From Choricystis sp. odSpoLacu1 (Eukaryota; Chlorophyta; Trebouxiophyceae), in NCBI GenBank assembly GCA_958009055.1, contig OY253655.1, positions 1-64,000 of the forward strand: DNA of 64,000 nucleotides. The letters are read 5' to 3'. Both the position numbers and the translations under genes were made by a program. The notes below the pieces were generated by a model that saw only the letters and a list, made by a program, of their open reading frames with translations, had not been told where the DNA came from and ran no database searches. This document shows positions 1 to 64,000 of this stretch, one piece after another; the first letter of the stretch is position 1, and every line of letters starts with the position of its first letter.

Positions 1-235
1 CCTAACCCTAACCCTAACCTAACCTAACCCTAACCCTAACCCTAACCCTAACCCTAACCCTAACCCTAACCCTAACCCTAACCCTAACCCTAACCCTAAC
101 CCTAACCCTAACCCTAACCCTAACCCTAACCCTAACCCTAACCCTAACCCTAACCCTAACCCTAACCCTAACCCTAACCCTAACCCTAACCCTAACCCTA
201 ACCTAACCCTAACCTAACCCTAACCCTAACCTGAC
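1..235. repeat. Telomere repeat array, CCCTAA/TTAGGG type
   Basis: Nearly perfect tandem CCCTAA units fill the left edge, with occasional CCTAA units that have lost one C. On the other strand this is TTAGGG running towards the chromosome end, so position 1 lies at or next to a true chromosome terminus. Many green algae carry TTTAGGG or TTTTAGGG instead, so this unit has some diagnostic value. Confidence 0.97.
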
Positions 236-566
236 CCTAACCCTAACCCTAACCTGCCCCTACCCCTACCCCTACCCCTACCCCTACCCCTACCCCTACC
301 CCTACCCCTAACCCTACCCCTACCCCTACCCCTACCCCTAGCCCTAGCCCTAACCCTGGCCCTAGCCCTAGCCCTAACCCTAACATCCGCCTCGCTCACG
401 GCGGCCACGTGTGGATCGGACGCCTGGTACCTCTTGGTAGAGAATGGCGGCAGTCGCCGCGACCCCCCCTCCCTATCCCTAAACATCAGTAGACGGCAGG
501 GCCACCCACATTACACGTAAAAACAATAACAACAGGATTGCAATATCGTAGACTGCACGAAAAAAA
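236..566. repeat. Degenerate telomere variants and subtelomeric junction
   Basis: From about 236 the hexamer degenerates into blocks of CCCCTA (about 255-335) and then CCCTAG or CCCTGG variants up to about 382. Unique sequence follows. No coding region is credible before 567; the Arg/Gly-rich reading frame here only translates the repeat. Confidence 0.85.
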
Positions 567-2358
567 TCAACCCGCCCTTTCTTTCTCCGTCACCCTCATC
601 TTGGCCGCCTTCTTCGGCCCCTCGACAAACTGGCGCGACTTGGCAGGCCGCCCCGGACGGTCTACCTGCCACTGTTTAATGTCCAACTTGCCCGCCTCGA
701 TGCGCGCCGCGTTGGGCTGCACATTGATCAATTCGGGTTCGATGTTGATTGCGGCTGCATTCAGCTCGGCGCCATCGGCTCCCACGCGAATCAACGCGGG
801 CGCAATGTCAATGACTGTGGGTGTGATCTTGGCGCCAAACGCGGAAATGTCGATGAGTCCTGGCGAAATTTTGATGCCACTGATCCAGGCAGACGCCAGG
901 TTTTCGTACAGTTGGATGACGCATGGCCTGGTGGTGGGGGGAGAGGAAAAGTCGAGTTGGGGTTGGCGCTGTGCCTAGTAGGCGTCGAACCCCCATCTAC
1001 GTGGACGGAGTTTGGCGCCGTGGTTTCTCTGTCCTTTTGTTCGCCCGCTTCTTTTCTTTCACTCTTCTCACCTGTACACCAACAGCGTCGACGCAAAGTT
1101 GAACACGTCGACCGTGTGGTACACCTCCAGAATGTCGGGGTCCAGCGACTGCGAGTTGTCGACCAGCCTGTGGGGAGTGGGGAGTGGTGTGTAGTGGCGT
1201 GTGGTGTTTGCCTCTTGTCACCCCACCCGACACACGCCACCCCTTCTCTCATCCCCTCATCCCTCAACCCCCCGAAACTCACTTCCTCTCTGCCTGCCCC
1301 ACGCCAAACGTGCTGGTCGTCGTGTAACTTGAAATCGGGTTGCCCAGCTTGGGGTCGCGCCCCATCGACGACGTGGCCAGCGCGGGCGCCAGCGCCGACC
1401 CCACCGGGTCGGCCGTCAGCACGTCGATGATGGGCCCTAAAAAGTCGCTGATGTTGGGCGCAATTGGGAACCGGGCTGCCGTCAGGTTGACGTGGCGCTG
1501 TGACGCGACCAGCGTCGCGTTGGCGCCTGGTTTGGTGAGGTCGACCACCTGTTTGCGGGGCGGCGGCAACGGGTCGCCTTTCAACGTTTTGTTGGGCAGG
1601 GGCTCCAACTGGGGCAGCTTGGTGTCGTCCAGGAGCTTTATCACAGAGCCTGCGCCACTGACGCCGTCCAGCGTGGCGCGCTGCGCCTGCATCTCGGCGC
1701 CCCGCCGCGCGTTGTCGGCGAGCTTGGCTGAGTATGGTTCCGAGGTGGCTTCAATGTGGTTGTTGGCAGCTTCATTTTTTTCAACAGCTGCCGGCAGAGC
1801 GTTCAACTCGTCCACCACGGCCTGCCCTTTGGACGGCCACGGCTCGGCAGGAGGCGGCGGCGGGGGCGTGGGCGCAAACGAGCCATTTTTGTCGGCAAAC
1901 AATTCCTCCACGCCCAGCGCATGAATGACACGCTTGCTTAAGACGGGTTGCGTCCAGTCGGCGGCCGCCAATTCGTCCAACACGCGGTCGGCGATCGAGA
2001 GCGCTTTGTCCGCGGCAGTCGTGTTGACGTTTTGGCCAGCGAACAACGCAGCCAATGGCGGCGCGTGAAACGGTTGATCTTTATGAACAACCACGCTGTC
2101 GTGCAGCGTGAGCAACACTTTGGCGACGTCGCCGAGGGCAGCAGCCAGGGGGTCGCCCCGGGGTGCAACCGACGCCAGCGCCTGCGCTTGCGACGACAGC
2201 AGCAGTGACAAGTAGGCAGCGCCACCGTCGCCTTCGTCAGGCAGCATGACGGACGGGTTGGTGGGCGGTGCGGGAGGCGGCGGGAGGGCGGCGGTTAAAG
2301 TGGTGGCTGCCGCCATGGCTGCGACGATGGCTAGCAGCCAGCGCCGCGCGGGCGGCAT
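567..2358 (-). CDS. Secreted protein with C-terminal solenoid-like repeat (paralogue of the next gene)
   Basis: Three exons (2358-1283, 1167-1072, 927-567) give 510 residues with consistent phases. The ATG at 2358 is chosen because it opens a signal peptide (MPPARRWLLAIVAAMAA...). A Pro-rich linker and a helical middle follow. The C-terminal ~90 residues carry short repeats of the form GA-x-I-x4-I-x-I-x-P-x-LI-x-V, for example 'INIEPELINV'. The divergently transcribed gene at 2710 has the same repeat, so the two are paralogues. Several N-x-S/T sites fit a secreted or wall protein. I do not recognise the family; a beta-solenoid fold is inferred only from the repeat spacing. Confidence 0.75.
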
Positions 2359-2709
2359 GGCGGGCGTAACGTCCGGCGGTTGGCAGTCACTGAGTGCAGT
2401 GCGGCCACGCTGGCCACGCGTGCGGCCACGCCACAGCCGGCTGCTGGCTGTAGGTCCGCGAACAAGGCGCGGCAGGAGCGTGACGGGGGGAGTGTGAGAA
2501 GAGGAAAATGTCAAAAGGCGCCAGTGCGCCACAAAACAATTTCTGTTTGGCGCGCCCTGCGCACACGTGGGCGCGCCCCCTCTCCTTGGCCACCACGGTC
2601 ACGCGGGCACACACGACTCACTTGGGTGCTTTGCGTTGAGGCGTCGTGTGTTGTTTGAGTTGTGAGAGCTGGCCGCGACGGCGCCTACCCACAAAACGCG
2701 CCTACCCAC
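2359..2709. promoter_or_regulatory. Shared promoter region of a divergent paralogue pair
   Basis: The 351 bases between two start codons that face away from each other must hold both promoters. An E2F-like TTTGGCGC occurs near 2546, followed by GCGCGCC palindromes. I see no TATA box. Assignment is by position only. Confidence 0.45.
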
Positions 2710-3974
2710 ATGCGCGCACCCACCCGCCGCCACCTGCTGGTCGCGGCCGCGGCCGTGGCCTGCTGCTGCTGCCCGTCAATTGCAACCGCGTCTGCCGCCG
2801 CCCCGACGCCGACGTCACCGTTTGGTGACGGGTCCACCATCCGGCTGGCCCTGCCTCCCCTGCCTCAAGGTGCAGACGCCGCCGCCCACCCCCCCCCCCA
2901 CCCCCACCGACGACGAGTTCAAAGCCGCAGGCTTTGTTAAAGACACCGCAACCGGCTTGTGGGTGTCGCCTGAAGGCATGGCCGCATCCCACAAGGTGGT
3001 CGTGCCGCAGAACCGTGCCGACGTCGCGGCGTTGACGCACTCGCTGGCCTTACGCCGCCACGCGTGGGTGCAGGCCGTGCACGGTGAGAAGAGCGTTCCG
3101 GCTGTCCTCTCTTTCCTGGTGGCCGAGTATCAACAACTGGTCGCCGACACGCTGGCTGTCCTGGGCCTGTCGCAACCGCCGTTTGAGTCGTCCACCCTGT
3201 CCCGCATCGTGCAAGACAGGATCGAGGAACTCTACGTGGTGTTGCGCAGCCTATCGCCCACGCTGGCGGCCCACGTCACCATTCAAAATCCGTGAGTGGG
3301 GGGGGTGGGGGGGGCACGGGAGGGATGGGTGGGGGCTGGGGGCGGATACGACGACACCCACCCACCATCCCCACCCGCCCCCCCCCCCCCCCACCCACCC
3401 ACCCACAAAAAACAACAGCATCTACTCCAACAAAAACGTGACCAACCTGGGCACGGGCGAGACCTCCAACACCGACGCGTGGGCCACCAACACGCCCCTC
3501 TTCTTCTTCCGGTCGCGCCAACAGTTTGGGTTTTATCAACAGGGGTTGACGTTTGCGCCTTGCCTGATCACTGTGAGTGCGACCGGCGCGGAAGTGGGCG
3601 CCCGCCTCATCAACATCGCCCCGCGCCTCATCGAGGTGTCTGTGGGTGGCGCCGCCGGCAACGGCCCCAAAGCCATCAACATTTCGCCCGACCTGATGCG
3701 CATCAAACCGGTGGGCGCCCAAATCATCGCGCGCCGCTTCAACATTGGCCCTGTCGACCTGGCAGACTCCCCCGACGTCGTCGTTCACGACCCCAACCTC
3801 AAACTGCCGCTCACCGAACAGTTTGGCGGCGCCAAGCTGGACTTTGCCAAGCATGCGACCGCCGTCAAAGGCGGGCCGCGCCCGTCGGCCAAAGACATGC
3901 TGACAAAGACGGGTGGCGCGCCCAAGTTTGACCCCGACTTTAAACGGTACAAGGGGCAGGTCAACCTGGGATAG
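2710..3974 (+). CDS. Secreted protein with solenoid-like repeat (paralogue of the previous gene)
   Basis: The ATG at 2710 opens a signal peptide (MRAPTRRHLLVAAAAVACCC). Exon 1 runs to 3291 and exon 2 from 3419 to 3974, separated by a G-rich/C-rich intron. The reading frame changes by one base at the C run 2889-2899; dropping one C joins the signal peptide to the body and gives 378 residues. The C-terminal half has repeats such as 'ARLINIAPRLIEVSV' and 'KAINISPDLMRIKPVGA', matching the divergent neighbour. The middle is helical. Function is unknown; a cell-surface or wall role is only a guess from the signal peptide. Confidence 0.7.
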
Positions 3975-4559
3975 AGAGGGAGACAGAGAGGGGGCCACTC
4001 TGATCTCCCTCCCTGTGGCTGTCGAGGACACACACCACCTGCTGTCGAGGACACACCACCGTAACAAAACACGTGTGCTGCGTGATTTTGACCCCCCCCT
4101 TTTTTTTGGCGGCGTTGTTTTTTTCTTAATTAGTTGAAGTGATGCAACTTGCAATTGGTCAAACATGCAAACAAATGGTCAAAGATGCAAACATTACATG
4201 CAAAGGGACGAAAAAAAAAGCCCTGGTGTAAGGGTCCACACTTGCAAAAAAAGTGGGGCAGGGAGATTAAAAGGTGTTCTGTTGGTGGGGGTAAACGCAT
4301 GCTCTCTTGGTGGAGTGTGTTTGAGAGGGGGGAAAGGGGGGGACGCGTGGGGGGCGTGCGACCGGGTGGTACGCGCGCTTTGAGTGACGTTTCTCAACAT
4401 TCTAAGATGAAGGAAATAAGGGGGAGATAAAAAAATAAAATTGCGCGCCGAGCGCCACTGGAGGCGGCCGCCGTGGGGGCATTAAAACCGTGGGAAAGGA
4501 CGAAAGAAAACTAGGCAAAAACCGCGTCCGCTTGTTTAGCCATCTTTCTGGCCTCTCGC
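3975..4559. other. Convergent intergenic region
   Basis: Two genes end towards each other here. The sequence is less GC-rich, with direct repeats of AAACATGCAAACAAATGGTCAAAGATGCAAAC type around 4160-4200 and several A and T runs. No gene or structured RNA is recognisable; it probably holds both 3' untranslated regions. Confidence 0.5.
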
Positions 4560-7500
4560 TCAGGCGCTGCCCCCGAACTGAAACCCGGCCGACGTCAGCA
4601 AAACATCGACGCGTTTCGCGTCTATGACGGCGGCCGCCACCAGCGCGCCCACGACCCACAAGTCGATCAACCACACGACGCGCGAGCGCGCCGAAGGCGC
4701 GAGCAAGTAGGCGCTGGTGGCGATGGAGGCGGTGCGCTTCAGAATGGAGGGTTGGCGCAGGGCGGGCGCAAACTCGCCGACGCGGCGGGGGGCCGCGGGG
4801 GCGGGCGCATTGGTGCCGTCGCCCAGGACGGACCCCAGGTCGGAGTCGTTCAGGCTGGCGGCGGCGGCGGACGCGGCTCTGCGGCGTCTGGAGCGGAACA
4901 ACGCGGCGCGGCCGCGTTCGAGGGCGGCGGCGACGCCCAGGTCGGGCACCAGCAGCGCCAGGGGAGGCCACATGTTGGCGGCGACCAGCAGGGCCCACCC
5001 CATGGCGGCGGCCGTTACGGCGGCCGCCCACGCGTCCATGGTGCCCGTCACCGCGCGCCAGATAGTGACGCCGACAGCAGCCACGAGGGCCAGGTAGTAC
5101 AGAATGTGCATCCACACGTACGGCAACACGTCGGTGAATGAGGACGTGCGCTGGTGCGCACGCCTCGCGGCCGCCACCAGGGCCGGCATCAGCATGGCGT
5201 GCGTCCAGCGGCGGGGTGGCGGCGTGGTCGATTTCGAGGGAGGGGCTGGCGCCGATGACGCGACCGACAGGGTGCCCAGCTCGACGTCGGAGCCAGGCAA
5301 CGAGGGCGGCATGGAGGAGGGCGCGTTCGCGCTCTCGGTGCCCGTTTTTTTCGTCACCTTGAAGCCCAGGTCGCCGCCACGGCCGCACGTAAGAGCCAGC
5401 TTGGCGTGGGTCCACACCACATTGAACAGGGCGCGCACGTTGCAGGGAGCCAGCCAGAAGCCGACTTGAGCGGTGCGCAGCATTTCCCCGCCAGCCACGC
5501 CGACGCCGACGTCGCAGCCGTCGATCGACAGGTGGGCAATCCACAGGGCGGCCCGCTGCAGAATGTAGAACAGGCCAAAGGCGAGCAGCAGCTCCCACAT
5601 GTTTTGGACGCTGAAGGGCGTGATGCCAGTGAGCTGGAGAGGCGGTGGGAGGAGGGGTGGGGGAGGAAAGGTGAGAAATAGGGACAGGAGGGAGGGTGGA
5701 AAGATGGGAGCGTCCAGGGAGGCTTCGATCGCGCCGCGGGAGAGGGCGACGCGGGAGGAGGAGGAAGGAGGGAGTGGAAAGAGGGGGGTCGCGATCGGCG
5801 CGCGTTCTATCGTCAACGCGCCCCTTCCCCGACTCCACGCCCCACCCAAAACACCATCCCAACCGTCCGCGATGGTGGCTCGACACCCGCCCGTCAATGG
5901 TGGCTCGAGAAAACGCGCCACCATGATGGGGACAATGCAGTCCCATCATCATCCACTCACTCACCAAATAAACAATCGGCACAGCGCACAGCACCAGCGT
6001 CGACAACCCCAGCAACGGGTACGCGCTGGTGTCGTAGTACAGCAGCCGCTGCGTGGCGTCCATGCCGGGGCGACGCAGCGGGTTGGCGCGCCACCAGATC
6101 TGGAGCGCGCCTGTCGCCCAGCGCAGGCGTTGCTCAAACACTCCCGGCACGTCGTCGGGGGCCAGTCCCGCCTGCAGTTTCTCATCGAGATACATGCTGG
6201 AAAATCCTGACGCCGCCAGAGATTGACTGGTGTTGTTATCCTCTGTGATTGAGCCGTAAGACTGCCCTCCAATCGAAACCAAGGCGGCGCGGTCGAAAAC
6301 GCAGCCGGTGCCGCAACAACACACCGCGTCCGCGCCGTCGCGCCCGGACTGCAGGGGTCCATAAAACAGGCGCGACCTGTGGGCCAGCGCGTCAGCAGCG
6401 TCCACGTTGACAAAGGATTGAGGCGTCTGCAGGAAGCCGGCCCTCTGCTTGCGGCGCCACTTGAGCGCGGACGCGGACGTCCAGTCAGACACGGCGGATG
6501 TGGTGGACAGACGCTTGAGGGCGGCCGGCGGCCCTCCCGGGGCGGGCGACGCGGCCCGCTTCGGCGGCGGCCTGCCGGCGGCGAGGGACGCGGAGTACAG
6601 CACGCTGCCCTGCGGCCGCCCGTCCGGGGCGGGCGACGCAGCCGGAGGCACGCTGATCGGCCGCGGCGACGCTGGCCGCGCGGTGCTACTGCCGCCGTCG
6701 CTCGGGTCGCGCTCCAGGAAATGACCCAGCGTGCGCGCCAGGAAGCGCGAGTCGGTGACCATGTCGCAGTCGAGGACAACGATGTAGTTGGCCGCCACGC
6801 CCGACGCAAACAGGGCGGAGTTGATGTTGCCGGCTTTGGCGTGGTGGGTGACGCCCGCCACTTTGGGGCGGACCAGGCAGTCCAGGCGCGGCAGCGCACG
6901 CGTCGTGGTGGCCCGCATGCGCTGCAGCATGGCCACCATGGCCGGCACGTCGGTGCGGCGCGGATCGTCGCACGACACCACCACGCGCACGCGGTCGGGC
7001 GGGTAGTCCTGCATCAGGGCGGCCAGCACGGTGGGCTGGATGACGTCCACCGGCTCCGAGTAGCAGGCGATGATGATGGAGGCCGATGGGTAGAGCGTGG
7101 TCGTGCCAGACGCCGACGCGAGCGACACGGCCGACCCGTACGCGCGCATGCCACTGGACATGGTGGCCAGGTTGCCAACATTGGCCGACGATTTGCCGTC
7201 CAGCAGGCCGAGGGCCAGGTTGCCCGCGTGGGCAGACGCGTCGTCCGCGGCGGCGGGCGGCAGCAGCATGCGGTGCAGGTTGCGCGGTTTGCGCTCGACT
7301 TGGCGCCAGAGCGCGACGACCAGGGGGAACCACATGATGAAGCCAAAGGCTGGAGGGAGCAGTGATTTGTGTCGGTGAGTGGGTTGGAAGAAAACAATGG
7401 CGCACCGCGTCCACCCCCCCAAAACCACCAAACACCACCAAACCCACCTTCCGTCAACCAAAAGACGACGCTGTACACATAGCGGCCAGTAGACCCTTCA

Positions 7501-10500
7501 TCCAGCGTGCGCAGCGCGCGCCACAGCAGGTAACCCAGCCACGCGGCCGACGCGGTGACCGCGGCGACGCGGAAGCGCATGACGCCGTGCGCCGGCACGA
7601 CGCCGGGCGTCCCCCACCCGTCGTAGCCGCGGTGCGCAAAGGCGGCCGCCTCCGCCAGCTCCGCCTCCGTCAGCGGTTCAGCCGCAGCAGCAGCGGTCGC
7701 CGCGGTCAACTCCGGCACCACAGGCGGCGGGGGCGGCATGGGGGCATCCTTTTTGGTGGCGGCCAGCGCGGCCGCGTCGAGCCAGTCGGCGAGCCCGGCG
7801 TGGCCGCAGTCGCGCGCGACGGCGGCGGGCGTGCGCGCCGCAAAGTTGGTGGCGGCCGCCAAGTCGGGGGCGGCCGCGACAAGGGCGGTGGCAGCGCGAG
7901 CCGACCCGGTGGCGGCTGCATAGTGCAGCGCGGTGTCTTTCCAGCCATCCTTTTTGAGCGCGCGCGGGTCGGCGCCCGCAGCGAGAAGCCACTCGACCGC
8001 GCCGCCGCCGTCGGGGGTGGCGCCCGCCGCGCCCGCCAGCAGGGCGGTGAAGCCAGAGCCGTCGGTGACGGTGCACTCGGGGCTGAAGCGCAGGGAACGA
8101 GTGTGGCGGCGCGACCGAGGCGTGACGCCGCCGCGGCCGCCCTTTTCCTCGGCCAAACCACCCAGCGCGGCCAGCATGCGGGGGTCGTCCCGGGCGGCCG
8201 CCAAACGCACGGCGCCCTCGTACCACAGTTGGTGCATCCCGCCCGCGCGCGCCGCCGCGATGGTGTTGCCGAGGAAATACGCTGCCGCTACGCCCGCTGT
8301 CACCAACGCCAGCAGCAGGCCGTCCAGCTGCCACCCGCCCGTGCGCAGGCGGGCGGCGCCCACCGGGTGGAAGCGAGAGGCGTCAATGTTGCGCAGGGAC
8401 GCGTTGCGCACGTCAGCCACAAACGCGGCCGGCAGCACGGGAAAGTCGCCGACGCCCGAATCGACGCACGCGTCCCACGCGTCGGCGTCGGCGGCGGCGG
8501 ACGCGCCGGAGACAGGGAACTCGCGGTCGTGTGTGGACAGTGTGCCGGGGGTCAGGGCGGACGGATCGATGCGGGAGCCCGCCAGCGCCATGGTGGTCAC
8601 CAGCCAGCCCGCGTTGTAATCGAGCGCGGGTTCGTTGGTTTCGTAACTCGTGCGGTCATCCAGGTGGCCGTGGAAACCCATGGCGTTGGGCTTGACCGAG
8701 TTAGGGCCCCCGACGAGCGCTCCAAACATAGTGGTGGGGTTGGGGGCGGGCGACACGTAGGCAGAGCAGTCGCAAGGCAGAGACCGGTCGGTGGGGCACG
8801 ACGCGCCGCGGTGCGACAGGTAGCGCGGCGGGGATGGGCCCACGCCCACCACAAACGAGCGCCACGCCGACGTGCGTGCGGACGACGCGACCAGGGGCGC
8901 CGCCCGCGTCGCGTTGAGCACGGCCGACCCTTCGACCGACAGGCTGTCGATGAACGGCTGGGAGCGCCCGGGGAGGCGGCCGACCAGCGCGCGCGCTTGC
9001 GACCGCGCCCAGCACCGCCACGCAGTGCGCCGGTTAAACTTGTTCATGGCGGCCGCCAGGTCGGCCAGCTCCATGGCGAGCGCGGTGACTGCAGCCGTCA
9101 GGCGGGCCGACCCCCACGCGTCTTCGTACGCGATGGCCAGGTTGCCGTCCCTGATGTACTGCACACCCGTGCCAAACCCGGGCAGCGGGCCGATGACGCG
9201 GGCGGGAACGTATATTGGGGTGGCCATCCACGACAGGACGGCGAGTTGGGCGGGCTGGGGGATGGAAAGAGGGGGTGAGGGTGGGGTGGGGTGAGGGACG
9301 CGCGCCATCAAGGAGCACATCAAAGGCACACACACCCAAACCCTCCACCCGACCCCACCCCACCCCCCACCCCCACCCCCCCACACACAAACTCACCTTT
9401 GTAAAATGGTCCACCATGTCGGCTTCGCTTGTAAAGTTGGCGCGCGCGGATTCGCGCAGGTCGGCCACGTCCGAGGCCAGCGCCACGCGCGCGGCAAACG
9501 TGCCCGCCAGCGTCCCCACGTTGTCCCAACTCAGCAGATTTGTCTGGGCTGAGCGCGACGAGAAGAAGGCGTTCAGGTGGTCCATGGCCGCGTTCCAATA
9601 CTCCATGGCGGACCGCGGCGGCGCGGTGCCCGCCTCGAGCGCCAGTGCGGTGGCACGCGCCGCGATGGCGGCCGCCTCGGTCGCGTTGTGGCTGCCCATC
9701 CGGTGGGCGCTGCCGTAGCCCGACCGCAGCACGCGCGACCAGTCGACGCCGCCCACCATGACGGTCAGCCAGGTGGCGGCCAGGGCCATGTCGTCGTGGT
9801 AGGAGGAGGAGTTGTAGAACAGGGGCAGGGTGTCGTCGACGTAGGTGGAGTGGAGGCCGGGGTTGTTGGTGCCCTGTGTGAAGGAGGGTGTGGTGATTGG
9901 TGTGAGGGTGTGGTGGTTGGTGTGAGGGTGTGGTTGGTTGGTGTGAGGGTGTGGTGGGTGGTGTGAGGGTGTGGTTGGTTGGTGTGAGGGTGTGGTGTCG
10001 GTCAGACGCCCCTCCCTCCCCTCCCCTCTCTCTCTCTCTCCCTCCTTCTCACCTGCTCAAACAAATCCGCCGCCAACGCCACATAACTGGCCGCCGCCTC
10101 CATCTGGTCGGCCTCGGGAGCCTCGTCGTCCACGTTGACGTAGGCAGCCCCCGCCAGGGCGGCAGCCATGGCGCCCGCGATGTCGGCCGACGGTTTGTCG
10201 GGGGTCAGGCGGCCCACGTCTGACGGCACGGTGATGTCCTCCGCCCGCCCCCAGAAGCCAGCGTGCGACGCGTTCAGGTTGCCGGGGGCAGTCGTGTAGG
10301 CCACAATGGAGCCGGGCGCGTACCTGGCCTGGCGCACAAACCGAGCTCCGTGGTTGATGATGGCGCGCAGGTCGTCGCGGCGCATCGGGTCGACGTCATA
10401 CGCGTCGCGCGCAGACCCCACAAACCCGCCATAGCTCAGCAGGGACAGCGTGTAGGCCAAGGGGAAGACGAACTTGGACACGTCTGCTGCGTCCAGGAAG

Positions 10501-11309
10501 GAGCCGACGAGGGGTTCGCCGTTAGGAGCCGTGTCGTTCAAAAGGGTGTCGCCGCGCCAGGGCCCTATGCGCTCGCGCGCGGTTTCGGACAGGGTGCCCG
10601 ACGATTGCGACCAGTAAAAAAGGTGGGCGGCATCACCCACACAACGCCAGTCGACGCCGGCGTGTCGTTCATCGTCCAGGCCATCCACTTGGGGCCTGCC
10701 GCCCGCGTCCACCACACTGACAGTGCGCGACCAGCCGCCCGCCGCGCGCGCGCGTGCGGTCGTCAGGCACCGCGTGCCAGGCTGCAGGGTGGCGTCGCCT
10801 TCTTGGCGGTAAATAGGTTCCACGTCGCCACCTCCACACAGCCAGCAGTCTGTGGATTTGAGGGTGGGCGGCCAGCTGGGCGGGACGGGCGCTTGGCCGC
10901 ACGTCGGCGCAGCGGAGGGGCACTGACGATCTGGCCAAATGCCCACACCGCTGCCGTTCGCCGCGCCGAAGACGGACGCCAGGTTGACCACGCCAAATGC
11001 GGTGCCGTTGAGGGTGCTGGAGGACTGGGATCCGCCGCACTGCACGCGCTCAAAGCCAGGAACACCGTCGAGCCCGACACGCTGGGCCGCTTCGGCGAGA
11101 GCTTTGTCAGTCGCGTTAACGGTTGGCGACCAAATTGGGTCCGTCGCCTGGCGAGCCTGCGTGCTCAACGCGTCTGCACCCGCCTTGGCCGTCGCTGGCG
11201 GCGGCGGCGCGGGCGGGGGCGGCGTTTTCTGCGCGAGCGCAAGCGCAATGCAACACGCGAGGGCGCCGAGCCGAGCCCTCACGCTGCTGCGACGTCGGCC
11301 GACCCCCAT
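4560..11309 (-). CDS. GH9 cellulase - ankyrin - cellulose-synthase-like GT2 fusion membrane protein
   Basis: Five exons (11309-10053, 9873-9397, 9254-7448, 7349-5965, 5633-4560) splice in phase to 1,999 residues. A signal peptide is followed by a GH9 domain: 'DAADVSKFVFP' (~272; both Asp of DAGD kept), 'DKPSADIAG' (~375), 'PPRYLSHRGAS' and 'NEPALDYNAG' (~785, catalytic Glu kept). Then come one membrane span (~890), ankyrin-like repeats (~965-1075), two spans (~1140-1195) and a BcsA/CesA-type GT2 domain with 'SCDD' (~1307), 'LDCDM' (~1374), 'SITEDNNTS' (~1549) and 'QRLRW' (~1588). About five more spans follow. Exon 3 alone (602 codons without a stop) holds the GH9 C-terminal half, ankyrin repeats and pre-GT2 spans, so the fusion does not rest on one splice. 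Inferred topology: GH9 outside, ankyrin and GT2 in the cytosol. Likely role: beta-glucan (cellulose) synthesis with built-in chain trimming. Confidence 0.88.
9893..9998. repeat. Intronic minisatellite
   Basis: About five copies of a ~16-21-base unit, GGTGTGAGGGTGTGGT plus a short spacer, lie inside the first intron (10052-9874) of the GH9-GT2 gene. The unit is low complexity and does not touch either splice site. Confidence 0.8.
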
Positions 11310-11875
11310 TGCGGGGGGTGGGTACACGCGTGAACGCGTGCACGAAAGCGTGAAGTGGGGGCAAGCGCCAAACGGGCGGTCGCCGGAGAAAATTAGAGGA
11401 GTGAGGGCGCCCACGGACGGCCCACAGGAAAAGCGGGGCGCTCACAGGGTGCTTTAGAAAGTTCCCTGGCGTTCTTCTCAACTGGCCCCCCCTCCCCGCG
11501 CCGACGTGGGGTGGTGCGTGTCGTGCGTGCGCCTTGCACGCCCCCTTGTGGCGCTGACTTTTACGTTTCGCGGGTTGGATTTTCATGAGCAGAAGGCGAA
11601 GAAAAAATAGGTGCGTGAAGCGAAGGAAAAAACGAGGGTGTGAAAAAACGGGGCGCACAGAGCGCGCGCAGCCTGTGGCGTCTTGTGCAGTGACACCAAG
11701 GCCAAGCACGACATCCACCATCAAGCGGGATTGGAGCGTTGCGTTGCGTGTGTGTGTTTTTGATCGCCACCCGAAAAGAAACAAAAAATCCCACCCACCC
11801 CTCACCACCACGTGTTTTTGATCGCCACCCGAAAAGAAACAAAAAATCCCACCCACCCCTCACCACCACGACCCA
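11310..11875. other. Intergenic region between tandem minus-strand genes
   Basis: This stretch lies upstream of the GH9-GT2 gene and downstream of the DEG-like gene that ends at 11876. It should hold the promoter of the former (GC-rich, with GGGCGCCC near 11405) and the 3' end of the latter. A 58-base tandem duplication sits at 11754-11869. No gene is seen. Confidence 0.5.
11754..11869. repeat. 58-bp perfect tandem duplication
   Basis: Two essentially identical 58-base units (11754-11811 and 11812-11869), each starting GTGTTTTTGATCGCCACCCG, abut one another just downstream of the stop codon at 11876. Near-identity implies a recent duplication or an assembly duplication. Confidence 0.85.
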
Positions 11876-14800
11876 CTACTCTTTGACCCAGTCTTTGAGG
11901 CCATCATCCCACGCAAACACTTGCAGGGGCGCGATGCGCGTGTTGAACGTGAGTTTGACGGCTTTGGCGCGGTCCACGGACGCCGGGCTGCGCGCGACGG
12001 CCCACCCCGTCTCACCGTTGGTCACGTTGCGCGCGGTGGCGATCAAGGCGTCCAGGCTGGTCATGTCGACCCCGTTGAGCGACAGCAGCACGGCGGTCGA
12101 CGTGGCCGACGTTTGAGACACCAGCGTCGCAAACGTCGACCCGGGCGCCGCAAACGACATCAGCACGCCCGGGCCCGCGCCCCCCGCCCCATACTTGAAG
12201 CGCCAGGCGCCCACCAGGTCGTGGAACACGCCCCCCGCAAATTTGGCGTAGCGGCGCACCCGCTCCCGGTTGGCGTCCAGGACACCGACGTCGACGTCGG
12301 TCAGCGTGTAGTTGCGGTAGACTTGCACCGGCATCGTCCCGTTGACATACGCGTCCGACGCCAGCGCAAACACGGTGTAGTCGTCCCGCAGCAGGGTGCC
12401 GTTGAACCGGTACAGAATGTCGCCGGGGAGGAGGGTGGTGAACGATGGCGACCAGGGGGCGACAGCCGTGATGACGGTGACCTGGGGCACGCCCCCCTTG
12501 TCCGAGGGTCCCACCTCGGCCACCGCGGACGCGGGCAGGGCGTAGTGGCGGGCGGCCAGGCCGGTGGCGATTTGCTGGAGGGGGAGAGGAGGGAAGGAGG
12601 TGTCGCATTTTTTTCGACCGAATGATTCCCCCTCTCCTCCCCCCCCCCACCTGTCCCCACCCACCTTGGTCGTGATGCCCAACAGATGGGCCGGCGGCGT
12701 CTTGCCGGCCACCACGTCGTCCAAGCCTTGAGCCACATAGTCCGCCAACCGCTCAAACGAGAGCGTGCCCTCTGCCGAGTTGGAGTCGTGCACCGCCACG
12801 ACGCGGCCTTGAGCATCGAACACGGGCGCAAACCTCGAGTTGCGGGCGATGGGGATGTTGGTCTGCAGGTTGGAGGTGCGCACGAGGGCGGTGCCCTCGC
12901 GCGCCGCAAACGTCGCGTCGTCGGCAGCGGCCAGCATCAACAGCTTGTCTCCGGGGGAGACGGTGGTCCCAGAGGCCAGGGGCAGGGCGACGACGCCGTC
13001 GGGGGCGTCCTTGCGGTCGACACCCAGGAAGAGGACGTAGTCGGAGTAGAGGAAGCGAGCCTAATGAGGGTGCAGCAGGTGGGGGAGGGGTGGGCGTGAA
13101 AAAACGGCGACGAAACCTTCCCTCCTCCGTCCCTCCTCCCCTCCCCTCTCTTCTCACCTTGGCCGTCGTCCCATCATAAAACGTGACGTCAAACGTGGTG
13201 GGCGAATTCGTCGTCAGCGACGCCGTCGCAATGATGACGCGGTCGTCCGTCACGTTCACAACCACCCCCGAGTGCGACGCGTCGCCGCGGGACGCGTCGT
13301 CCAGGGGGACGTCCGTCACGCGGCGCACCGCCACCACGCCCTTGCGGAAGCGGGATTTGTCGGCGGCGGACCACACGCCCGACGACGCGGCAGCGGGCTT
13401 GGAGGCGGCGAGCTCGGGGGCGGGCTTGGTGGTGGTGGTGGGTTTGGGCGGCGCGTCGGCAGCAGTGCCGTCGGTCGCGCCATCAGTGGAGGTGCCCGAC
13501 TTGGCGGCCGTGGAAGCCGCCTGCAGCAGGGCGCGGCCAGCTTTGGCGGGCTTGGCGGTGGCGGTGGTGGGGGCAGCTGCAGGCGCGGCGGTCGCCGGCG
13601 CGGCCGCATCACCACCCACCCCACTCCCCGTTGCATCCACCCACTCCAGCTTGGCGCCGTCCCATGTGAACACTTGCAGCGGGTAGCGCCCCATGTTGAA
13701 GTTAATCTCCACCACGCGGCCCGAGGGGACGGACGCGGCGGAGGCCAGGTCGCGGGCGACAGCGTAGCCGCTGCTCCCGGGGGCCACCCGGTTGACAGCT
13801 TTCACAAAGTCGTCCAAATTGGCCACTTTCTGGCCATTGATCTGGGTGATCAGCATGCGGCCATCGCCCGCCGCATAGGAATCCGACGCTTGGGCGGCGC
13901 GGGAGGAGGCGGCCGGGCGGACGGCGGTCAGCCGCGCGAGGGGGGTCCCCGGCTCAGCCTCCGTCATCAGCACGCCGGCCGACGTGCCGGCGGATGGCAG
14001 GGAGAAGCGGGCTTCGTCGGACAGGTCTTGGAAGGTGCCACCGCCGAAGAGAGCTGGTGGTGGTGGGGAGAGAGAGGAAACGTGAGTGTGTGTGCGTCTG
14101 CGTTTGCTCCCCCTTGTGCCCCTCCCTCTCTCCCCCCCCCCCCCCCCCGCCCCCTTCCCGCTCACCAAACTTCTTCACTTTCAGCGCATCCAGGTTGCGC
14201 ACCGGCACCTTGGCCAAATCCACGCGCGACCCGTTGCGGTAGACGACGACGGGGACGGTGGCCCCCACGCGCGCGCCCGCCGCGCGGTCGACCGCCATCA
14301 CATCGTCACCCACGGTCGTGCCATCCACCTTGACAATGATGTCGCCGGGTTGCAGGCCGCCCGCACCATCCACGCCAGGCAGCAGGGACGCCACCGAGAT
14401 GACTTGGGGGGTGCCGCCATCGGTGGGCTTGGGGACGGCGTCGGCGGGCAGGCGGTAGGAACGGCGCGCGACGCCCGCGGGCAGCAGCCTCAGCGTGGCG
14501 CCCAGGTCGCCGCGGGGGGGGGTGCGGCCCGCCAGCAGGGCGTCCAGGGCGGCCTTGATCTTGTCGATGGGGACGGCCTGGGAGTAGGCGCCTTCCATGC
14601 CTGAGGGTGGGAGGAGGGGAGGGTTGGTGAGCAAACCACACGCGCGTCGCTCTCTTCTCTCTCCTTTGTCCACCACCACACCCTTCCCAGTCTCACTCTC
14701 TCACCTGAATGCATGGCCACTACGCTGCCATCGCTGGCCAGCACAGGCGACCCCGCCAGCCCCGCCGCCCGCTCAAACGTGGTCAACAGGCGCCGCGCGG

Positions 14801-15527
14801 CGTGGTTGTTGCCGCCCTCGCGCGGTTCCTGGTTGGTGGAGGACCGGGGCTCCACCAGGAAGCCGTCGCGCCGGGTGGTGACGTCGCCCTGTTCAGCGAC
14901 GAGGGTGAGGGGGGCGCCCGCCGTCAGGTTGGCCACGGTGCCCAGGCGCAGCGTTTTGGTGGGGGCCGACCCGTCGCCACGGTCGGCCAGGTCGAACTCC
15001 AGGAAGGCAAAGTCGTCGGCGGGGTCGTAGTAGAGCAATTTGGCCTGGGGTGGTGGTGGAGGAGGAGGAGGGGAAAGGGGGTTGGAGGCACAGACAGAAA
15101 AAGGGGGCAACTATCCAACACCCACACCCACCCACCAACTCACCGGCACGCTGCCGCCATCCGCAAACCGCAGCGTGTACAGCGCGGGCGACGCGCGCGC
15201 CGCCGACCCAAAGTGGTCGGTGGCGACGATGCCTTTGCCGCCGGGCGTGGTCGCAACGACAAAGCCGTTGGTGTCGAGCGAGCCGCGCGGGTCGCCATCC
15301 AGGGACACAGACCGCACCGCTTCCACGTTGACCACTGCATCACGGGCGGCGCGGGCGGCGTCGGTGGACGCGGAGGGGGCGGTCAAGGGCGCTGGGGCAG
15401 TGGCCGGAGCGCCGACTGCGGCTTGAGCTTCAGGGCCATCGCCCACGTCGGCCGCGGCGGAGGCGGCCACCGCCAGCGCGGCCAGCAGCAGCAGGGCGAT
15501 GCCGCGGCGGCGGAGGAGGGGAGGCAT
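11876..15527 (-). CDS. DEG/HtrA-type protein with two degenerate protease domains and PDZ-like domains
   Basis: Six exons (15527-15144, 15044-14705, 14600-14166, 14053-13158, 13060-12665, 12574-11876) give 1,049 residues in phase. A signal peptide (MPPLLRRRGIALLLLAALAV) is followed by two tandem copies of the unit seen in the divergent neighbour: trypsin-like domain, PDZ-like domain, 'F.GGTFQDL'-type segment and a closing 'LQVF.WD' motif. In copy 1 the His and Asp positions remain ('VATDHF', 'DPADDFAFLEF') but the catalytic Ser is Ala ('GLAGSPV' against 'GSSGSPV'). In copy 2 both the His ('ATASLTT') and Ser ('NSRFAPV') positions are lost. An Ala/Thr/Pro-rich linker joins the copies. Two protease-like domains recall Deg7/Nma111, which keep one active. 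This is probably a non-catalytic chaperone or regulator. Confidence 0.82.
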
Positions 15528-16342
15528 AGAGAGGGTGTGTGTGTCGGCCTGTGGGTGGGGGGTCGTTTCGTTTTTGGTGCGCGCCTTTTGCCTGCCTTCC
15601 CTGCAGCCGCCCGCCCGCCGCCAGGCGCCCCCACTTTTGCGCTGCCTCCCACAGCAGTAGCCTGCATGCATCGTGGCCTACGTGCCCGCTTGGACAGAGG
15701 GTGCAGCGGCGTGCTTTGCCGCCTGCTCCGATTTGGGCGCCCAAAAAAACAAATGGGCGCCCGTTTCGCACGCGCACACCCACCTGCACGGTTCGCTGCC
15801 TTGGTCCCCCTGTGCGTTGTGTTGGAGTGTGAGGCGAGAGCGTGCCACACGTGCACACAGAGCCGTGTGGGAGCAGGGGTTTGGCGCTGTGTGCGGCGCG
15901 CGATAAGAGTTTCTGTGCAAAAACAAAACTGTTTGTGGGTGCGTTTGTTTTGGTCAGTCTCACTCTTTCTGTTTTGGACAGTGTGTGGAGGCAGTCGTGA
16001 CTGGTGCGTGTGTGGGGAAGGGGGGAGGGCAAGCAGAGAGGGCAGCCGCCCCGCCCGCAGTTTCAATGGGCCGGCGCGAGCGGGAAGGCAACGTCTGTGC
16101 GGAAGCCGCTGTTTTGGGGCGCCCATTCGAGCGCTGCTGCCTCTTGGGACGACCACTCGCCGGCCTGTGTCGACTGACGCTGTGGCCCTGGATGGTCGTG
16201 CGATGGGGAGAGAGGGGAGAGGAGGCGGGGGCGCCGCCGACCGAGAAAGGGAGGCCCAAGCGAAGCGCGTGCGAACCACGACCCTCACCTTCACAACCCC
16301 CGCCCACAGAAAACGCGCAAACCACACACCAAACCACACACC
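15528..16342. promoter_or_regulatory. Long divergent promoter region with GGGCGCCC palindromes
   Basis: These 815 bases separate the head-to-head DEG genes. The perfect palindrome GGGCGCCC occurs near 15735, 15755 and 16117, the first two only ~20 bases apart across an A-rich spacer. Such spacing suits a dimeric DNA-binding factor, but no known site is identified. No coding region is seen. Confidence 0.45.
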
Positions 16343-18105
16343 ATGAAGCTGGCCGCCCTGCTGGCCGTCACCCTGCTGCTGGCAGCCACCGCGTCCGCCC
16401 AGCCGGCCGACAAGTCGGACGCTGCGCCCGCTTCCACCACCAAAGCCACCACCCGGCCGGCCGGCGGTGGCAACGACGTCACCGCCGTCGCAGGCGGTGA
16501 CGACACACCCACCATCACGCCACAACGCGTCCCCCCCACCCCCGCCAAAGCGGACGCCGAGACGTCGGCCGACGCGCCCTGGTCCCCCGCCACCATTCGC
16601 GGCCTCAAGCGCACCGTCGTCTCCATCGATGAAGCCCGCCCCGTCGCCCTCACCGACGACAAGCGGGGTGCGGCCCAGGGCACAGGGTTCGTCGTGGACG
16701 CGGACGCAGGGTTGGTGGTGACCAACAGGCACATCTCGACTGTGTCGCCCGCCATTTACAGACTGCGCTTTTTTGATGGCTCGGTCGCGCCGGCGCGCGT
16801 GCTGTACTATGACGTGTCCCAAGACTTTGCCATTTTGAAGTTCAATCGGTGACTTGTTGAGAGGGGTGGTGTGGTGTGGGGGGGAGCACAAGGCGCGTGT
16901 TCGTGGCCAACCATCACCCTCACCCCCCACCCCACACCCCACACAGCTCCGACACCGCCTTCAACGTCACCGCCGTCACCCTGGGCAACTCGTCCACCGT
17001 GGCCGCGGGCGACCCCATCCTGATCATCGGCAACAACGAAGGCTACGTGTTCTCCGCGATCGAGGGGGTCGTCTCCGACGTGCGCGTCCTGTCCGACACG
17101 CCCGGCACCCGCCCCTCCATCGACATCGAGACGACGACCGACTCGGGGGGCGGGTCGTCCGGGTCGCCCGTGTGGAACGCGCAGAGTGAGCCAGGGTGTG
17201 GGGTGGGGGGGAAGGGAGAGAAAGCAAAGCGAGGCGACACGAGTGTTCATCTCCCCACCCACCCCACCCCACCCCCAGGCCAAGTCGTGGCCGTCAACTA
17301 TGCTGGCGACTCCACCTCGGCCCGCGTCGTCCCCATCAACTATGTGCTCAACATTCTGAACCAGATCAAGGCGGGCGCGATCGTCGCGCGCGGCGACGCG
17401 GGGCTGCTCGCCACCCTCATCCCCGTCGGCGACGCGGTGCGCCACTACAAGCTGCCCAAAGACGCAGCCGTCGCGGCGAGCGCCGCCCGGGGCGCTATCG
17501 GGGGCGTGCCCAAAGTCATCCTGGTGTCGGCGCTCAGCCCGCGCGCACCGGCCGCGGGCGTCGTCAAACCCGGCGACATTGTGTTTGCCGCGGACAACGC
17601 CACCCTGGCCGACGACCTGGCCGCCCTGGACCGCGCCATGGATGCTCACGCGGGCAAGACGGTGCCGATCACGCTGTACCGCAATGGAGCCAGGGTGGAG
17701 GTGGCCATGCCGACGCACGACCTGGAACAAACAAAGACAAAAAAGTTTGCGCGGTTTGCGGGGGGCACGTTTCAAGACCTGTCGGAGCGCACCCTGCTCT
17801 TCACCCCAGTCGACGGCGTCAACGGCGTCCTGCTGGCCTACACGGATGAAGGCACCACGTTTGGGACGGCAGTGCCGGCGCGTGCGGTCGTCACCGCGGT
17901 CAACGGACTACCGACGCCCACGCTCGACGCGTTTATTGCGGCCGCCGCCACCGTCAAGCACGGGGATGCGGGCACCGTGCAGTATGCGTCCTCCAAGTAC
18001 CCCACCGACCCCGGCACCACGGAAGTCACGTACGACACCCGGTTCACGCCGCTCGAGGTGTACGCGTTTGATGATGGCGCGCACGAGTGGGTGAAGGACG
18101 TGTAG
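16343..18105 (+). CDS. Secreted or organellar DEG/HtrA-type serine protease, catalytic triad intact
   Basis: Three exons (16343-16848, 16947-17185, 17279-18105) give 523 residues. A cleavable signal-like N-terminus (MKLAALLAVTLLLAATASAQ) and a Thr/Pro/Asp-rich spacer precede the trypsin-like domain: His in 'VVTNRHIST' (~131), Asp in 'YYDVSQDFAIL' (~157) and Ser in 'GGGSSGSPVWN' (~238). A PDZ-like domain ('GVVKPGDIVFAADNATL') and a second C-terminal PDZ-like segment ending 'LEVYAFDDGAHEWVKDV' follow. DEG proteases degrade or refold damaged proteins. The divergent neighbour is a duplicated paralogue without the catalytic residues, so the pair may work as protease plus inactive partner; that is inference. 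Confidence 0.88.
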
Positions 18106-18350
18106 ATTTTTTGTGTGTGTGTGCGTGTGCGTGTATTTTTCGAGGGAGGGTTTTTTGTGACAACGTTATCAAACATTCCAGCGTGTGTGTGCACGGCGAC
18201 CCAAGAGAGAGGGCGGGCGAAAGAGGCAGCCAACTTGGCGGCCTCTTTCAAAACGCCTCCCCAAAAGACGCTCCCGACACACACACCGCTGTGTTTGCTG
18301 TTCTTCCCTCTCACGCCCCCCCTCCCTCCCCTTTACCCTCCTCCCCCGCC

Positions 18351-18828
18351 ATGCGGCAGCGCACGACTGCGCTGCCGCTGGCCGCGCTGTGCCTGCTGGT
18401 GCTCGGTGAGTGTGTGTGTGCGACACACAAGAGGGCGGGGAGGGGGGCAAGGCACGCACACGTCGGAAAGCCCATGCCGCCGCAGTGCCGCGCCCCCACA
18501 CCCTGCGGTTGGCGCGTGCCACGCCCCGTGTGTGGTCACACCAGGCGGCAATGCGTTGCCTGGGAGGGAGACAGAGGGACCAGGCGACTGAGGCTTGGCT
18601 CACCCCCCACCCCCACCCACCCCTCTACACACAGTCGCCACCCTCCTCCCCACCGCCACCGCACGCCGCCTCACCACGTTTGGCGGTGCCGCCACCGCTG
18701 CGGCAGGTCGCCCCTGCCCCGGCCTGTTTGACGTGTGCCCGGGCGCCTCCAAGTGCGTCAACCCGGCGGCAGGCAATGAATGGTGCTTTTGGCTAAAACC
18801 TGAAAAACAAAACTGTGTGTGCACTTAG
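18351..18828 (+). CDS. Small secreted cysteine-rich peptide
   Basis: Two exons (18351-18405, 18635-18828) give 82 residues. The N-terminus is a strong signal peptide (MRQRTTALPLAALCLLVLVA). After an Ala/Thr-rich stretch the mature part has six cysteines spaced as C-x6-C-x6-C-x10-C-x9-C-x-C, ending 'NCVCT'. The spacing would allow three disulfides. I do not recognise a family. It could be an extracellular peptide, inhibitor or wall component. The short signal-peptide exon split by a 229-base intron is typical of secreted small proteins, which supports the model. Confidence 0.65.
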
Positions 18829-19254
18829 AGGTTTTCCGTGTGTGTGTTTGCTGTTGATTGGTTTCGTTGCGTTGTGTTTGCTGTTGGGAGAGACAGGGAG
18901 AGAGAGAGAGATTGGGGTGGGAAGAGTGTTTGCCTGTAAGAACGAGACCCCCGAGAAACTGCGTTGAAAACCAACACCACCGCCCGCTGCCACTTTAACG
19001 TTTGGACAAAAAACACAGAGGTGTAAAGAAAACGTTGTCTGCTTACAAACGAAAAGGCGGGGGAGTGGAGAAGGGAGGAGGCGGCACAAAATCGCGAAGC
19101 TTTTCTTTTTCCCTCCCACAACATCGGCCAGCGCGCGTCCACACACACGACAACACAGCGCACTGCTGAGATCAATCGCGCGTGAAGAAACGGCGAGCCA
19201 GTGGCGGAGGGAATATGAGGCACCTCTCCTGCCCCAACCCTCTCTCTCCACTCT
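18829..19254. other. Convergent intergenic region
   Basis: Stop codons of the cysteine-rich peptide and the COX5B gene face each other. The interval has a GT-rich start, a GAGAGA tract near 18900 and otherwise mixed sequence. I see no gene or structured RNA; both 3' untranslated regions probably lie here. Confidence 0.5.
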
Positions 19255-20190
19255 TCAGTGGTCCGCAATCCGCTTCAGCACAAAGTACTCCCCCCCCTCA
19301 ATCAACTGCTTCGGGGGTTCCCCCTCCTTGATGGTGCCCCACCAGATGATGGAGTCGTCCGCCGGGTCGGGCACGCCGACCACGCGCTCCGAAAAGACAG
19401 ACGTGACGGCGACGGGGGCAGTGGCCGTGCCAAAGGGCGCGTCCAGCCAGTCCTCGCGCCACATGTCGCGGCCACCGGCTTTGGCGACGAGTTCCTCGCT
19501 GTGAGTGTGGGGGGTGGCGGGAGGGGGATGAAGGGTGTGAGCTTTTTTGAGCGGGTGCCAAATCGAAAAACCGCGGTCGCGCCCCCCTCCCCTTCCACCA
19601 AAACTCACCGCTCCAGCCCGGTGGCGTGCTCGATTTCGGTGCTCAGGTCGGTCGCCCGCGGCGACGATGACGAGGTCAGCCCGCGCGCGGCGGCGGGGCG
19701 CGCGCGCCACGCGGTCGTGGCAACGGCGGCGGGGGCAGCGGCAAACGCGGACGCGAGCTGTGTGTGTTGGAGGAGGGGGGACGGCAAAGGGTCGGCATCG
19801 GGATGTGAGCGTGGCACGCATGCAAAGGGGGTGGCGAACGGCAGGCAGAGGCGCAGGGGCGGCCGCGGGCGGGGCGGGGGTGGCCCGCCAGCGACGCTCG
19901 CTACGCGGCACAGCCATGGGGCAGAGAACCGCGCCCCCCGCCCGCCTGACACACGCCACGCCACGCCTCCCACCCCCCTCACGCGACAGTGTGGTCACCG
20001 CTGCGTCGGGCGCGCGGGCCGGGGCAGGCGCCGAGGGCCGGGGCGAGGCGGGCGCGAGTCTGCCGCGCAGGGAAGGGCTTCTCTCAAACGCCCGCGGACC
20101 AAAACTCGCGCACCCCGCGCGCGCCTCTCCTCCTACCTGACGACCAGCCGGCGTCAGCAGGCCGACGAGCGAGGAGACGCGGCGCACCAT
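19255..20190 (-). CDS. COX5B: Cytochrome c oxidase subunit 5b, mitochondrial, lacking zinc-site cysteines
   Basis: Three exons (20190-20137, 19757-19609, 19498-19255) give 148 residues. An Ala/Arg/Ser-rich presequence precedes the conserved core: 'EIEHATGLEREEL', 'PVAVTSVFSERVVGVPD', 'DDSIIWW' and 'EGEPPKQLIEGGEYFVLK'. This nuclear subunit of respiratory complex IV sits on the matrix side. In animal, fungal and plant homologues the C-terminal domain binds zinc through four Cys. Here the positions read Val, Pro, Gln and Glu/Gly, so all four ligands are missing while the surrounding strand pattern is kept. The first exon encodes only 18 residues of the presequence. Confidence 0.85.
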   Translation of the reverse strand: MVRRVSSLVGLLTPAGRQVGGEARAGCASFGPRAFERSPSLRGRLAPASPRPSAPAPARAPDAAVTTLSREGGGRRGVACVRRAGGAVLCPMAVPRSERRWRATPAPPAAAPAPLPAVRHPLCMRATLTSRCRPFAVPPPPTHTARVRVCRCPRRRCHDRVARAPRRRARADLVIVAAGDRPEHRNRARHRAGAVSFGGRGGGRDRGFSIWHPLKKAHTLHPPPATPHTHSEELVAKAGGRDMWREDWLDAPFGTATAPVAVTSVFSERVVGVPDPADDSIIWWGTIKEGEPPKQLIEGGEYFVLKRIADH

Positions 20191-20496
20191 GGTGGGAGAC
20201 AGCAGGGGCGTGTGGCTTCTCGCGAGGCGCAGGCGCGAGGGAGAAAAAGGGGTGGAGTGAAGAGAGGCCGTGCGTCCTTGCGAGGGAGGTGCTCCCACTC
20301 TCACAAAAAAAAACGCGCTCTTCTCGCTCTATCCGTCACACACGCACGCCCACACGCACGCCCACCGCAAAAGCAGCGGGGCTAGAAAAAAGCCATCAAA
20401 CCCAACAAACTCAGAAGAAAAAAAGGAATTCGTGCACACTCGTGTGAAGCGCTCTCCTCGTCATCGATCAAACAAACCACCACCCTCTCTCTTTCA
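20191..20496. other. Intergenic region between tandem minus-strand genes
   Basis: Upstream region of COX5B and 3' region of the rhodanese gene. It contains A runs (20305-20315, 20414-20426) and CACACGCACGCCC repeats near 20340. No other feature is recognised. Confidence 0.4.
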
Positions 20497-21682
20497 CTAT
20501 CCATTCATAAACTTCTCCAGCATGGCGGGCCCACTCGTCACCAGGAACCACAGCGAGTCCGCCACCGCGATGACGGCGGCAATGTTGATGATGCGCTGGG
20601 GGCCGCCAAACACGCTCTTGCCGTCCTCGCGCTGCACGTCGGTCCAGCCCAAGGCTTCGGACAGACCACCGATGCCGCCATAGCTGTGATGATGGGGAGG
20701 GTGGGGAGGGTGGGGGTGAGTGTGTGTGTGAGGAAAAAAAAAAAGAAGCAAACGCCCACCCTTTCTTTCCCTCCCACACACTCACCGCAGGTCAGTCGCC
20801 CCCACCACCTCCAGGTCCGTCTTGGCCGCGGTGTCCAGGCCGCCATTGACCCAGGCCAGGTCGCCATAGCCCGCGCGCGCCAGTTGTTCGGCGGCGGCCA
20901 GGGAGCGCAGCCCCTTTTGGCAGGCGACCACGACTTTGGCGTCGCGCGGAATGGCAGCCGTCACGTCCCCCAGGAAGCTGGGGTTGGGCTTCATGTGGAG
21001 CCCCCCCAGCCACAGGCCCCCCATGCCCAGCCAGGCGCCGTGCTTGAGGAGGGAGGTGGGCGAATCAAAGCCTTCTTGAACGTAGAGGGGGACGGTGACG
21101 GCGCCCTTGACGCCGGCTTTGGACACTTCTTGGGGGGGGCGCACGTCCAGCATGGTCCAGCCATCCTGTGAGGAAAGGGTGGGGTGGTGGTGGGAGGGGT
21201 TGAGGTGTGTGTCTGTTTTCTTTGACCATCAACCTCTAAAACCTCTAAACTCTCTCTCAATCTCTCTCTCTCCCTCTCACCTTCATCAAGTCGCCCGCCA
21301 TCTTGGCGGTCACGGACTTGACGCGGCCTTCTTTGATCTGTGGGGAGTGGGGGATGATGGATGGAGGGTGAGGGTCTTTGGGGTGAAAGGATAACGCTGA
21401 CGCGTTTTCCCCGACACTCGCCAATTCGCACTGCAAAAGGGCACGTGGCCGCCCACAGTTTCCCTCCCCAATTCCACACACAGGACTGCCTACACTCTCA
21501 CTCACCTGAGCCGCCCACCGCTGCTCGTTGGCAGACGGCGCGGCGGCGGCGCGCACGGGGGCGCGTGCGACACGCACGCGGCGCGGCGCGGCGCGCGCCG
21601 CGGCGGCGCGAGGGGCGGCCGCCGCGGGGCGAGCCCGCGGGGACGTGGTCAGGGAGACCGTGGAGCGAAGCGACGTGGCCAT
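20497..21682 (-). CDS. Plastid rhodanese-like domain protein with C-terminal membrane span
   Basis: Four exons (21682-21506, 21337-21281, 21165-20786, 20683-20497) give 266 residues. A long Ala/Arg-rich transit peptide is followed by the rhodanese domain: 'MLDVRPPQEVSKAGVKGAV', then the active-site loop 'VVVACQKGLRSLAAAEQLA' with its Cys, then 'LAWVNGGLD'. The C-terminus has a hydrophobic segment ('IINIAAVIAVADSLWFLV') that fits a thylakoid or envelope anchor. Plant STR9/STR10-type sulfurtransferases have this layout. It is divergent from the CPP1-like plastid gene with only 130 bases between start codons, so the two may be co-regulated. Confidence 0.85.
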
Positions 21683-21812
21683 TGGTGTTTGTGTGTGTCG
21701 TGTGGGAGGCTACGCACGCTGAGCGAAAAGCGAGAGAGTGTGTCGGGGATTTTTGTCTATCCCATTCACTCTTGTTTTTCACCGCCTGGGCACCCCCCCG
21801 AAACCCTCCACT
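21683..21812. promoter_or_regulatory. Compact bidirectional promoter, rhodanese / CPP1-like
   Basis: Only 130 bases separate the two divergent start codons, so both promoters overlap here. It contains GTGTGTGTCG and AGCGAAAAGCGAGAG stretches but no known element. Confidence 0.5.
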
Positions 21813-22874
21813 ATGCGTGCCCGCACGCCGCACACGCGCCTCACCGGCCCGCACCACGCCCTGCCCCGGCCCGTGCAGCGCCCCCCGCCTCCGCGTGCGA
21901 CACCGAGCAACAGCGCCCCCCCCCCCCTCCCCCGACGACGCGGCCGCCCTGCTGGGCGTGGACAAGGACGCCGCCGATTTTGACACAATTGTCAAACGCA
22001 AGGAGGCACTGGTGGGGGAGGCGAGGCGGGCGGGGGACGGGGCACGCGTGGCGCAGGTGAGACGAGAGAGGAGGAGCGGGGAGAGACGAGCTGTGGTCGT
22101 CGTTTTTCTCGCCCGACCTCCAGTGCTGCCTCGGGGGTGGCGTGGGCACGGTGGCCACCGCAGGGACGGTGGGTGGCGAGAGTGTGTGGGGGCCGCGCCC
22201 CACACCGCCGCGCGCCCCACCGCCCATGCGTCTCTGTCTCTCGTGGGCGCGCGTGGCACCGACCCTCCTCTTCCCTTGATCACCCTCCCACTCAGGTCGA
22301 GGCCGCCTACGACTCCCTGCTCATGCGTTCCATGCAGCGCCGCCTGGCGGGCGGCGTGGCCGACCCCGCCGTCCGCTTCGCTGACGTGCGGCGCGCGGCG
22401 CCCGCGCGCGTCGGCGGCGGTGGTGGTGGCCCGCCCGCCCGCCGGTCTGCAGCTGGCGCCACCCGCGCCTCACCGTCCACCGCACCCTCCCTCCCAGGCG
22501 GCCTGCGCCTGGCGCCCGCCCTCCCCGCCCTGTTGGCCAAAGCCGCCCTCACCTACGGCGGCCTGGGCGCGTGGGCGCTGGTTCAAGCACTGACTGAACC
22601 GCCCGCTGCGGCTGCAGTGGACGGCGCGGGCGCCCAAACTGCGGTCGCCCTGCTGGCCACCCTCTACTTTTTGAGGGATGGCAAACGCCTGACCATGCGG
22701 GTGGCGGGCGGTGCCGCGGGGGTGGGCCTGGTGGCTGGTGTCGCTCTCGGCGCTGCTCTCAACGCCTGGCTGCGGGTGGATGTGGTGCCGTTGGCCGGGT
22801 TTGGGGCGCCTGGAGTGTTGACGGCGGAGGCGGCCATTTTGAGCCTGTTTGCGGTGGCGGCGTTGGTGGAGTGA
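21813..22874 (+). CDS. CPP1-like plastid membrane protein (J-like domain plus four spans)
   Basis: Exons 21813-22056 and 22296-22874. The transit peptide frame from ATG 21813 and the body frame differ by one base at the C12 run 21916-21927; dropping one C joins them and gives 273 residues. The N-terminal body ('DDAAALLGVDKDAADFDTI', 'VEAAYDSLLMRSMQRR') resembles the degenerate J-like region of chaperone-like protein of POR1 and cyanobacterial relatives. The C-terminus has four hydrophobic segments (~160-273). In plants CPP1 stabilises protochlorophyllide oxidoreductase at plastid membranes. A 19-base intron could also fix the frame but is implausible here. Confidence 0.75.
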
Positions 22875-23336
22875 AAGGAAGTTTGCGGAGGGGTGTTTTT
22901 TATTGGAAGAGAGTTGCTTTTCCTTTTGTGCGTGTGAATCGCGTGTAGCTTTTTTGTGTGTGTGATGTTTTGTTACATGTTTTTCTGGACCACAACGAAA
23001 GGAGGGACAGCGGCAAAAAGTTAGAGGCGTGGCAGCGGGCGAGGCAGCAAGGGTCTTGAGCAGACAGCTGTGTTTTTCTCATATTTGCTCAAGTCCAAAC
23101 CACCCTTCAACAATACCGCTGCCCACCGCACCCACCCAACCAGCCGCCCTCCCCTCCCCTCCCCAGCCCACGCGCACACACACTAGAGACTGGTGAGACA
23201 GGTTTCGTGAAAAGAGACGGTTGTGTCATTTTTTAAAGAAAAAGAAACGAAAAAAACAACAGAGTCCTCACCCACAGCGCACACCACACCACCTGCTTCT
23301 CTCCATCTCTCTCTCTCCCTTCCCCTTCCCTCCCAT
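22875..23336. other. Convergent intergenic region
   Basis: 3' ends of the CPP1-like gene and proteasome beta2 face each other. T-rich and GT-rich just after 22874, A-rich near 23235. No gene or RNA motif is seen. Confidence 0.5.
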
Positions 23337-24735
23337 TCACGCCACCTCCATCGCTTCCGCGGGCTCCGGCTCCAGCACCCGGGCCGCCGCGTGCGCGGGC
23401 AGCGTCTTGGTTTTGTCCACAGGCGCGGTGCCACTCGGGAAAGCCACCGGGTGGACGCGTTCATAGGTTCGGCCCTGCAGGTACTCGTGGTTGCGCAGGT
23501 AGTCAACCTGTGTGTGGGTGGTGTGGTGGTGGGAAAGGTGGGTGGTGTTGGTTGGGGGGGGCCGTGTGTGCGTGTGTGTGCGTGCGCCATCAGCCTTGCT
23601 CTCCATCTCTCTACCCCTCCTCCTCTCACCTTGTCCTTGGTAATCACGCAGATGTCCACGTTGGATCCCGACCCCAGGTCGTTGTAGATGCCGGCCCGAA
23701 TCGCGCGCGTGACCAGCGCAATCGCTTCCTCGCGCGGCAGGCCGTCCCGGTACCCCGCCTCAAACACAGCCATCGCGTTCAACGACCCCGACCCCATGGT
23801 GGCAAACGGCAGGGCGTCGGTGGAGCCGTGCGGGTAGACGGTGAACAGGTGGGGGCCTTCCGCGTCAACGCCGCCCAGGACGAGGGCGGCAGACACGTGG
23901 CCCTGGTACCGGAACAGGTGGTTCTTCAACAGGGTGAGGGCAGTGACGACGCGGGAGTCGCGGTCGGTGGCGTAGCGGTGCAGGGTGAGGGCGGAGGAGA
24001 CCATGCCTGTGTGGGGTGGGGGGTGGGGGGAGGGTGAGGGTCGGAAAAAGGAAACAGCACACTCCCATCACACAGCCACCACCACCGCCCACACACACAC
24101 TCACCCGTCACGTTCTCCGTGTCGGCCGCCGTGCCCGCGCCGCAGCAGTAGATGTTGGGCGCGATGAAGTGAATCTTCTCGCAGTTTTTGTCGGCGACAG
24201 TGGACCCCGCGGTCGACCGCGTGTCGGCGCCCAGCACGACGCCGCCCTGTTGATGGGGGTGAAGAGAGTGTGTGTTGGAGTGTGCGCGTGTGAGCGAGTG
24301 TTTTGATGGAGGGCTGCCCAGTCGGGGCGACAGCAGACGGACACCCGAGCCGATGCGCGCGGTCGTTTCGGTCGGGGGCCGTGTCCGTCTGCCGTGGGGT
24401 TGTGTGTGCCTGTGGCTCCCCGCCACGCACACGTCGCAGAGCGCGGCCTGTCAAACACACCGTGTCGCTGGGACGCGCTCGTTGGCAGGGAGGCGCGGGC
24501 GCACGGATGTTCCACACGCGCGATCCATTGGAGCCCAACGTCCGCGGCTTCCTGCCAGGCGTGCGCCGACCCCGTTTGCCCACTCCTACACATGCCCTGC
24601 TCACACCAGACTCACGTCAAACAGCAGCCCCGCAATCGTGGTCCCCGTCTTCTTCAGGCGCGGCGCGACGACGCCGCGCGCCTCGAGCGCCGCGTTGCGC
24701 GCGCACAGGTCGAACTGGAAGCCGGGCTGCGACAT
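23337..24735 (-). CDS. PSMB7: 20S proteasome subunit beta type-7 (beta2), trypsin-like
   Basis: Four exons (24735-24616, 24246-24105, 24006-23630, 23507-23337) give 269 residues, the usual family length. A short propeptide ends in Gly and the mature chain starts with catalytic Thr32 ('[11 protein letters not shown]'). '[20 protein letters not shown]' supplies the conserved Asp and Lys of the active site. '[15 protein letters not shown]' and '[18 protein letters not shown]' are beta2 signatures. The C-terminal arm that wraps beta3 is present (23507-23337). This subunit gives the core particle its trypsin-like activity. It is divergent from IGPS with 196 bases between start codons. Confidence 0.95.
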
Positions 24736-24931
24736 GGTCGTGTGTGGGTTTCGTGTGTGCAGTGTACGTGTGTGTGTGGCGACTGGGTGGGGGGGCCACA
24801 GGGCGCACGCGACTAAAAATGAAAACGATGCTGGAGTGACAACGAAGCCAAAACTCTCGCCGACGTTTTCCTTTGCGCTGCCCCCCGCGAGTTCCTCTCC
24901 CCTCCTTCCCTCCCACCCCCTCCACCACCGC

Positions 24932-26143
24932 ATGCCGACTCCTGTCACAACCACGCTGCGCCCCCTGCGCGCTGGCCGCCCCCCAATGCGCGCCCCCCGC
25001 CCCGCACGCGCGGCCGCCACGCCCGACGCGACGGTGCGTGTGTGGGTTGTTGCGTGTGGTGTGTGTGTGTGCGCCCTCCCGCGCGCTCTGCGGCGACACA
25101 AGCACGCACTGTGTGGAAATGTGGGGGAGCGCGGCGGCAGAGACTGAAGCGCAACAACAAGGGCCCACACACCGCTCCTCCACCACCCCTCAACCCAGTC
25201 GACCTCGTCCCCGCCCCCCGCCGACGGCGTCATGATCCGGCGCCGCCCTCCCAACGGCCCCGCCACCCAGCCCTGCGGCATCATGGCCTTCTCCGTGCCG
25301 TCCGATGATGCCGACGCCAAACCACGCAATATTCTGGAGGAGATCGTGTGGTACAAAGCCGTCGAGATTGAGGACATGCGGGCGCGGGTGCCTCTGCCCC
25401 GCCTCATGGCGGCGGCTGCGGCCCAAAAGCCTGCCCATGACTTCATTGGTGCTCTGAAAGCCAGGGCGGCTGCGTCGGGGCGGCCTGCTCTCATTGCTGA
25501 AATCAAAAAAGCGTCGCCCTCGCGCGGCGTGCTGCAGCCCGACTTTGACCCGGTGCGCATCGCGCGCGCGTACGAAGAGGGTGGCGCCGCCTGCCTGTCT
25601 GTCCTGACCGACAAAAAGTTTTTCCAGGGGGACTACGCGTTTATCGAACGCATTCGCGCGGCGGGGGTGACACTGCCGATTCTCGCAAAGGAGTTCGTGG
25701 TCGAAGCCTACCAGATTCTGAAGGCCCGCGCCTCGGGCGCAGACTGCATCCTGCTCATCGCTGCTGTGTTGCCCAACGCTGACCTGAAGCTGTTGCTGGC
25801 GACTGCGCGGCGGGCGGGCGTGCAAGCTCTGATCGAAGTCCACACCCAGGCCGAACTGGAGCGCGTCCTGTCCCTCGACTCCCTGGACGGCGCTTTCCTG
25901 GGCATCAACAACCGGGACTTGGGCACGTTTGAGGTGGAACTCGGCAACACGGGTGCCTTGATGGCTTCCCCCGCGGGTGCGCGCGTGAAAGAGGCCGGCC
26001 TTGTGATGACGTGCGAGTCTGGCATCTTCACGCCAGCTGATGTCGCCTACGCGGCGGGGGCAGGATGCGGCGCGTTGCTGGTGGGGGAGTCGTTGGTGCG
26101 GGAGGGTGACCCGGCGGCCGCGGTCAAAAAGTTGTTGGGGTGA
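24932..26143 (+). CDS. Indole-3-glycerol-phosphate synthase, plastid (tryptophan biosynthesis)
   Basis: Exons 24932-25033 and 25199-26143 give 348 residues. An Ala/Arg/Thr-rich transit peptide is followed by a full TIM barrel: 'IAEIKKASPSRGVLQ' (substrate Lys), 'LSVLTDKKFFQGDY', 'PILAKEFVVEAYQI' (catalytic Lys), 'ALIEVHTQAELERVL' (Glu), 'LGINNRDLGTF', 'VMTCESGI' and 'ALLVGESLVR'. It closes the indole ring of CdRP in the tryptophan pathway. It stands alone here, not fused to PRAI or anthranilate synthase, as in the green lineage. The start is set by the transit peptide and phase-0 splice. Confidence 0.94.
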
Positions 26144-26348
26144 TTGTCTGGGGTTTTGTGAGAAAAGGAAAGAAAAAAAAACCATGCATTCTATCCTTCG
26201 TGTGTGTGTCACAGAGTTTGTCTCTCTGTTTGTTGCGGGCGATGCGTTTGATGGCAAGCACAGGCGGGTGTGCGCGGATGGAGAAAAGAAAGAGAAGGAA
26301 AACCCACAAAACTCACACCCAATTTCTCGTTTGTCCGCGGTATCGACC

Positions 26349-28996
26349 ATGCCAGACACCATAAGAATCACCGTCAAGACGCTGCGTCCCTCTGAGCGCA
26401 CGCTGCAGCTGGCGCCGTCGGTGCGTGTGGGGTGGAGAGAGGTGGTGGGGAGGAACGTTGCTCTGTTGTCCCGACGCTGCGCGGCTTTTTTCAGTGCGCC
26501 CCGCCCCGCGCCTCGCACACAAACGCGCATCGTGGAATCTGCACGTGCTTTGCAGGGCGTGGCACGAAGGGTCTGGGGAAAAAGCACCCTGCATTCGCCC
26601 ACCGCGCGCGTTGCCGCTCTGAGATCGCGATGCCGACACTCCCCTCAACCCTCCCTCACTACCAGACCACCATCGCCGCCCTCAAAGACCTGCTGGCCGA
26701 CCCCACCTCCACCCCTGCCCCCTCCCAACGCTTGATCTACCGCGGGCGCGAGCTGGCCGACACCTCTACCCTCGCCGCTGCCGGCGTCGGCGACGGCCAC
26801 ACGCTGCACCTCGTCCAGCGCCAGGCCGCGGGCGGCCAGCCTGGCGACGGCCTGGCCGTGCCCGTCGCCTACGTGGCGACGGGGGATGAAGACATTGCGG
26901 CCGCCCAGGCGCACCAGCAGGCGCAGCAGCAGCAGGCGCAGCAGCAGGGGCCGACGCCGCCACACGCGGTGGCAGCACTCACGGCCGCTCTTGCGTCCGC
27001 GCGCGCGGGCACCGCCCCCACGCCCACGCCCTCGATTCGGCCCGACCCACGCCTGGCGTCGGTCACCCCGTTTGCGGAGGCGGCACGCGCCCTGTTGATG
27101 GGGAGCTCTGTCACGGTGAGGCGCGACGTCGCGGCCGCGCTTTTATCCGACGTCGACGCGCTGCGCTCCGCCCCCACCGGCGCCCCCCTGGCCGCCATCC
27201 TGCCCACCTCGTCCCTGGTGCTGGCTGAACTGGCCCACCAGACGGCTGCCGTGGTGAGTGCGGCTTCGAATTCTTTGAACACGGCCGCGTCAGCACTGGC
27301 TGACGCGGTGTACGCGCGCGACCCGGGCGGCGCGACCGATGCAGCCACCCTGCGCGTCATTGACGCGGCAGCCACCGCGGGCGCGTGCTTGCTGGACCTG
27401 GCTCGGGTGGCGGGGGGAGCGCTGGCTGCGCGGGCGGGGGATGTTGTGCCTTTAGTGGCCGCCACGGCCGCCCACGTGCCGCCGATCCCGCCCCCCGCTC
27501 GCGGCGGCAGCGCGTACACCCGCCGCTCCCCCGCCGAGATGGGGGCGGCCGTCGCCGCGTTGTCGCGGCGACCCACCCCGGCCACCGTGTCCGTCACAGC
27601 ATCCGGCTACACGCTGGCGCCGCCCCCGGGGCCCGCGCTGTCGGTACCGGTCGCGGGGGGCGCCGTGCCGCCGCCCCAACGCACTGGCCCCGCCCCCCGC
27701 CGCGACGTGCTGCAGGTGCACCTGAGCGATGGCGCCGTCATCACGCTTAACCTGGAGCCTGCTGTCACTGTGCTGGATGGCGAGGTGCGGGGGGCGGCGG
27801 GCCTGGCTGATTTGGCTGCGGCTGCTGCCGCGCGCGGCGCGCCTTCGTCGGCGGCGACTCCGTCCTCCGCCACTGCCACCCCACCCACCGCGTCCGTGTG
27901 GCGCCCCATGCTGGAGGTGGCGTTGCAGCAAGCTGTTGCCTCCACCCTGGCCCGGGTGGGGGCGATCGCGCGCGGCACGCTGCCGTTTGATCCTGAGGGT
28001 GTCGCCGCCGCGATCGCGGACCATGCCGCCGCCTCCGCGTCGGCGGCGGCAGCCACGGCCGTCGCAGCTGCTGCCGCCGCAGCGGATGCCATGGGCAGCG
28101 CGGCTGCCGCGTCCACGGGGGCGGTGCGGATTCCGGGGGGGAGGGGGGCGCGGGCGACGCCCGCGCCCGCGCCGACGCCGACGCCTGCGCCCGCGGCGCC
28201 CACCCCCACGTCGGCCCCCGTGCCCACGCCTGCGCCGCCTGCGCCTGCTGCGGTGCCTCCTGCGGCGCCTCCCGCGGCACCCCCTGCCGCGCCTGCACCC
28301 GCGGCTCGCCCCGCGCCGCGCGCAGCCCCCGCTGCCGGCCGCGGCCTGGGTGGCGGCGGCCTGGCCCCCCGCCCCCCCGCCAGACGCCGCACTCCCGACA
28401 CATCAGTGGAAGAGATTCCCGCGCCCCGCGGCGGCGCCGGCCGTGGGCGCGGGGGGCCACCCCCTGACCTGGGCGCACTGTTGGGTGGGTTGCTCGGCGG
28501 TGGCGGCGCCCCCGGGGGCGCCCCCGGCGGCGGCGCCCCGCCCGACCTCGGCAGCCTGCTGGGCGGCCTCCTGGGCGGTGGTGCTGGCAGCGGTGCCGGC
28601 GGCGGCGGTGGTGGCTTGATGGACGCGGTCAGCGCGATGGCGCGGTCGCCCGCCATGGGCCAGATCATGGAACAAATGATGGGAGGCAGTGGTGGTGGCC
28701 CTGGCGGCGGTGGCTCCGCCCCTGACTTCGGGTCCATCCTGGGCGCCATGGGCCCGCTCATGGGGTCGGTGCTGGGGGGTGGGGCGCCGCCGCCACCCCC
28801 TGCCGCGCGGGGCGACCTGTCTGCCCTCGATCGAGACCTCCCCCCGTCCGACGCGGCCGAGTGGAGGCGGGCCATCCAGGAGGCGACAGCTGCTGTGGAG
28901 TCAGCAGCGAGGGCGGGGCCCATGAGCGACGCGTACGTGGTGGCGGGCGGTGGCGGGGGTGGCGAGGCGGAGGGGGGGGCGCCGGCACAGCGGTGA
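26349..28996 (+). CDS. Ubiquitin-like domain protein, BAG6/Scythe-like
   Basis: Exon 1 (26349-26420) encodes the first strand of a ubiquitin fold ('MPDTIRITVKTLRPSERTLQ'). After a 245-base intron exon 2 (26666-28996) completes it ('TTIAALKDLLADP', 'QRLIYRGRELADTSTLAA', 'GDGHTLHLVQRQ'). The rest, to 800 residues, is Ala/Pro/Gly-rich with a helical stretch (~180-330) and Gly-Leu repeats 'LGALLGGLLGG' near 700. UBL plus long Pro-rich middle matches BAG6-type factors for quality control of membrane proteins; ubiquilin is less likely because no UBA domain is visible. Codon use is extremely GC-rich. Confidence 0.65.
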
Positions 28997-29737
28997 GGGT
29001 GTGTTTGTGGCTGTGTTTGTGTGTGCGTGTGTGTAACCAAGGCCTCCCCTCCCCTAAACAAGGTGGCAAAAAAACAAAATGATGGGCATCATATCAAGAG
29101 TAGTAAGGTGTAGACAGGGGGGATCGAAAGGAGAAAACCGATCTACCCACACACGCCCCTCGTTAAAGCATCACTGCCCGCCTCCCGAGAGAGGCGCAGG
29201 CTCTGCCACATACCATGCCATAATCATATGCCTAAATAAGATGCGTCCGCGACGCCCGCGTTTGTGCGTTGCGTGGGTGTGGGGGAGGGGCAACGAGTTG
29301 AACGGCGGCGTGGTGCGTGTTGGTTGAACCAACCGCACACAGCCACCAGGCAATCACCGACCAACGCGCTCCCACAGACCGCACTCAACCGCACAACAGG
29401 TGTGCACGCACCGCCACCTGGGTGTGGAGGGTGGCGGCAGGATGGAACCGCACGCAGCGGGACGCTGGCCTTGACGGGGGTCTCGGCCGAACGCCCCCCC
29501 ACATGCGGTCTCTCCGCCGCCCGCACACACCGGCGACTCCTCCCCGCGCCATCGTCTCCCGTCACCCTCTCCGTCCGTTTGAAAACTAAGGAATGGTGTC
29601 CTTTGCGCCATCACGCGCCCACCGCAAATGGGGGGCGTCAGGACGGTTGGTGTCGGCAGGGGAGAGAGCGACCTGAGAAACAGCGTCGAGAGTGGAGACA
29701 CAACCCGTGAAAGGGCGGCGCATTTCGCCCTCTCTCG
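28997..29737. other. Intergenic region with an AT-richer island and stem-loop
   Basis: The 741 bases between the BAG6-like gene and the hydrolase include, at about 29075-29240, a stretch clearly lower in GC than its surroundings. It holds a strong hairpin near 29182-29197 (GCCTCCCGAGAGAGGC). The rest is promoter-like sequence for the gene at 29738. I tested it by eye for tRNA, snRNA and SRP RNA signatures and found none that hold. It may be a non-coding RNA or only untranslated sequence. Confidence 0.4.
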
Positions 29738-31000
29738 ATGGCCCCCGCCCTCTCCACACTCGCCCTGCTGCTCGCCATGGCACTAGTCACCGCTGCAGCC
29801 GTCATGGACGCGCTTCCGGCTACACTGCCCGCCGTGGCCGCCCTGCGTGCCGCGGTCGCGCGCGGACGCACGCCGCCGACTGAAGTGGTGCAGCGGCCGG
29901 GCGTGCCGCTGGCCGGCAGGCGGGACGTCGAGTTGGATGGAGTGACAGGTAAAGAAGAAGAAGAGGCGTGTGTGGATCAGGCAGGGCAAGACTATTTTTC
30001 GGCGGTTTTAACCCAAACACTTTTAACCCCCCTTTCAGCCACCGACCTCGACCTCCTTGTCGACACCGACGCCTGGCTGCCTCTCACTGTGTTCACGCCA
30101 CCCGTCAACACATCAACTGCCTCCTCCTCCCCACGCCCCGTCCTGCTGCTGCTGCATGCCACGGGCGGCGACCGCGGCTCGATGCGCGCGCGCGCGGTCG
30201 CAGCCGCACAGCGCGGCTACGCCGTCCTCACCCTCGACGCCCGCTTCCATGGTGGCTGGTTGAAGGAGGAGAGAGCAGGCGGGCTGACTGGCGATGGCGG
30301 CGAGGGCACTCCCCTGCCGTCTGCTCGCACACAATACACAGACTCCTTGATCGCCGCTTACCGCGCCAACGGCACCACCCACCCCTTCCTCCTGGACAAT
30401 GTGTGGGACTTGCAGCGCGTGCTGGACTGGGTGGAGAGCAAACCAGCCTTGCCCAACGACGTTACAATGGACGCTGCGCGTGTTGGCGTCACAGGTGTCT
30501 CACTCGGCGGCATGCACGCCTGGTTGCTGGCCGCCGCCGACCCACGCATCGCGCTGGCTGCTCCACTGATCGGTGTCCAATCATTTGCGTACGCGGCCGA
30601 CCACGACGCGTGGCAGGCGCGAGCCGCGTCGCTGGCGCCGTTGTTTGAAAAGGCTGCGGCGCCGCACTCGCCGACCGCGAAAACGTTTCGACAAGTGTTG
30701 AATGTGATCACTCCCGGCCTGCTGACCGCGTACGATGCACCCCAAAGCATTCTTACCATCGCGCCCCGCCCCTTTCTGGCGGTCGATGGTGAGCTGGACC
30801 CACGCTGCCCGTTGGCGGGTGTGCGGGGGGCGATGGATGCTGCTGCGACTGCCTACAAAACCGCTGGCCACCCTGACGCTGTCAAACTGTACGTGGCGCC
30901 CGGAGTGGAGCACGATGTGACGCCAGACATGTGGAGGGAGGTGGATGGGTGGCTGGATCGGTGGTTGATGGGTAGGGAGGGAGGGACGGCGGCAGGCTAG
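29738..31000 (+). CDS. Secreted alpha/beta-hydrolase (peptidase S9 / dienelactone-hydrolase-like)
   Basis: Exons 29738-29948 and 30039-31000 give 390 residues. Signal peptide MAPALSTLALLLAMALVTAA. The hydrolase core has 'VLLLLHATGGDRGSMRAR', the nucleophile elbow 'VGVTGVSLGGMHAWL' (Ser), 'FLAVDGELDPRCPL' (Asp) and 'VAPGVEHDVTPDMW' (His). The substrate cannot be read from sequence. The 90-base intron is a multiple of three and free of stop codons, so an unspliced mRNA would also encode a full protein with 30 extra residues. Confidence 0.8.
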   Translation: MAPALSTLALLLAMALVTAAAVMDALPATLPAVAALRAAVARGRTPPTEVVQRPGVPLAGRRDVELDGVTGKEEEEACVDQAGQDYFSAVLTQTLLTPLSATDLDLLVDTDAWLPLTVFTPPVNTSTASSSPRPVLLLLHATGGDRGSMRARAVAAAQRGYAVLTLDARFHGGWLKEERAGGLTGDGGEGTPLPSARTQYTDSLIAAYRANGTTHPFLLDNVWDLQRVLDWVESKPALPNDVTMDAARVGVTGVSLGGMHAWLLAAADPRIALAAPLIGVQSFAYAADHDAWQARAASLAPLFEKAAAPHSPTAKTFRQVLNVITPGLLTAYDAPQSILTIAPRPFLAVDGELDPRCPLAGVRGAMDAAATAYKTAGHPDAVKLYVAPGVEHDVTPDMWREVDGWLDRWLMGREGGTAAG

Positions 31001-31136
31001 CAGGGCAGCGTTGTGTGTTTTTGTGTGAGGATAATTTTCAGTCTTTCCCCTGGTCTCGACCGCGCATTGAGCGTCCAGTCAGGCGTGCCAGCTCTCACAC
31101 ACACTCCTTGCCCTTTCCTCGCCTCCCTTTCTCACA

Positions 31137-32339
31137 ATGGCCGCGGTCGCCACCACCCCAGACGCGCCGACGCGGTCGCTCGGGTCTCGCATCCGCTCCC
31201 TCGCGTCCGGCCTGGCCTCCCTCCTGCCCGGTCGCCGCCCCAAAGCAGCCGACCCATTCGGCCGCGACATCGCCGTCACGTCCATCGACGTGCCCGCCAC
31301 GCCGGAGCCCGCCCTCGCGTCCCGCGTCGCGTTCAGCGCACGCTTGATGACGGCGCGCCGCGCGGTCGAGTCCGAACAACCCCGCCCCGTGTTTATGGAC
31401 CGCCTGGCGTCCGCCCTGGCGGGCAAGGAAGCCCTGGACGCGGTGCGGGGGCGTCCCCCCTTCATGCCGGGCTATGGTCAGCGCGACGGCGACGCCGACC
31501 CGATGCCCGTGTCTTTCCTAGGTGTGCGCACCCTGTGGTTTGACTACGAGATTGAGGACGCGGTGGCGGGGTTGACGGGCGACGTGGCGGCGGCTTTGAA
31601 GGTGGAGGGTGAGAACCGTGTGCGTGTCACTCTCACGCCGCGCACTGGGCCGCTGATCACCCAAGTCCTGGCCCTGGGCGCCGGCCTGGATGCCCGCCCC
31701 TGGCGCCTGGCTCTGCCCGGCGTGGCCTGGTTTGACGTGGATGGAGAGACGGTGGCGTCCGTCAAGCGGGCTGAACTGGCGCGCGCGGGCGCGCAGCTGT
31801 CGGCAGGTGATGACGAAACACACGCCCACCCTCTCACCGTCGCCTCCTACGCCCTGGTTACCGCCGACCTGGCCAAGCCAGGGTGGAGTGACGCTGTGCG
31901 GCAGGCAGGGTGGAGGAATGACACACCATCTTTGGTGCTGGCGGAGGGTTTGACCTACTATGTCGGCGCGTCCGGCATCGACGCCCTCCTCTCTGAGGCC
32001 GCCTCCCTCGTCCCCGCCGGCACCCCCTTCATCGCGGACGCCATGGATGCACGGGGCGTGGCCAAACTCCGCGCCCGGGGTGTGGCGGCGGGGGGCAAGG
32101 GGTTGGAGGTGGCGTGGTGTTATGGGACGGAGCCCGATGTCGATGCCGAGTTTTCCGCCCGAGGCTGGCCGCTGGCACCGGCGAGCCCTTCCTATCTCTG
32201 GGCTGCGTCCAGGCGGTTTAGCCAAGCGTGGGCGACCACTGGGGCGCCACCGCGGCGCGTGGGGTATGAAGTGGCGCCTGCTGGTGCGACGCTTCCCCAC
32301 AACACCGTGTTGCTGTTGAAGTTGGTTAAACAAAAATAG
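31137..32339 (+). CDS. SAM-dependent methyltransferase, leucine-carboxyl-methyltransferase (PPM) family
   Basis: Single exon, 400 residues. The SAM-binding motif is 'VLALGAGLDARPWRLALPG' followed by 'WFDVDGETVASVKRAEL'; 'PSLVLAEGLTYYVG' is the next conserved strand. This is the LCMT/PPM fold (Pfam PF04072-like). The 'LDARPWRL' form is commonest in bacterial-type members of unknown substrate rather than in the PP2A methylase LCMT1. The N-terminal ~55 residues are Arg/Ala-rich and may target an organelle. It lacks introns and ends 65 bases before a convergent gene. Confidence 0.8.
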   Translation: MAAVATTPDAPTRSLGSRIRSLASGLASLLPGRRPKAADPFGRDIAVTSIDVPATPEPALASRVAFSARLMTARRAVESEQPRPVFMDRLASALAGKEALDAVRGRPPFMPGYGQRDGDADPMPVSFLGVRTLWFDYEIEDAVAGLTGDVAAALKVEGENRVRVTLTPRTGPLITQVLALGAGLDARPWRLALPGVAWFDVDGETVASVKRAELARAGAQLSAGDDETHAHPLTVASYALVTADLAKPGWSDAVRQAGWRNDTPSLVLAEGLTYYVGASGIDALLSEAASLVPAGTPFIADAMDARGVAKLRARGVAAGGKGLEVAWCYGTEPDVDAEFSARGWPLAPASPSYLWAASRRFSQAWATTGAPPRRVGYEVAPAGATLPHNTVLLLKLVKQK

Positions 32340-32404
32340 TTAAAGAACCGACACACACACAAAGACCAAGACCCACCACTTATCTGCTCTCTCTTCCTCG
32401 CCTC

Positions 32405-33253
32405 TCAAAAGAACGATGCATAGTCCGGGTCCAGCCCCCACAGCGTGCCCTTGCCCCCGACCGCCACCGCCACACCGAGCACAGTGGTGATGGCAAAGAC
32501 AAGCGACAGCACAGTGGCCACATTCCAGGGGGACCCCACATACTCGCCCTCCTCATTCCAGTTGCCGCCGGTGCGGGCGGTGGCGAGCGAGTCGGCGCGA
32601 GCTTTGGCGGTGGTTTCTGCTTTCACAAACTGCGCCCGCAGCAGCGCCAGCTCCTCCCCTTGGGTCGCCCCCCCCAGCCGCCCACGCGGGTGGGCTAGGG
32701 CGTCCAGTTCAGCCTCAGTGAAGCGGTTGGGGTGGGGGGAGAGGAGGGGGATGATGTCTTCGTCGTCGTCGCCCGCGCGGGTGCGCAGGGTGGGGCGGGG
32801 GGAGGGGAGGAGGGCGCGGCTTGGCACGGTGGTGGAGGGGTGGCGCACAGTGGTGCGAGTGGCTGAGGAGGTGCACAGGGTGGGTGGAAGGCAGGGTCAG
32901 GGTGGGATGACGTGGCGTGGAAGAGTGTGGAAGGCCGGGGCGGGTGCGCGGCAGCCGCGCGCGCGCGGCGCGCACGCACACAGCAGCCCCCCCCCCTCCC
33001 GTCCGCGGGCGGGCCGCACTTGTCATGTCCTGGCTGCGGCAGCCCCAGTCCGCGCACGGACGTGGCCAAAGGGAGGGCGGGTGTGTGTGGTGTGTTTGGG
33101 GGAGGGGGGGGGGGGGCGCGGGCGGAACGTGCCAGGCCGCGGCAGATGCAGGCGCCTTGCGCTTCCGTCGTGTGCGTGTGGTGCGGGTTGAGTGCAGCCA
33201 CAAAATCGTATGTACTCACCGAGCGGGCGGCGGGTGGCGAGTGCGAGAGCCAT
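32405..33253 (-). CDS. Small plastid-targeted membrane protein of unknown function
   Basis: Exons 33253-33220 and 32862-32405 give 163 residues. The N-terminus (MALALATRRPLATRTTVR) looks like a transit peptide. A charged helical region ('EELALLRAQFVKAETTAKAR') precedes one hydrophobic span ('ATVLSLVFAITTVLGVAVAV') and the tail 'LWGLDPDYASFF'. Layout fits a small thylakoid protein, but I do not recognise the family. The 357-base intron is long for this genome. Confidence 0.6.
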
Positions 33254-33373
33254 GGTGGTCGAGGCGTGTGCGTGAGGAGAGAGAACAAGGAAAACGAAGT
33301 GACGTCGCCGCCGACTCGCACAAACTCTTCGTTCATGCTCCTTTCCAAACCCACACCCACCCACCCACCCACC

Positions 33374-33608
33374 ATGACCAACCATGGCACCCGCTACGAC
33401 TCCCTGGCCCCGTCCCTGGCCACGGACCCCGTCTCCTCCCTGTTGGGTGGTGGCGGTGAAGGCCGCGGTGCGTGTTGCCCTGCGCCACTGCGCGCCCCGC
33501 GCCCACGGCGGGGGTGGCGACCCCCAGCGACACGCCCCCCCCCACCCCCCCCCCCCCCCCCTCCCCACGGACACTCTGCACAACAAGGAGGTCGAGGGTT
33601 TGTTTTGA
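33374..33608 (+). CDS. Possible small two-exon gene, model unresolved
   Basis: An ATG at 33374 starts a plausible N-terminus ('MTNHGTRYDSLAPSLATDP'), 120 bases from the divergent gene at 33253, a spacing like that of other divergent pairs here. A possible donor follows at 33471. A C-rich tract at 33533-33565 looks like the 3' half of a local intron, and 'TDTLHNKEVEGLF' then a stop follows in another frame. No canonical acceptor joins the two pieces in phase, so the C runs may be mis-called or the gene may not be real. Confidence 0.3.
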
Positions 33609-33718
33609 GAGCGCACAGGCGCACATACCACTGTACCACTGACATGCTGCACACACTCGCTGTTGCAAGAAGAAAAACAACAACACCAACAACAAAAAAC
33701 ACACACAAAAAAGCAAAG

Positions 33719-35201
33719 CTAGCTGTCTCCCTTGCCCACCCAGTCCAACCCAAACGCGGCGGCGACGCGGGCGCGCGCGGCGGCCGCGTCCTTGGCCACG
33801 GTCGCCGCGTCCAGCACGCCCCCCTCCGTCACCACGCCACCCCCGATCGCCGCGTCAAACAGGGGGAGGGGGGCAGCCTCGAAGTAAGGGTTGAGCACGG
33901 TGACGCGGTCCAGGTCGGACGAGCCGTAGGCAGCAACGAGTTCCGACGCGCCCGCATCGTCCGTGGGCGCGGGTGGCGGCCGCCCCAGCGCGACGGCTTC
34001 GATCGTGCCGCCCCCCAGCTTGGCACTGCCCGCCACGCACAGGCACGGCACGCCCGCCTCCGCAGCAGCTCGTGCCAAGGACGCGGTGCCCACCTTGTTG
34101 ACGACGGCGGCTGGCGTGACCGCGTCGGCGCCCACGACCAGCACGGCCGCAAACCCGGGCCGCGCGGTCACCGCCGCCCCTGCCGCGTCCGTCGCCAGCT
34201 CCACCGCCGCCCCCGCGTTGGCCAGGGCGCGGGCCAATCGCACACCCTCATTCAGGGGGCGGGACTCGCACACCAGGATGGGGAGGGGGGGGCGGCCTTG
34301 TGTCAGAGCGTCGGTCGCGACGCGCGCCAACACCGCCACCACAGCCGAGCTGTACGAGTGGGTCACCACGCGCGCACCCGCGGGCGCGGCCGCCACGGCC
34401 GCCGCCACAGCCACCACGCCACGCTCTGTGAGGGCGGACGAGGCGGGGGTGGCGCCATCCAGATCGTGCGTGGCGGCGGCCGCGATGGCGCGCCACGCGG
34501 CGCGCGCGTCGGGGGGGGTGCGCCGCGCGCGCCCGCGCCAGCACGGCTGCGAGTGCAGCCGCCAGCGCCCACATGGCGGGCCGCGTCGTGGCTAGCGTGT
34601 AGGCTGCATCGGCGGCCGCGTCCAGGGCGGTTGCAGCGTCGGCGGTGGGGTTGTTGTCCACACTCCGCTCCGCCTCCTCACGCAGCGCGTCGAGGGCTGC
34701 CACCGCCAGTTGGGCTGCGCCTCTCTCCCTGTCTGCCACGATGGCGGCCGTCGCGGCAGCCAGTCCGCCAGAAGGAGACACGCGGGCGATGGCGTCAGTC
34801 AGGCGGGGGACGGTCGGCGCGCAGGGGGGCGCCCCCACGCCCTCGCGCGGCACCCACGCGGCTTCCTCGTTCTCCCAGTTAAGCGTCAACGAGGGCTTGC
34901 CCGCCACACAGAACGCGTGAGGGTGCACAATGAATGCACGCCCACTGCCGCCATCATGCACGCGAAACGGGCGCCCCGCCACCGTGTGGCGCAGGGACGT
35001 CAGCCCTGCTTCCTCCGCGGCCTCGGTCGCGGCGCGGGCGGCCGTGCTGGCGTCCTCAGCCTCCACAAAACCGCTCAGACCGCCCCAGTGGCGCGGGTAG
35101 GTGGACATTCGGCGGGAGCGCTTGACCAGGGCGAGAGTGCCGTCGGCCGCGGTGACGACGGCGGTGACGACGTGGCGGATGGGGGTGGGTGGGGTGGGCA
35201 T
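33719..35201 (-). CDS. Nudix hydrolase - eIF2B-alpha/ribose-1,5-bisphosphate-isomerase-like fusion
   Basis: Single exon from ATG 35201, 493 residues if one base is dropped from the G8 run 34510-34517 (C8 on the coding strand), which restores a clean frame. Residues ~1-150 are a Nudix fold: 'HWGGLSGFVEAEDAS' and a degenerate Nudix box 'ATEAAEEAGL' in which the usual Arg is Thr. The C-terminal ~250 residues match the eIF2B-related family: 'VVTHSYSSAVVAVL', 'VVGADAVTPAAVVNKVGTAS' and 'GVPCLCVAG'. Members include eIF2B regulatory subunits and sugar-phosphate isomerases; lack of an N-terminal helical domain and the Nudix fusion favour a metabolic enzyme. Substrate unknown. Confidence 0.75.
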
Positions 35202-35460
35202 GGGGCACACGAGAGTGGGCGACGACGAGAAAAACGCTCACCTCAGGGGGTGGGTGGGGTGGGCATGGGGGACGAGAGAGTGAAGGCGATGAAAAAAACA
35301 TCATCGCTCACAACTCTCTCTCTCTCTCTCCCCCCACGGCGATCAGCCCACCACCGCCCTCCCTCCCTCCCCACCACCACACGTCGGGACAGGGGGGGGA
35401 GACACACGCACACACCGCGCCGCACTCGCGCTCAGTCCAACAGGCTCTCCCTTGAGAGTG
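35202..35460. promoter_or_regulatory. Divergent promoter with ~67-bp-spaced repeat
   Basis: Between the Nudix-fusion gene and the PH-domain gene. A GGGGGTGGGTGGGGTGGGCATGGG-like unit at the Nudix start (35180-35205) recurs at about 35247-35272. The duplication includes the ATG and the first codons (MPTPPTP), so the promoter or leader was locally duplicated. Confidence 0.5.
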
Positions 35461-35594
35461 ATGGACGCGCCGCCCCCGCCCGACGCCGCGCCCGCGCCGC
35501 CGCTCACCACCCGCCGCTCCACCACGGTGGACGGCCTGGCGGAACGCTTCTTTTACTCGTATGGGTGAGTGTTTGTGCGTGTGTGTGTGAAGTT

Positions 35595-35627
<33 letters not shown>

Positions 35628-38567
35628 GGCAGAGCGGCCGCCGCGCCACTCCGCGCTCGACCCTCGGGCGCACACGCGCGCGTGCCTTCACCCCCCCCCC
35701 CTTCCACAGCGTCACCGCTCGCCCGCCCGACACCGACGCCCCGTCCTCGCCCACGTGGGGAGGGCGCCTGATCCGCACCCTGAGCGGGGGGCCGCCCCGC
35801 CGCGTGCTGCAGGTGGGAGGGTGGGGAGGGAGGGTGGGGGGAGCGGCGGGGGACCAAGGGTCTCGGGGCGCCCAACCACGGCACGGCACGCGCCCGCTGC
35901 TGGCGTCCCCCCCCCCCTCCACGCCACCCTCCCTCCCCTCCCTCAGCTCTCCGCCAAAGACGGCACCGTGGCCGTCCTGCACCACGGCGTACCCGTGTCC
36001 CGCCACACGCTGGCGTCCGCGCGCCGCGTGGCGTCCGCGTGGCCGCCGCGCGTCTCGTTTTCGGAGGCCGCCGACCCGGGCCCCTCCACCGCGGTGCCCG
36101 CCCCCGACCACGAGTTTCAGACGGAGGGAGATGCGGAGGCGTTCTGGGCGGCGGCCACCGCAGCTCCATCCCCACCCACCCCCCGCCCCTCGCGCGCCGT
36201 GCTGAAACGCGGCACGCTCTCAAAACGCGGCAGCGGCGCGTCCTCCTCCCCCACCTCCCCCGCCGCCTGGTGGTCGCCCCGGTACGCGGTGCTGGTGCCC
36301 GGCAAACTGTTGCTGCTGCGTGGGCCGGGCGCGCCGGGGGCGTCGTCCGCGCTGGCGCTGGCGTCCGCGCCTGTGCGCGAAGGCGGGCGCGGCTTCTCGC
36401 TCGACGTCGGTGGGCGCGCCGTCCGCCTGCGCGCTCCGTCCCCCGCCGACGCGGACGCGTGGGCGGCGGCGCTTGCAGCCGCTGTGCCTGGCGGCCCCGC
36501 CCGCGTCGCCCGCGTGGTGACGCCGGCAGAACCAGAGCTCACAGCGCGCCTTTTCCTCGCGCTGGCGACGACTGCGGCGGCCGACGCGGCCGCGGCGGCA
36601 GTGGTTGAGACGCCGCCCTCTCGCCTGGCTCCCCGCCTGCAATCCATTGATGAAGCCACACCCTGGCGTGCGCCACCCGGCGGTGGGGATGGCAGCGACG
36701 TGGTCGGTGGCGACACGCCCACCCCGCCCCCCGGCACGCCGCCCTCCCCCCCGCCCGCCGACTCGGACGCCGCGTCCAGCGTGTGCGCCGTCGTCACCGA
36801 CGGCAGCAGCGATGCTGGCAGTGATGGCGTGTCGACGGGGTCGTCGCCGCCCCCGCTGCCCGACGTGGCGCCGGGGGCGGAAGCGCCGTCGCCTGCGCCA
36901 CAACATCATCCTGCCGCCCCCGCTCCGCCTGCCCTCCCTGCGCGTGGTGGAGAGCGATGCGGTGGCCGCGGCGGCCGGTACCACGCATCCCAGCCCTCGC
37001 ACGGCGACGCCGCCGTTGTTTGGGGAGAAGGAGGAGGGTGGGGAGGTGGGTGGTGCGATCGGCGTGACGCCCCCACTCTTCCCTCCCACCTCTCCACGCC
37101 GCCGCTCGTCCTCCCTGTCGCTGTCGCCTCCGCCGCGTCGCTCCTCTCTGACGCTGCCCCCGCCCCCCCGCTCGCCGGTCGTCGCTGTCGTCGTTGCCCC
37201 CCTCCCGCGCGCGGTCTGCGACGCCGCCGCCCCCACCCCCGTCCGCTCGTGCCGACCTGGTGGCCGCCCTGGCCGCCGCCGTGCGGTGCAACCTGGACGA
37301 CGTGGCAGTTGCCCTGGCGGGCGTGCGTGACGCGGTGGCCACGCTGCGTGCGGCTGCCGCGGTGGCGCGCGGCGAGGGTGGGGCGCTGGGCGCGCCGCCC
37401 ACTTCGCCCGCGTCCTCCTCGGCCATCGCCTGGCACGACAACCGCCTGTTCACCGGGCCCGCGTCCGCTGGCCGCACGCAGCAGCAGGCGCAGGCGCATC
37501 CCGCTCGCCGCCGCCGCACCCCCACCCCGCCCGGCGGCGGGGCCAGCCGCGGCGCGGCCGCCACGGTCGCGCGCTCTGGCCAGCCACCGCCGCCCGCGCG
37601 CCGCGGCAAGCGCCGCACCCCCACTCCGCGTCGGCCGCCCACGTCGTCGTCGTCGCCCGAGCCGCGGTCGCGGTCGGCGTCGCGCGGGCCGCCGTCGCCG
37701 CACGCCACGCGGCTGCCGCCGTCACCCGCTTCCTCCACCCCTTCCTCCCCGCGCCCCCCCTTCCTGCCTCCCGGCGCGTCCGCCCGCATCGCTGCCGCCG
37801 CCGCCTCTGCCTCTGCCACCGCGGACGAGGCGGCGGTGACCGCGCGTGCCTTGGCGCGGGCTGTTGACCCTCACGCCCCTCCCCCCCGCCTGGCCCACGT
37901 GCGGGCCGCGCTGGCGGTGTCCGGGGTGGTGGATGCTTGGGTGGCACCCGTCAAGGCGTCGGTCCGGCCCGCGTGGGCGGTGCGGTCGGTGGGAGGCAGG
38001 GTGGTGGCGAGCGAGGGTGCCACCGCGCGGGCGCCTCCTCCGCCTCCGCCGCCCCACAGCCGCCGCCTCGGCCGCGATGTCGACGGCGGGCGGCGGCGGA
38101 GGCGGAGGAGGCGCCCGCGCGGTGGCACCCTCGCTCGCCACCACCCTGCCTCCCACCGACCGCACCGCCCACGCGGGCCGGACCGACGCCTTGACGGGTG
38201 CCACCCCAGCATCCACCACCCCGCCTCTGCCTCTGCCACCGCGGACGAGGCGGCGGTGACCGCGCGTGCCTTGGCGCGGGCTGTTGACCCTCACGCCCCT
38301 CCCCCCCGCCTGGCCCACGTGCGGGCCGCGCTGGCGGTGTCCGGGGTGGTGGATGCTGGGGTGGCACCCGTCAAGGCGTCGGTCCGGCCCGCGTGGGCGG
38401 TGCGGTCGGTGGGAGGCAGGGTGGTGGCGAGCGAGGGTGCCACCGCGCGGGCGCCTCCTCCGCCTCCGCCGCCGCCCGCCGTCGACATCGCGGCCGAGGC
38501 GGCGGCTGTGGGGCGGGCGTGGGAAGCGCGGACGGCTGCCAAAGGGGTCAAGAAGGTGAAAGGGTGA
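35461..38567 (+). CDS. PH-domain protein, low-complexity C-terminal half, rearranged
   Basis: Exons 35461-35564, 35710-35812 and 35947-38567. A PH domain lies at ~residues 150-255 ('AVLKRGTLSKRGSG', 'WWSPRYAVLVPGKLLLLRG', 'VRLRAPSPADADAWAAAL'), implying phosphoinositide or membrane binding. Two surplus bases break the frame: at G5 36873-36877 and C7 37163-37169. Dropping one in each gives a continuous ~941-residue chain passing through 'RHNIILPPPLRLPSL' and 'ARADLVAALAAAV'. The C-terminal half is Pro/Arg/Ser-rich with short helices. Positions 37803-38514 hold a direct plus inverted duplication (listed separately) that adds 140 codons without breaking the frame. Confidence 0.6.
37803..38514. 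repeat. 420-bp direct repeat enclosing an inverted copy
   Basis: The sequence at about 37803-38052 recurs at 38223-38472, a period of exactly 420 bases. Between them, about 38053-38222 is the reverse complement of about 38345-38514. The inverted arm shares the G variant of the second copy (GATGCTGGGG) and not the T variant of the first (GATGCTTGGG), so it derives from copy 2. Confidence 0.85.
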
Positions 38568-38687
38568 TGGGAGAGAGGGGAGGGTGGTGGTGAGGGGGGG
38601 GAGGGCGTTGAGAGCGAGAGCGTGAAAAACACTACAAACAAAATCAGTGTGTTGCACATGTGTGCCTCTCCAGACGCCTCTGCGATT

Positions 38688-39685
38688 CTAAAAAAACGAG
38701 TCAAAGCGTCGCTTCTGGCGGGGCGGGCCGCCGTCGTCGTCGCCAGACGCGCTGCCGCTGTCGCCTCCCCCACCCTCGCTCTCCCAGCTGCCGTACCCCA
38801 CCAACGCGGCCAGCGGGTTGGTGCCACCGTTGCCGTCGCCACTGGGGGAGGGCGAGGGCGGCGAGGTCGCTGGTGTGGCGGCTTCGGCGGGTGCAGCGCC
38901 TGCTGCGCCACCCTCCTCCTCCTCCTCCTCTTCCGCCACCGCCGCCGCCACAATCGCAGGCGGCACCCACCCACCAATGGCGACCACGTCTGAGGCGGTC
39001 CCCGCCGCCCCCGCTGTCGCGGCCGCCACGCGCGCCGCGTGCGATGCGGCCGCTGCGACGGTCGGCGCCGCCTCCCGCCTCGGCGGCCCGGTCCGCCCTC
39101 TGCCCCGCCCTCGGCCAGCAGTGGAGGGCGCGCCACCTCCTCCACCCACCACCCCTCCCACGGCCCGCCCCCAGCCCGCCGCCTCGGCCGCCGCGCGTCC
39201 AGCAGACGCTGCCTCGGCGCCGCGCGCGGCTTCCCGCCGGGCGACGGCCGCCGCCACAGCAGCCGCCTTCTTGTGGACGGCGCCCTCCACATGCTGAGCA
39301 TACGCGGCGGCCGACGTGAAGGCCACGCCGCCGCACAGGTCACACGTCGCAACGGGCGGCGCGGGCGCGCCTGCTGCCGCGACGGCGGCTGCCGCGGCGG
39401 CTGCAGCGCCACCACCCACGCCGGCAGCGACGGGCGCTTTGGCGTAGGGGTCGGCGATGTTCTGGAGTGGTGGTGGTGGGGAGGAGGAGGGCGTTGTGTG
39501 TCGGTCGACTGTTTCGTTCGCGGTCGACGGCGCGACAACCCCCAACCCTCCACACACAACCAAACACTCACCGAGCGCGAGCCTCGCCTCTCGTCCCGCC
39601 TTTCCTGGCGCCGCGCCATCGTGGCCTGCAGCGCGGCCAACTGGTCGGCCAGGCCAGCGTTGTTGGCGCCGCCGGCGCCCGACAT
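38688..39685 (-). CDS. U1-type C2H2 zinc-finger protein, ZNF830-like
   Basis: Exons 39685-39572 and 39461-38688 give 295 residues. An N-terminal helix rich in Arg/Glu ('ATMARRQERRDERRGSRS') is followed by one C2H2 finger of the U1/matrin type: 'CDLCGGVAFTSAAAYAQHVE' with the second His in 'GAVHKK'. The C-terminal half is Ala/Gly-rich with an acidic run and ends 'RQKRRFDSFF'; 'NPLAALVGYGS' is a motif seen in several splicing-associated proteins. A nuclear RNA-related role is the best guess. It is divergent from GS2 (247 bases). Confidence 0.65.
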
Positions 39686-39931
39686 TGTTTTGGGGGCCGT
39701 GGCGGTTGGAGGAGGGGCAAAAGGCACAGCTGTTTTGAGCGTGTGTGTGCGTGTGCACAGGGAGGGCCCCTCCCCCCGTGTCGCGCGCGTTGTCGCGCGA
39801 ACCAGGTTTCGAAAATCGGCCACGAAATGTGGTTGTTGATCGTCGTCGCTGCGAGCGGGCCCCTCTCACATTTTTTTGCCCTTTCCTCCCTCCTTGTCCC
39901 TCCGTTTGTTCCACACCTCTCCCCACCACAA

Positions 39932-42347
39932 ATGGCGTTCACTCGCTCCGCTGCCACGCCGCGCGGCGTTGCGGCCAAGGTGAGAGTGATGGAGTGGAGG
40001 GAGACGCCAGAGTCCCTCTGGATAAATCAGGGGAAAGGACTTGTGGGAGGTTTGAGCTGCTGGCCGCTGTAGCCCGCACGCACGCTGGCTACCGCCTCCA
40101 CTGCATGCGCATGCATGCCCAACGCCCACATCTGGGGTCGGGTCGCGTCAACGACCGCGCCAGCGGACTGCAGCAGCTCGCGTAGGGCAACGTCGGGCAC
40201 GCGGCGGAAAACACTCACCAATTTGTCCCCCTTTTTGCACCCCTTCCCCTTCAGTTCGCGCCCCGCCCGGCCGTGCGCGCGGTGAGTGCTGAGAGCGGGG
40301 AGGATAGTGGGTGGGAGAGGTCCCCAAAGGCGTTTGGGCGTGGAAAAACGCACGACCCCGCCGGTCGAACAATCGAGCGAACGTTGCAGCCCTCTGCTGC
40401 GGGCCTGCACGTGCGCCCGCGCTCACCGCCAATGCGAGCGCCGCCGACACGCTCGTCAAATTGAGTTGTTGCGCTTGAGCCAGCGTGGGGGCAGGGGGGA
40501 TGGGTAGGCGAGGGTGGGGGCGAAAGGGAAAGCCGACCCGCAGACCGGCCGCCGGGACTCCACGCGTTCCTTGTCGTCGGTCCCTCCCTCCCTCTCGCTC
40601 GCTCCCCGTCCGGCTGGCCTCATGAAAGCCAAACGCACACACACACACGCTCACCCCCTCTCCTTTCCTCCCCCCCCCCTCAACCCCCCCTCACAGACCC
40701 GCCGCGCCACCGTGACCGTCCGCGCTAACGGCCACACGCTGGCCCCCGTCACCGGCCCCAAGGAGGAGGTGACAGGCCTGCTGGACTCGTCCCTGCTGTC
40801 GCTGCGCTTTGGCGACCTTGACCAGGTATGGGAGGAGGGGAGGAGGCACATTGTGAGTGGGGGACTGCGGGCGCTGATCGCAGACAAAAACTTTTCTTTT
40901 CTTTCCTCACACCCTTCACTCCACTCAATCCAAACACACAGGGCGGCAAAGTCATGGCCGAATACGTGTGGATCGGCGGCACCGGCGGCGACCTGCGCTC
41001 CAAGTGCCGCACGCTCAACAAGATGCCAAAGTCGCCGGCCGACCTGCCGACGTGGAACTATGACGGCTCCTCCACCGGCCAAGCCCCGGGCGACGACTCC
41101 GAAGTGTTCATCGTGCCGCGCGCCATCTACAAGGACCCGTTCCGCAAGGGGGACAACATTCTCGTCATGTGCGACGCGTACGAGCCGCCGGACCCGAAGG
41201 CGGCCCCTGGGGCGCCGTTGAAGCCGATCCCCACCAACACGCGGTTCTCGGCGGCGGCTGCCATGGAGAAGGTGTGTGGGAGGGGGGGAGCGCGTGGTGT
41301 GTGGTGTGTCGGTGTGAGCGTCGCGTGGGAAGAGGGGGAGCCTGAAACCCCACGCGCACACGCATCGCACCCCCCCCCCCCCCCCACCCACCCACCCACC
41401 CACCACCCCACCCCGCACTCCATCCACAGGCCGCCGCCGAGGAGCCCTGGTTCGGCATCGAGCAGGAGTACACCCTGCTCAACACTCACACCAAGTGGCC
41501 GCTGGGGTGGCCCGCCTCCGGCTACCCCGGCCCCCAGGGGCCGTACTACTGCTCCGCCGGGGCGGGCGCCGCCATCGGCCGCGACATCATCGAGGCTCAC
41601 TACAAAGCCTGCCTCTACGCCGGCATCAACATCTCGGGCGTGAACGCGGAGGTCATGCCCGCGCAGTGGGAGTACCAGGTGAGAGAGAGGTTGGGAGGGG
41701 AGGGCGAGTCTGTGTTGTTTTTGTTTTGAAAAACGCTTGTTTTCACCGACCCCACCCACCACTCCCACACCCACCCCAACAGGTCGGCCCCTGCGTCGGC
41801 ATCGAGATGGGTGACCAGCTGTGGATGTCGCGCTACATCCTGCTGCGCGTGTGCGAGGTGAGGAAGAGAGAGAGGGAGGGAGGGATGAGGAGAGGCTTCC
41901 ATTTTCTTCGTCTTCCTCTCACCGCCCCCCAACCCACCCACCCCCCACTCCAATCAGCTCTACAATGTGGACGTCACCTTGGACCCCAAGCCCATCCCCG
42001 GCGACTGGAACGGCGCCGGCGGCCACACCAACTACTCGACCAAGGGCACGCGCGCCGACGGCGGGTGGGAGGTGATCCAGGCCCAGATCGCCAAACTGGA
42101 GAAACGGCACGCCATCCACATTGCCGGCTACGGTGAAGGCAACGAGCGCCGCCTGACGGGCAAGCACGAGACGTCGTCCATCGACGACTTTTCGTGGGGG
42201 GTGGCCAACCGCGGGTGCTCCATCCGGGTCGGGCGGTCGGTGCCCGTTGAAGGCAAGGGCTACTATGAGGACAGGCGCCCGTCGTCCAACCTGGACCCGT
42301 ACGTGGTGACGGGCCTGATTGTGGAGACGACGCTGCTGGACGCGTGA
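39932..42347 (+). CDS. Glutamine synthetase, type II, plastid (GS2)
   Basis: Seven exons (39932-39979, 40255-40281, 40697-40825, 40942-41271, 41430-41678, 41783-41857, 41958-42347) all splice in phase to 415 residues. Exons 1-2 encode an Ala/Arg transit peptide; exon 2 has only nine codons. GSII hallmarks: '[20 protein letters not shown]', 'FGIEQEYTL', '[19 protein letters not shown]', '[15 protein letters not shown]' and '[18 protein letters not shown]'. It assimilates ammonium in the chloroplast, making glutamine from glutamate and ATP. The residues for metal binding and catalysis are all present. Confidence 0.95.
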
Positions 42348-42520
42348 AGACGGAGAGAGGGCGCGAGTTTGTTTCTTTTTCAGTTGAATCGACGCAGGGG
42401 TGGGTCTTGCGCCGTTGTGCCCGAGTTTTTTGTGCGCGTGGTGTGACTGAAAAGACGAAAATCGGCCCCCAAACAAACAGCACCTCCTGTCTCTGTGCTT
42501 TACACCCACTTCTTTCATTG

Positions 42521-44391
42521 CTACCCTCTCCTCTCCCCCAACTCGCGTCTCGCCGCCTCCAGCCGCCCCAACAGCACGCCATCCCCATCCCTCGCGCCAG
42601 CCGCTGCCAGCACGTCGGGCAGGTGTTTGGCTGCGAGGGAGCGTGCAGCCGCGGATGCCGCGTCGACAGCTGTGCGCGGCGCGCCGCCTCGCGCTGCGTC
42701 TGCGGCGCCATCGCACCACGCGCTGTACAGGGAGGCGGCGGTGGTCAGGGCGGCGGCTGCTGCCCGTGGCCCCGGCACCGGCCCCAGGGCCGCCGCCGCG
42801 TCAGCCGCGTCGGCCAGGAGAGCGCACGCCGACGGAAACCGCGCGGCGAGCGCGGCGCCATCGTTGGCCGAGGTGCCCGGGGGGAGCCCTCCTCCCCGCG
42901 CCGCGTCACTGGCAGCCGCCTTGCGCAGGCTGGCGGCCGCCCTGGCGGTCGAAGCAGCCAGCACTTGGTCCAGAGCGGGCCACAAGTCTAGTGCGAGGCG
43001 GGGGCGAAGGTCGGGGGCTGCCGCCCCCGCCGGCGCGGCCGCCGCCAGGGCTGCCGCCACGGCGGCCGCCACGCGGGCGGGGCCCGCGGGCGCGGCCAGG
43101 GGAGCCAGCGCGTGCCGCTTGATGAGGAGGGATGCGGCAGTGGCGACGGCGTCGGCCCAGGACGCGAGGAGGGCAGAGGCTGCGGCGTCGGCGGGAGGGG
43201 GGGGTGGCGGCGCCGCTGCCACCGCCACCACCACTCACTGTGGCATCCACATCCGCCGCAGCTGCACACACCGTGATGGCCGCCGCCTGGGCCACGGCGG
43301 CCGCCAAGTCCAGGCCGTGCGGATCTGACGGCGCGGCCGCGGTCGCGGTAGGGGTTAATGCACCACCCCACTCCGCCTCCAACGCCGCCCGGTGCGCGGT
43401 CAGCAGTGTGTCCACCGCGTGTGGCCTCCCAGTCAAGGATGCTAGCACGGTGACCGCCGACCGCAGGTCGGGCAGCGGGCGCGGCGGGTCGGTGCCGCGA
43501 GTGGGAACACTCCACCGCGCTGCAGCCGCCTCCGCCGATGGCGCGGTGCCGTGGGCCGCCCTCACAGCAACATCAATGGTGTACGACGTGGTGGCCGCCA
43601 GCGCGGCTCGCCGGGTGGCCAGGTGGCGGGCAGCGATGGCGGCGGCTGCCGCGCCGCCCGCGACCGCTGCCCGCTCTGCCGCGCGCAGCCTCGCCAGGGC
43701 GGCGGCAGGGCGGCCAGCTGACGTCGCTTCATCCACCGCGTCCAGCGCGTCCCCGCACTCCAGGTTGGTGTCGGGAGATGGCATGTCTGGGGCGTCTGCT
43801 AGGGGAGGCGGTGGCGCGGGCGGCGACAGCACCGCCGTCTGAGCCCGCGACAACGACAGCAGTTCATCCTCCAGGGCGGCTCGATCGGCCAGCGCGGAGC
43901 GCAGGGCGTCCAGCTCGGTGGAGAGGGAGGCGACGCCCTGTGTGTGAGGTGGGTGCGGCGTCAAGTGGTGTGTGCGCGCGCGTCCCTCTCCCTCCTTTCC
44001 TCCCCACTCTAACACTCACCGCTGCCGCCTCCACAAAGGCTTCGTGCCCCTCCACAGCCGCCCGCGTCAGCTCCCCTCCCAGCGCAGCGTCCAGGGCGGC
44101 CAACTCTCTGCGCGCCGCGTCGACCCCTTTTTCCGACAGCCCCACCAACCCGGTGCGCGCCCCCCTCGCAAACCGGGCCAGGCGGGCGCCCAGCTCACCC
44201 CCTCCCACAGACGCGGCTGCAGCTGCTGCCGCAGCGCCCGGGTCCTGGGCTGTGAGGGGTGGAGGAGGGGGCGGTGGGGGCGGTGCCGCGCGGCGCACGT
44301 CGCCGCGGTCGCGGCGCGACCCGGTCAACACTTTCTGCAGGCGGCGGGAGGCATCAGTGCCGGCTTGGACGAAGCGGCGGGCAGTGCTGGA

Positions 44392-44422
<31 letters not shown>

Positions 44423-44596
44423 GTCAGAAGCCGGCGCGTCGGGGTGGTGAAAAAAACGTGCCTCTTCCTTCCTTCTCTCTCACCTCTTTGGCGCCCGCGG
44501 TGTATCCGGCTGCGTGGACTCGCCCCCACTCTCTGCCACGCCAAACGCGGGGGCGCGAGCCCGGCCAGGCGTGCGCGGGCTGGCGTCGGTACTCAT
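42521..44596 (-). CDS. Exo84-like (exocyst subunit) candidate
   Basis: Exons 44596-44484, 44386-44020 and 43937-42521. The last exon changes frame at the G8 run 43197-43204; dropping one base gives 631 residues ending 'RLEAARRELGERRG'. The N-terminal third has the helical pattern of Exo84/Vps51-type tethers ('TRAAVEGHEAFVEAAAGVA', 'LSTELDALRSALAD'), and 'CGDALDAVDEATSAGRPAAA' resembles the start of the Exo84 C-terminal domain. The rest is Ala-rich alpha-helix. Exocyst tethers secretory vesicles at the plasma membrane. High Ala content makes by-eye homology weak, so other helical tethers are possible. Confidence 0.45.
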
Positions 44597-44790
44597 GTGG
44601 ATGCGATGGGGCGGGATCCCACAGCCTCTTTTCGACACAATCGGTGCGCCCCCGGTGTGTGTGTGTGGATCACGACGGCATGATCGCGAGGAGGGAAGAA
44701 ATGAGGCAGGGCACGCAGCGAGGCCGTTTCTGCCCAACAAAAAAGAAAACCAATGTGAAGCAAGAAACACTCTCCGACCCTTTTTCCAGG

Positions 44791-45876
44791 ATGAACGCCC
44801 TCGTTTTCGACACCACCACCGGCCTGCACCTGCAGACCGACAGGCCTCTGCCGACGCCTGGCCCGACCGACGCCCTGCTGCGCGTGCGGCGGGCGGGCAT
44901 TTGCGCGACCGACCTCGAAATCGTGCGTGGCTACGTGCCCGGCTTCTCCGGCGTGCTGGGCCACGAAGCCGTGGCTGATGTGTTGGCGGTTGGGAGTGAT
45001 GTGGACGCGGGTTTGATCGGCCAGCGTGTCGTACCAGAGATCAACGCGCCGCCGGCGAGCGCGCCCCGCCCGCCACCCGGCGTGCCAGCAGCAGAACAAG
45101 CCGCGTTCAGGAATCATTGCGAAGGTCGCACCGTGCTCGGCATCATCAATCACGATGGAGTGTTTGCCGAATATGCGGTCACGCCGGCGGCCTGCTGCGT
45201 GCCGGTTCCGCCGTCTGTGCCCGATGCAGCCGCCGTGTTTGTCGAACCACTGGCCGCCGCCTTCCGCATCGTGGAGCAGGGACTGGTGGATGATGCCGAT
45301 GCTTCCATCGCGGTGGTTGGCGACGGCCGCCTGAGACTTCTAATCGCTGTTGTGCTTGCCACTCGAGATGGCCGGCGAGGGCGGGTGGCCCACATCGGAC
45401 GCCACGCCGCCAAGCTGGGCCTCGTTCCGCCCGCCGCCAACGTGGAGGCGCACGTGCTGCCAACTGAGATTGACACGGGGGCCGCTGCCGCCGACTGGGC
45501 TCGTGCACGCGGCCTGGCGACTTCATTCACCGTCGTTGTGGACGCGACGGGTCGCTCCGCCGGCGTCGCCCTGTGCCTGGCCCTCATCCGCCCTCTAGGA
45601 ACCTTGGTTCTCAAGACAACGGCCGCTCCTGGAGCTCCCGACGCGCCCGCCTGGGCTGATGTGGCCAACGCGGTGGTTGTGCAGGAGTTGGTGCTTGTTG
45701 GGTCGCGGTGTGGGCCGTACGCGCCCGCGCTGGCCGCCCTGGCGGACGGGGGCCACCCTGTCCGATTGCTGGTGGATGCCATGGTCAGTGTGACGCTGCC
45801 GCTGGGGGATGGGGTGCATGCAGTGACGGAGGCGGGGAGGAAGGGAATCGTCAAAGTGCAGATGGTGATGCAGTGA
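44791..45876 (+). CDS. MDR-family (zinc-type alcohol) dehydrogenase lacking the structural zinc site
   Basis: Single exon, 361 residues. The N-terminal GroES-like part has 'AGICATDLEIVRGYVPGFSG' and 'VLGHEAVADV' with the catalytic zinc ligands Cys, His and Glu. The Rossmann part shows 'IAVVGDGRLRLLIAVVLA' for NAD(P) binding. The lobe that normally holds four Cys for structural zinc (usually after 'INPACG') here reads 'PEINAPPASAPRPPPG' and keeps one Cys ('NHCEGRTVLGI'), so that site is lost. Relatives act on polyols, threonine or other alcohols; the substrate is unknown. An acceptor-like TTTTTCCAG directly precedes the ATG, which could mark a 5' UTR intron. Confidence 0.8.
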   Translation: MNALVFDTTTGLHLQTDRPLPTPGPTDALLRVRRAGICATDLEIVRGYVPGFSGVLGHEAVADVLAVGSDVDAGLIGQRVVPEINAPPASAPRPPPGVPAAEQAAFRNHCEGRTVLGIINHDGVFAEYAVTPAACCVPVPPSVPDAAAVFVEPLAAAFRIVEQGLVDDADASIAVVGDGRLRLLIAVVLATRDGRRGRVAHIGRHAAKLGLVPPAANVEAHVLPTEIDTGAAAADWARARGLATSFTVVVDATGRSAGVALCLALIRPLGTLVLKTTAAPGAPDAPAWADVANAVVVQELVLVGSRCGPYAPALAALADGGHPVRLLVDAMVSVTLPLGDGVHAVTEAGRKGIVKVQMVMQ

Positions 45877-46122
45877 GGGCGTCCCTCCCTGCTTGACAGC
45901 AGTCGACGGCCAGTTTCACGGGGTGGATGTGCACGACTTGCGAGCGAGTGTGTGTGGGGCGGGGTTGAGGGGGTCGATCAACAACGGCGTTCTGTTTTTT
46001 TTTTGTTGTTTCACACCTCCCCGCCTCCTTTCTGTGTCAAAACCATAATCAAGGCGAGCCCACACACACACCGCCACATCAAGGCCACCTCCCACCTCTC
46101 ACCCACACACCCGCCCCCCACC

Positions 46123-47245
46123 ATGACCGCCCCCGGCGCCGCGCCGCCCGCGCCCGCGGTCGGCGCGATGCCGGTCGTCAAAGCCCTGCTGCTGCTGGAC
46201 GCGGACGGCAAGCGCATCGCGGTCAAGTATTATACGCCTGAGTGGTGCGTGTGCCAAGGAGGGAGAGAGAGAGAGAGAGTGGAGGGGAGGGAGCAGCTCG
46301 CCCCGCCCCCGCAATCGCGCGCATCGGGACGAAAAAACACGTTGCGCGGTCTCTCACGTCCCCTCTCCCCTCGTGTCCCCCCACTCCCAGGTCCTCGGTG
46401 CACCAGCAGTCCGACTTTGAGAAGACGGTGTTTGCCAAGACGGCCCGCGTCAACGCGCGCGGCGAGGGTGAGTGTTTTTTGTTTGGATTGCCGCAATCAG
46501 AGGCAACAAACACGCGGGGGCGGCAATGTCAGTGCACGCTCCGGCAAACCAAAGCAGCTTGCCTTGTCTGCTGGCGGCGGTGGCTGGCGGGCGTGTGTGA
46601 AAGGATGGCGCACGCGCGATGGCTGACGACACTCTCGATCCCCCTCTCTCTCTTCCTGTCCACCAGCCGAGGTCTCCATCATGGACGACTGCATCATCGT
46701 GTTCAAGGTGCGTGTGTCTGTGAGGGAGAGAATGGACTGTTGTGTGTGTGGAGAGAAAACCATAACCGATTTCCTTTTTTCGCCTTCCTCACCTCCCACC
46801 CCCTCTCCCTTCCTCCCCCACAGACGATCGGCGACCTCACTTTCTACGCCGTCGGCGGCCTGGACGAGAACGAGGTCGTGCTGTCCATGGTGCTGACCGC
46901 GTTCTACGAGAGCGTGTCGCTGTTGCTGCGGTGCGTGTGGGTTTGGAGAGGGGGGGAGACAAACCACACTCACACACGCGTTGCCCTCTCAGCCTCCCAC
47001 CCCACCGCCCCCCACACTACAGTGGCGCCGTCGACAAAAAAACGGTGCTCGAAAACCTGGACCTCGTCCTGCTGGCGCTGGACGAGATTGTGGACCGCGG
47101 CTTGATTCTCGAGACCGACGCGTCGACCGCGGCCGCGCGCGCGTCGATGGCGGGGGCGGACGCGGACGTGCCGCTGGCAGAGCAGACGCTGTCCAAAGTG
47201 ATGGCGACGGCCAAGGAGCAGCTGGCGCGCAGCTTGCTGAAGTAG
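46123..47245 (+). CDS. COPZ: Coatomer subunit zeta (COPI)
   Basis: Five exons (46123-46244, 46391-46467, 46667-46707, 46824-46930, 47023-47245) give 189 residues in phase. Longin-type core: 'VVKALLLLDADGKRIAVKYY', 'FEKTVFAKTAR', 'AEVSIMDDCIIVFK', 'GDLTFYAVGGLDENEVVL' and 'VLENLDLVLLALDEIVDRGL'. Zeta pairs with gamma-COP in the F-subcomplex of coatomer, coating Golgi-to-ER vesicles. The third exon is only 41 bases. Length and motifs match the family throughout. Confidence 0.94.
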
Positions 47246-47447
47246 AGAGAGTGGGAGGGGAGGCGAGGTTTTGTTTTTTTGTTGAGGAAAACACTCTCGC
47301 GCCCATTTCTTTCCCTTTTTCGCGCGCCCACACTCCCTCTTTTGCAAAAGACACACGGACGTGCTAGCTGTTATTTTGCGAAAGCCTGACCACCTCCTCT
47401 CGACAAAGACTGCCTCAGGCGCCCCCACCTCCCCACACAAAACACTC

Positions 47448-48666
47448 ATGCCGACAGCGCGCTGGCCGCCGCCCGGGTCGGCGCCCGTCTGCCGCCCTCC
47501 GCCTCCCTCCCCGCCCGCCGCGGCACGGACATCATGTCGCCCGTCAGTGTCGGGCACCAGCGGCGGCGACGCCGCCGCCGCCAACCGCCGCAGCGTGGCC
47601 GCCGCAGCGCGCCGCGCGCGCGGCGCCGACGTCGACCTGTTTGCTGGCGGGCCGGACGCACCCCAGCTGGTGAGAAAGAGAGAGAGTGTGGAAAGAGAGA
47701 GAGAGAGGAAAGGCGGGCACGCTGGTGCGTGTGTTGGCCTCCCCTCTCACACCACCCCAAACCCCACTACTCTCCCCCAGGGCGGCCGCCTCGTCCAGTG
47801 GTACCCCGGCCACATCGCTCGCGCGGAGCGTCGCCTGAAGGAAGCCCTGGCCAGAGTGGACGTCGTAATCGAGGTGCGTGACGCGCGCGCGCGCCGGCGC
47901 GAGCACCCACCCCTCCCTCCCTCGGTGGGCGGGCACCAAACCCACCGTGCTGGTGCTCAACCGGGTGGACCAAGTGTCGGTCGCGGATCGGGAGGAGTGG
48001 GATGCTGTGCTGGGGGCGGCGGGCACTCCCCCTCTTTGGACCGACGGCAAGCGCGGCGTCGGGTCGCGCCCCCTGGCTGCTGCTGCGGCCGCAGCAGCCG
48101 ACACCGCCAACGCGGCCAGGGCGCGACGTGGCCTCACTCCCCGCCCCTGCCGCGCCGTGGTGGTGGGGTTGCCCAATGTCGGAAAGTCGGCTTTAATCAA
48201 CCGCCTGCTCGGCCGCGCGATCGCGGCCTCTGCGCCCCGCCCGGGAGTCACGCGCGACCTGCGCTGGTGCAGAGTCGCGGAAGGCGCAGTGGATTTGCTG
48301 GACGCTCCTGGCATCATGCCGCCGCGGTTGGATGACCAGCGCGGCGCGGCCAAACTCGCTGCCTGCAACCTGATTGGTGACGCCGCGTACCTTTCCTCCG
48401 CCGTGGCAGCCGCCCTGGTGGACACGCTGCGCACCCTGCCCCGCGGCCACACCGCCCTGGAGCGACTCGCCGCCCGCCTCAAGCTGGATGCGGCGGCGTG
48501 GGCAACAGGAGAAGATGCGGTCGATTGTGCGGCCGCCATTCTGTTTCATGGCGACCTGGAGCGAGCGGGGGACCGCATCCTCAAAGACTACCGGTCGGGC
48601 GCGCTGGGCGACCTGGCGCTGGAGGATGCGGCGGCGTGGGGTGGGGGTGGGGGTGGGAGGCGGTAG
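47448..48666 (+). CDS. DAR (RbgA/YlqF-type) circularly permuted GTPase, organellar ribosome assembly
   Basis: Exons 47448-47669 and 47781-48666, ~368 residues. Motifs come in the permuted order G4 'NRVD', G1 'GLPNVGKSALINRLLG', G2 'PGVTRD', G3 'DAPGI', after 'QWYPGHIARAERRLKEALA' and 'EVRDARA'. Between 'EVRDARA' and 'STHPSLPRWAGTKPTVLVLN' the frame shifts by one surplus base within the CG-alternating tract 47881-47896. Bacterial RbgA and plant DAR GTPases mature the large ribosomal subunit; the Ala/Arg/Pro-rich N-terminus points to plastid or mitochondrion. Confidence 0.82.
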
Positions 48667-48804
48667 AAGGGGAGAGAAGTTTTGTTTGTGTGTGTGTGCA
48701 TCATTGTTCGTGTCCGTTGAAACACAGGGGTGGGAAACACGGCCCGAGGGCCGCTGTGTGCGTGGTGTGCGCTCTCTCAGAGAAAAAAACAACTCTCAAC
48801 CCCG

Positions 48805-49822
48805 TCAGCCCATGACGGAGTGCGAGAGCACGGGCGTCTCGCACGCGGCCGCCATGTAGGGGCGCCCCGCTTCCTGGACCTGGGCCGCCCGCTCGCGCAC
48901 CGGGGCGCCCACCAGGTAGCGCAGGGGGAGGCAGCTCTCCGCGGCGGCGGCGGCGGCGAGGAAGTTCCCTTCCTTGGCCAGGCACCGGTCCAACTCCTTC
49001 TGGCCCGCCAAATCGCCGACGCAAGCCTTGGCGGTGGCAAGCAGCGACGCCTTGGAGCGCGCGACCTCCATCTGGGCGAGGGCCGCGGCCGAGCAGAAGG
49101 CGGCGCCCGCCGCGAAGCTGGCATCGCAGCACATCTTGTAGGCCTCATCGAAGGTGTCGAGCGTGACCTTCGTCATGGCCAGCGACGCCGCCAGCACGTG
49201 CACCAGGTCCGAGTGCTGCGAGCACGACCAGACGTGCGTGGGCGGGGTGACGTTTTCGTCTATTTTTTGCACGCACCCGCCTGTGCAGTTGATGAAGTCG
49301 GCGATCTTGGCCGCGTCGGCGCGGGCGGCGGCGCCCTGCACGCGGAAGTAGGTGGAGAGGCCACCCATGGAGACCGAGGATGAATCCGCCCACACGCTGA
49401 TGGCATCGAACGTGCCACCGCCCACGATCGTCGTGTGGTAGATCTTGGACAGTTTGGCCTCCACACTCTTGAACGCTGGGCCGTGCGCCTGGGAGCAGAG
49501 GAGGGGCTGGTGGCAGTCGCCGAGGGGGGCGGCGACCAGGTACGCGTACTCGGTCGCCACCGCGGGCGCGCACGACTTGGGCAGGTGGGCCAGGTGGGGG
49601 GGGAGTTCCACTTTTGTGTGTGTGAGAGAGAGAGAGAGGGGTGGGTGGGGTGGGTGAGGATGGGGTGGGTGTGGGAGGCGGGGAGTGCGGGTTGGTTTCG
49701 TCGGCGCCCGCGCACGGTCGTCGAGTAAAAAGGCGCCCCCGTTTTTCCTCTCCCCACCCGCCCTGTCGAGCACTTTGCGGGCAGGCCACCCCACTCGCCC
49801 ACTCACTCTGCTTGGAGGCCAT
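48805..49822 (-). CDS. Cysteine-rich protein of unknown function
   Basis: Exons 49822-49807 (only 16 bases) and 49610-48805 give 273 residues; the fifth residue ends exon 1 and codon six spans the junction. Twelve or so Cys are spread over the chain, several in pairs ('NCTGGC', 'MCCDASFAAGAAFC'). No signal peptide or membrane span is evident. 'KIYHTTIVGGGTFDAISVWA' and 'GGLSTYFRVQGAA' look conserved in character but match nothing I know. Confidence 0.6.
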
Positions 49823-49972
49823 GGTGGTGTGTGGGGTGTAGGGTGGGGTGTGGGTGTGTGAGCTGGGGTGGAGGGCAAACAGGGGAAAGGAAGAGCGAGT
49901 GTGGTCGAGCGGCGCACTGTCTCGATTCTTTCGCGTCGAAGCGACGACCCCGCGCCTCTCTCTGCTTCCACG

Positions 49973-50680
49973 ATGGGCCGCCTCAAGTCCTCCCTCTCCG
50001 TCGCCCAAGCCGTGCACCGCCTCGTGCGCATGGGTGGCATGCCGGAGCCGCGCTGGCTGGCGGCGGCCGAGCGGTGAGACGGAAGGGAAATTGCGGCGGC
50101 GGTGGGTCGGTCGTGCCTGCCCTCCCGCACGCCTGCGACCTCTCTCTCTCTCTGTGTCTTTGACGCTCACACACACAACACACAACATCCCCTCCTCCTC
50201 AGCCTGGGCCTCCACATTCGGCAGCCCGCCCCCAAGCAGCGCCCGCGCCTGCCGCGCGTGCCGCGCCTCGTGTTTCCCGAGGACAGGGCGATGCAGAGCA
50301 TGCTGAAGCGGAAGCCACAGGTGAGAGTTTGTGTGTGGTGGGGGGAGAGGATCGGCCGAGGATCAAAAGGGAAAGAAACTCGACGGCTGGTGGCTCTTCC
50401 CCGCGCCTCACCCACCCTCCCTCACCCCCTCCAGATCAAAACCACGCCGATCGACCTGACGTCCACCACTCCCCCTCCCCTCAAAACGGCGGCCCTGGCC
50501 GCGGAAAACGCGATGCGCCACGGCACACCGCGCCGCACCGCGCTGGCAGCCGCCGCCGAGGAGGCGGCGGTGGCCGCACCAGCCAGCTCGGGGGGCGTCA
50601 TGGAAGCGTTCCAGAGGGCGGAGGAGGAGGCGCTGCTGGCCGAGTTGGCGCGGGTGAGGAGCAAGGGGGGTGAGAGGTGA
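49973..50680 (+). CDS. Mitochondrial ribosomal protein mS23-like
   Basis: Exons 49973-50073, 50203-50320 and 50435-50680 give 154 residues. The N-terminus 'VAQAVHRLVRMGGMPEPRWL' and then 'RVPRLVFPEDRAMQSML' resemble the mS23/MRPS23 pattern (a helix, a Trp, a Pro-rich stretch, then P/H-E-D-R). The C-terminal part is Ala/Glu-rich helix. mS23 lies in the body of the mitochondrial small subunit. Similarity is short, so this is a candidate rather than a firm call. Confidence 0.5.
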
Positions 50681-50971
50681 TTTTTGTGTGTGTGGAACGC
50701 AGGGGGGGGAGGCCAGCGTGGTTGTTGTTTGTGTTTTTTCAGGTCTGCGTGTGTGTGTGTGTGATTAGCAGCTGCAGCAGTAGGGAGAGACGTGCGCGAG
50801 TGAGAGAGAGAGAGAGAGCGGGTGAGAGAGTGTGTTTTTCTCGCGTCTCCTCTTCTCCCCGCCTCACACCTCCCCTCACAAAACGGACGCCGCCCTGCCT
50901 CCCTCCCTGCCTCACACCCCCACTTAACACACACACACGCCCGGCCCTGACACACACACACACACATTTTC

Positions 50972-52627
50972 ATGGCCGCCCCCTCGGCCGCCGCCCTCCT
51001 CCCCCCCTCACTCGACGCGCTGCGCGCGCCGCCGCCGCCCCACGCGCTGGTGGACGCCCTGGGCCGCGCCCTGCGTGACGACGCCAGCTTGGTCCATGTG
51101 AGTGAGGGAGAGAGAGAGGAGGGGTGCATGGGCGTGCACGCGACTGGGTTTTAACCTCCTTTCTACCCACCCACCCCCAAAAAACAGACCGTCGCCGCCT
51201 CCATCGCGGCCCAGCTCATCCCTGCCGCTCCACCCGGCGTCACCGCTCGCGCGGCACGCTACGTGACCGACCAAGCCACCGCCCTGGCGGCCGACGCGCG
51301 GCCGCCGCCGCTGTCCCCCGGGCGGCCGCCCCCGGGAGCGCGCGCGCCGACAGTCGTCGTGGAGGCGGGCACGGACGCGGCGCACGTGACGACGGTGGAC
51401 GGGTGTGCCCAGACGGAGGCGGTGGACAGGCCGAGGGAGGTGCGGCCGCCGTCGCCCGTGGCAGCGCCTCCGCCGCCGCCGCCGCCGCGCCGCGCCGCAA
51501 ACACTCAGACGGACGACCCGCCGTCGCCTCGCGCCACCACCACCACCGTTGTTGTGCCGGGCTGGCCGGCCGCGTGGGGGCCGCCGACAGCGTGGCCGCC
51601 GGCTGCAGCTTTTCCTTTCCAAAGAAAACAAATAAGTTCGTCACCGCTCGCGCAGCCGCGCCGCACCGCGCCGCCACCTGCCCCGGTCGCCTTTGGCAGG
51701 CGGGCAACGCCAGCAGGCCCCCCGGCCCTGGCCACCGCGGCCCGGGCGCAGGTCCGGCGCACGGATGAGGTGGTGTCGGCCGCACCGCCACCGCCACTGC
51801 CGCCGCGACGGGCTGCCGCTGCGCCGCCGCGCCCACCCCCTGCCACCGCCACCTCCACTCCGCCCATCGACGCGGACGCCGCCCTGCTGCGTGATGTGGC
51901 GGCCCTGTTGACGGCGGCGGGAGCTTCGGGCGCGGTCGAGGCCGCGGCTGCGGCTGCCGCCGTGCCGCCTCCACCTCCACCGCCTCCTCCCCCTCCACCG
52001 GCCCGCCTCATCCGCCTGCGCCCCCGGCGTCACGCCCCCACCCGCCCCCTGGTACTGGTTGTGCCCCGGGATGGCGTTTCCAGGCCAGCGGTACAACCGC
52101 CGCCCCTGCCACCGGTGCTGTGGAGGCCGCCGCCGCAGTCGCCGCCACCACGTCGCCCACGCCGGTCACCCTCTCACTCCTCCTCCCACTCGTCCGCGTC
52201 CTCCTCCTCCGCCTCCTCCTCCAGCGACGGCAGGGGCGACCTGGTGCGCACGCTGCGCGCCGCCCTGGCTCGCGGGGCGGCGGTCACCCGCCGCGCGCGG
52301 TCTCCCGTATCGTCGTCTTCTCCGTCGTCCTCCTTCCCTCCCTCCACGCCCCACCACGAGTCGCTTTCATCTGCGCCCTCGCCGCCGTCATACCCGAGTC
52401 CTTCTCCTTCCTCCTCATCCGGCAGCGGGTGGTCGGCCCTGGCCCGCGTGTCCGACGGCGGCGACGCGCGGCGAGTTGTGACGCTGAGTTTTGACGGCGA
52501 AGAAAACGACGACGTCCACACCAGCGCCAGCCCGCGCCCCCACTCCGACAGCGGCCGTCGCAGCGAGCTGGCGGCGTGGCGGCGGGCCCGGCTGTCGGCG
52601 CTGGGCGAGAGGCGGCGGTCGAGGTGA
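50972..52627 (+). CDS. Proline/serine-rich protein of unknown function
   Basis: Exons 50972-51097 and 51188-52627 give 521 residues. The first ~80 residues are an Ala-rich helical domain ('LVDALGRALRDDASLVHTVA'). The remainder is low complexity: Pro runs up to twelve (~335), Ser runs and Arg/Pro stretches. The C-terminal ~75 residues regain a normal composition ('VVTLSFDGEENDDVHTSAS', 'SELAAWRRARLSALGERRRS'). No domain is recognised; a disordered scaffold is likely. The open frame of 480 codons supports a real gene. Confidence 0.6.
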
Positions 52628-52700
52628 GAAGGAAAAACAAAAAAACGATGTTAAACAAAACAAAAACAATGCTGTCACAACCATCCAAAACCAAACCAAT

Positions 52701-54127
52701 TCAATCCTCCTCTCCATCCTCGCCCCCACGCCCCTGCCACGACAGATACTTAGACTCCAGCGACCGCAGGCGGGCGGGCAGCCGGTAGGGGCGCGTGCGC
52801 GCCGCGCGCGCGGCCTCACGCGCCGTCAGCTCGATGTAGAGCAGGGGGGCGTGTACGAGCCCGTCTTCTGTGTCGTACGTCTGCACCGCGGGCGCGCCGT
52901 GGGGCGGCTGGGCGCCGGAAGGCACAAGTGCTGTGGCGGCGCGGCTGTCACCACCATCCCGGTCCGCTGCTTCCTCGACCTGCGTCCCGTCCGCCCACCC
53001 GTTCCACGAGTCGATGACGACCGTGTCTGGCGCAGCGTGGGCTGCCTGCCGCCACGCCTGCACGTAGCGCTTGCCCTCGTCCCGCGCTCTGACTGCGCCC
53101 CGCTCGCCAGGGCGCGTCGGCGTCGCGTCAACGTCGGGAGCAACGGTGGCGATAAATGCTACACCAGCAGCCGCAGCAGTAGCCCGCATGCCGTCCCAGT
53201 GGTCGGGATAGGCGCCCCAGTCGATAGCATCGGTGTCGGGGGCGTCGTCGAGGGGGGGAGTCGCGACCCCGTCCACGCCGCACCGCGCGAGAGCGCCGTC
53301 AGCAGACCGCACCCACTCGGCCACCAAAAACACGTCGCGAGGCGTGCCCCGCACACTGAACTGTGAGTCCGCGTCCAGCAGGGCGCGCCAGTGGCGGCAG
53401 GGGACGTCCCGCGCGCGGCGCACAAGGACAAAGGGGCGCGGCTGTGCCGCGTCCCCCTCCCGGCGGCCGGTCAGCAGGGCGGCGCCCCCAGCAGCGGCGC
53501 GCACGGTGTCGATGCAGAAGGCCATGTCGTCGCGCACGGTGCGGGCGGTGCGGCCGGCGTAAGGACGCGACTCGAAGCCGACCCTCAGGCCCGCGCGTGC
53601 GGCCGCGCGAGCCGTCACCGTCAGCGCGGTCGCGTTTGTGGCGTCGGCGAGGGCCACCGAGATGACTCCTCCACGTGCTGACACCATGGTGGGGGCGCGG
53701 CAGGGGATGAGGATGCCGCGGACGCCCGCTGCCACGGCGGTCGCAAGGCGGGTGGACACGGCAGCTGGGTCGGCGGACGAATACCGAGCCGCCGGGCGGA
53801 ACGCAGTGGCGTGAGCCCAGTCGCCCCAGTGGCCGTCGATGGACGGCGTGGCAAAGCTGTGAGGAGGGAAGAAGGGAGGTAGGGTGGGTGGGGGGCGCCA
53901 TGCTATTTCGCTCCATGTGCGCCCCCTCTCTGACACATGGGCCGCGCCTCCCAGTCCACCACCCTCACAACCCATACTCACCCTACATGAAACACAGCCA
54001 GCACGCGCGGCAGCTCAAACCGGGTGGGCGGCGCCACAGCGGCAAGCCGCATGGGCGCCGCCGCAGCCGCGAGCGCGGCGGCGGCCGCCACCAGCACTGC
54101 CGCCCAGCGCGCGTGCTGGGGCGACAT
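52701..54127 (-). CDS. GH99-like (endo-alpha-1,2-mannosidase family) type II membrane protein with altered active site
   Basis: Exons 54127-53982 and 53856-52701 give 433 residues. A signal anchor at the N-terminus ('WAAVLVAAAAALAAAAAP') fits a Golgi type II protein. Family landmarks in order: 'DGHWGDWAHA', 'RYSSADPAAVSTRLATAV', 'VGFESRPYAGRTARTVRDDM', 'GVDGVATP', 'FIATVAPDVDATPTRP' and 'IDSWNGWADGTQVEEA', then 'LLYIELT'. In GH99 enzymes the last motif is NEWHEGTQ with two Glu essential for catalysis; here they are Gly and Asp. It may be inactive or mechanistically altered. Normal enzymes trim glucosylated mannose from N-glycans. Confidence 0.75.
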
Positions 54128-54218
54128 GGGCAGGAAGTGTGTTGGGGGAGGTACCCACACACACATACAGACAAAACGAGGTGTGTGTGTGTTGCTAAAC
54201 AAGTTTCTTACTTTTTTT

Positions 54219-55292
54219 TCAGTCCTCCACTCTCTGCTCCTCACTCCCTCCCTTCACAAAGTGCGCCAAGTACTCGACGTTGCCCCCCGTCGCCCCTCGC
54301 AACGGTGACTCGATGAGACCTCGTGCCTCGAAGCCGGACGCTGCCACAGCAGACACGACGGTTTGCACCACACTCTCTCGCACGGCGGCGTCTCGCACAA
54401 CGCCGCCCGCGCTGACCGCGTCCCGCCCCGCCTCGAACTGGGGTTTCACCAGGATGACGACGTGGGCGCCGGGCTTGAGCAGAGCGGAGACTGCGGGCAG
54501 GATCTGTGTGGGGGTGTGGAGGAAGAGAGGTTGAGGAAAACGAAACAAAAAACTTCGGCCCCCCCAAACCCCTCTCTCCACTTCTCTCTCACCTTCAACA
54601 CCGAAATGAACGACACGTCCAGCGTGGCCACATCGTACGCCGTCCCCGCCCCCGCGGCCGCCAGACTGGCGGGCGTGGCGTGCCGTATGTTGGTGCGTTC
54701 GAGGATGGTGACACGAGGATCCACGCGCACTTTTTCAGCGACCTGGCCATACCCCACGTCCACCCCAGTGACGCCCGCCGCCCCCCGCTGCAGCAGGCAG
54801 TCGGTGAAGCCGCCAGTGGAGAGGCCGCAGTCCAGGGCGGTGGCGCCGGTGACGTCGATGGCGAAGGCGTCGAGGGCGGCGTCCAGTTTGTGGCCCGCGC
54901 TGGGGGGTGGGGGGGGGTGGGGGGGGGGGGGAGGTGAGCCGACGAAACAAAAAAAAAAGCCATGCAGCCAAACTCTCTCTCTCTTTCTCTCTCTCTACTC
55001 ACCGACACACAAACTGGTCCTCCTTGGCCCGCACATCGACGACGGCGCCGTCTTTGACGGGGGCCCCCGCCTTGGTCACGCGCTCGCCATCCACAAACAC
55101 CAGCCCCCTCGCGATCCAGGCTTGCACCACATTCTTGGAAGTCCCCGGTGGGGCTGCTTCCAGGGCGGCATCATCCAGGCGGCGGCGGGGGGGCCGGCGA
55201 GGGGTGGAGGCCGAGGCTTCGGCCGCCACTGCGCGCCGCGGCGGCGCGCGGGCGCGGGACGCGGCAGCGGCGGCGGCGCGCAGGGAGCGCAT
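54219..55292 (-). CDS. TlyA-family rRNA 2'-O-methyltransferase (S4 plus FtsJ domains), plastid
   Basis: Exons 55292-55003, 54899-54593 and 54503-54219 give 293 residues. An Arg/Ala transit peptide precedes an S4 RNA-binding domain ('[20 protein letters not shown]'). The methyltransferase domain has '[20 protein letters not shown]' for SAM binding, 'DVGYGQV', '[12 protein letters not shown]', '[12 protein letters not shown]' and 'NVEYLAHF', giving the catalytic Lys-Asp-Lys-Glu set. Homologues methylate bacterial-type 16S/23S rRNA, so plastid (or mitochondrial) ribosomes are the likely target. The historical family name hemolysin does not describe this role. Confidence 0.85.
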
Positions 55293-55519
55293 GGGGGGTA
55301 GTGTCGTGCAGAGAGTGGTGTGGATGAGGCGGGAGGGCGCCCGGCCCCCAGCGCGCGCGGGGGGAGGCCGACCCACGTTTTGCGAAACGAAACGAATGTG
55401 TTGGCGTTCTTCGCTGGCCGCCACACCCAAAACCCGCTCCCCACTGGCCCTTGCCGACACGCTTTCCTTGCCTCTATTCTACACACACACACAACCTGTG
55501 ACTCGCTCTCATGTTACCC

Positions 55520-56560
55520 TCACTTGACGCCTTTTCGAACCCCGCCCCCCGTCACCCACTGGGCGCCGTACGCGACTGCACTGACCCCAGTCGTTGCCAC
55601 CGTCGCCGCCGCCAACCCCTCCACCACCCCCGCGTCCGGCCAGCCGAGGCCTGGGGATGCCAGCGCTGCTGCCAGCGTCACAAACTGGAGGGCGGTGTTG
55701 AGCTTGGATATGAAAAGGGGGCGCACGGCAGGGGCGGGGGAGGTGGTGGTGGTCAAGGGTGGGGAAGGCAGTGGCTGCCTCTCGCTGGCTCCGCCTCCAC
55801 CACCACCAGCAGGCACACCGTCGCACGCTTTCAAACCTTCCTCACTCGCCACCAGCCTGAAAAAGTCGGGGCCGCCAGGCCACCTCCGCCCGACAGACAC
55901 CCAGCGCGCAGCCACCGCGCCCACCACCAGCCCCGCGTCCCGCACCACGACCGCGCCCGCCAGCCAGGCGGGGAGGATGCCTGCGGCTGAGCACCCCGCC
56001 ACGGCGGCGCAGGCAAAGGCTTTGTCGGCTAGTGGGTCTAAGTAAGTTCCTAGCACACTGACTCCCTCCCCTCCTCCTCGCCTCGCCAGGGCGCCATCCG
56101 CCCAGTCGCTGATCCCCGCTGCTGCGACCAAAGCTAAAGCAGGGGTCCAGTGGGCGTGTGAAATCAGCGTGTAGGCTGCGGGGGCGGCGGCCAGGCGCGC
56201 CGCGGAGACCGCGTTGGCAGCGGTCAGCGTGGAGGCGGCCGTCCACCCCGCGTCCGCCCAGGTGGTGGTGGTGGGTGGTGGTGGTGGTGATGGTGGTGGC
56301 GTCGCCACGGCGCGGTCTTCGTCGGTCAGCGGCGACGCGGCCCACACACGCGGCGGAAGCGGCCGTGCATCACCCGACCGAGACGGCGGCACTACAGCCG
56401 CCACAAACGACCTTTGCAGGTGCAGCAGCCAGTGTGGCGTGCCCGAAACAGGGCCAGCCGCTGTGGCCAGTGCGGCCAGCGGCGCCGCATGCCGCAGCGT
56501 CGGCCGCGCAGCGGCGGACGAGGCCGCGCGGGCCAGCTCCACCGCGGCGCGGCGAGACAT
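55520..56560 (-). CDS. Cardiolipin synthase, CDP-alcohol phosphatidyltransferase family, mitochondrial
   Basis: Single exon, 346 residues. An Arg/Ala-rich presequence and Pro/Thr linker precede a membrane domain with the CDP-alcohol motif D-x2-D-G-x2-A-R...G-x3-D-x3-D, seen as 'SDWADGALARR' and 'LGTYLDPLADKAFA'. 'ISKLNTALQF' is typical of eukaryotic cardiolipin synthases as opposed to PGP synthases. About five hydrophobic segments are visible. It joins phosphatidylglycerol and CDP-diacylglycerol in the inner mitochondrial membrane. Confidence 0.85.
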   Translation of the reverse strand: MSRRAAVELARAASSAAARPTLRHAAPLAALATAAGPVSGTPHWLLHLQRSFVAAVVPPSRSGDARPLPPRVWAASPLTDEDRAVATPPPSPPPPPTTTTWADAGWTAASTLTAANAVSAARLAAAPAAYTLISHAHWTPALALVAAAGISDWADGALARRGGGEGVSVLGTYLDPLADKAFACAAVAGCSAAGILPAWLAGAVVVRDAGLVVGAVAARWVSVGRRWPGGPDFFRLVASEEGLKACDGVPAGGGGGGASERQPLPSPPLTTTTSPAPAVRPLFISKLNTALQFVTLAAALASPGLGWPDAGVVEGLAAATVATTGVSAVAYGAQWVTGGGVRKGVK

Positions 56561-56661
56561 GGTGGTTTGAGGACGAGAGAGAGTGTGTGATTGTGCGCGG
56601 GGGGGAATGCGCCTTTCCCCCCGTCAAAAAAACAAAAACAAAACTGCGCTTTTAACCTCTT

Positions 56662-57963
56662 CTACACTCGCCGCCGCCGCGACCGCGGCGCGCGCGGCAC
56701 ACCCGGCGCCCACCACTCCCCGCCCACCACGCCCCGCGTCACTCGCCCATACTTGTGGGCCAGGCTGTGCCAGCCCAAAGAGCGCAACGCCGCCTGAAAA
56801 TAAGGAGGCAGCCCTGCTCGTGCGGTGGCGGTGCCAACACCGTTGCGCCGCACGCTAAGGACGGCGCAGTGCAGCAGCAGCGCGCCGGAGGGGCGAGGCG
56901 CCCCTGCCGCCTCCAGGGCAGCGTCCAAAGCCCTCCCTCTCGGCGACCGGTTCACGCCGTATCGATCGTCGCCCGCGACCGGGGCGCCGAGCGTGCCTGC
57001 CGCGACTTTTCGAATCTGGTGCTTGCGCCCTGTGATCGGGCGCACCACCAGCAGAGCCCACCCGGATCTGACGGCCAGCGCGCGCCATTCTGTGATAGCG
57101 CGCGGGGGGGCGGGCGGTGGAGGCGCGGTGCCCGAGGCGGCGCGCGCAGACGCGACGGCCTTTAAAGCCGCGCCGCCAGCCGTGGGTGTGAGCGGCAGAG
57201 GCCCATCCACCACGCCACGCGAGCCAGGGACCAGGGGCAGGCCATACGTGGCGCCATCCACCAGGGCGAGGTAGGTTTTTGTCACAGACGCGTTGACCGT
57301 GGCAACGGTCGACTCTCTGCGCCTCCCTTCCTCCCCCGCCACCCCCGCCGCTGGCGCCGCCAGCGCAGCGCTCAACCAGGCCGCCCCACCCGCATGCCGC
57401 GCCACCGCAATGGCGCCCGACACTCCCACATCCAACCTGTGCACCAGGCGGGCTCCAGGGGAGGCGGCTGCAGCCGCCGCGTCCAGCGCGGGCGCAGACG
57501 GAGGGCCCCCGCTCTGCGTGTGCTCCCCCGCTTTCTTGGCCACCACCCAAAAGTCGGGCGTCGTGGCCAGGATGCGGCAGGGCCAGGCGGCCGCCAGGGC
57601 GGCGGACGCGGGGGACAGGGAGGGCGGGGTGGAGGGTGGAGAGGGCGCCGCCAGCAGAGCCGACGCCGGCACCGCGAGCGCCGCGCCGGGCGGCACCACC
57701 CCGCCCGCACTCACGCGGCGGGGAGGGGCTCCACTCTCCGCCGGCACCAGCCGCACCGCCCGCCGTCGAAACAGGCTGGACCGCAAGCCGAGCGCCAGCG
57801 GGGATCGTGCCCGCAGCCACGCCGCGGCCGTGGTGGCGGTGTGGGGCGGCACAGTCGGCGTGACCGTCGCGAGGGAAGGGTGTGGGGGCGGCGGTGGTAG
57901 TTGTGGCGCCGCCACCGCTGCAGCGCCGCGCGGCAGCAGGCGCCAGGCCGCCCGGCGCGGCAT
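56662..57963 (-). CDS. RluA-family RNA pseudouridine synthase, organellar
   Basis: Single exon, 433 residues from ATG 57963, chosen because it begins a transit-like peptide ([20 protein letters not shown]). Catalytic motif '[19 protein letters not shown]' carries the Asp. '[13 protein letters not shown]', '[10 protein letters not shown]', '[19 protein letters not shown]' and 'PVAGDDRYG' are standard RluA blocks. It isomerises uridine in rRNA, tRNA or organellar RNA. The target cannot be inferred. Confidence 0.88.
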
Positions 57964-58101
57964 GCCGGTGTTGCAAGTGGTTTTGGGGGGAGGTTGTGCG
58001 GAGGTCAAAAACGCTCGCTCGCTCACTACGTCGTTTTTTTCGCGAGAGACAACCGTCCCTCTCGCGCCCCCTCCCTCCTTCCTCTCTCCTTCTCCACCCA
58101 C

Positions 58102-59142
58102 ATGCGCGCTCCCTGCGGCGCTCCCCGCCGCGTCGTCGGCACCGGCCGCGTCGCCCCGGCCCGGGTGGCGGCCCCGCTGCAAGCGCGCCGCGTGACGACT
58201 GCCGCGGCAAAGGGTGAGTCATTTTGGTTTGGTTTCAAGGCCCCTGTGGGCTACGCACGCTGGTCGCGCCCACCCATTCGACGCATGAGTGCGCAATGCG
58301 CGTTCGTGGAGGGACTGACGGGGACAAGTGTGGAGGGCGTGGAGGCCACGGCACCCGCGCCGCCTCTTGCCGCCGTGTCGGCTGGAGGGGGGCCGCCCCA
58401 AGAGACTCGCGCCCCCACCCACTCACCCTCCCCTCCCTCTCCACCTCCTTCAGTATCCGGCTACATCAAGCTGGCCCTGCCCGCCGGCAAGGCCAACCCC
58501 GCCCCCCCCGTCGGCCCGGCGCTGGGTGCCAAGGTGCGTGGAGAGGAGGAAAAGCGCGGTCGGGCGGGCTCTGTGCTTGCGTGGCGCCTCGGGTGCCCCG
58601 CATTGGGGATGTGGCAGAGGTTGCTCACACGCCTGCGTCAACTGGGTGGGGAGGATGCACAGGCGGGGCGGGGGCAGAGGGCGCGGCGGGGCACAGATTT
58701 TTCTCCGCCGGCGGCCCCCAAAACCGAAAAAAAAAAAAAAAAAAAAACACCTCCCCTCTCACCTCCCACACCCCACCCCTCCGACCTCCACCCCCCACCA
58801 AACCCACAGGGCGTCAACATCATGGACTTCTGCAAGCAGTACAACGCCGCCACCGCGAACAAGACGGGCACGATCATCCCTGTTGAGATCACGGTCTACG
58901 AAGACCGCTCCTTCACCTTCATCCTGAAAACGCCGCCCGCCTCTGTGCTGCTGGCCAAGGCGGCCGGCATTGAGAAAGGTTCTGGCAACCCCAAAGAGAT
59001 TGTGGGCAAAGTGACGCGCGCGCAGTTGCAGGAGATAGCCAACATCAAGCTGCCTGATCTCAACGCGACGGGTGTCGAGCCCGCCATGCGCATCATTGAG
59101 GGGACGGCCAAGAACATGGGCATCGAGGTGGTGGAGGCGTGA
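58102..59142 (+). CDS. RPL11: Plastid ribosomal protein L11 (uL11c)
   Basis: Exons 58102-58213, 58454-58533 and 58810-59142 give 174 residues. An Arg/Ala transit peptide is followed by the full L11 fold: '[20 protein letters not shown]', '[18 protein letters not shown]', '[20 protein letters not shown]', '[17 protein letters not shown]' and '[15 protein letters not shown]'. L11 forms the GTPase-associated centre of the 70S-type large subunit. Nuclear encoding matches the green lineage. Confidence 0.94.
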
Positions 59143-59331
59143 GAGGTTGGGGAGAGTGGTTTTCTTTTGTGGGGGTGGCAAAGACTGTTTTTTTTTTCTT
59201 CATTTGGCGTCCCCCTTCCTTTTGTGATTGTCAACTTTTTTTGTTTCTGCATTTTTTGTGTTTGTGCGGAAAAAGAAAAAGAGCAGAGAGGTCGGTGGTT
59301 TGCAGAAGGCAAGGAAGCAAGAAAAAACGCC

Positions 59332-59884
59332 TCACCGCATTTCGGCCGTGGCAAACGTGCCCCCCGGGAAGCGGCACCCTTGGAGCGCGGAGAACCAGTA
59401 GGCGCACGACTCCATGTCGCCAGACTGGTCCAGCATGCACTGGGAGAAGGCGAGGGCTGGATGGGGTGTGTGTGCGGAGGGTGTCGGTCAGCGCGCCGCA
59501 TGGGGGGTGTGCGGAGGGTGTCGGTCAGCGCGCCGCACATCAACACAAGGCAGCCCCAGCCACCCCCCCAAACCCCCTGCCCCTCCCACCTTTCTTGCGG
59601 CAGGGGTCGGCGTCGTCCGCCGCCACCGCGCCCGCGGCGGCGACCGCGTCGGCGGGAGGGGGGTGGCGCGACCCCAGGACAGCGTCGACCGCGCGGTGAG
59701 CGAGAGCGCTGCCCGTGCCCAGCGCCATCCCTGACGCGACCATGCCTCCCAGCCCCTGGCCCATCGAGGGACGCTGTTGCGCGGGCGGCGGCGCGGGCGC
59801 GCGGGGGGCGGGGGGCGGCGCGGGCGACCGGGCGCGCGGAGGGGGGGAGCGGGAGCGGCCGCCGCCACCACCACGGCGAGGCAT
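59332..59884 (-). CDS. CHCHD2/CHCHD10-like twin Cx9C mitochondrial protein
   Basis: Exons 59884-59590 and 59456-59332 give 139 residues. An Arg/Ser/Pro-rich N-terminus and a Gly-Met hydrophobic segment ('MGQGLGGMVASGMALGTGSA') precede the CHCH domain. Cysteines are spaced C-x9-C-x10-C-x9-C ('DPCRKKALAFSQC', 'CMLDQSGDMESC', 'CAYWFSALQGC'); C-x10-C in the middle is also seen in plant members. It is imported by the Mia40 pathway into the intermembrane space and linked to respiratory function and MICOS. The intron carries a 37-base tandem duplication (59471-59544). Confidence 0.85.
59471..59544. repeat. 37-bp tandem duplication inside an intron
   Basis: Two near-identical units beginning TGTGCGGAGGGTGTCGGTCA at 59471 and 59508 lie in the intron of the CHCHD2-like gene. 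It is a small local duplication without effect on the splice sites. Confidence 0.75.
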
Positions 59885-60407
59885 GGTACTAGGGTGTCGT
59901 GTGTGTGTGCGTGTGTGGGCGGGAGAGGCGGGCTGTGTCGCGCACGCGACACAGAGAGGCGCGAGAGAGGCGAATGGAGTCAACGCGGACGAAGTGAAGA
60001 GTGACCACTCTCGCGAAAAAAAAAAAGGTGTGCTTGTGTGTCCCGTTCCTGCGCCCCGCCGCCCCCCGCCATGCACGCCCCGCCTGTGGCGCGGCTTGCA
60101 CCATGCTGGGCGTGCTGGGGAGAGAGCGAGCGTGGCGGCGGGGGCGGCGCTCCGCGCGCCAATTTCGTGCTCGCGCCGCCGCTGCGTTTCTTTTCGCTCC
60201 CGCCGACCGCGACGCCGCCTCGGCGCGGCGGCGCCCGCTGCGCAGAGGAGGGTGTGCGCCGGCGCTGCGCAAAGGGGTGGATGTGGGCCCAGGGCGCGGT
60301 GTGCACAGGCGGAGGGCATCACGCGCACACGCAGTGGGATGACGCGCGGCCGACACCCTACCTCACCTCTTTGTCCCCACAGGCCGCCACCACCACACCC
60401 AAACCAC
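59885..60407. promoter_or_regulatory. Divergent promoter, CHCHD2-like / ATP synthase epsilon
   Basis: 523 bases between two genes for mitochondrial proteins. An A12 run lies at 60016-60027. A strong acceptor-like TTGTCCCCACAG ends at 60382, 25 bases before the ATG at 60408, suggesting a 5' UTR intron for the epsilon gene. No coding sequence is supported. Confidence 0.4.
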
Positions 60408-60641
60408 ATGTCCTCCAACGCCGCCGCGTCCGCCTACTGGCGCGTCGCGGGCATGACTTACTTGAAGTACGCTGAGCTGGCGAGTGCCCATGTGCGCGCG
60501 TCGCTCAAGCCGGAGCCGCGCGCCGTGGCCAAGGCGCGGGAGGCGGTCTACTTCCGGTCTGCCGTCTGGGAGGAGGGCAAGCCCAAGGCGCAAGTCATCA
60601 CCGAATTGACGGAAGAGGGGCAGGGAGGAAAGGCAGCGTAG
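60408..60641 (+). CDS. Mitochondrial ATP synthase subunit epsilon
   Basis: Single exon, 77 residues, the usual size. 'SAYWRVAGMTYLKYAELASA' is the family signature, followed by 'VRASLKPEPRA' and 'VYFRSAVWEEGKPK'. This small subunit lies in the central stalk foot of F1. No cleavable presequence is present, as in most homologues. It shares a divergent promoter with another mitochondrial gene. Confidence 0.92.
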   Translation: MSSNAAASAYWRVAGMTYLKYAELASAHVRASLKPEPRAVAKAREAVYFRSAVWEEGKPKAQVITELTEEGQGGKAA

Positions 60642-61021
60642 CAGCGTGGGTTCAACGAAAAACTGTGTTTCTCTTTCTGGTGTGTAAAACAAAGGCGGGC
60701 TACGTCCGTTTTTTTCGAAGCGCACATGTTCTCTCTTCTCCAAAAAGCTACAAAGAAACGCACACACACAACACGGTTCGTGTGTGTGGGTGCAAGAAAG
60801 AAAAAAGTCTGCACCAAAAGGCACCAAAAGGTGAAGCGCGCGAAGAACAAGAAACAAAACACACAAAGAAGGGCGGATAACGTCCCACCGCCGCCCGCCA
60901 CCGCCCGCTTTGTGGGAGTGTGCAAGCACAGTGCACAGACAAAGCAGGGATGGCGCACGGGGGTGTGATGCGTCCCTCCCAAAAACAGAAAAAAAAAAAC
61001 AAAAAGAATCTAACCACTCTC
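60642..61021. other. Convergent intergenic region
   Basis: 3' ends of ATP synthase epsilon and the PP2C gene. AT-richer than average with GTGTGTGG and A runs; a GCACCAAAAGG repeat occurs at 60814-60833. No gene is seen. Confidence 0.5.
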
Positions 61022-62932
61022 TCACGCCGCTGGCGGCCGTGGCGGCCGCGACCGCACGCTGCCCGTGCCGTCACCGCCATCAGCGCTGCCGCCGACGCCG
61101 CCATCCCCACTGCCGCACGCGGAGTAGAAGGCGCCCGCCGATCCAGAGGCGGTGACCACAGGCGGCGTCGGCGCGGCCGCGGCCACAGCGGACACGGGTT
61201 CACACGCGGGCTCGCACGCCGCCAGCGCGTGCGACAGCGCGGTCAGGGAGCCGCGGGACAGGGATCGTCCCACGGAGCGGAAGGCGGGGGGGGCGGAGGA
61301 CCCGCCGGCAGCTGCTGCGGCTGCGGCGGCGGCGGCGGCGGCCGCTGCCGCTGCGCGGCGGGCGGGCGGATCCGGCCCAAAACACACCACCATGGCGGTC
61401 ACATTGTCGGCCGCGTGCAGGGCCAACGCAGCCCGCACCAGGGACGAGGCAGCGGCGGCGGGGTCGTTGGTGGCGACGAGGGAGGCACGCGCGAGCTCAA
61501 CGGCGCGCGACGACGACAGCACGTCCCACAACCCGTCGCACGCCACCACCAGGAACTCGTCGTCAGGGGGGGTGAGAGGGGCGACCGCCACGTCCGGGGT
61601 GGCGGTGAGGGGGCCGCCCAGGCGGCCGTCCGCGCCGACCGCTTTTAACCCATCCGTCGAAAAGTTGCCGATCGCGCGCGCCACCCCCAGCGACGCGTTC
61701 AAAAAGCCGTCCGGGCAGACGGCGCCTCCTGCAGCGACAATGCGAGCCGATTCGGATGCAGACGCGGGCTTGTGGTCGGTGGACAGGGGGACGGCCCGCC
61801 CGCGGCGGCAGAGGACGGCGCGCGAGTCGCCCGCGTTGGCGACAACCAGGGTGTGTCCCACGACGAGGGCCGCCAAAGCAGTGGTGCCAGCATCCGGCAC
61901 AGCCCGCTCACTGACGACGCGCCTGTAAAACTCGTGGTCCAGGTCGTCAAACGCGGCGGCCAGGGCGGCGGCGGGGGCGCCGGCGGAGAGTTCGGGCCGC
62001 GCGATGACGAGGTCGAGCAGTCGATCCGCTGCATACACGGCGGCTCCCGGGCCGCCGTGGCCGTCGAACACGCCAAAGAAGGCGAGGCCGGGGGCGATGG
62101 GAGGGAGGGGAGTGGTGGGTGGGGTGGTGGTGGCGGCGGTGGCGGCCGCGCGGCACGCGGCAGCCGCCCCCACGCCGCACCCGGCGCAGTGCTCCACGCC
62201 GTAGTGGGCGCACACGTCAGCGACGCCGATGTGGGCGTCCTCCATGGCGGCGCGGCCACCTGAAGAGGGGTGGAGGGGAAGGAAGAGGTTTCGAGTGGAA
62301 ACAGGGCCTGCCGGCGGTCGAAGCGACTCTCACCTCTCCCCCCCCACACACACACACACTCCCTTACCTCTGGACGAGGCCGACCCCCACCGCACAGCCA
62401 GGCGGGTCAGGGGGGGCGGCGTCTGGGACGCGGCGTCGGCGGCGGGCGAGGCGGGCTGGGAGGGAGGAGGCGTTTTTTTTTGTCAGGGTGACGTTTCCTT
62501 TTTCGGGGCGGGTGGATTGTCACGGCCGGTCGCGTCCCGTGTGGCCTTGTCCAACTCTTGCGTCCACATTCTGTGGTCGTCTAGCCCAAACGCCGACCAC
62601 TCGGGTGGCGAGCATGCAAATGCAAGGCCGACGGTGAGCGGGGCAGCAAAGAATGGCTCGCGCGACGGGGCCCGCACCGCTGGCGTCCGTGTGTTGTCGT
62701 AAGCGCGGTGCGGTGCACTCCCCCCTCTCCCCCCTCCCGACCCTCCCACTCTCACCCCCCCCCCGTCTCCACCGACACGGCACCAGCCACTGCAGTCACG
62801 CACTGTCGGCCTCCCGGTGAGCAGGGGTGTGTGACAGCAGAGCCAGGCGGCGCGACACACACGCAAGCACTCCTGGGTGTGTTGTCCTCGCACTCCTCTT
62901 ACCTCGCGCGCTGCTGGCGCCACAGCATGCAT
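61022..62932 (-). CDS. PP2C-family protein phosphatase
   Basis: Main exon 62259-61022, preceded by exon 62455-62368 and, tentatively, a 30-base first exon 62932-62903 ending in a GTAAGA donor (451 residues in phase). Catalytic core: 'LAVRWGSASSRGGRAAMEDA', 'FFGVFDGHGG', 'TALAALVVGHTLVVANAGDS', 'LSTDHKP', 'DDEFLVVACDGLWDVLS' and 'ADNVTAMVV'; all metal-binding Asp are present. It removes phosphate from Ser/Thr with Mn/Mg. A run of seventeen Ala near residue 350 and an Ala/Gly-rich tail follow. The first exon and thus the N-terminus are uncertain. Confidence 0.85.
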
Positions 62933-63233
62933 GACGGACGGCGTCAGGCTACAACGACCGCCATGCGGCGGGGCAGGGGCGTGGTCGTGGGGAGGCACGG
63001 TTGGCAATTGAGTGTGAAGAACGCCAAAAACGAAGAGCAAAGTGTTGGGTCGCCCATTCATCGCTTTTCTTTCCTCTCGCGCGACGCGGGGCTAGTGCGT
63101 GCTTGCCACGCACGCCGACTGGGGACCCCACGCAGCCCCTGTGATGGTCTAGCCCCCCCTCCGTGAAACAGAGGGCGGCCCAAGGGTTTTTTTGGTGCTC
63201 CGCAGTCGACCCCCCGACCTTCCCTCTCCCCCA
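62933..63233. promoter_or_regulatory. Divergent intergenic region
   Basis: Between the PP2C gene and the partial gene at 63234, about 300 bases with both likely promoters. It contains GGGTCGCCC and several GC-rich blocks. No element is recognised. Confidence 0.35.
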
Positions 63234-64000
63234 ATGTCCACCACCGCCGCCATCACCGCCCTCGTGGACGCCGCCCTGGGCGAGACGGGTGAAGGTGGTC
63301 CACCCCAGCCGACCGCCCGCCGAGCCGCGTCGGCGGCCGCGCTTCGGTCTGCCGCGTTCAGTGCTCTCTTGACGACGCGCCCTTGCGACAACGACGACGC
63401 AGACACCTGGACGCACAACGCGTTAAACGCATGTACCCACGCCCTGCGCCAGGCGGGGCGGGGCGGGGACGCGGACGAGCTGGGCGAGGCGGCAGCGGTG
63501 TTGCCGCCGGGAGTGCTGCGCGTGTTGTTGGCGCTCGCGCGGCCGCCACCGCCGCCGCGGTCTGACACCATCACGTCCCACCCCATCGTCACGCCCTTGA
63601 CACCGGGGCCGGCGTTAGGGGGCGGTGGCGTGCCGCCACCGCGCGTGCCCACCCACCACCCACCCCTCACGCCGCGGTCGCCACCGCCGCCGCCCGTGGT
63701 GGTGCCACCGTTGGGCGCGCTGACGCTGCATGACGATGGAGGCAAAGAGGGTGTACACAACGACGCGTCTCCACCACCCTCCCGCCCGTCCCGCGCACGC
63801 AGGCGACTCGCGCCGCCGCCACCGCTCGCGCCACACGCCCCACCCCCTCCTTCCGACGCCCACGCCGCCATCGCGGACGCGGGGGCCCGCGCACTTGCCG
63901 GGTCTCGTGACGCCATGGCCACCCTGGACGCGTGGGGTGGGCCGCTGGCGCGGCGGCTGGCAGCCGCCTCCCGCGCGCGCTCCGCGCTCGCCGGGTGGTG
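63234..64000 (+). CDS. Partial gene running off the right edge, unknown function
   Basis: From ATG 63234 the frame stays open to the window end (255 residues so far). The first ~100 residues look globular and helical ('MSTTAAITALVDAALGE', 'TWTHNALNACTHALRQAG', 'VLPPGVLRVLLALARP'). A Pro-rich linker follows (~104-205), then another helical segment ('DAHAAIADAGARALAGSRDA'). No stop in 767 bases of GC-rich sequence is weak evidence by itself, but the composition change between segments and clean ATG context support a real gene. The family is not recognised and the 3' end is missing. Confidence 0.55.
   Translation, partial: MSTTAAITALVDAALGETGEGGPPQPTARRAASAAALRSAAFSALLTTRPCDNDDADTWTHNALNACTHALRQAGRGGDADELGEAAAVLPPGVLRVLLALARPPPPPRSDTITSHPIVTPLTPGPALGGGGVPPPRVPTHHPPLTPRSPPPPPVVVPPLGALTLHDDGGKEGVHNDASPPPSRPSRARRRLAPPPPLAPHAPPPPSDAHAAIADAGARALAGSRDAMATLDAWGGPLARRLAAASRARSALAGW

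Follow-up and report, generated by a model that had tools for sequence, protein, structure and literature searches.

A green-algal gene joining a GH9 domain, ankyrin repeats and a BcsA-type GT2 core, in the reverse order of the common chlorophyte GT2-GH9 fusion

It has long been asked why the synthesis of cellulose requires a cellulase, a puzzle posed by KORRIGAN in plants and by BcsZ in bacteria. KORRIGAN is a membrane GH9 enzyme and a separate protein without a synthase domain, and the bacterial partner hydrolase BcsZ, a GH8 enzyme, is a separate protein as well. KORRIGAN1 works with CESA, according to an excerpt of one study (PMC4226561), and in the tunicate CesA-GH6 protein the hydrolase follows TM7 on the C-terminal side (PMC6523144, partial text). 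For Coccomyxa subellipsoidea, a fusion of GH9 and GT2 has been reported (PMC3446292, partial text, in which the domain order is not stated). Among the titles and abstract openings retrieved from the open-licence PubMed Central literature, none names a protein combining GH9, ankyrin and GT2, and the term GH9 is absent from the available portions of two papers dealing with the cell walls and glycosyltransferases of algae (PMC3797821, PMC10762512).

The preliminary description of the locus studied here knew of no described GH9-ankyrin-GT2 fusion. The reversed order with ankyrin repeats in between was indeed not found elsewhere, but the joining of GH9 and GT2 was already known, both from the Coccomyxa report and in core chlorophytes, and the novelty is narrower than first claimed: it lies in the reversed order with ankyrin in between, not in the domain joining itself.

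The fusion gene and its domains

The window, i.e., the whole stretch of 64,000 nucleotides that was analysed (GC ~68.5%), carries a five-exon gene with GT-AG introns of 179, 142, 98 and 331 nt. The joined exons comprise 6,000 nt with a single terminal stop and encode 1,999 aa; splicing and translation thus agree with the five in-phase exons and ~1,999 residues originally proposed. The features of the gene are as follows.

4560..11309, minus strand: whole fusion gene, five exons, 1,999 aa (spliced translation without internal stop; paralogue shares the intron sites)
10053..11309, minus strand: exon 1, putative signal peptide and initial part of GH9
9397..9873, minus strand: exon 2, GH9
8379..10649, minus strand: GH9 domain, residues 221-870, introns included, with Asp273, Asp276 and Glu786 (Pfam PF00759, PDB endoglucanases, catalytic columns)
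7448..9254, minus strand: exon 3, end of GH9, membrane span, ankyrin repeats and first pre-GT2 span
8271..8327, minus strand: membrane span, residues 888-906 (hydropathy 1.93)
7779..8000, minus strand: ankyrin repeats, residues ~997-1070 (Pfam Ank_4 above cut-off, Ank_2 in the same stretch)
7315..7568, minus strand: two pre-GT2 spans, residues 1141-1159 and 1174-1192, with intron 3 within (hydropathy)
5965..7349, minus strand: exon 4, second pre-GT2 span, GT2 catalytic core and first span after the core
6118..7089, minus strand: GT2 core, residues 1268-1591, with SCDD, DCD, TED and QRLRW (Pfam; best PDB match BcsA chain 5ej1, 5.4e-36; motifs)
6421..6705, minus strand: Pro/Ala/Ser-rich insert within GT2, residues 1396-1490 (100% identical in the two copies of this genome; the relative P0001 differs)
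6349..6740, minus strand: 392-nt tract identical to the paralogue on C1, likely gene conversion (paralogue alignment)
4560..5633, minus strand: exon 5, remaining spans, FKVTKK motif and C-terminus
5346..5363, minus strand: FKVTKK, fitting FxVTxK (motif)

The protein thus reads, from the N-terminus, as signal peptide, GH9, one span, two to three ankyrin repeats, two spans, a BcsA-type GT2 core and further spans. A secreted GH9 domain with its catalytic residues had been predicted, and the profile searches bear out the GH9 assignment: PF00759 matched the whole protein at 1.5e-50 (173.3 bits vs a cut-off of 27.7), covering residues 227-671 and a second stretch inside the first 900 residues, and the best PDB matches of the domain were endoglucanases (1.4e-36). 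D273, D276 and E786 are present and align with 14 stand-alone GH9 rows reading D, D, E. On this basis, a catalytically competent GH9 is the best reading of the sequence.

The GT2 also lies where it had been expected, with PF03552 (Cellulose_synt, 2.8e-24), PF13641 (2.8e-12) and PF13632 (4.4e-9) falling between residues 1268 and 1743. Pfam, PDB and motifs agree on a BcsA/CesA-type enzyme, 13 of the 14 PDB matches being named cellulose synthase and the remaining one CslF6. SCDD stands at residue 1306, DCD at 1374, TED at 1549, QRLRW at 1587 and FKVTKK at 1733; the last fits FxVTxK, which we take to be the gating-loop motif of BcsA. Among 25 GT2 sequences, the DCD, ED and Q..RW columns are invariant or nearly so, and the predicted flanking membrane spans are present by hydropathy. 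The Pfam matches of the protein include no GH6 and, up to E 1, no PilZ domain (PF07238); filing it as a bacterial BcsA was ruled out by the missing PilZ.

The ankyrin-like repeats of the preliminary description are present (PF13637 Ank_4, 7.4e-6, 26.6 vs a cut-off of 22.7), and ankyrin models also exceed their cut-offs in P0001 and in the ankyrin piece of the paralogue; the stretch is, however, shorter than implied, amounting to ~2-3 units. An AlphaFold model of this stretch, built on three sequences, reached a mean pLDDT of 38, which is too low for the model to be of use.

The protein opens with basic residues followed by a hydrophobic stretch that ends in small residues (ALALAQ), a pattern suggestive of an N-terminal signal peptide. 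Because of the spans at residues 888-906, 1141-1159 and 1174-1192 and those after the GT2, we infer that GH9 lies outside (or in the lumen), with ankyrin repeats and GT2 in the cytosol. Between residues 28 and 887, 10 N-glycosylation sequons occur vs 4.0 expected by shuffling (7 of 1,000 shuffles gave as many), and none was found in residues 907-1140. In the paralogue, a single sequon falls within the predicted cytosolic ankyrin stretch, and in both genes sequons occur further C-terminal, including in the GT2. The originally predicted topology, with a single span between GH9 and a cytosolic ankyrin stretch, is consistent with sequence, paralogue and selection alike.

Paralogue, close relative and genomic surroundings

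In the genome searched (14.6 Mb, 19 contigs), a full-length paralogue was found at C1:765038-771593, encoding 1,994 aa with 81% identity across 1,990 codons. It has the four introns of the window gene at the same positions, plus one extra intron inside exon 1. The four shared introns are 41-69% identical vs 82-89% for exons 2-5, to which this comparison was confined. The third copy, P0001, derives from a 29.8-kb public ENA contig; its predicted protein starts at exon 3, shows the order GH9, ankyrin, GT2 and reads through intron 3. This intron marks the ankyrin-GT2 junction and measures 98 nt in the window gene, 97 nt in the paralogue and 111 nt in P0001 (a manual count from its sequence). With these lengths it is not in-frame coding in all three copies, and therefore only splicing preserves the frame in all of them. 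The order GH9-ankyrin-GT2 is kept in the three copies, all of which are close relatives. Window gene and paralogue retain Asp, Asp, Glu and the surrounding GH9 motifs; in P0001, where the initial portion of GH9 is missing, the Glu is retained.

Between window gene and paralogue, dN/dS is 0.30 overall, with values of 0.21 for GH9, 0.14 for the ankyrin stretch and 0.37 and 0.10 for two GT2 stretches; constraint is weaker in the linker (0.44), at the C-terminus (0.43) and, most of all, between residues 1196 and 1266 (0.67). About one third of the synonymous sites differ overall. The 392 identical nucleotides (window 6740-6349 vs paralogue 6588-6979 of locus L018) span the GT2 insert, and a recent gene conversion over this insert is likely.

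The fusion gene in the window is confirmed. Two separate genes were ruled out by the junction, at which the spliced frame has no stop and which recurs in the paralogue and P0001. A gene cluster around the fusion was considered and rejected: of the two adjoining ORFs scanned with Pfam, one had no match and the other, located upstream on the same strand (window 11876-13060), a weak PDZ match below the cut-off. Scanning the window for Rfam families and tRNAs gave no hits.

The genome holds at least seven GH9 genes: two with GH9-ankyrin-GT2, four with GT2 followed by GH9 and one for which the 6.5 kb of sequence read gave no match to GT2. One LHC protein of this genome matches chlorophyll a/b LHC chains (first 9vfj LHCI-2, followed by further 9vfj LHCI chains and by LHCII proteins); together with the best long named matches of the C12 gene, Elliptochloris and Coccomyxa, this points to Trebouxiophyceae. 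Among the four, the loci on C12 and C1:628k are continuous, and those on C16 and C4:314k were judged by the order of tblastn pieces. The C4 locus (L023, G000:C4:311501-318500) is interrupted by in-frame stops at two sites that are occupied by Tyr in its relatives and is either a pseudogene or an assembly error. In the upstream acidic exon of the C12 gene, an apparent frame slip occurs at a G run (L019, ~6870). The search for the window-type GT2 gave two close copies, all other matches being at most 40% identical; a further GT2 (G000:C3:1016345-1017199) has an open frame of 656 aa that shares 37% identity with the later portion of the GT2 exon of the window gene.

Relation to the chlorophyte GT2-GH9 fusions

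A search with the C12 gene (GT2 then GH9), of which the core had been modelled, returned 105 proteins. Long GT2-GH9 fusions were found in Elliptochloris and Coccomyxa, which gave the best long named matches, and in Myrmecia, Trebouxia, Botryococcus, Symbiochloris, Apatococcus, Chlorella, Auxenochlorella, Micractinium, Chlamydomonas and Haematococcus. The fusion of both domains is therefore known and common in core chlorophytes. In a set of 176 proteins (169 fetched and 7 own), 60 carry both domains, 57 in the order GT2-GH9 vs 3 in the order GH9-GT2 (window gene, paralogue and P0001), a count drawn mostly from the GT2-GH9 query and biased towards that order. The set includes near-duplicates (P0133, probably the gene at C1:628k from another assembly, and P0065, which shares 96% identity with the C12 core), and the pieces of three loci of this genome were concatenated in query order, their genomic order being taken separately. 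The search with the window GH9 yielded P0001 alone among the 7,999 candidates scored in the whole-protein length range. Each of the three protein searches scored ~8,000 candidates of certain lengths sharing most words, for which reason the failure to find further GH9-ankyrin-GT2 proteins is weak evidence.

The two classes also differ in their catalytic residues. In the GT2-GH9 proteins (55 of the 57 rows aligned, two with a GH9 stretch of ~200 aa or less being dropped), the first Asp is present in 1 of the 53 rows that have a letter in this column; for the acid Glu the count is 1 of 46, and for all three residues together 1 of 45. The second Asp was scored in 6 of 54, a position that is ambiguous, as 33 of the 55 rows hold some Asp or Glu there and HMMER placed the Asp of the C12 gene onto it. 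The one row among these 45 with all three residues is the C16 locus of this genome (L022, G000:C16:264501-271000), a locus of GT2-GH9 type with Asp, Asp and Glu intact.

The GT2 phylogeny comprised 34 rows, of which 6 were window-type, 11 bacterial and 17 from chlorophytes or other eukaryotes. It placed the window-type GT2s, including metagenome relatives and one Symbiochloris protein, in one group (100/100) and those of the GT2-GH9 type, both fused and unfused, in another (100/99); a quick tree of 65 rows gave the same grouping. A Symbiochloris protein model, P0007, begins within the GT2. The window GT2 is, by this phylogeny, of a lineage distinct from the GT2 of the common chlorophyte fusion. 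The window-type GT2 may be closer either to the chlorophyte or to the bacterial GT2s (94/92). Since the groups are separate and well supported, the window gene is no recent permutation of a GT2-GH9 gene as far as its GT2 part is concerned. For the GH9 part, such a permutation is disfavoured by a 34-row tree in which the window GH9 groups with those that are intact (87/91, not starred). GH9 may have been recruited separately, but the AU test did not reject one clade uniting the window GH9 with the degenerate ones (p 0.248).

Taken together, these comparisons make it possible, if somewhat short of probable, that glucan synthase and GH9 were joined at least twice in green algae, from two synthase lineages and in opposite order. 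The widespread outcome would mostly be devoid of the usual GH9 catalytic residues, a pseudo-cellulase that perhaps guides the chain, and the other, found only in this alga and a close relative, would have a live GH9 and ankyrin repeats, with both outcomes in one genome.

Proposed function and comparison with known systems

The spliced frame, the domains and motifs, the order kept in three copies and the purifying selection argue for a single polypeptide, which is probably a BcsA-type membrane beta-glucan synthase (the product probably being beta-1,4-glucan) with an extracellular GH9 endoglucanase. After cleavage of the signal peptide, GH9 would face the outside or the lumen, and the single span would bring the chain back into the cytosol, where the ankyrin repeats would lie. 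Two spans would then lead to the cytosolic GT2, which would elongate the glucan from UDP-glucose and export it through the membrane, and the tethered GH9 could trim or edit the emerging chain. The ankyrin repeats may serve to bind a partner or to control the synthase, the PilZ domain known from bacterial BcsA being absent here. Synthesis inside and cutting outside by one protein is plausible, and the earlier idea of such a coupling with chain editing is favoured by sequence, paralogue and selection.

The GH9 of the window protein could instead be a chain-guiding or binding module rather than a working cellulase, as is possibly the case in the GT2-GH9 class, in which the near-complete loss of first Asp and acid Glu indicates that a GH9 can persist beside a synthase without the usual residues. 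The retention of Asp, Asp, Glu and the nearby motifs in window gene and paralogue, together with the low dN/dS of GH9, makes this unlikely. Slightly less likely still is a working protein that is no cellulose synthase, being placed in the endomembrane system or handling a different beta-glucan. GT2 enzymes make several polymers, the product is not readable from sequence, and this GT2 lineage is unlike the chlorophyte one; however, all PDB matches but CslF6 are named cellulose synthase, and a GH9 partner suits beta-1,4-glucan. A gene-model artefact, in which two genes were merged, one for GH9 and ankyrin and the other for GT2, is highly improbable: the database proteins P0002 and P0010 split the locus, appearing by eye to be pieces of the C1 paralogue, but there is no stop between the domains after splicing, and junction and order recur in three copies despite the differing lengths of intron 3.

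A synthase and a cellulase in one protein, as favoured here, would be fixed in ratio, place and orientation, and one catalytic residue could therefore be altered while the rest of the machine stays intact. The contrast with the GH9-degenerate fusions could show whether cutting or mere contact with the chain is needed and, if the proposal is true, synthases tethered to live and dead cellulases could be compared within one cell.

Compared to the known systems, KORRIGAN1 and CESA likewise place a GH9 alongside a cellulose synthase, but are separate proteins in the available account (PMC4226561), whereas the window protein holds its GT2 in the same polypeptide. The tunicate CesA-GH6 protein, as far as the partial text describes it (PMC6523144), also unites synthase and hydrolase in one chain, yet with a C-terminal GH6 instead of an N-terminal GH9. 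Bacterial BcsA, the best PDB match, shares the GT2 motifs and FxVTxK; the window protein differs from it by having no PilZ match, by the added ankyrin and GH9 parts and by a large insert in the GT2. Closest is the chlorophyte GT2-GH9 fusion (P0066, P0067 and others), which likewise combines both domains in one membrane protein of green algae. In the sequences compared, however, its GT2 precedes GH9, its Pfam lists include no ankyrin model, its GH9 catalytic columns are mostly changed and its GT2 belongs to another lineage, whereas the window protein has the reversed order, ankyrin repeats and an intact GH9.
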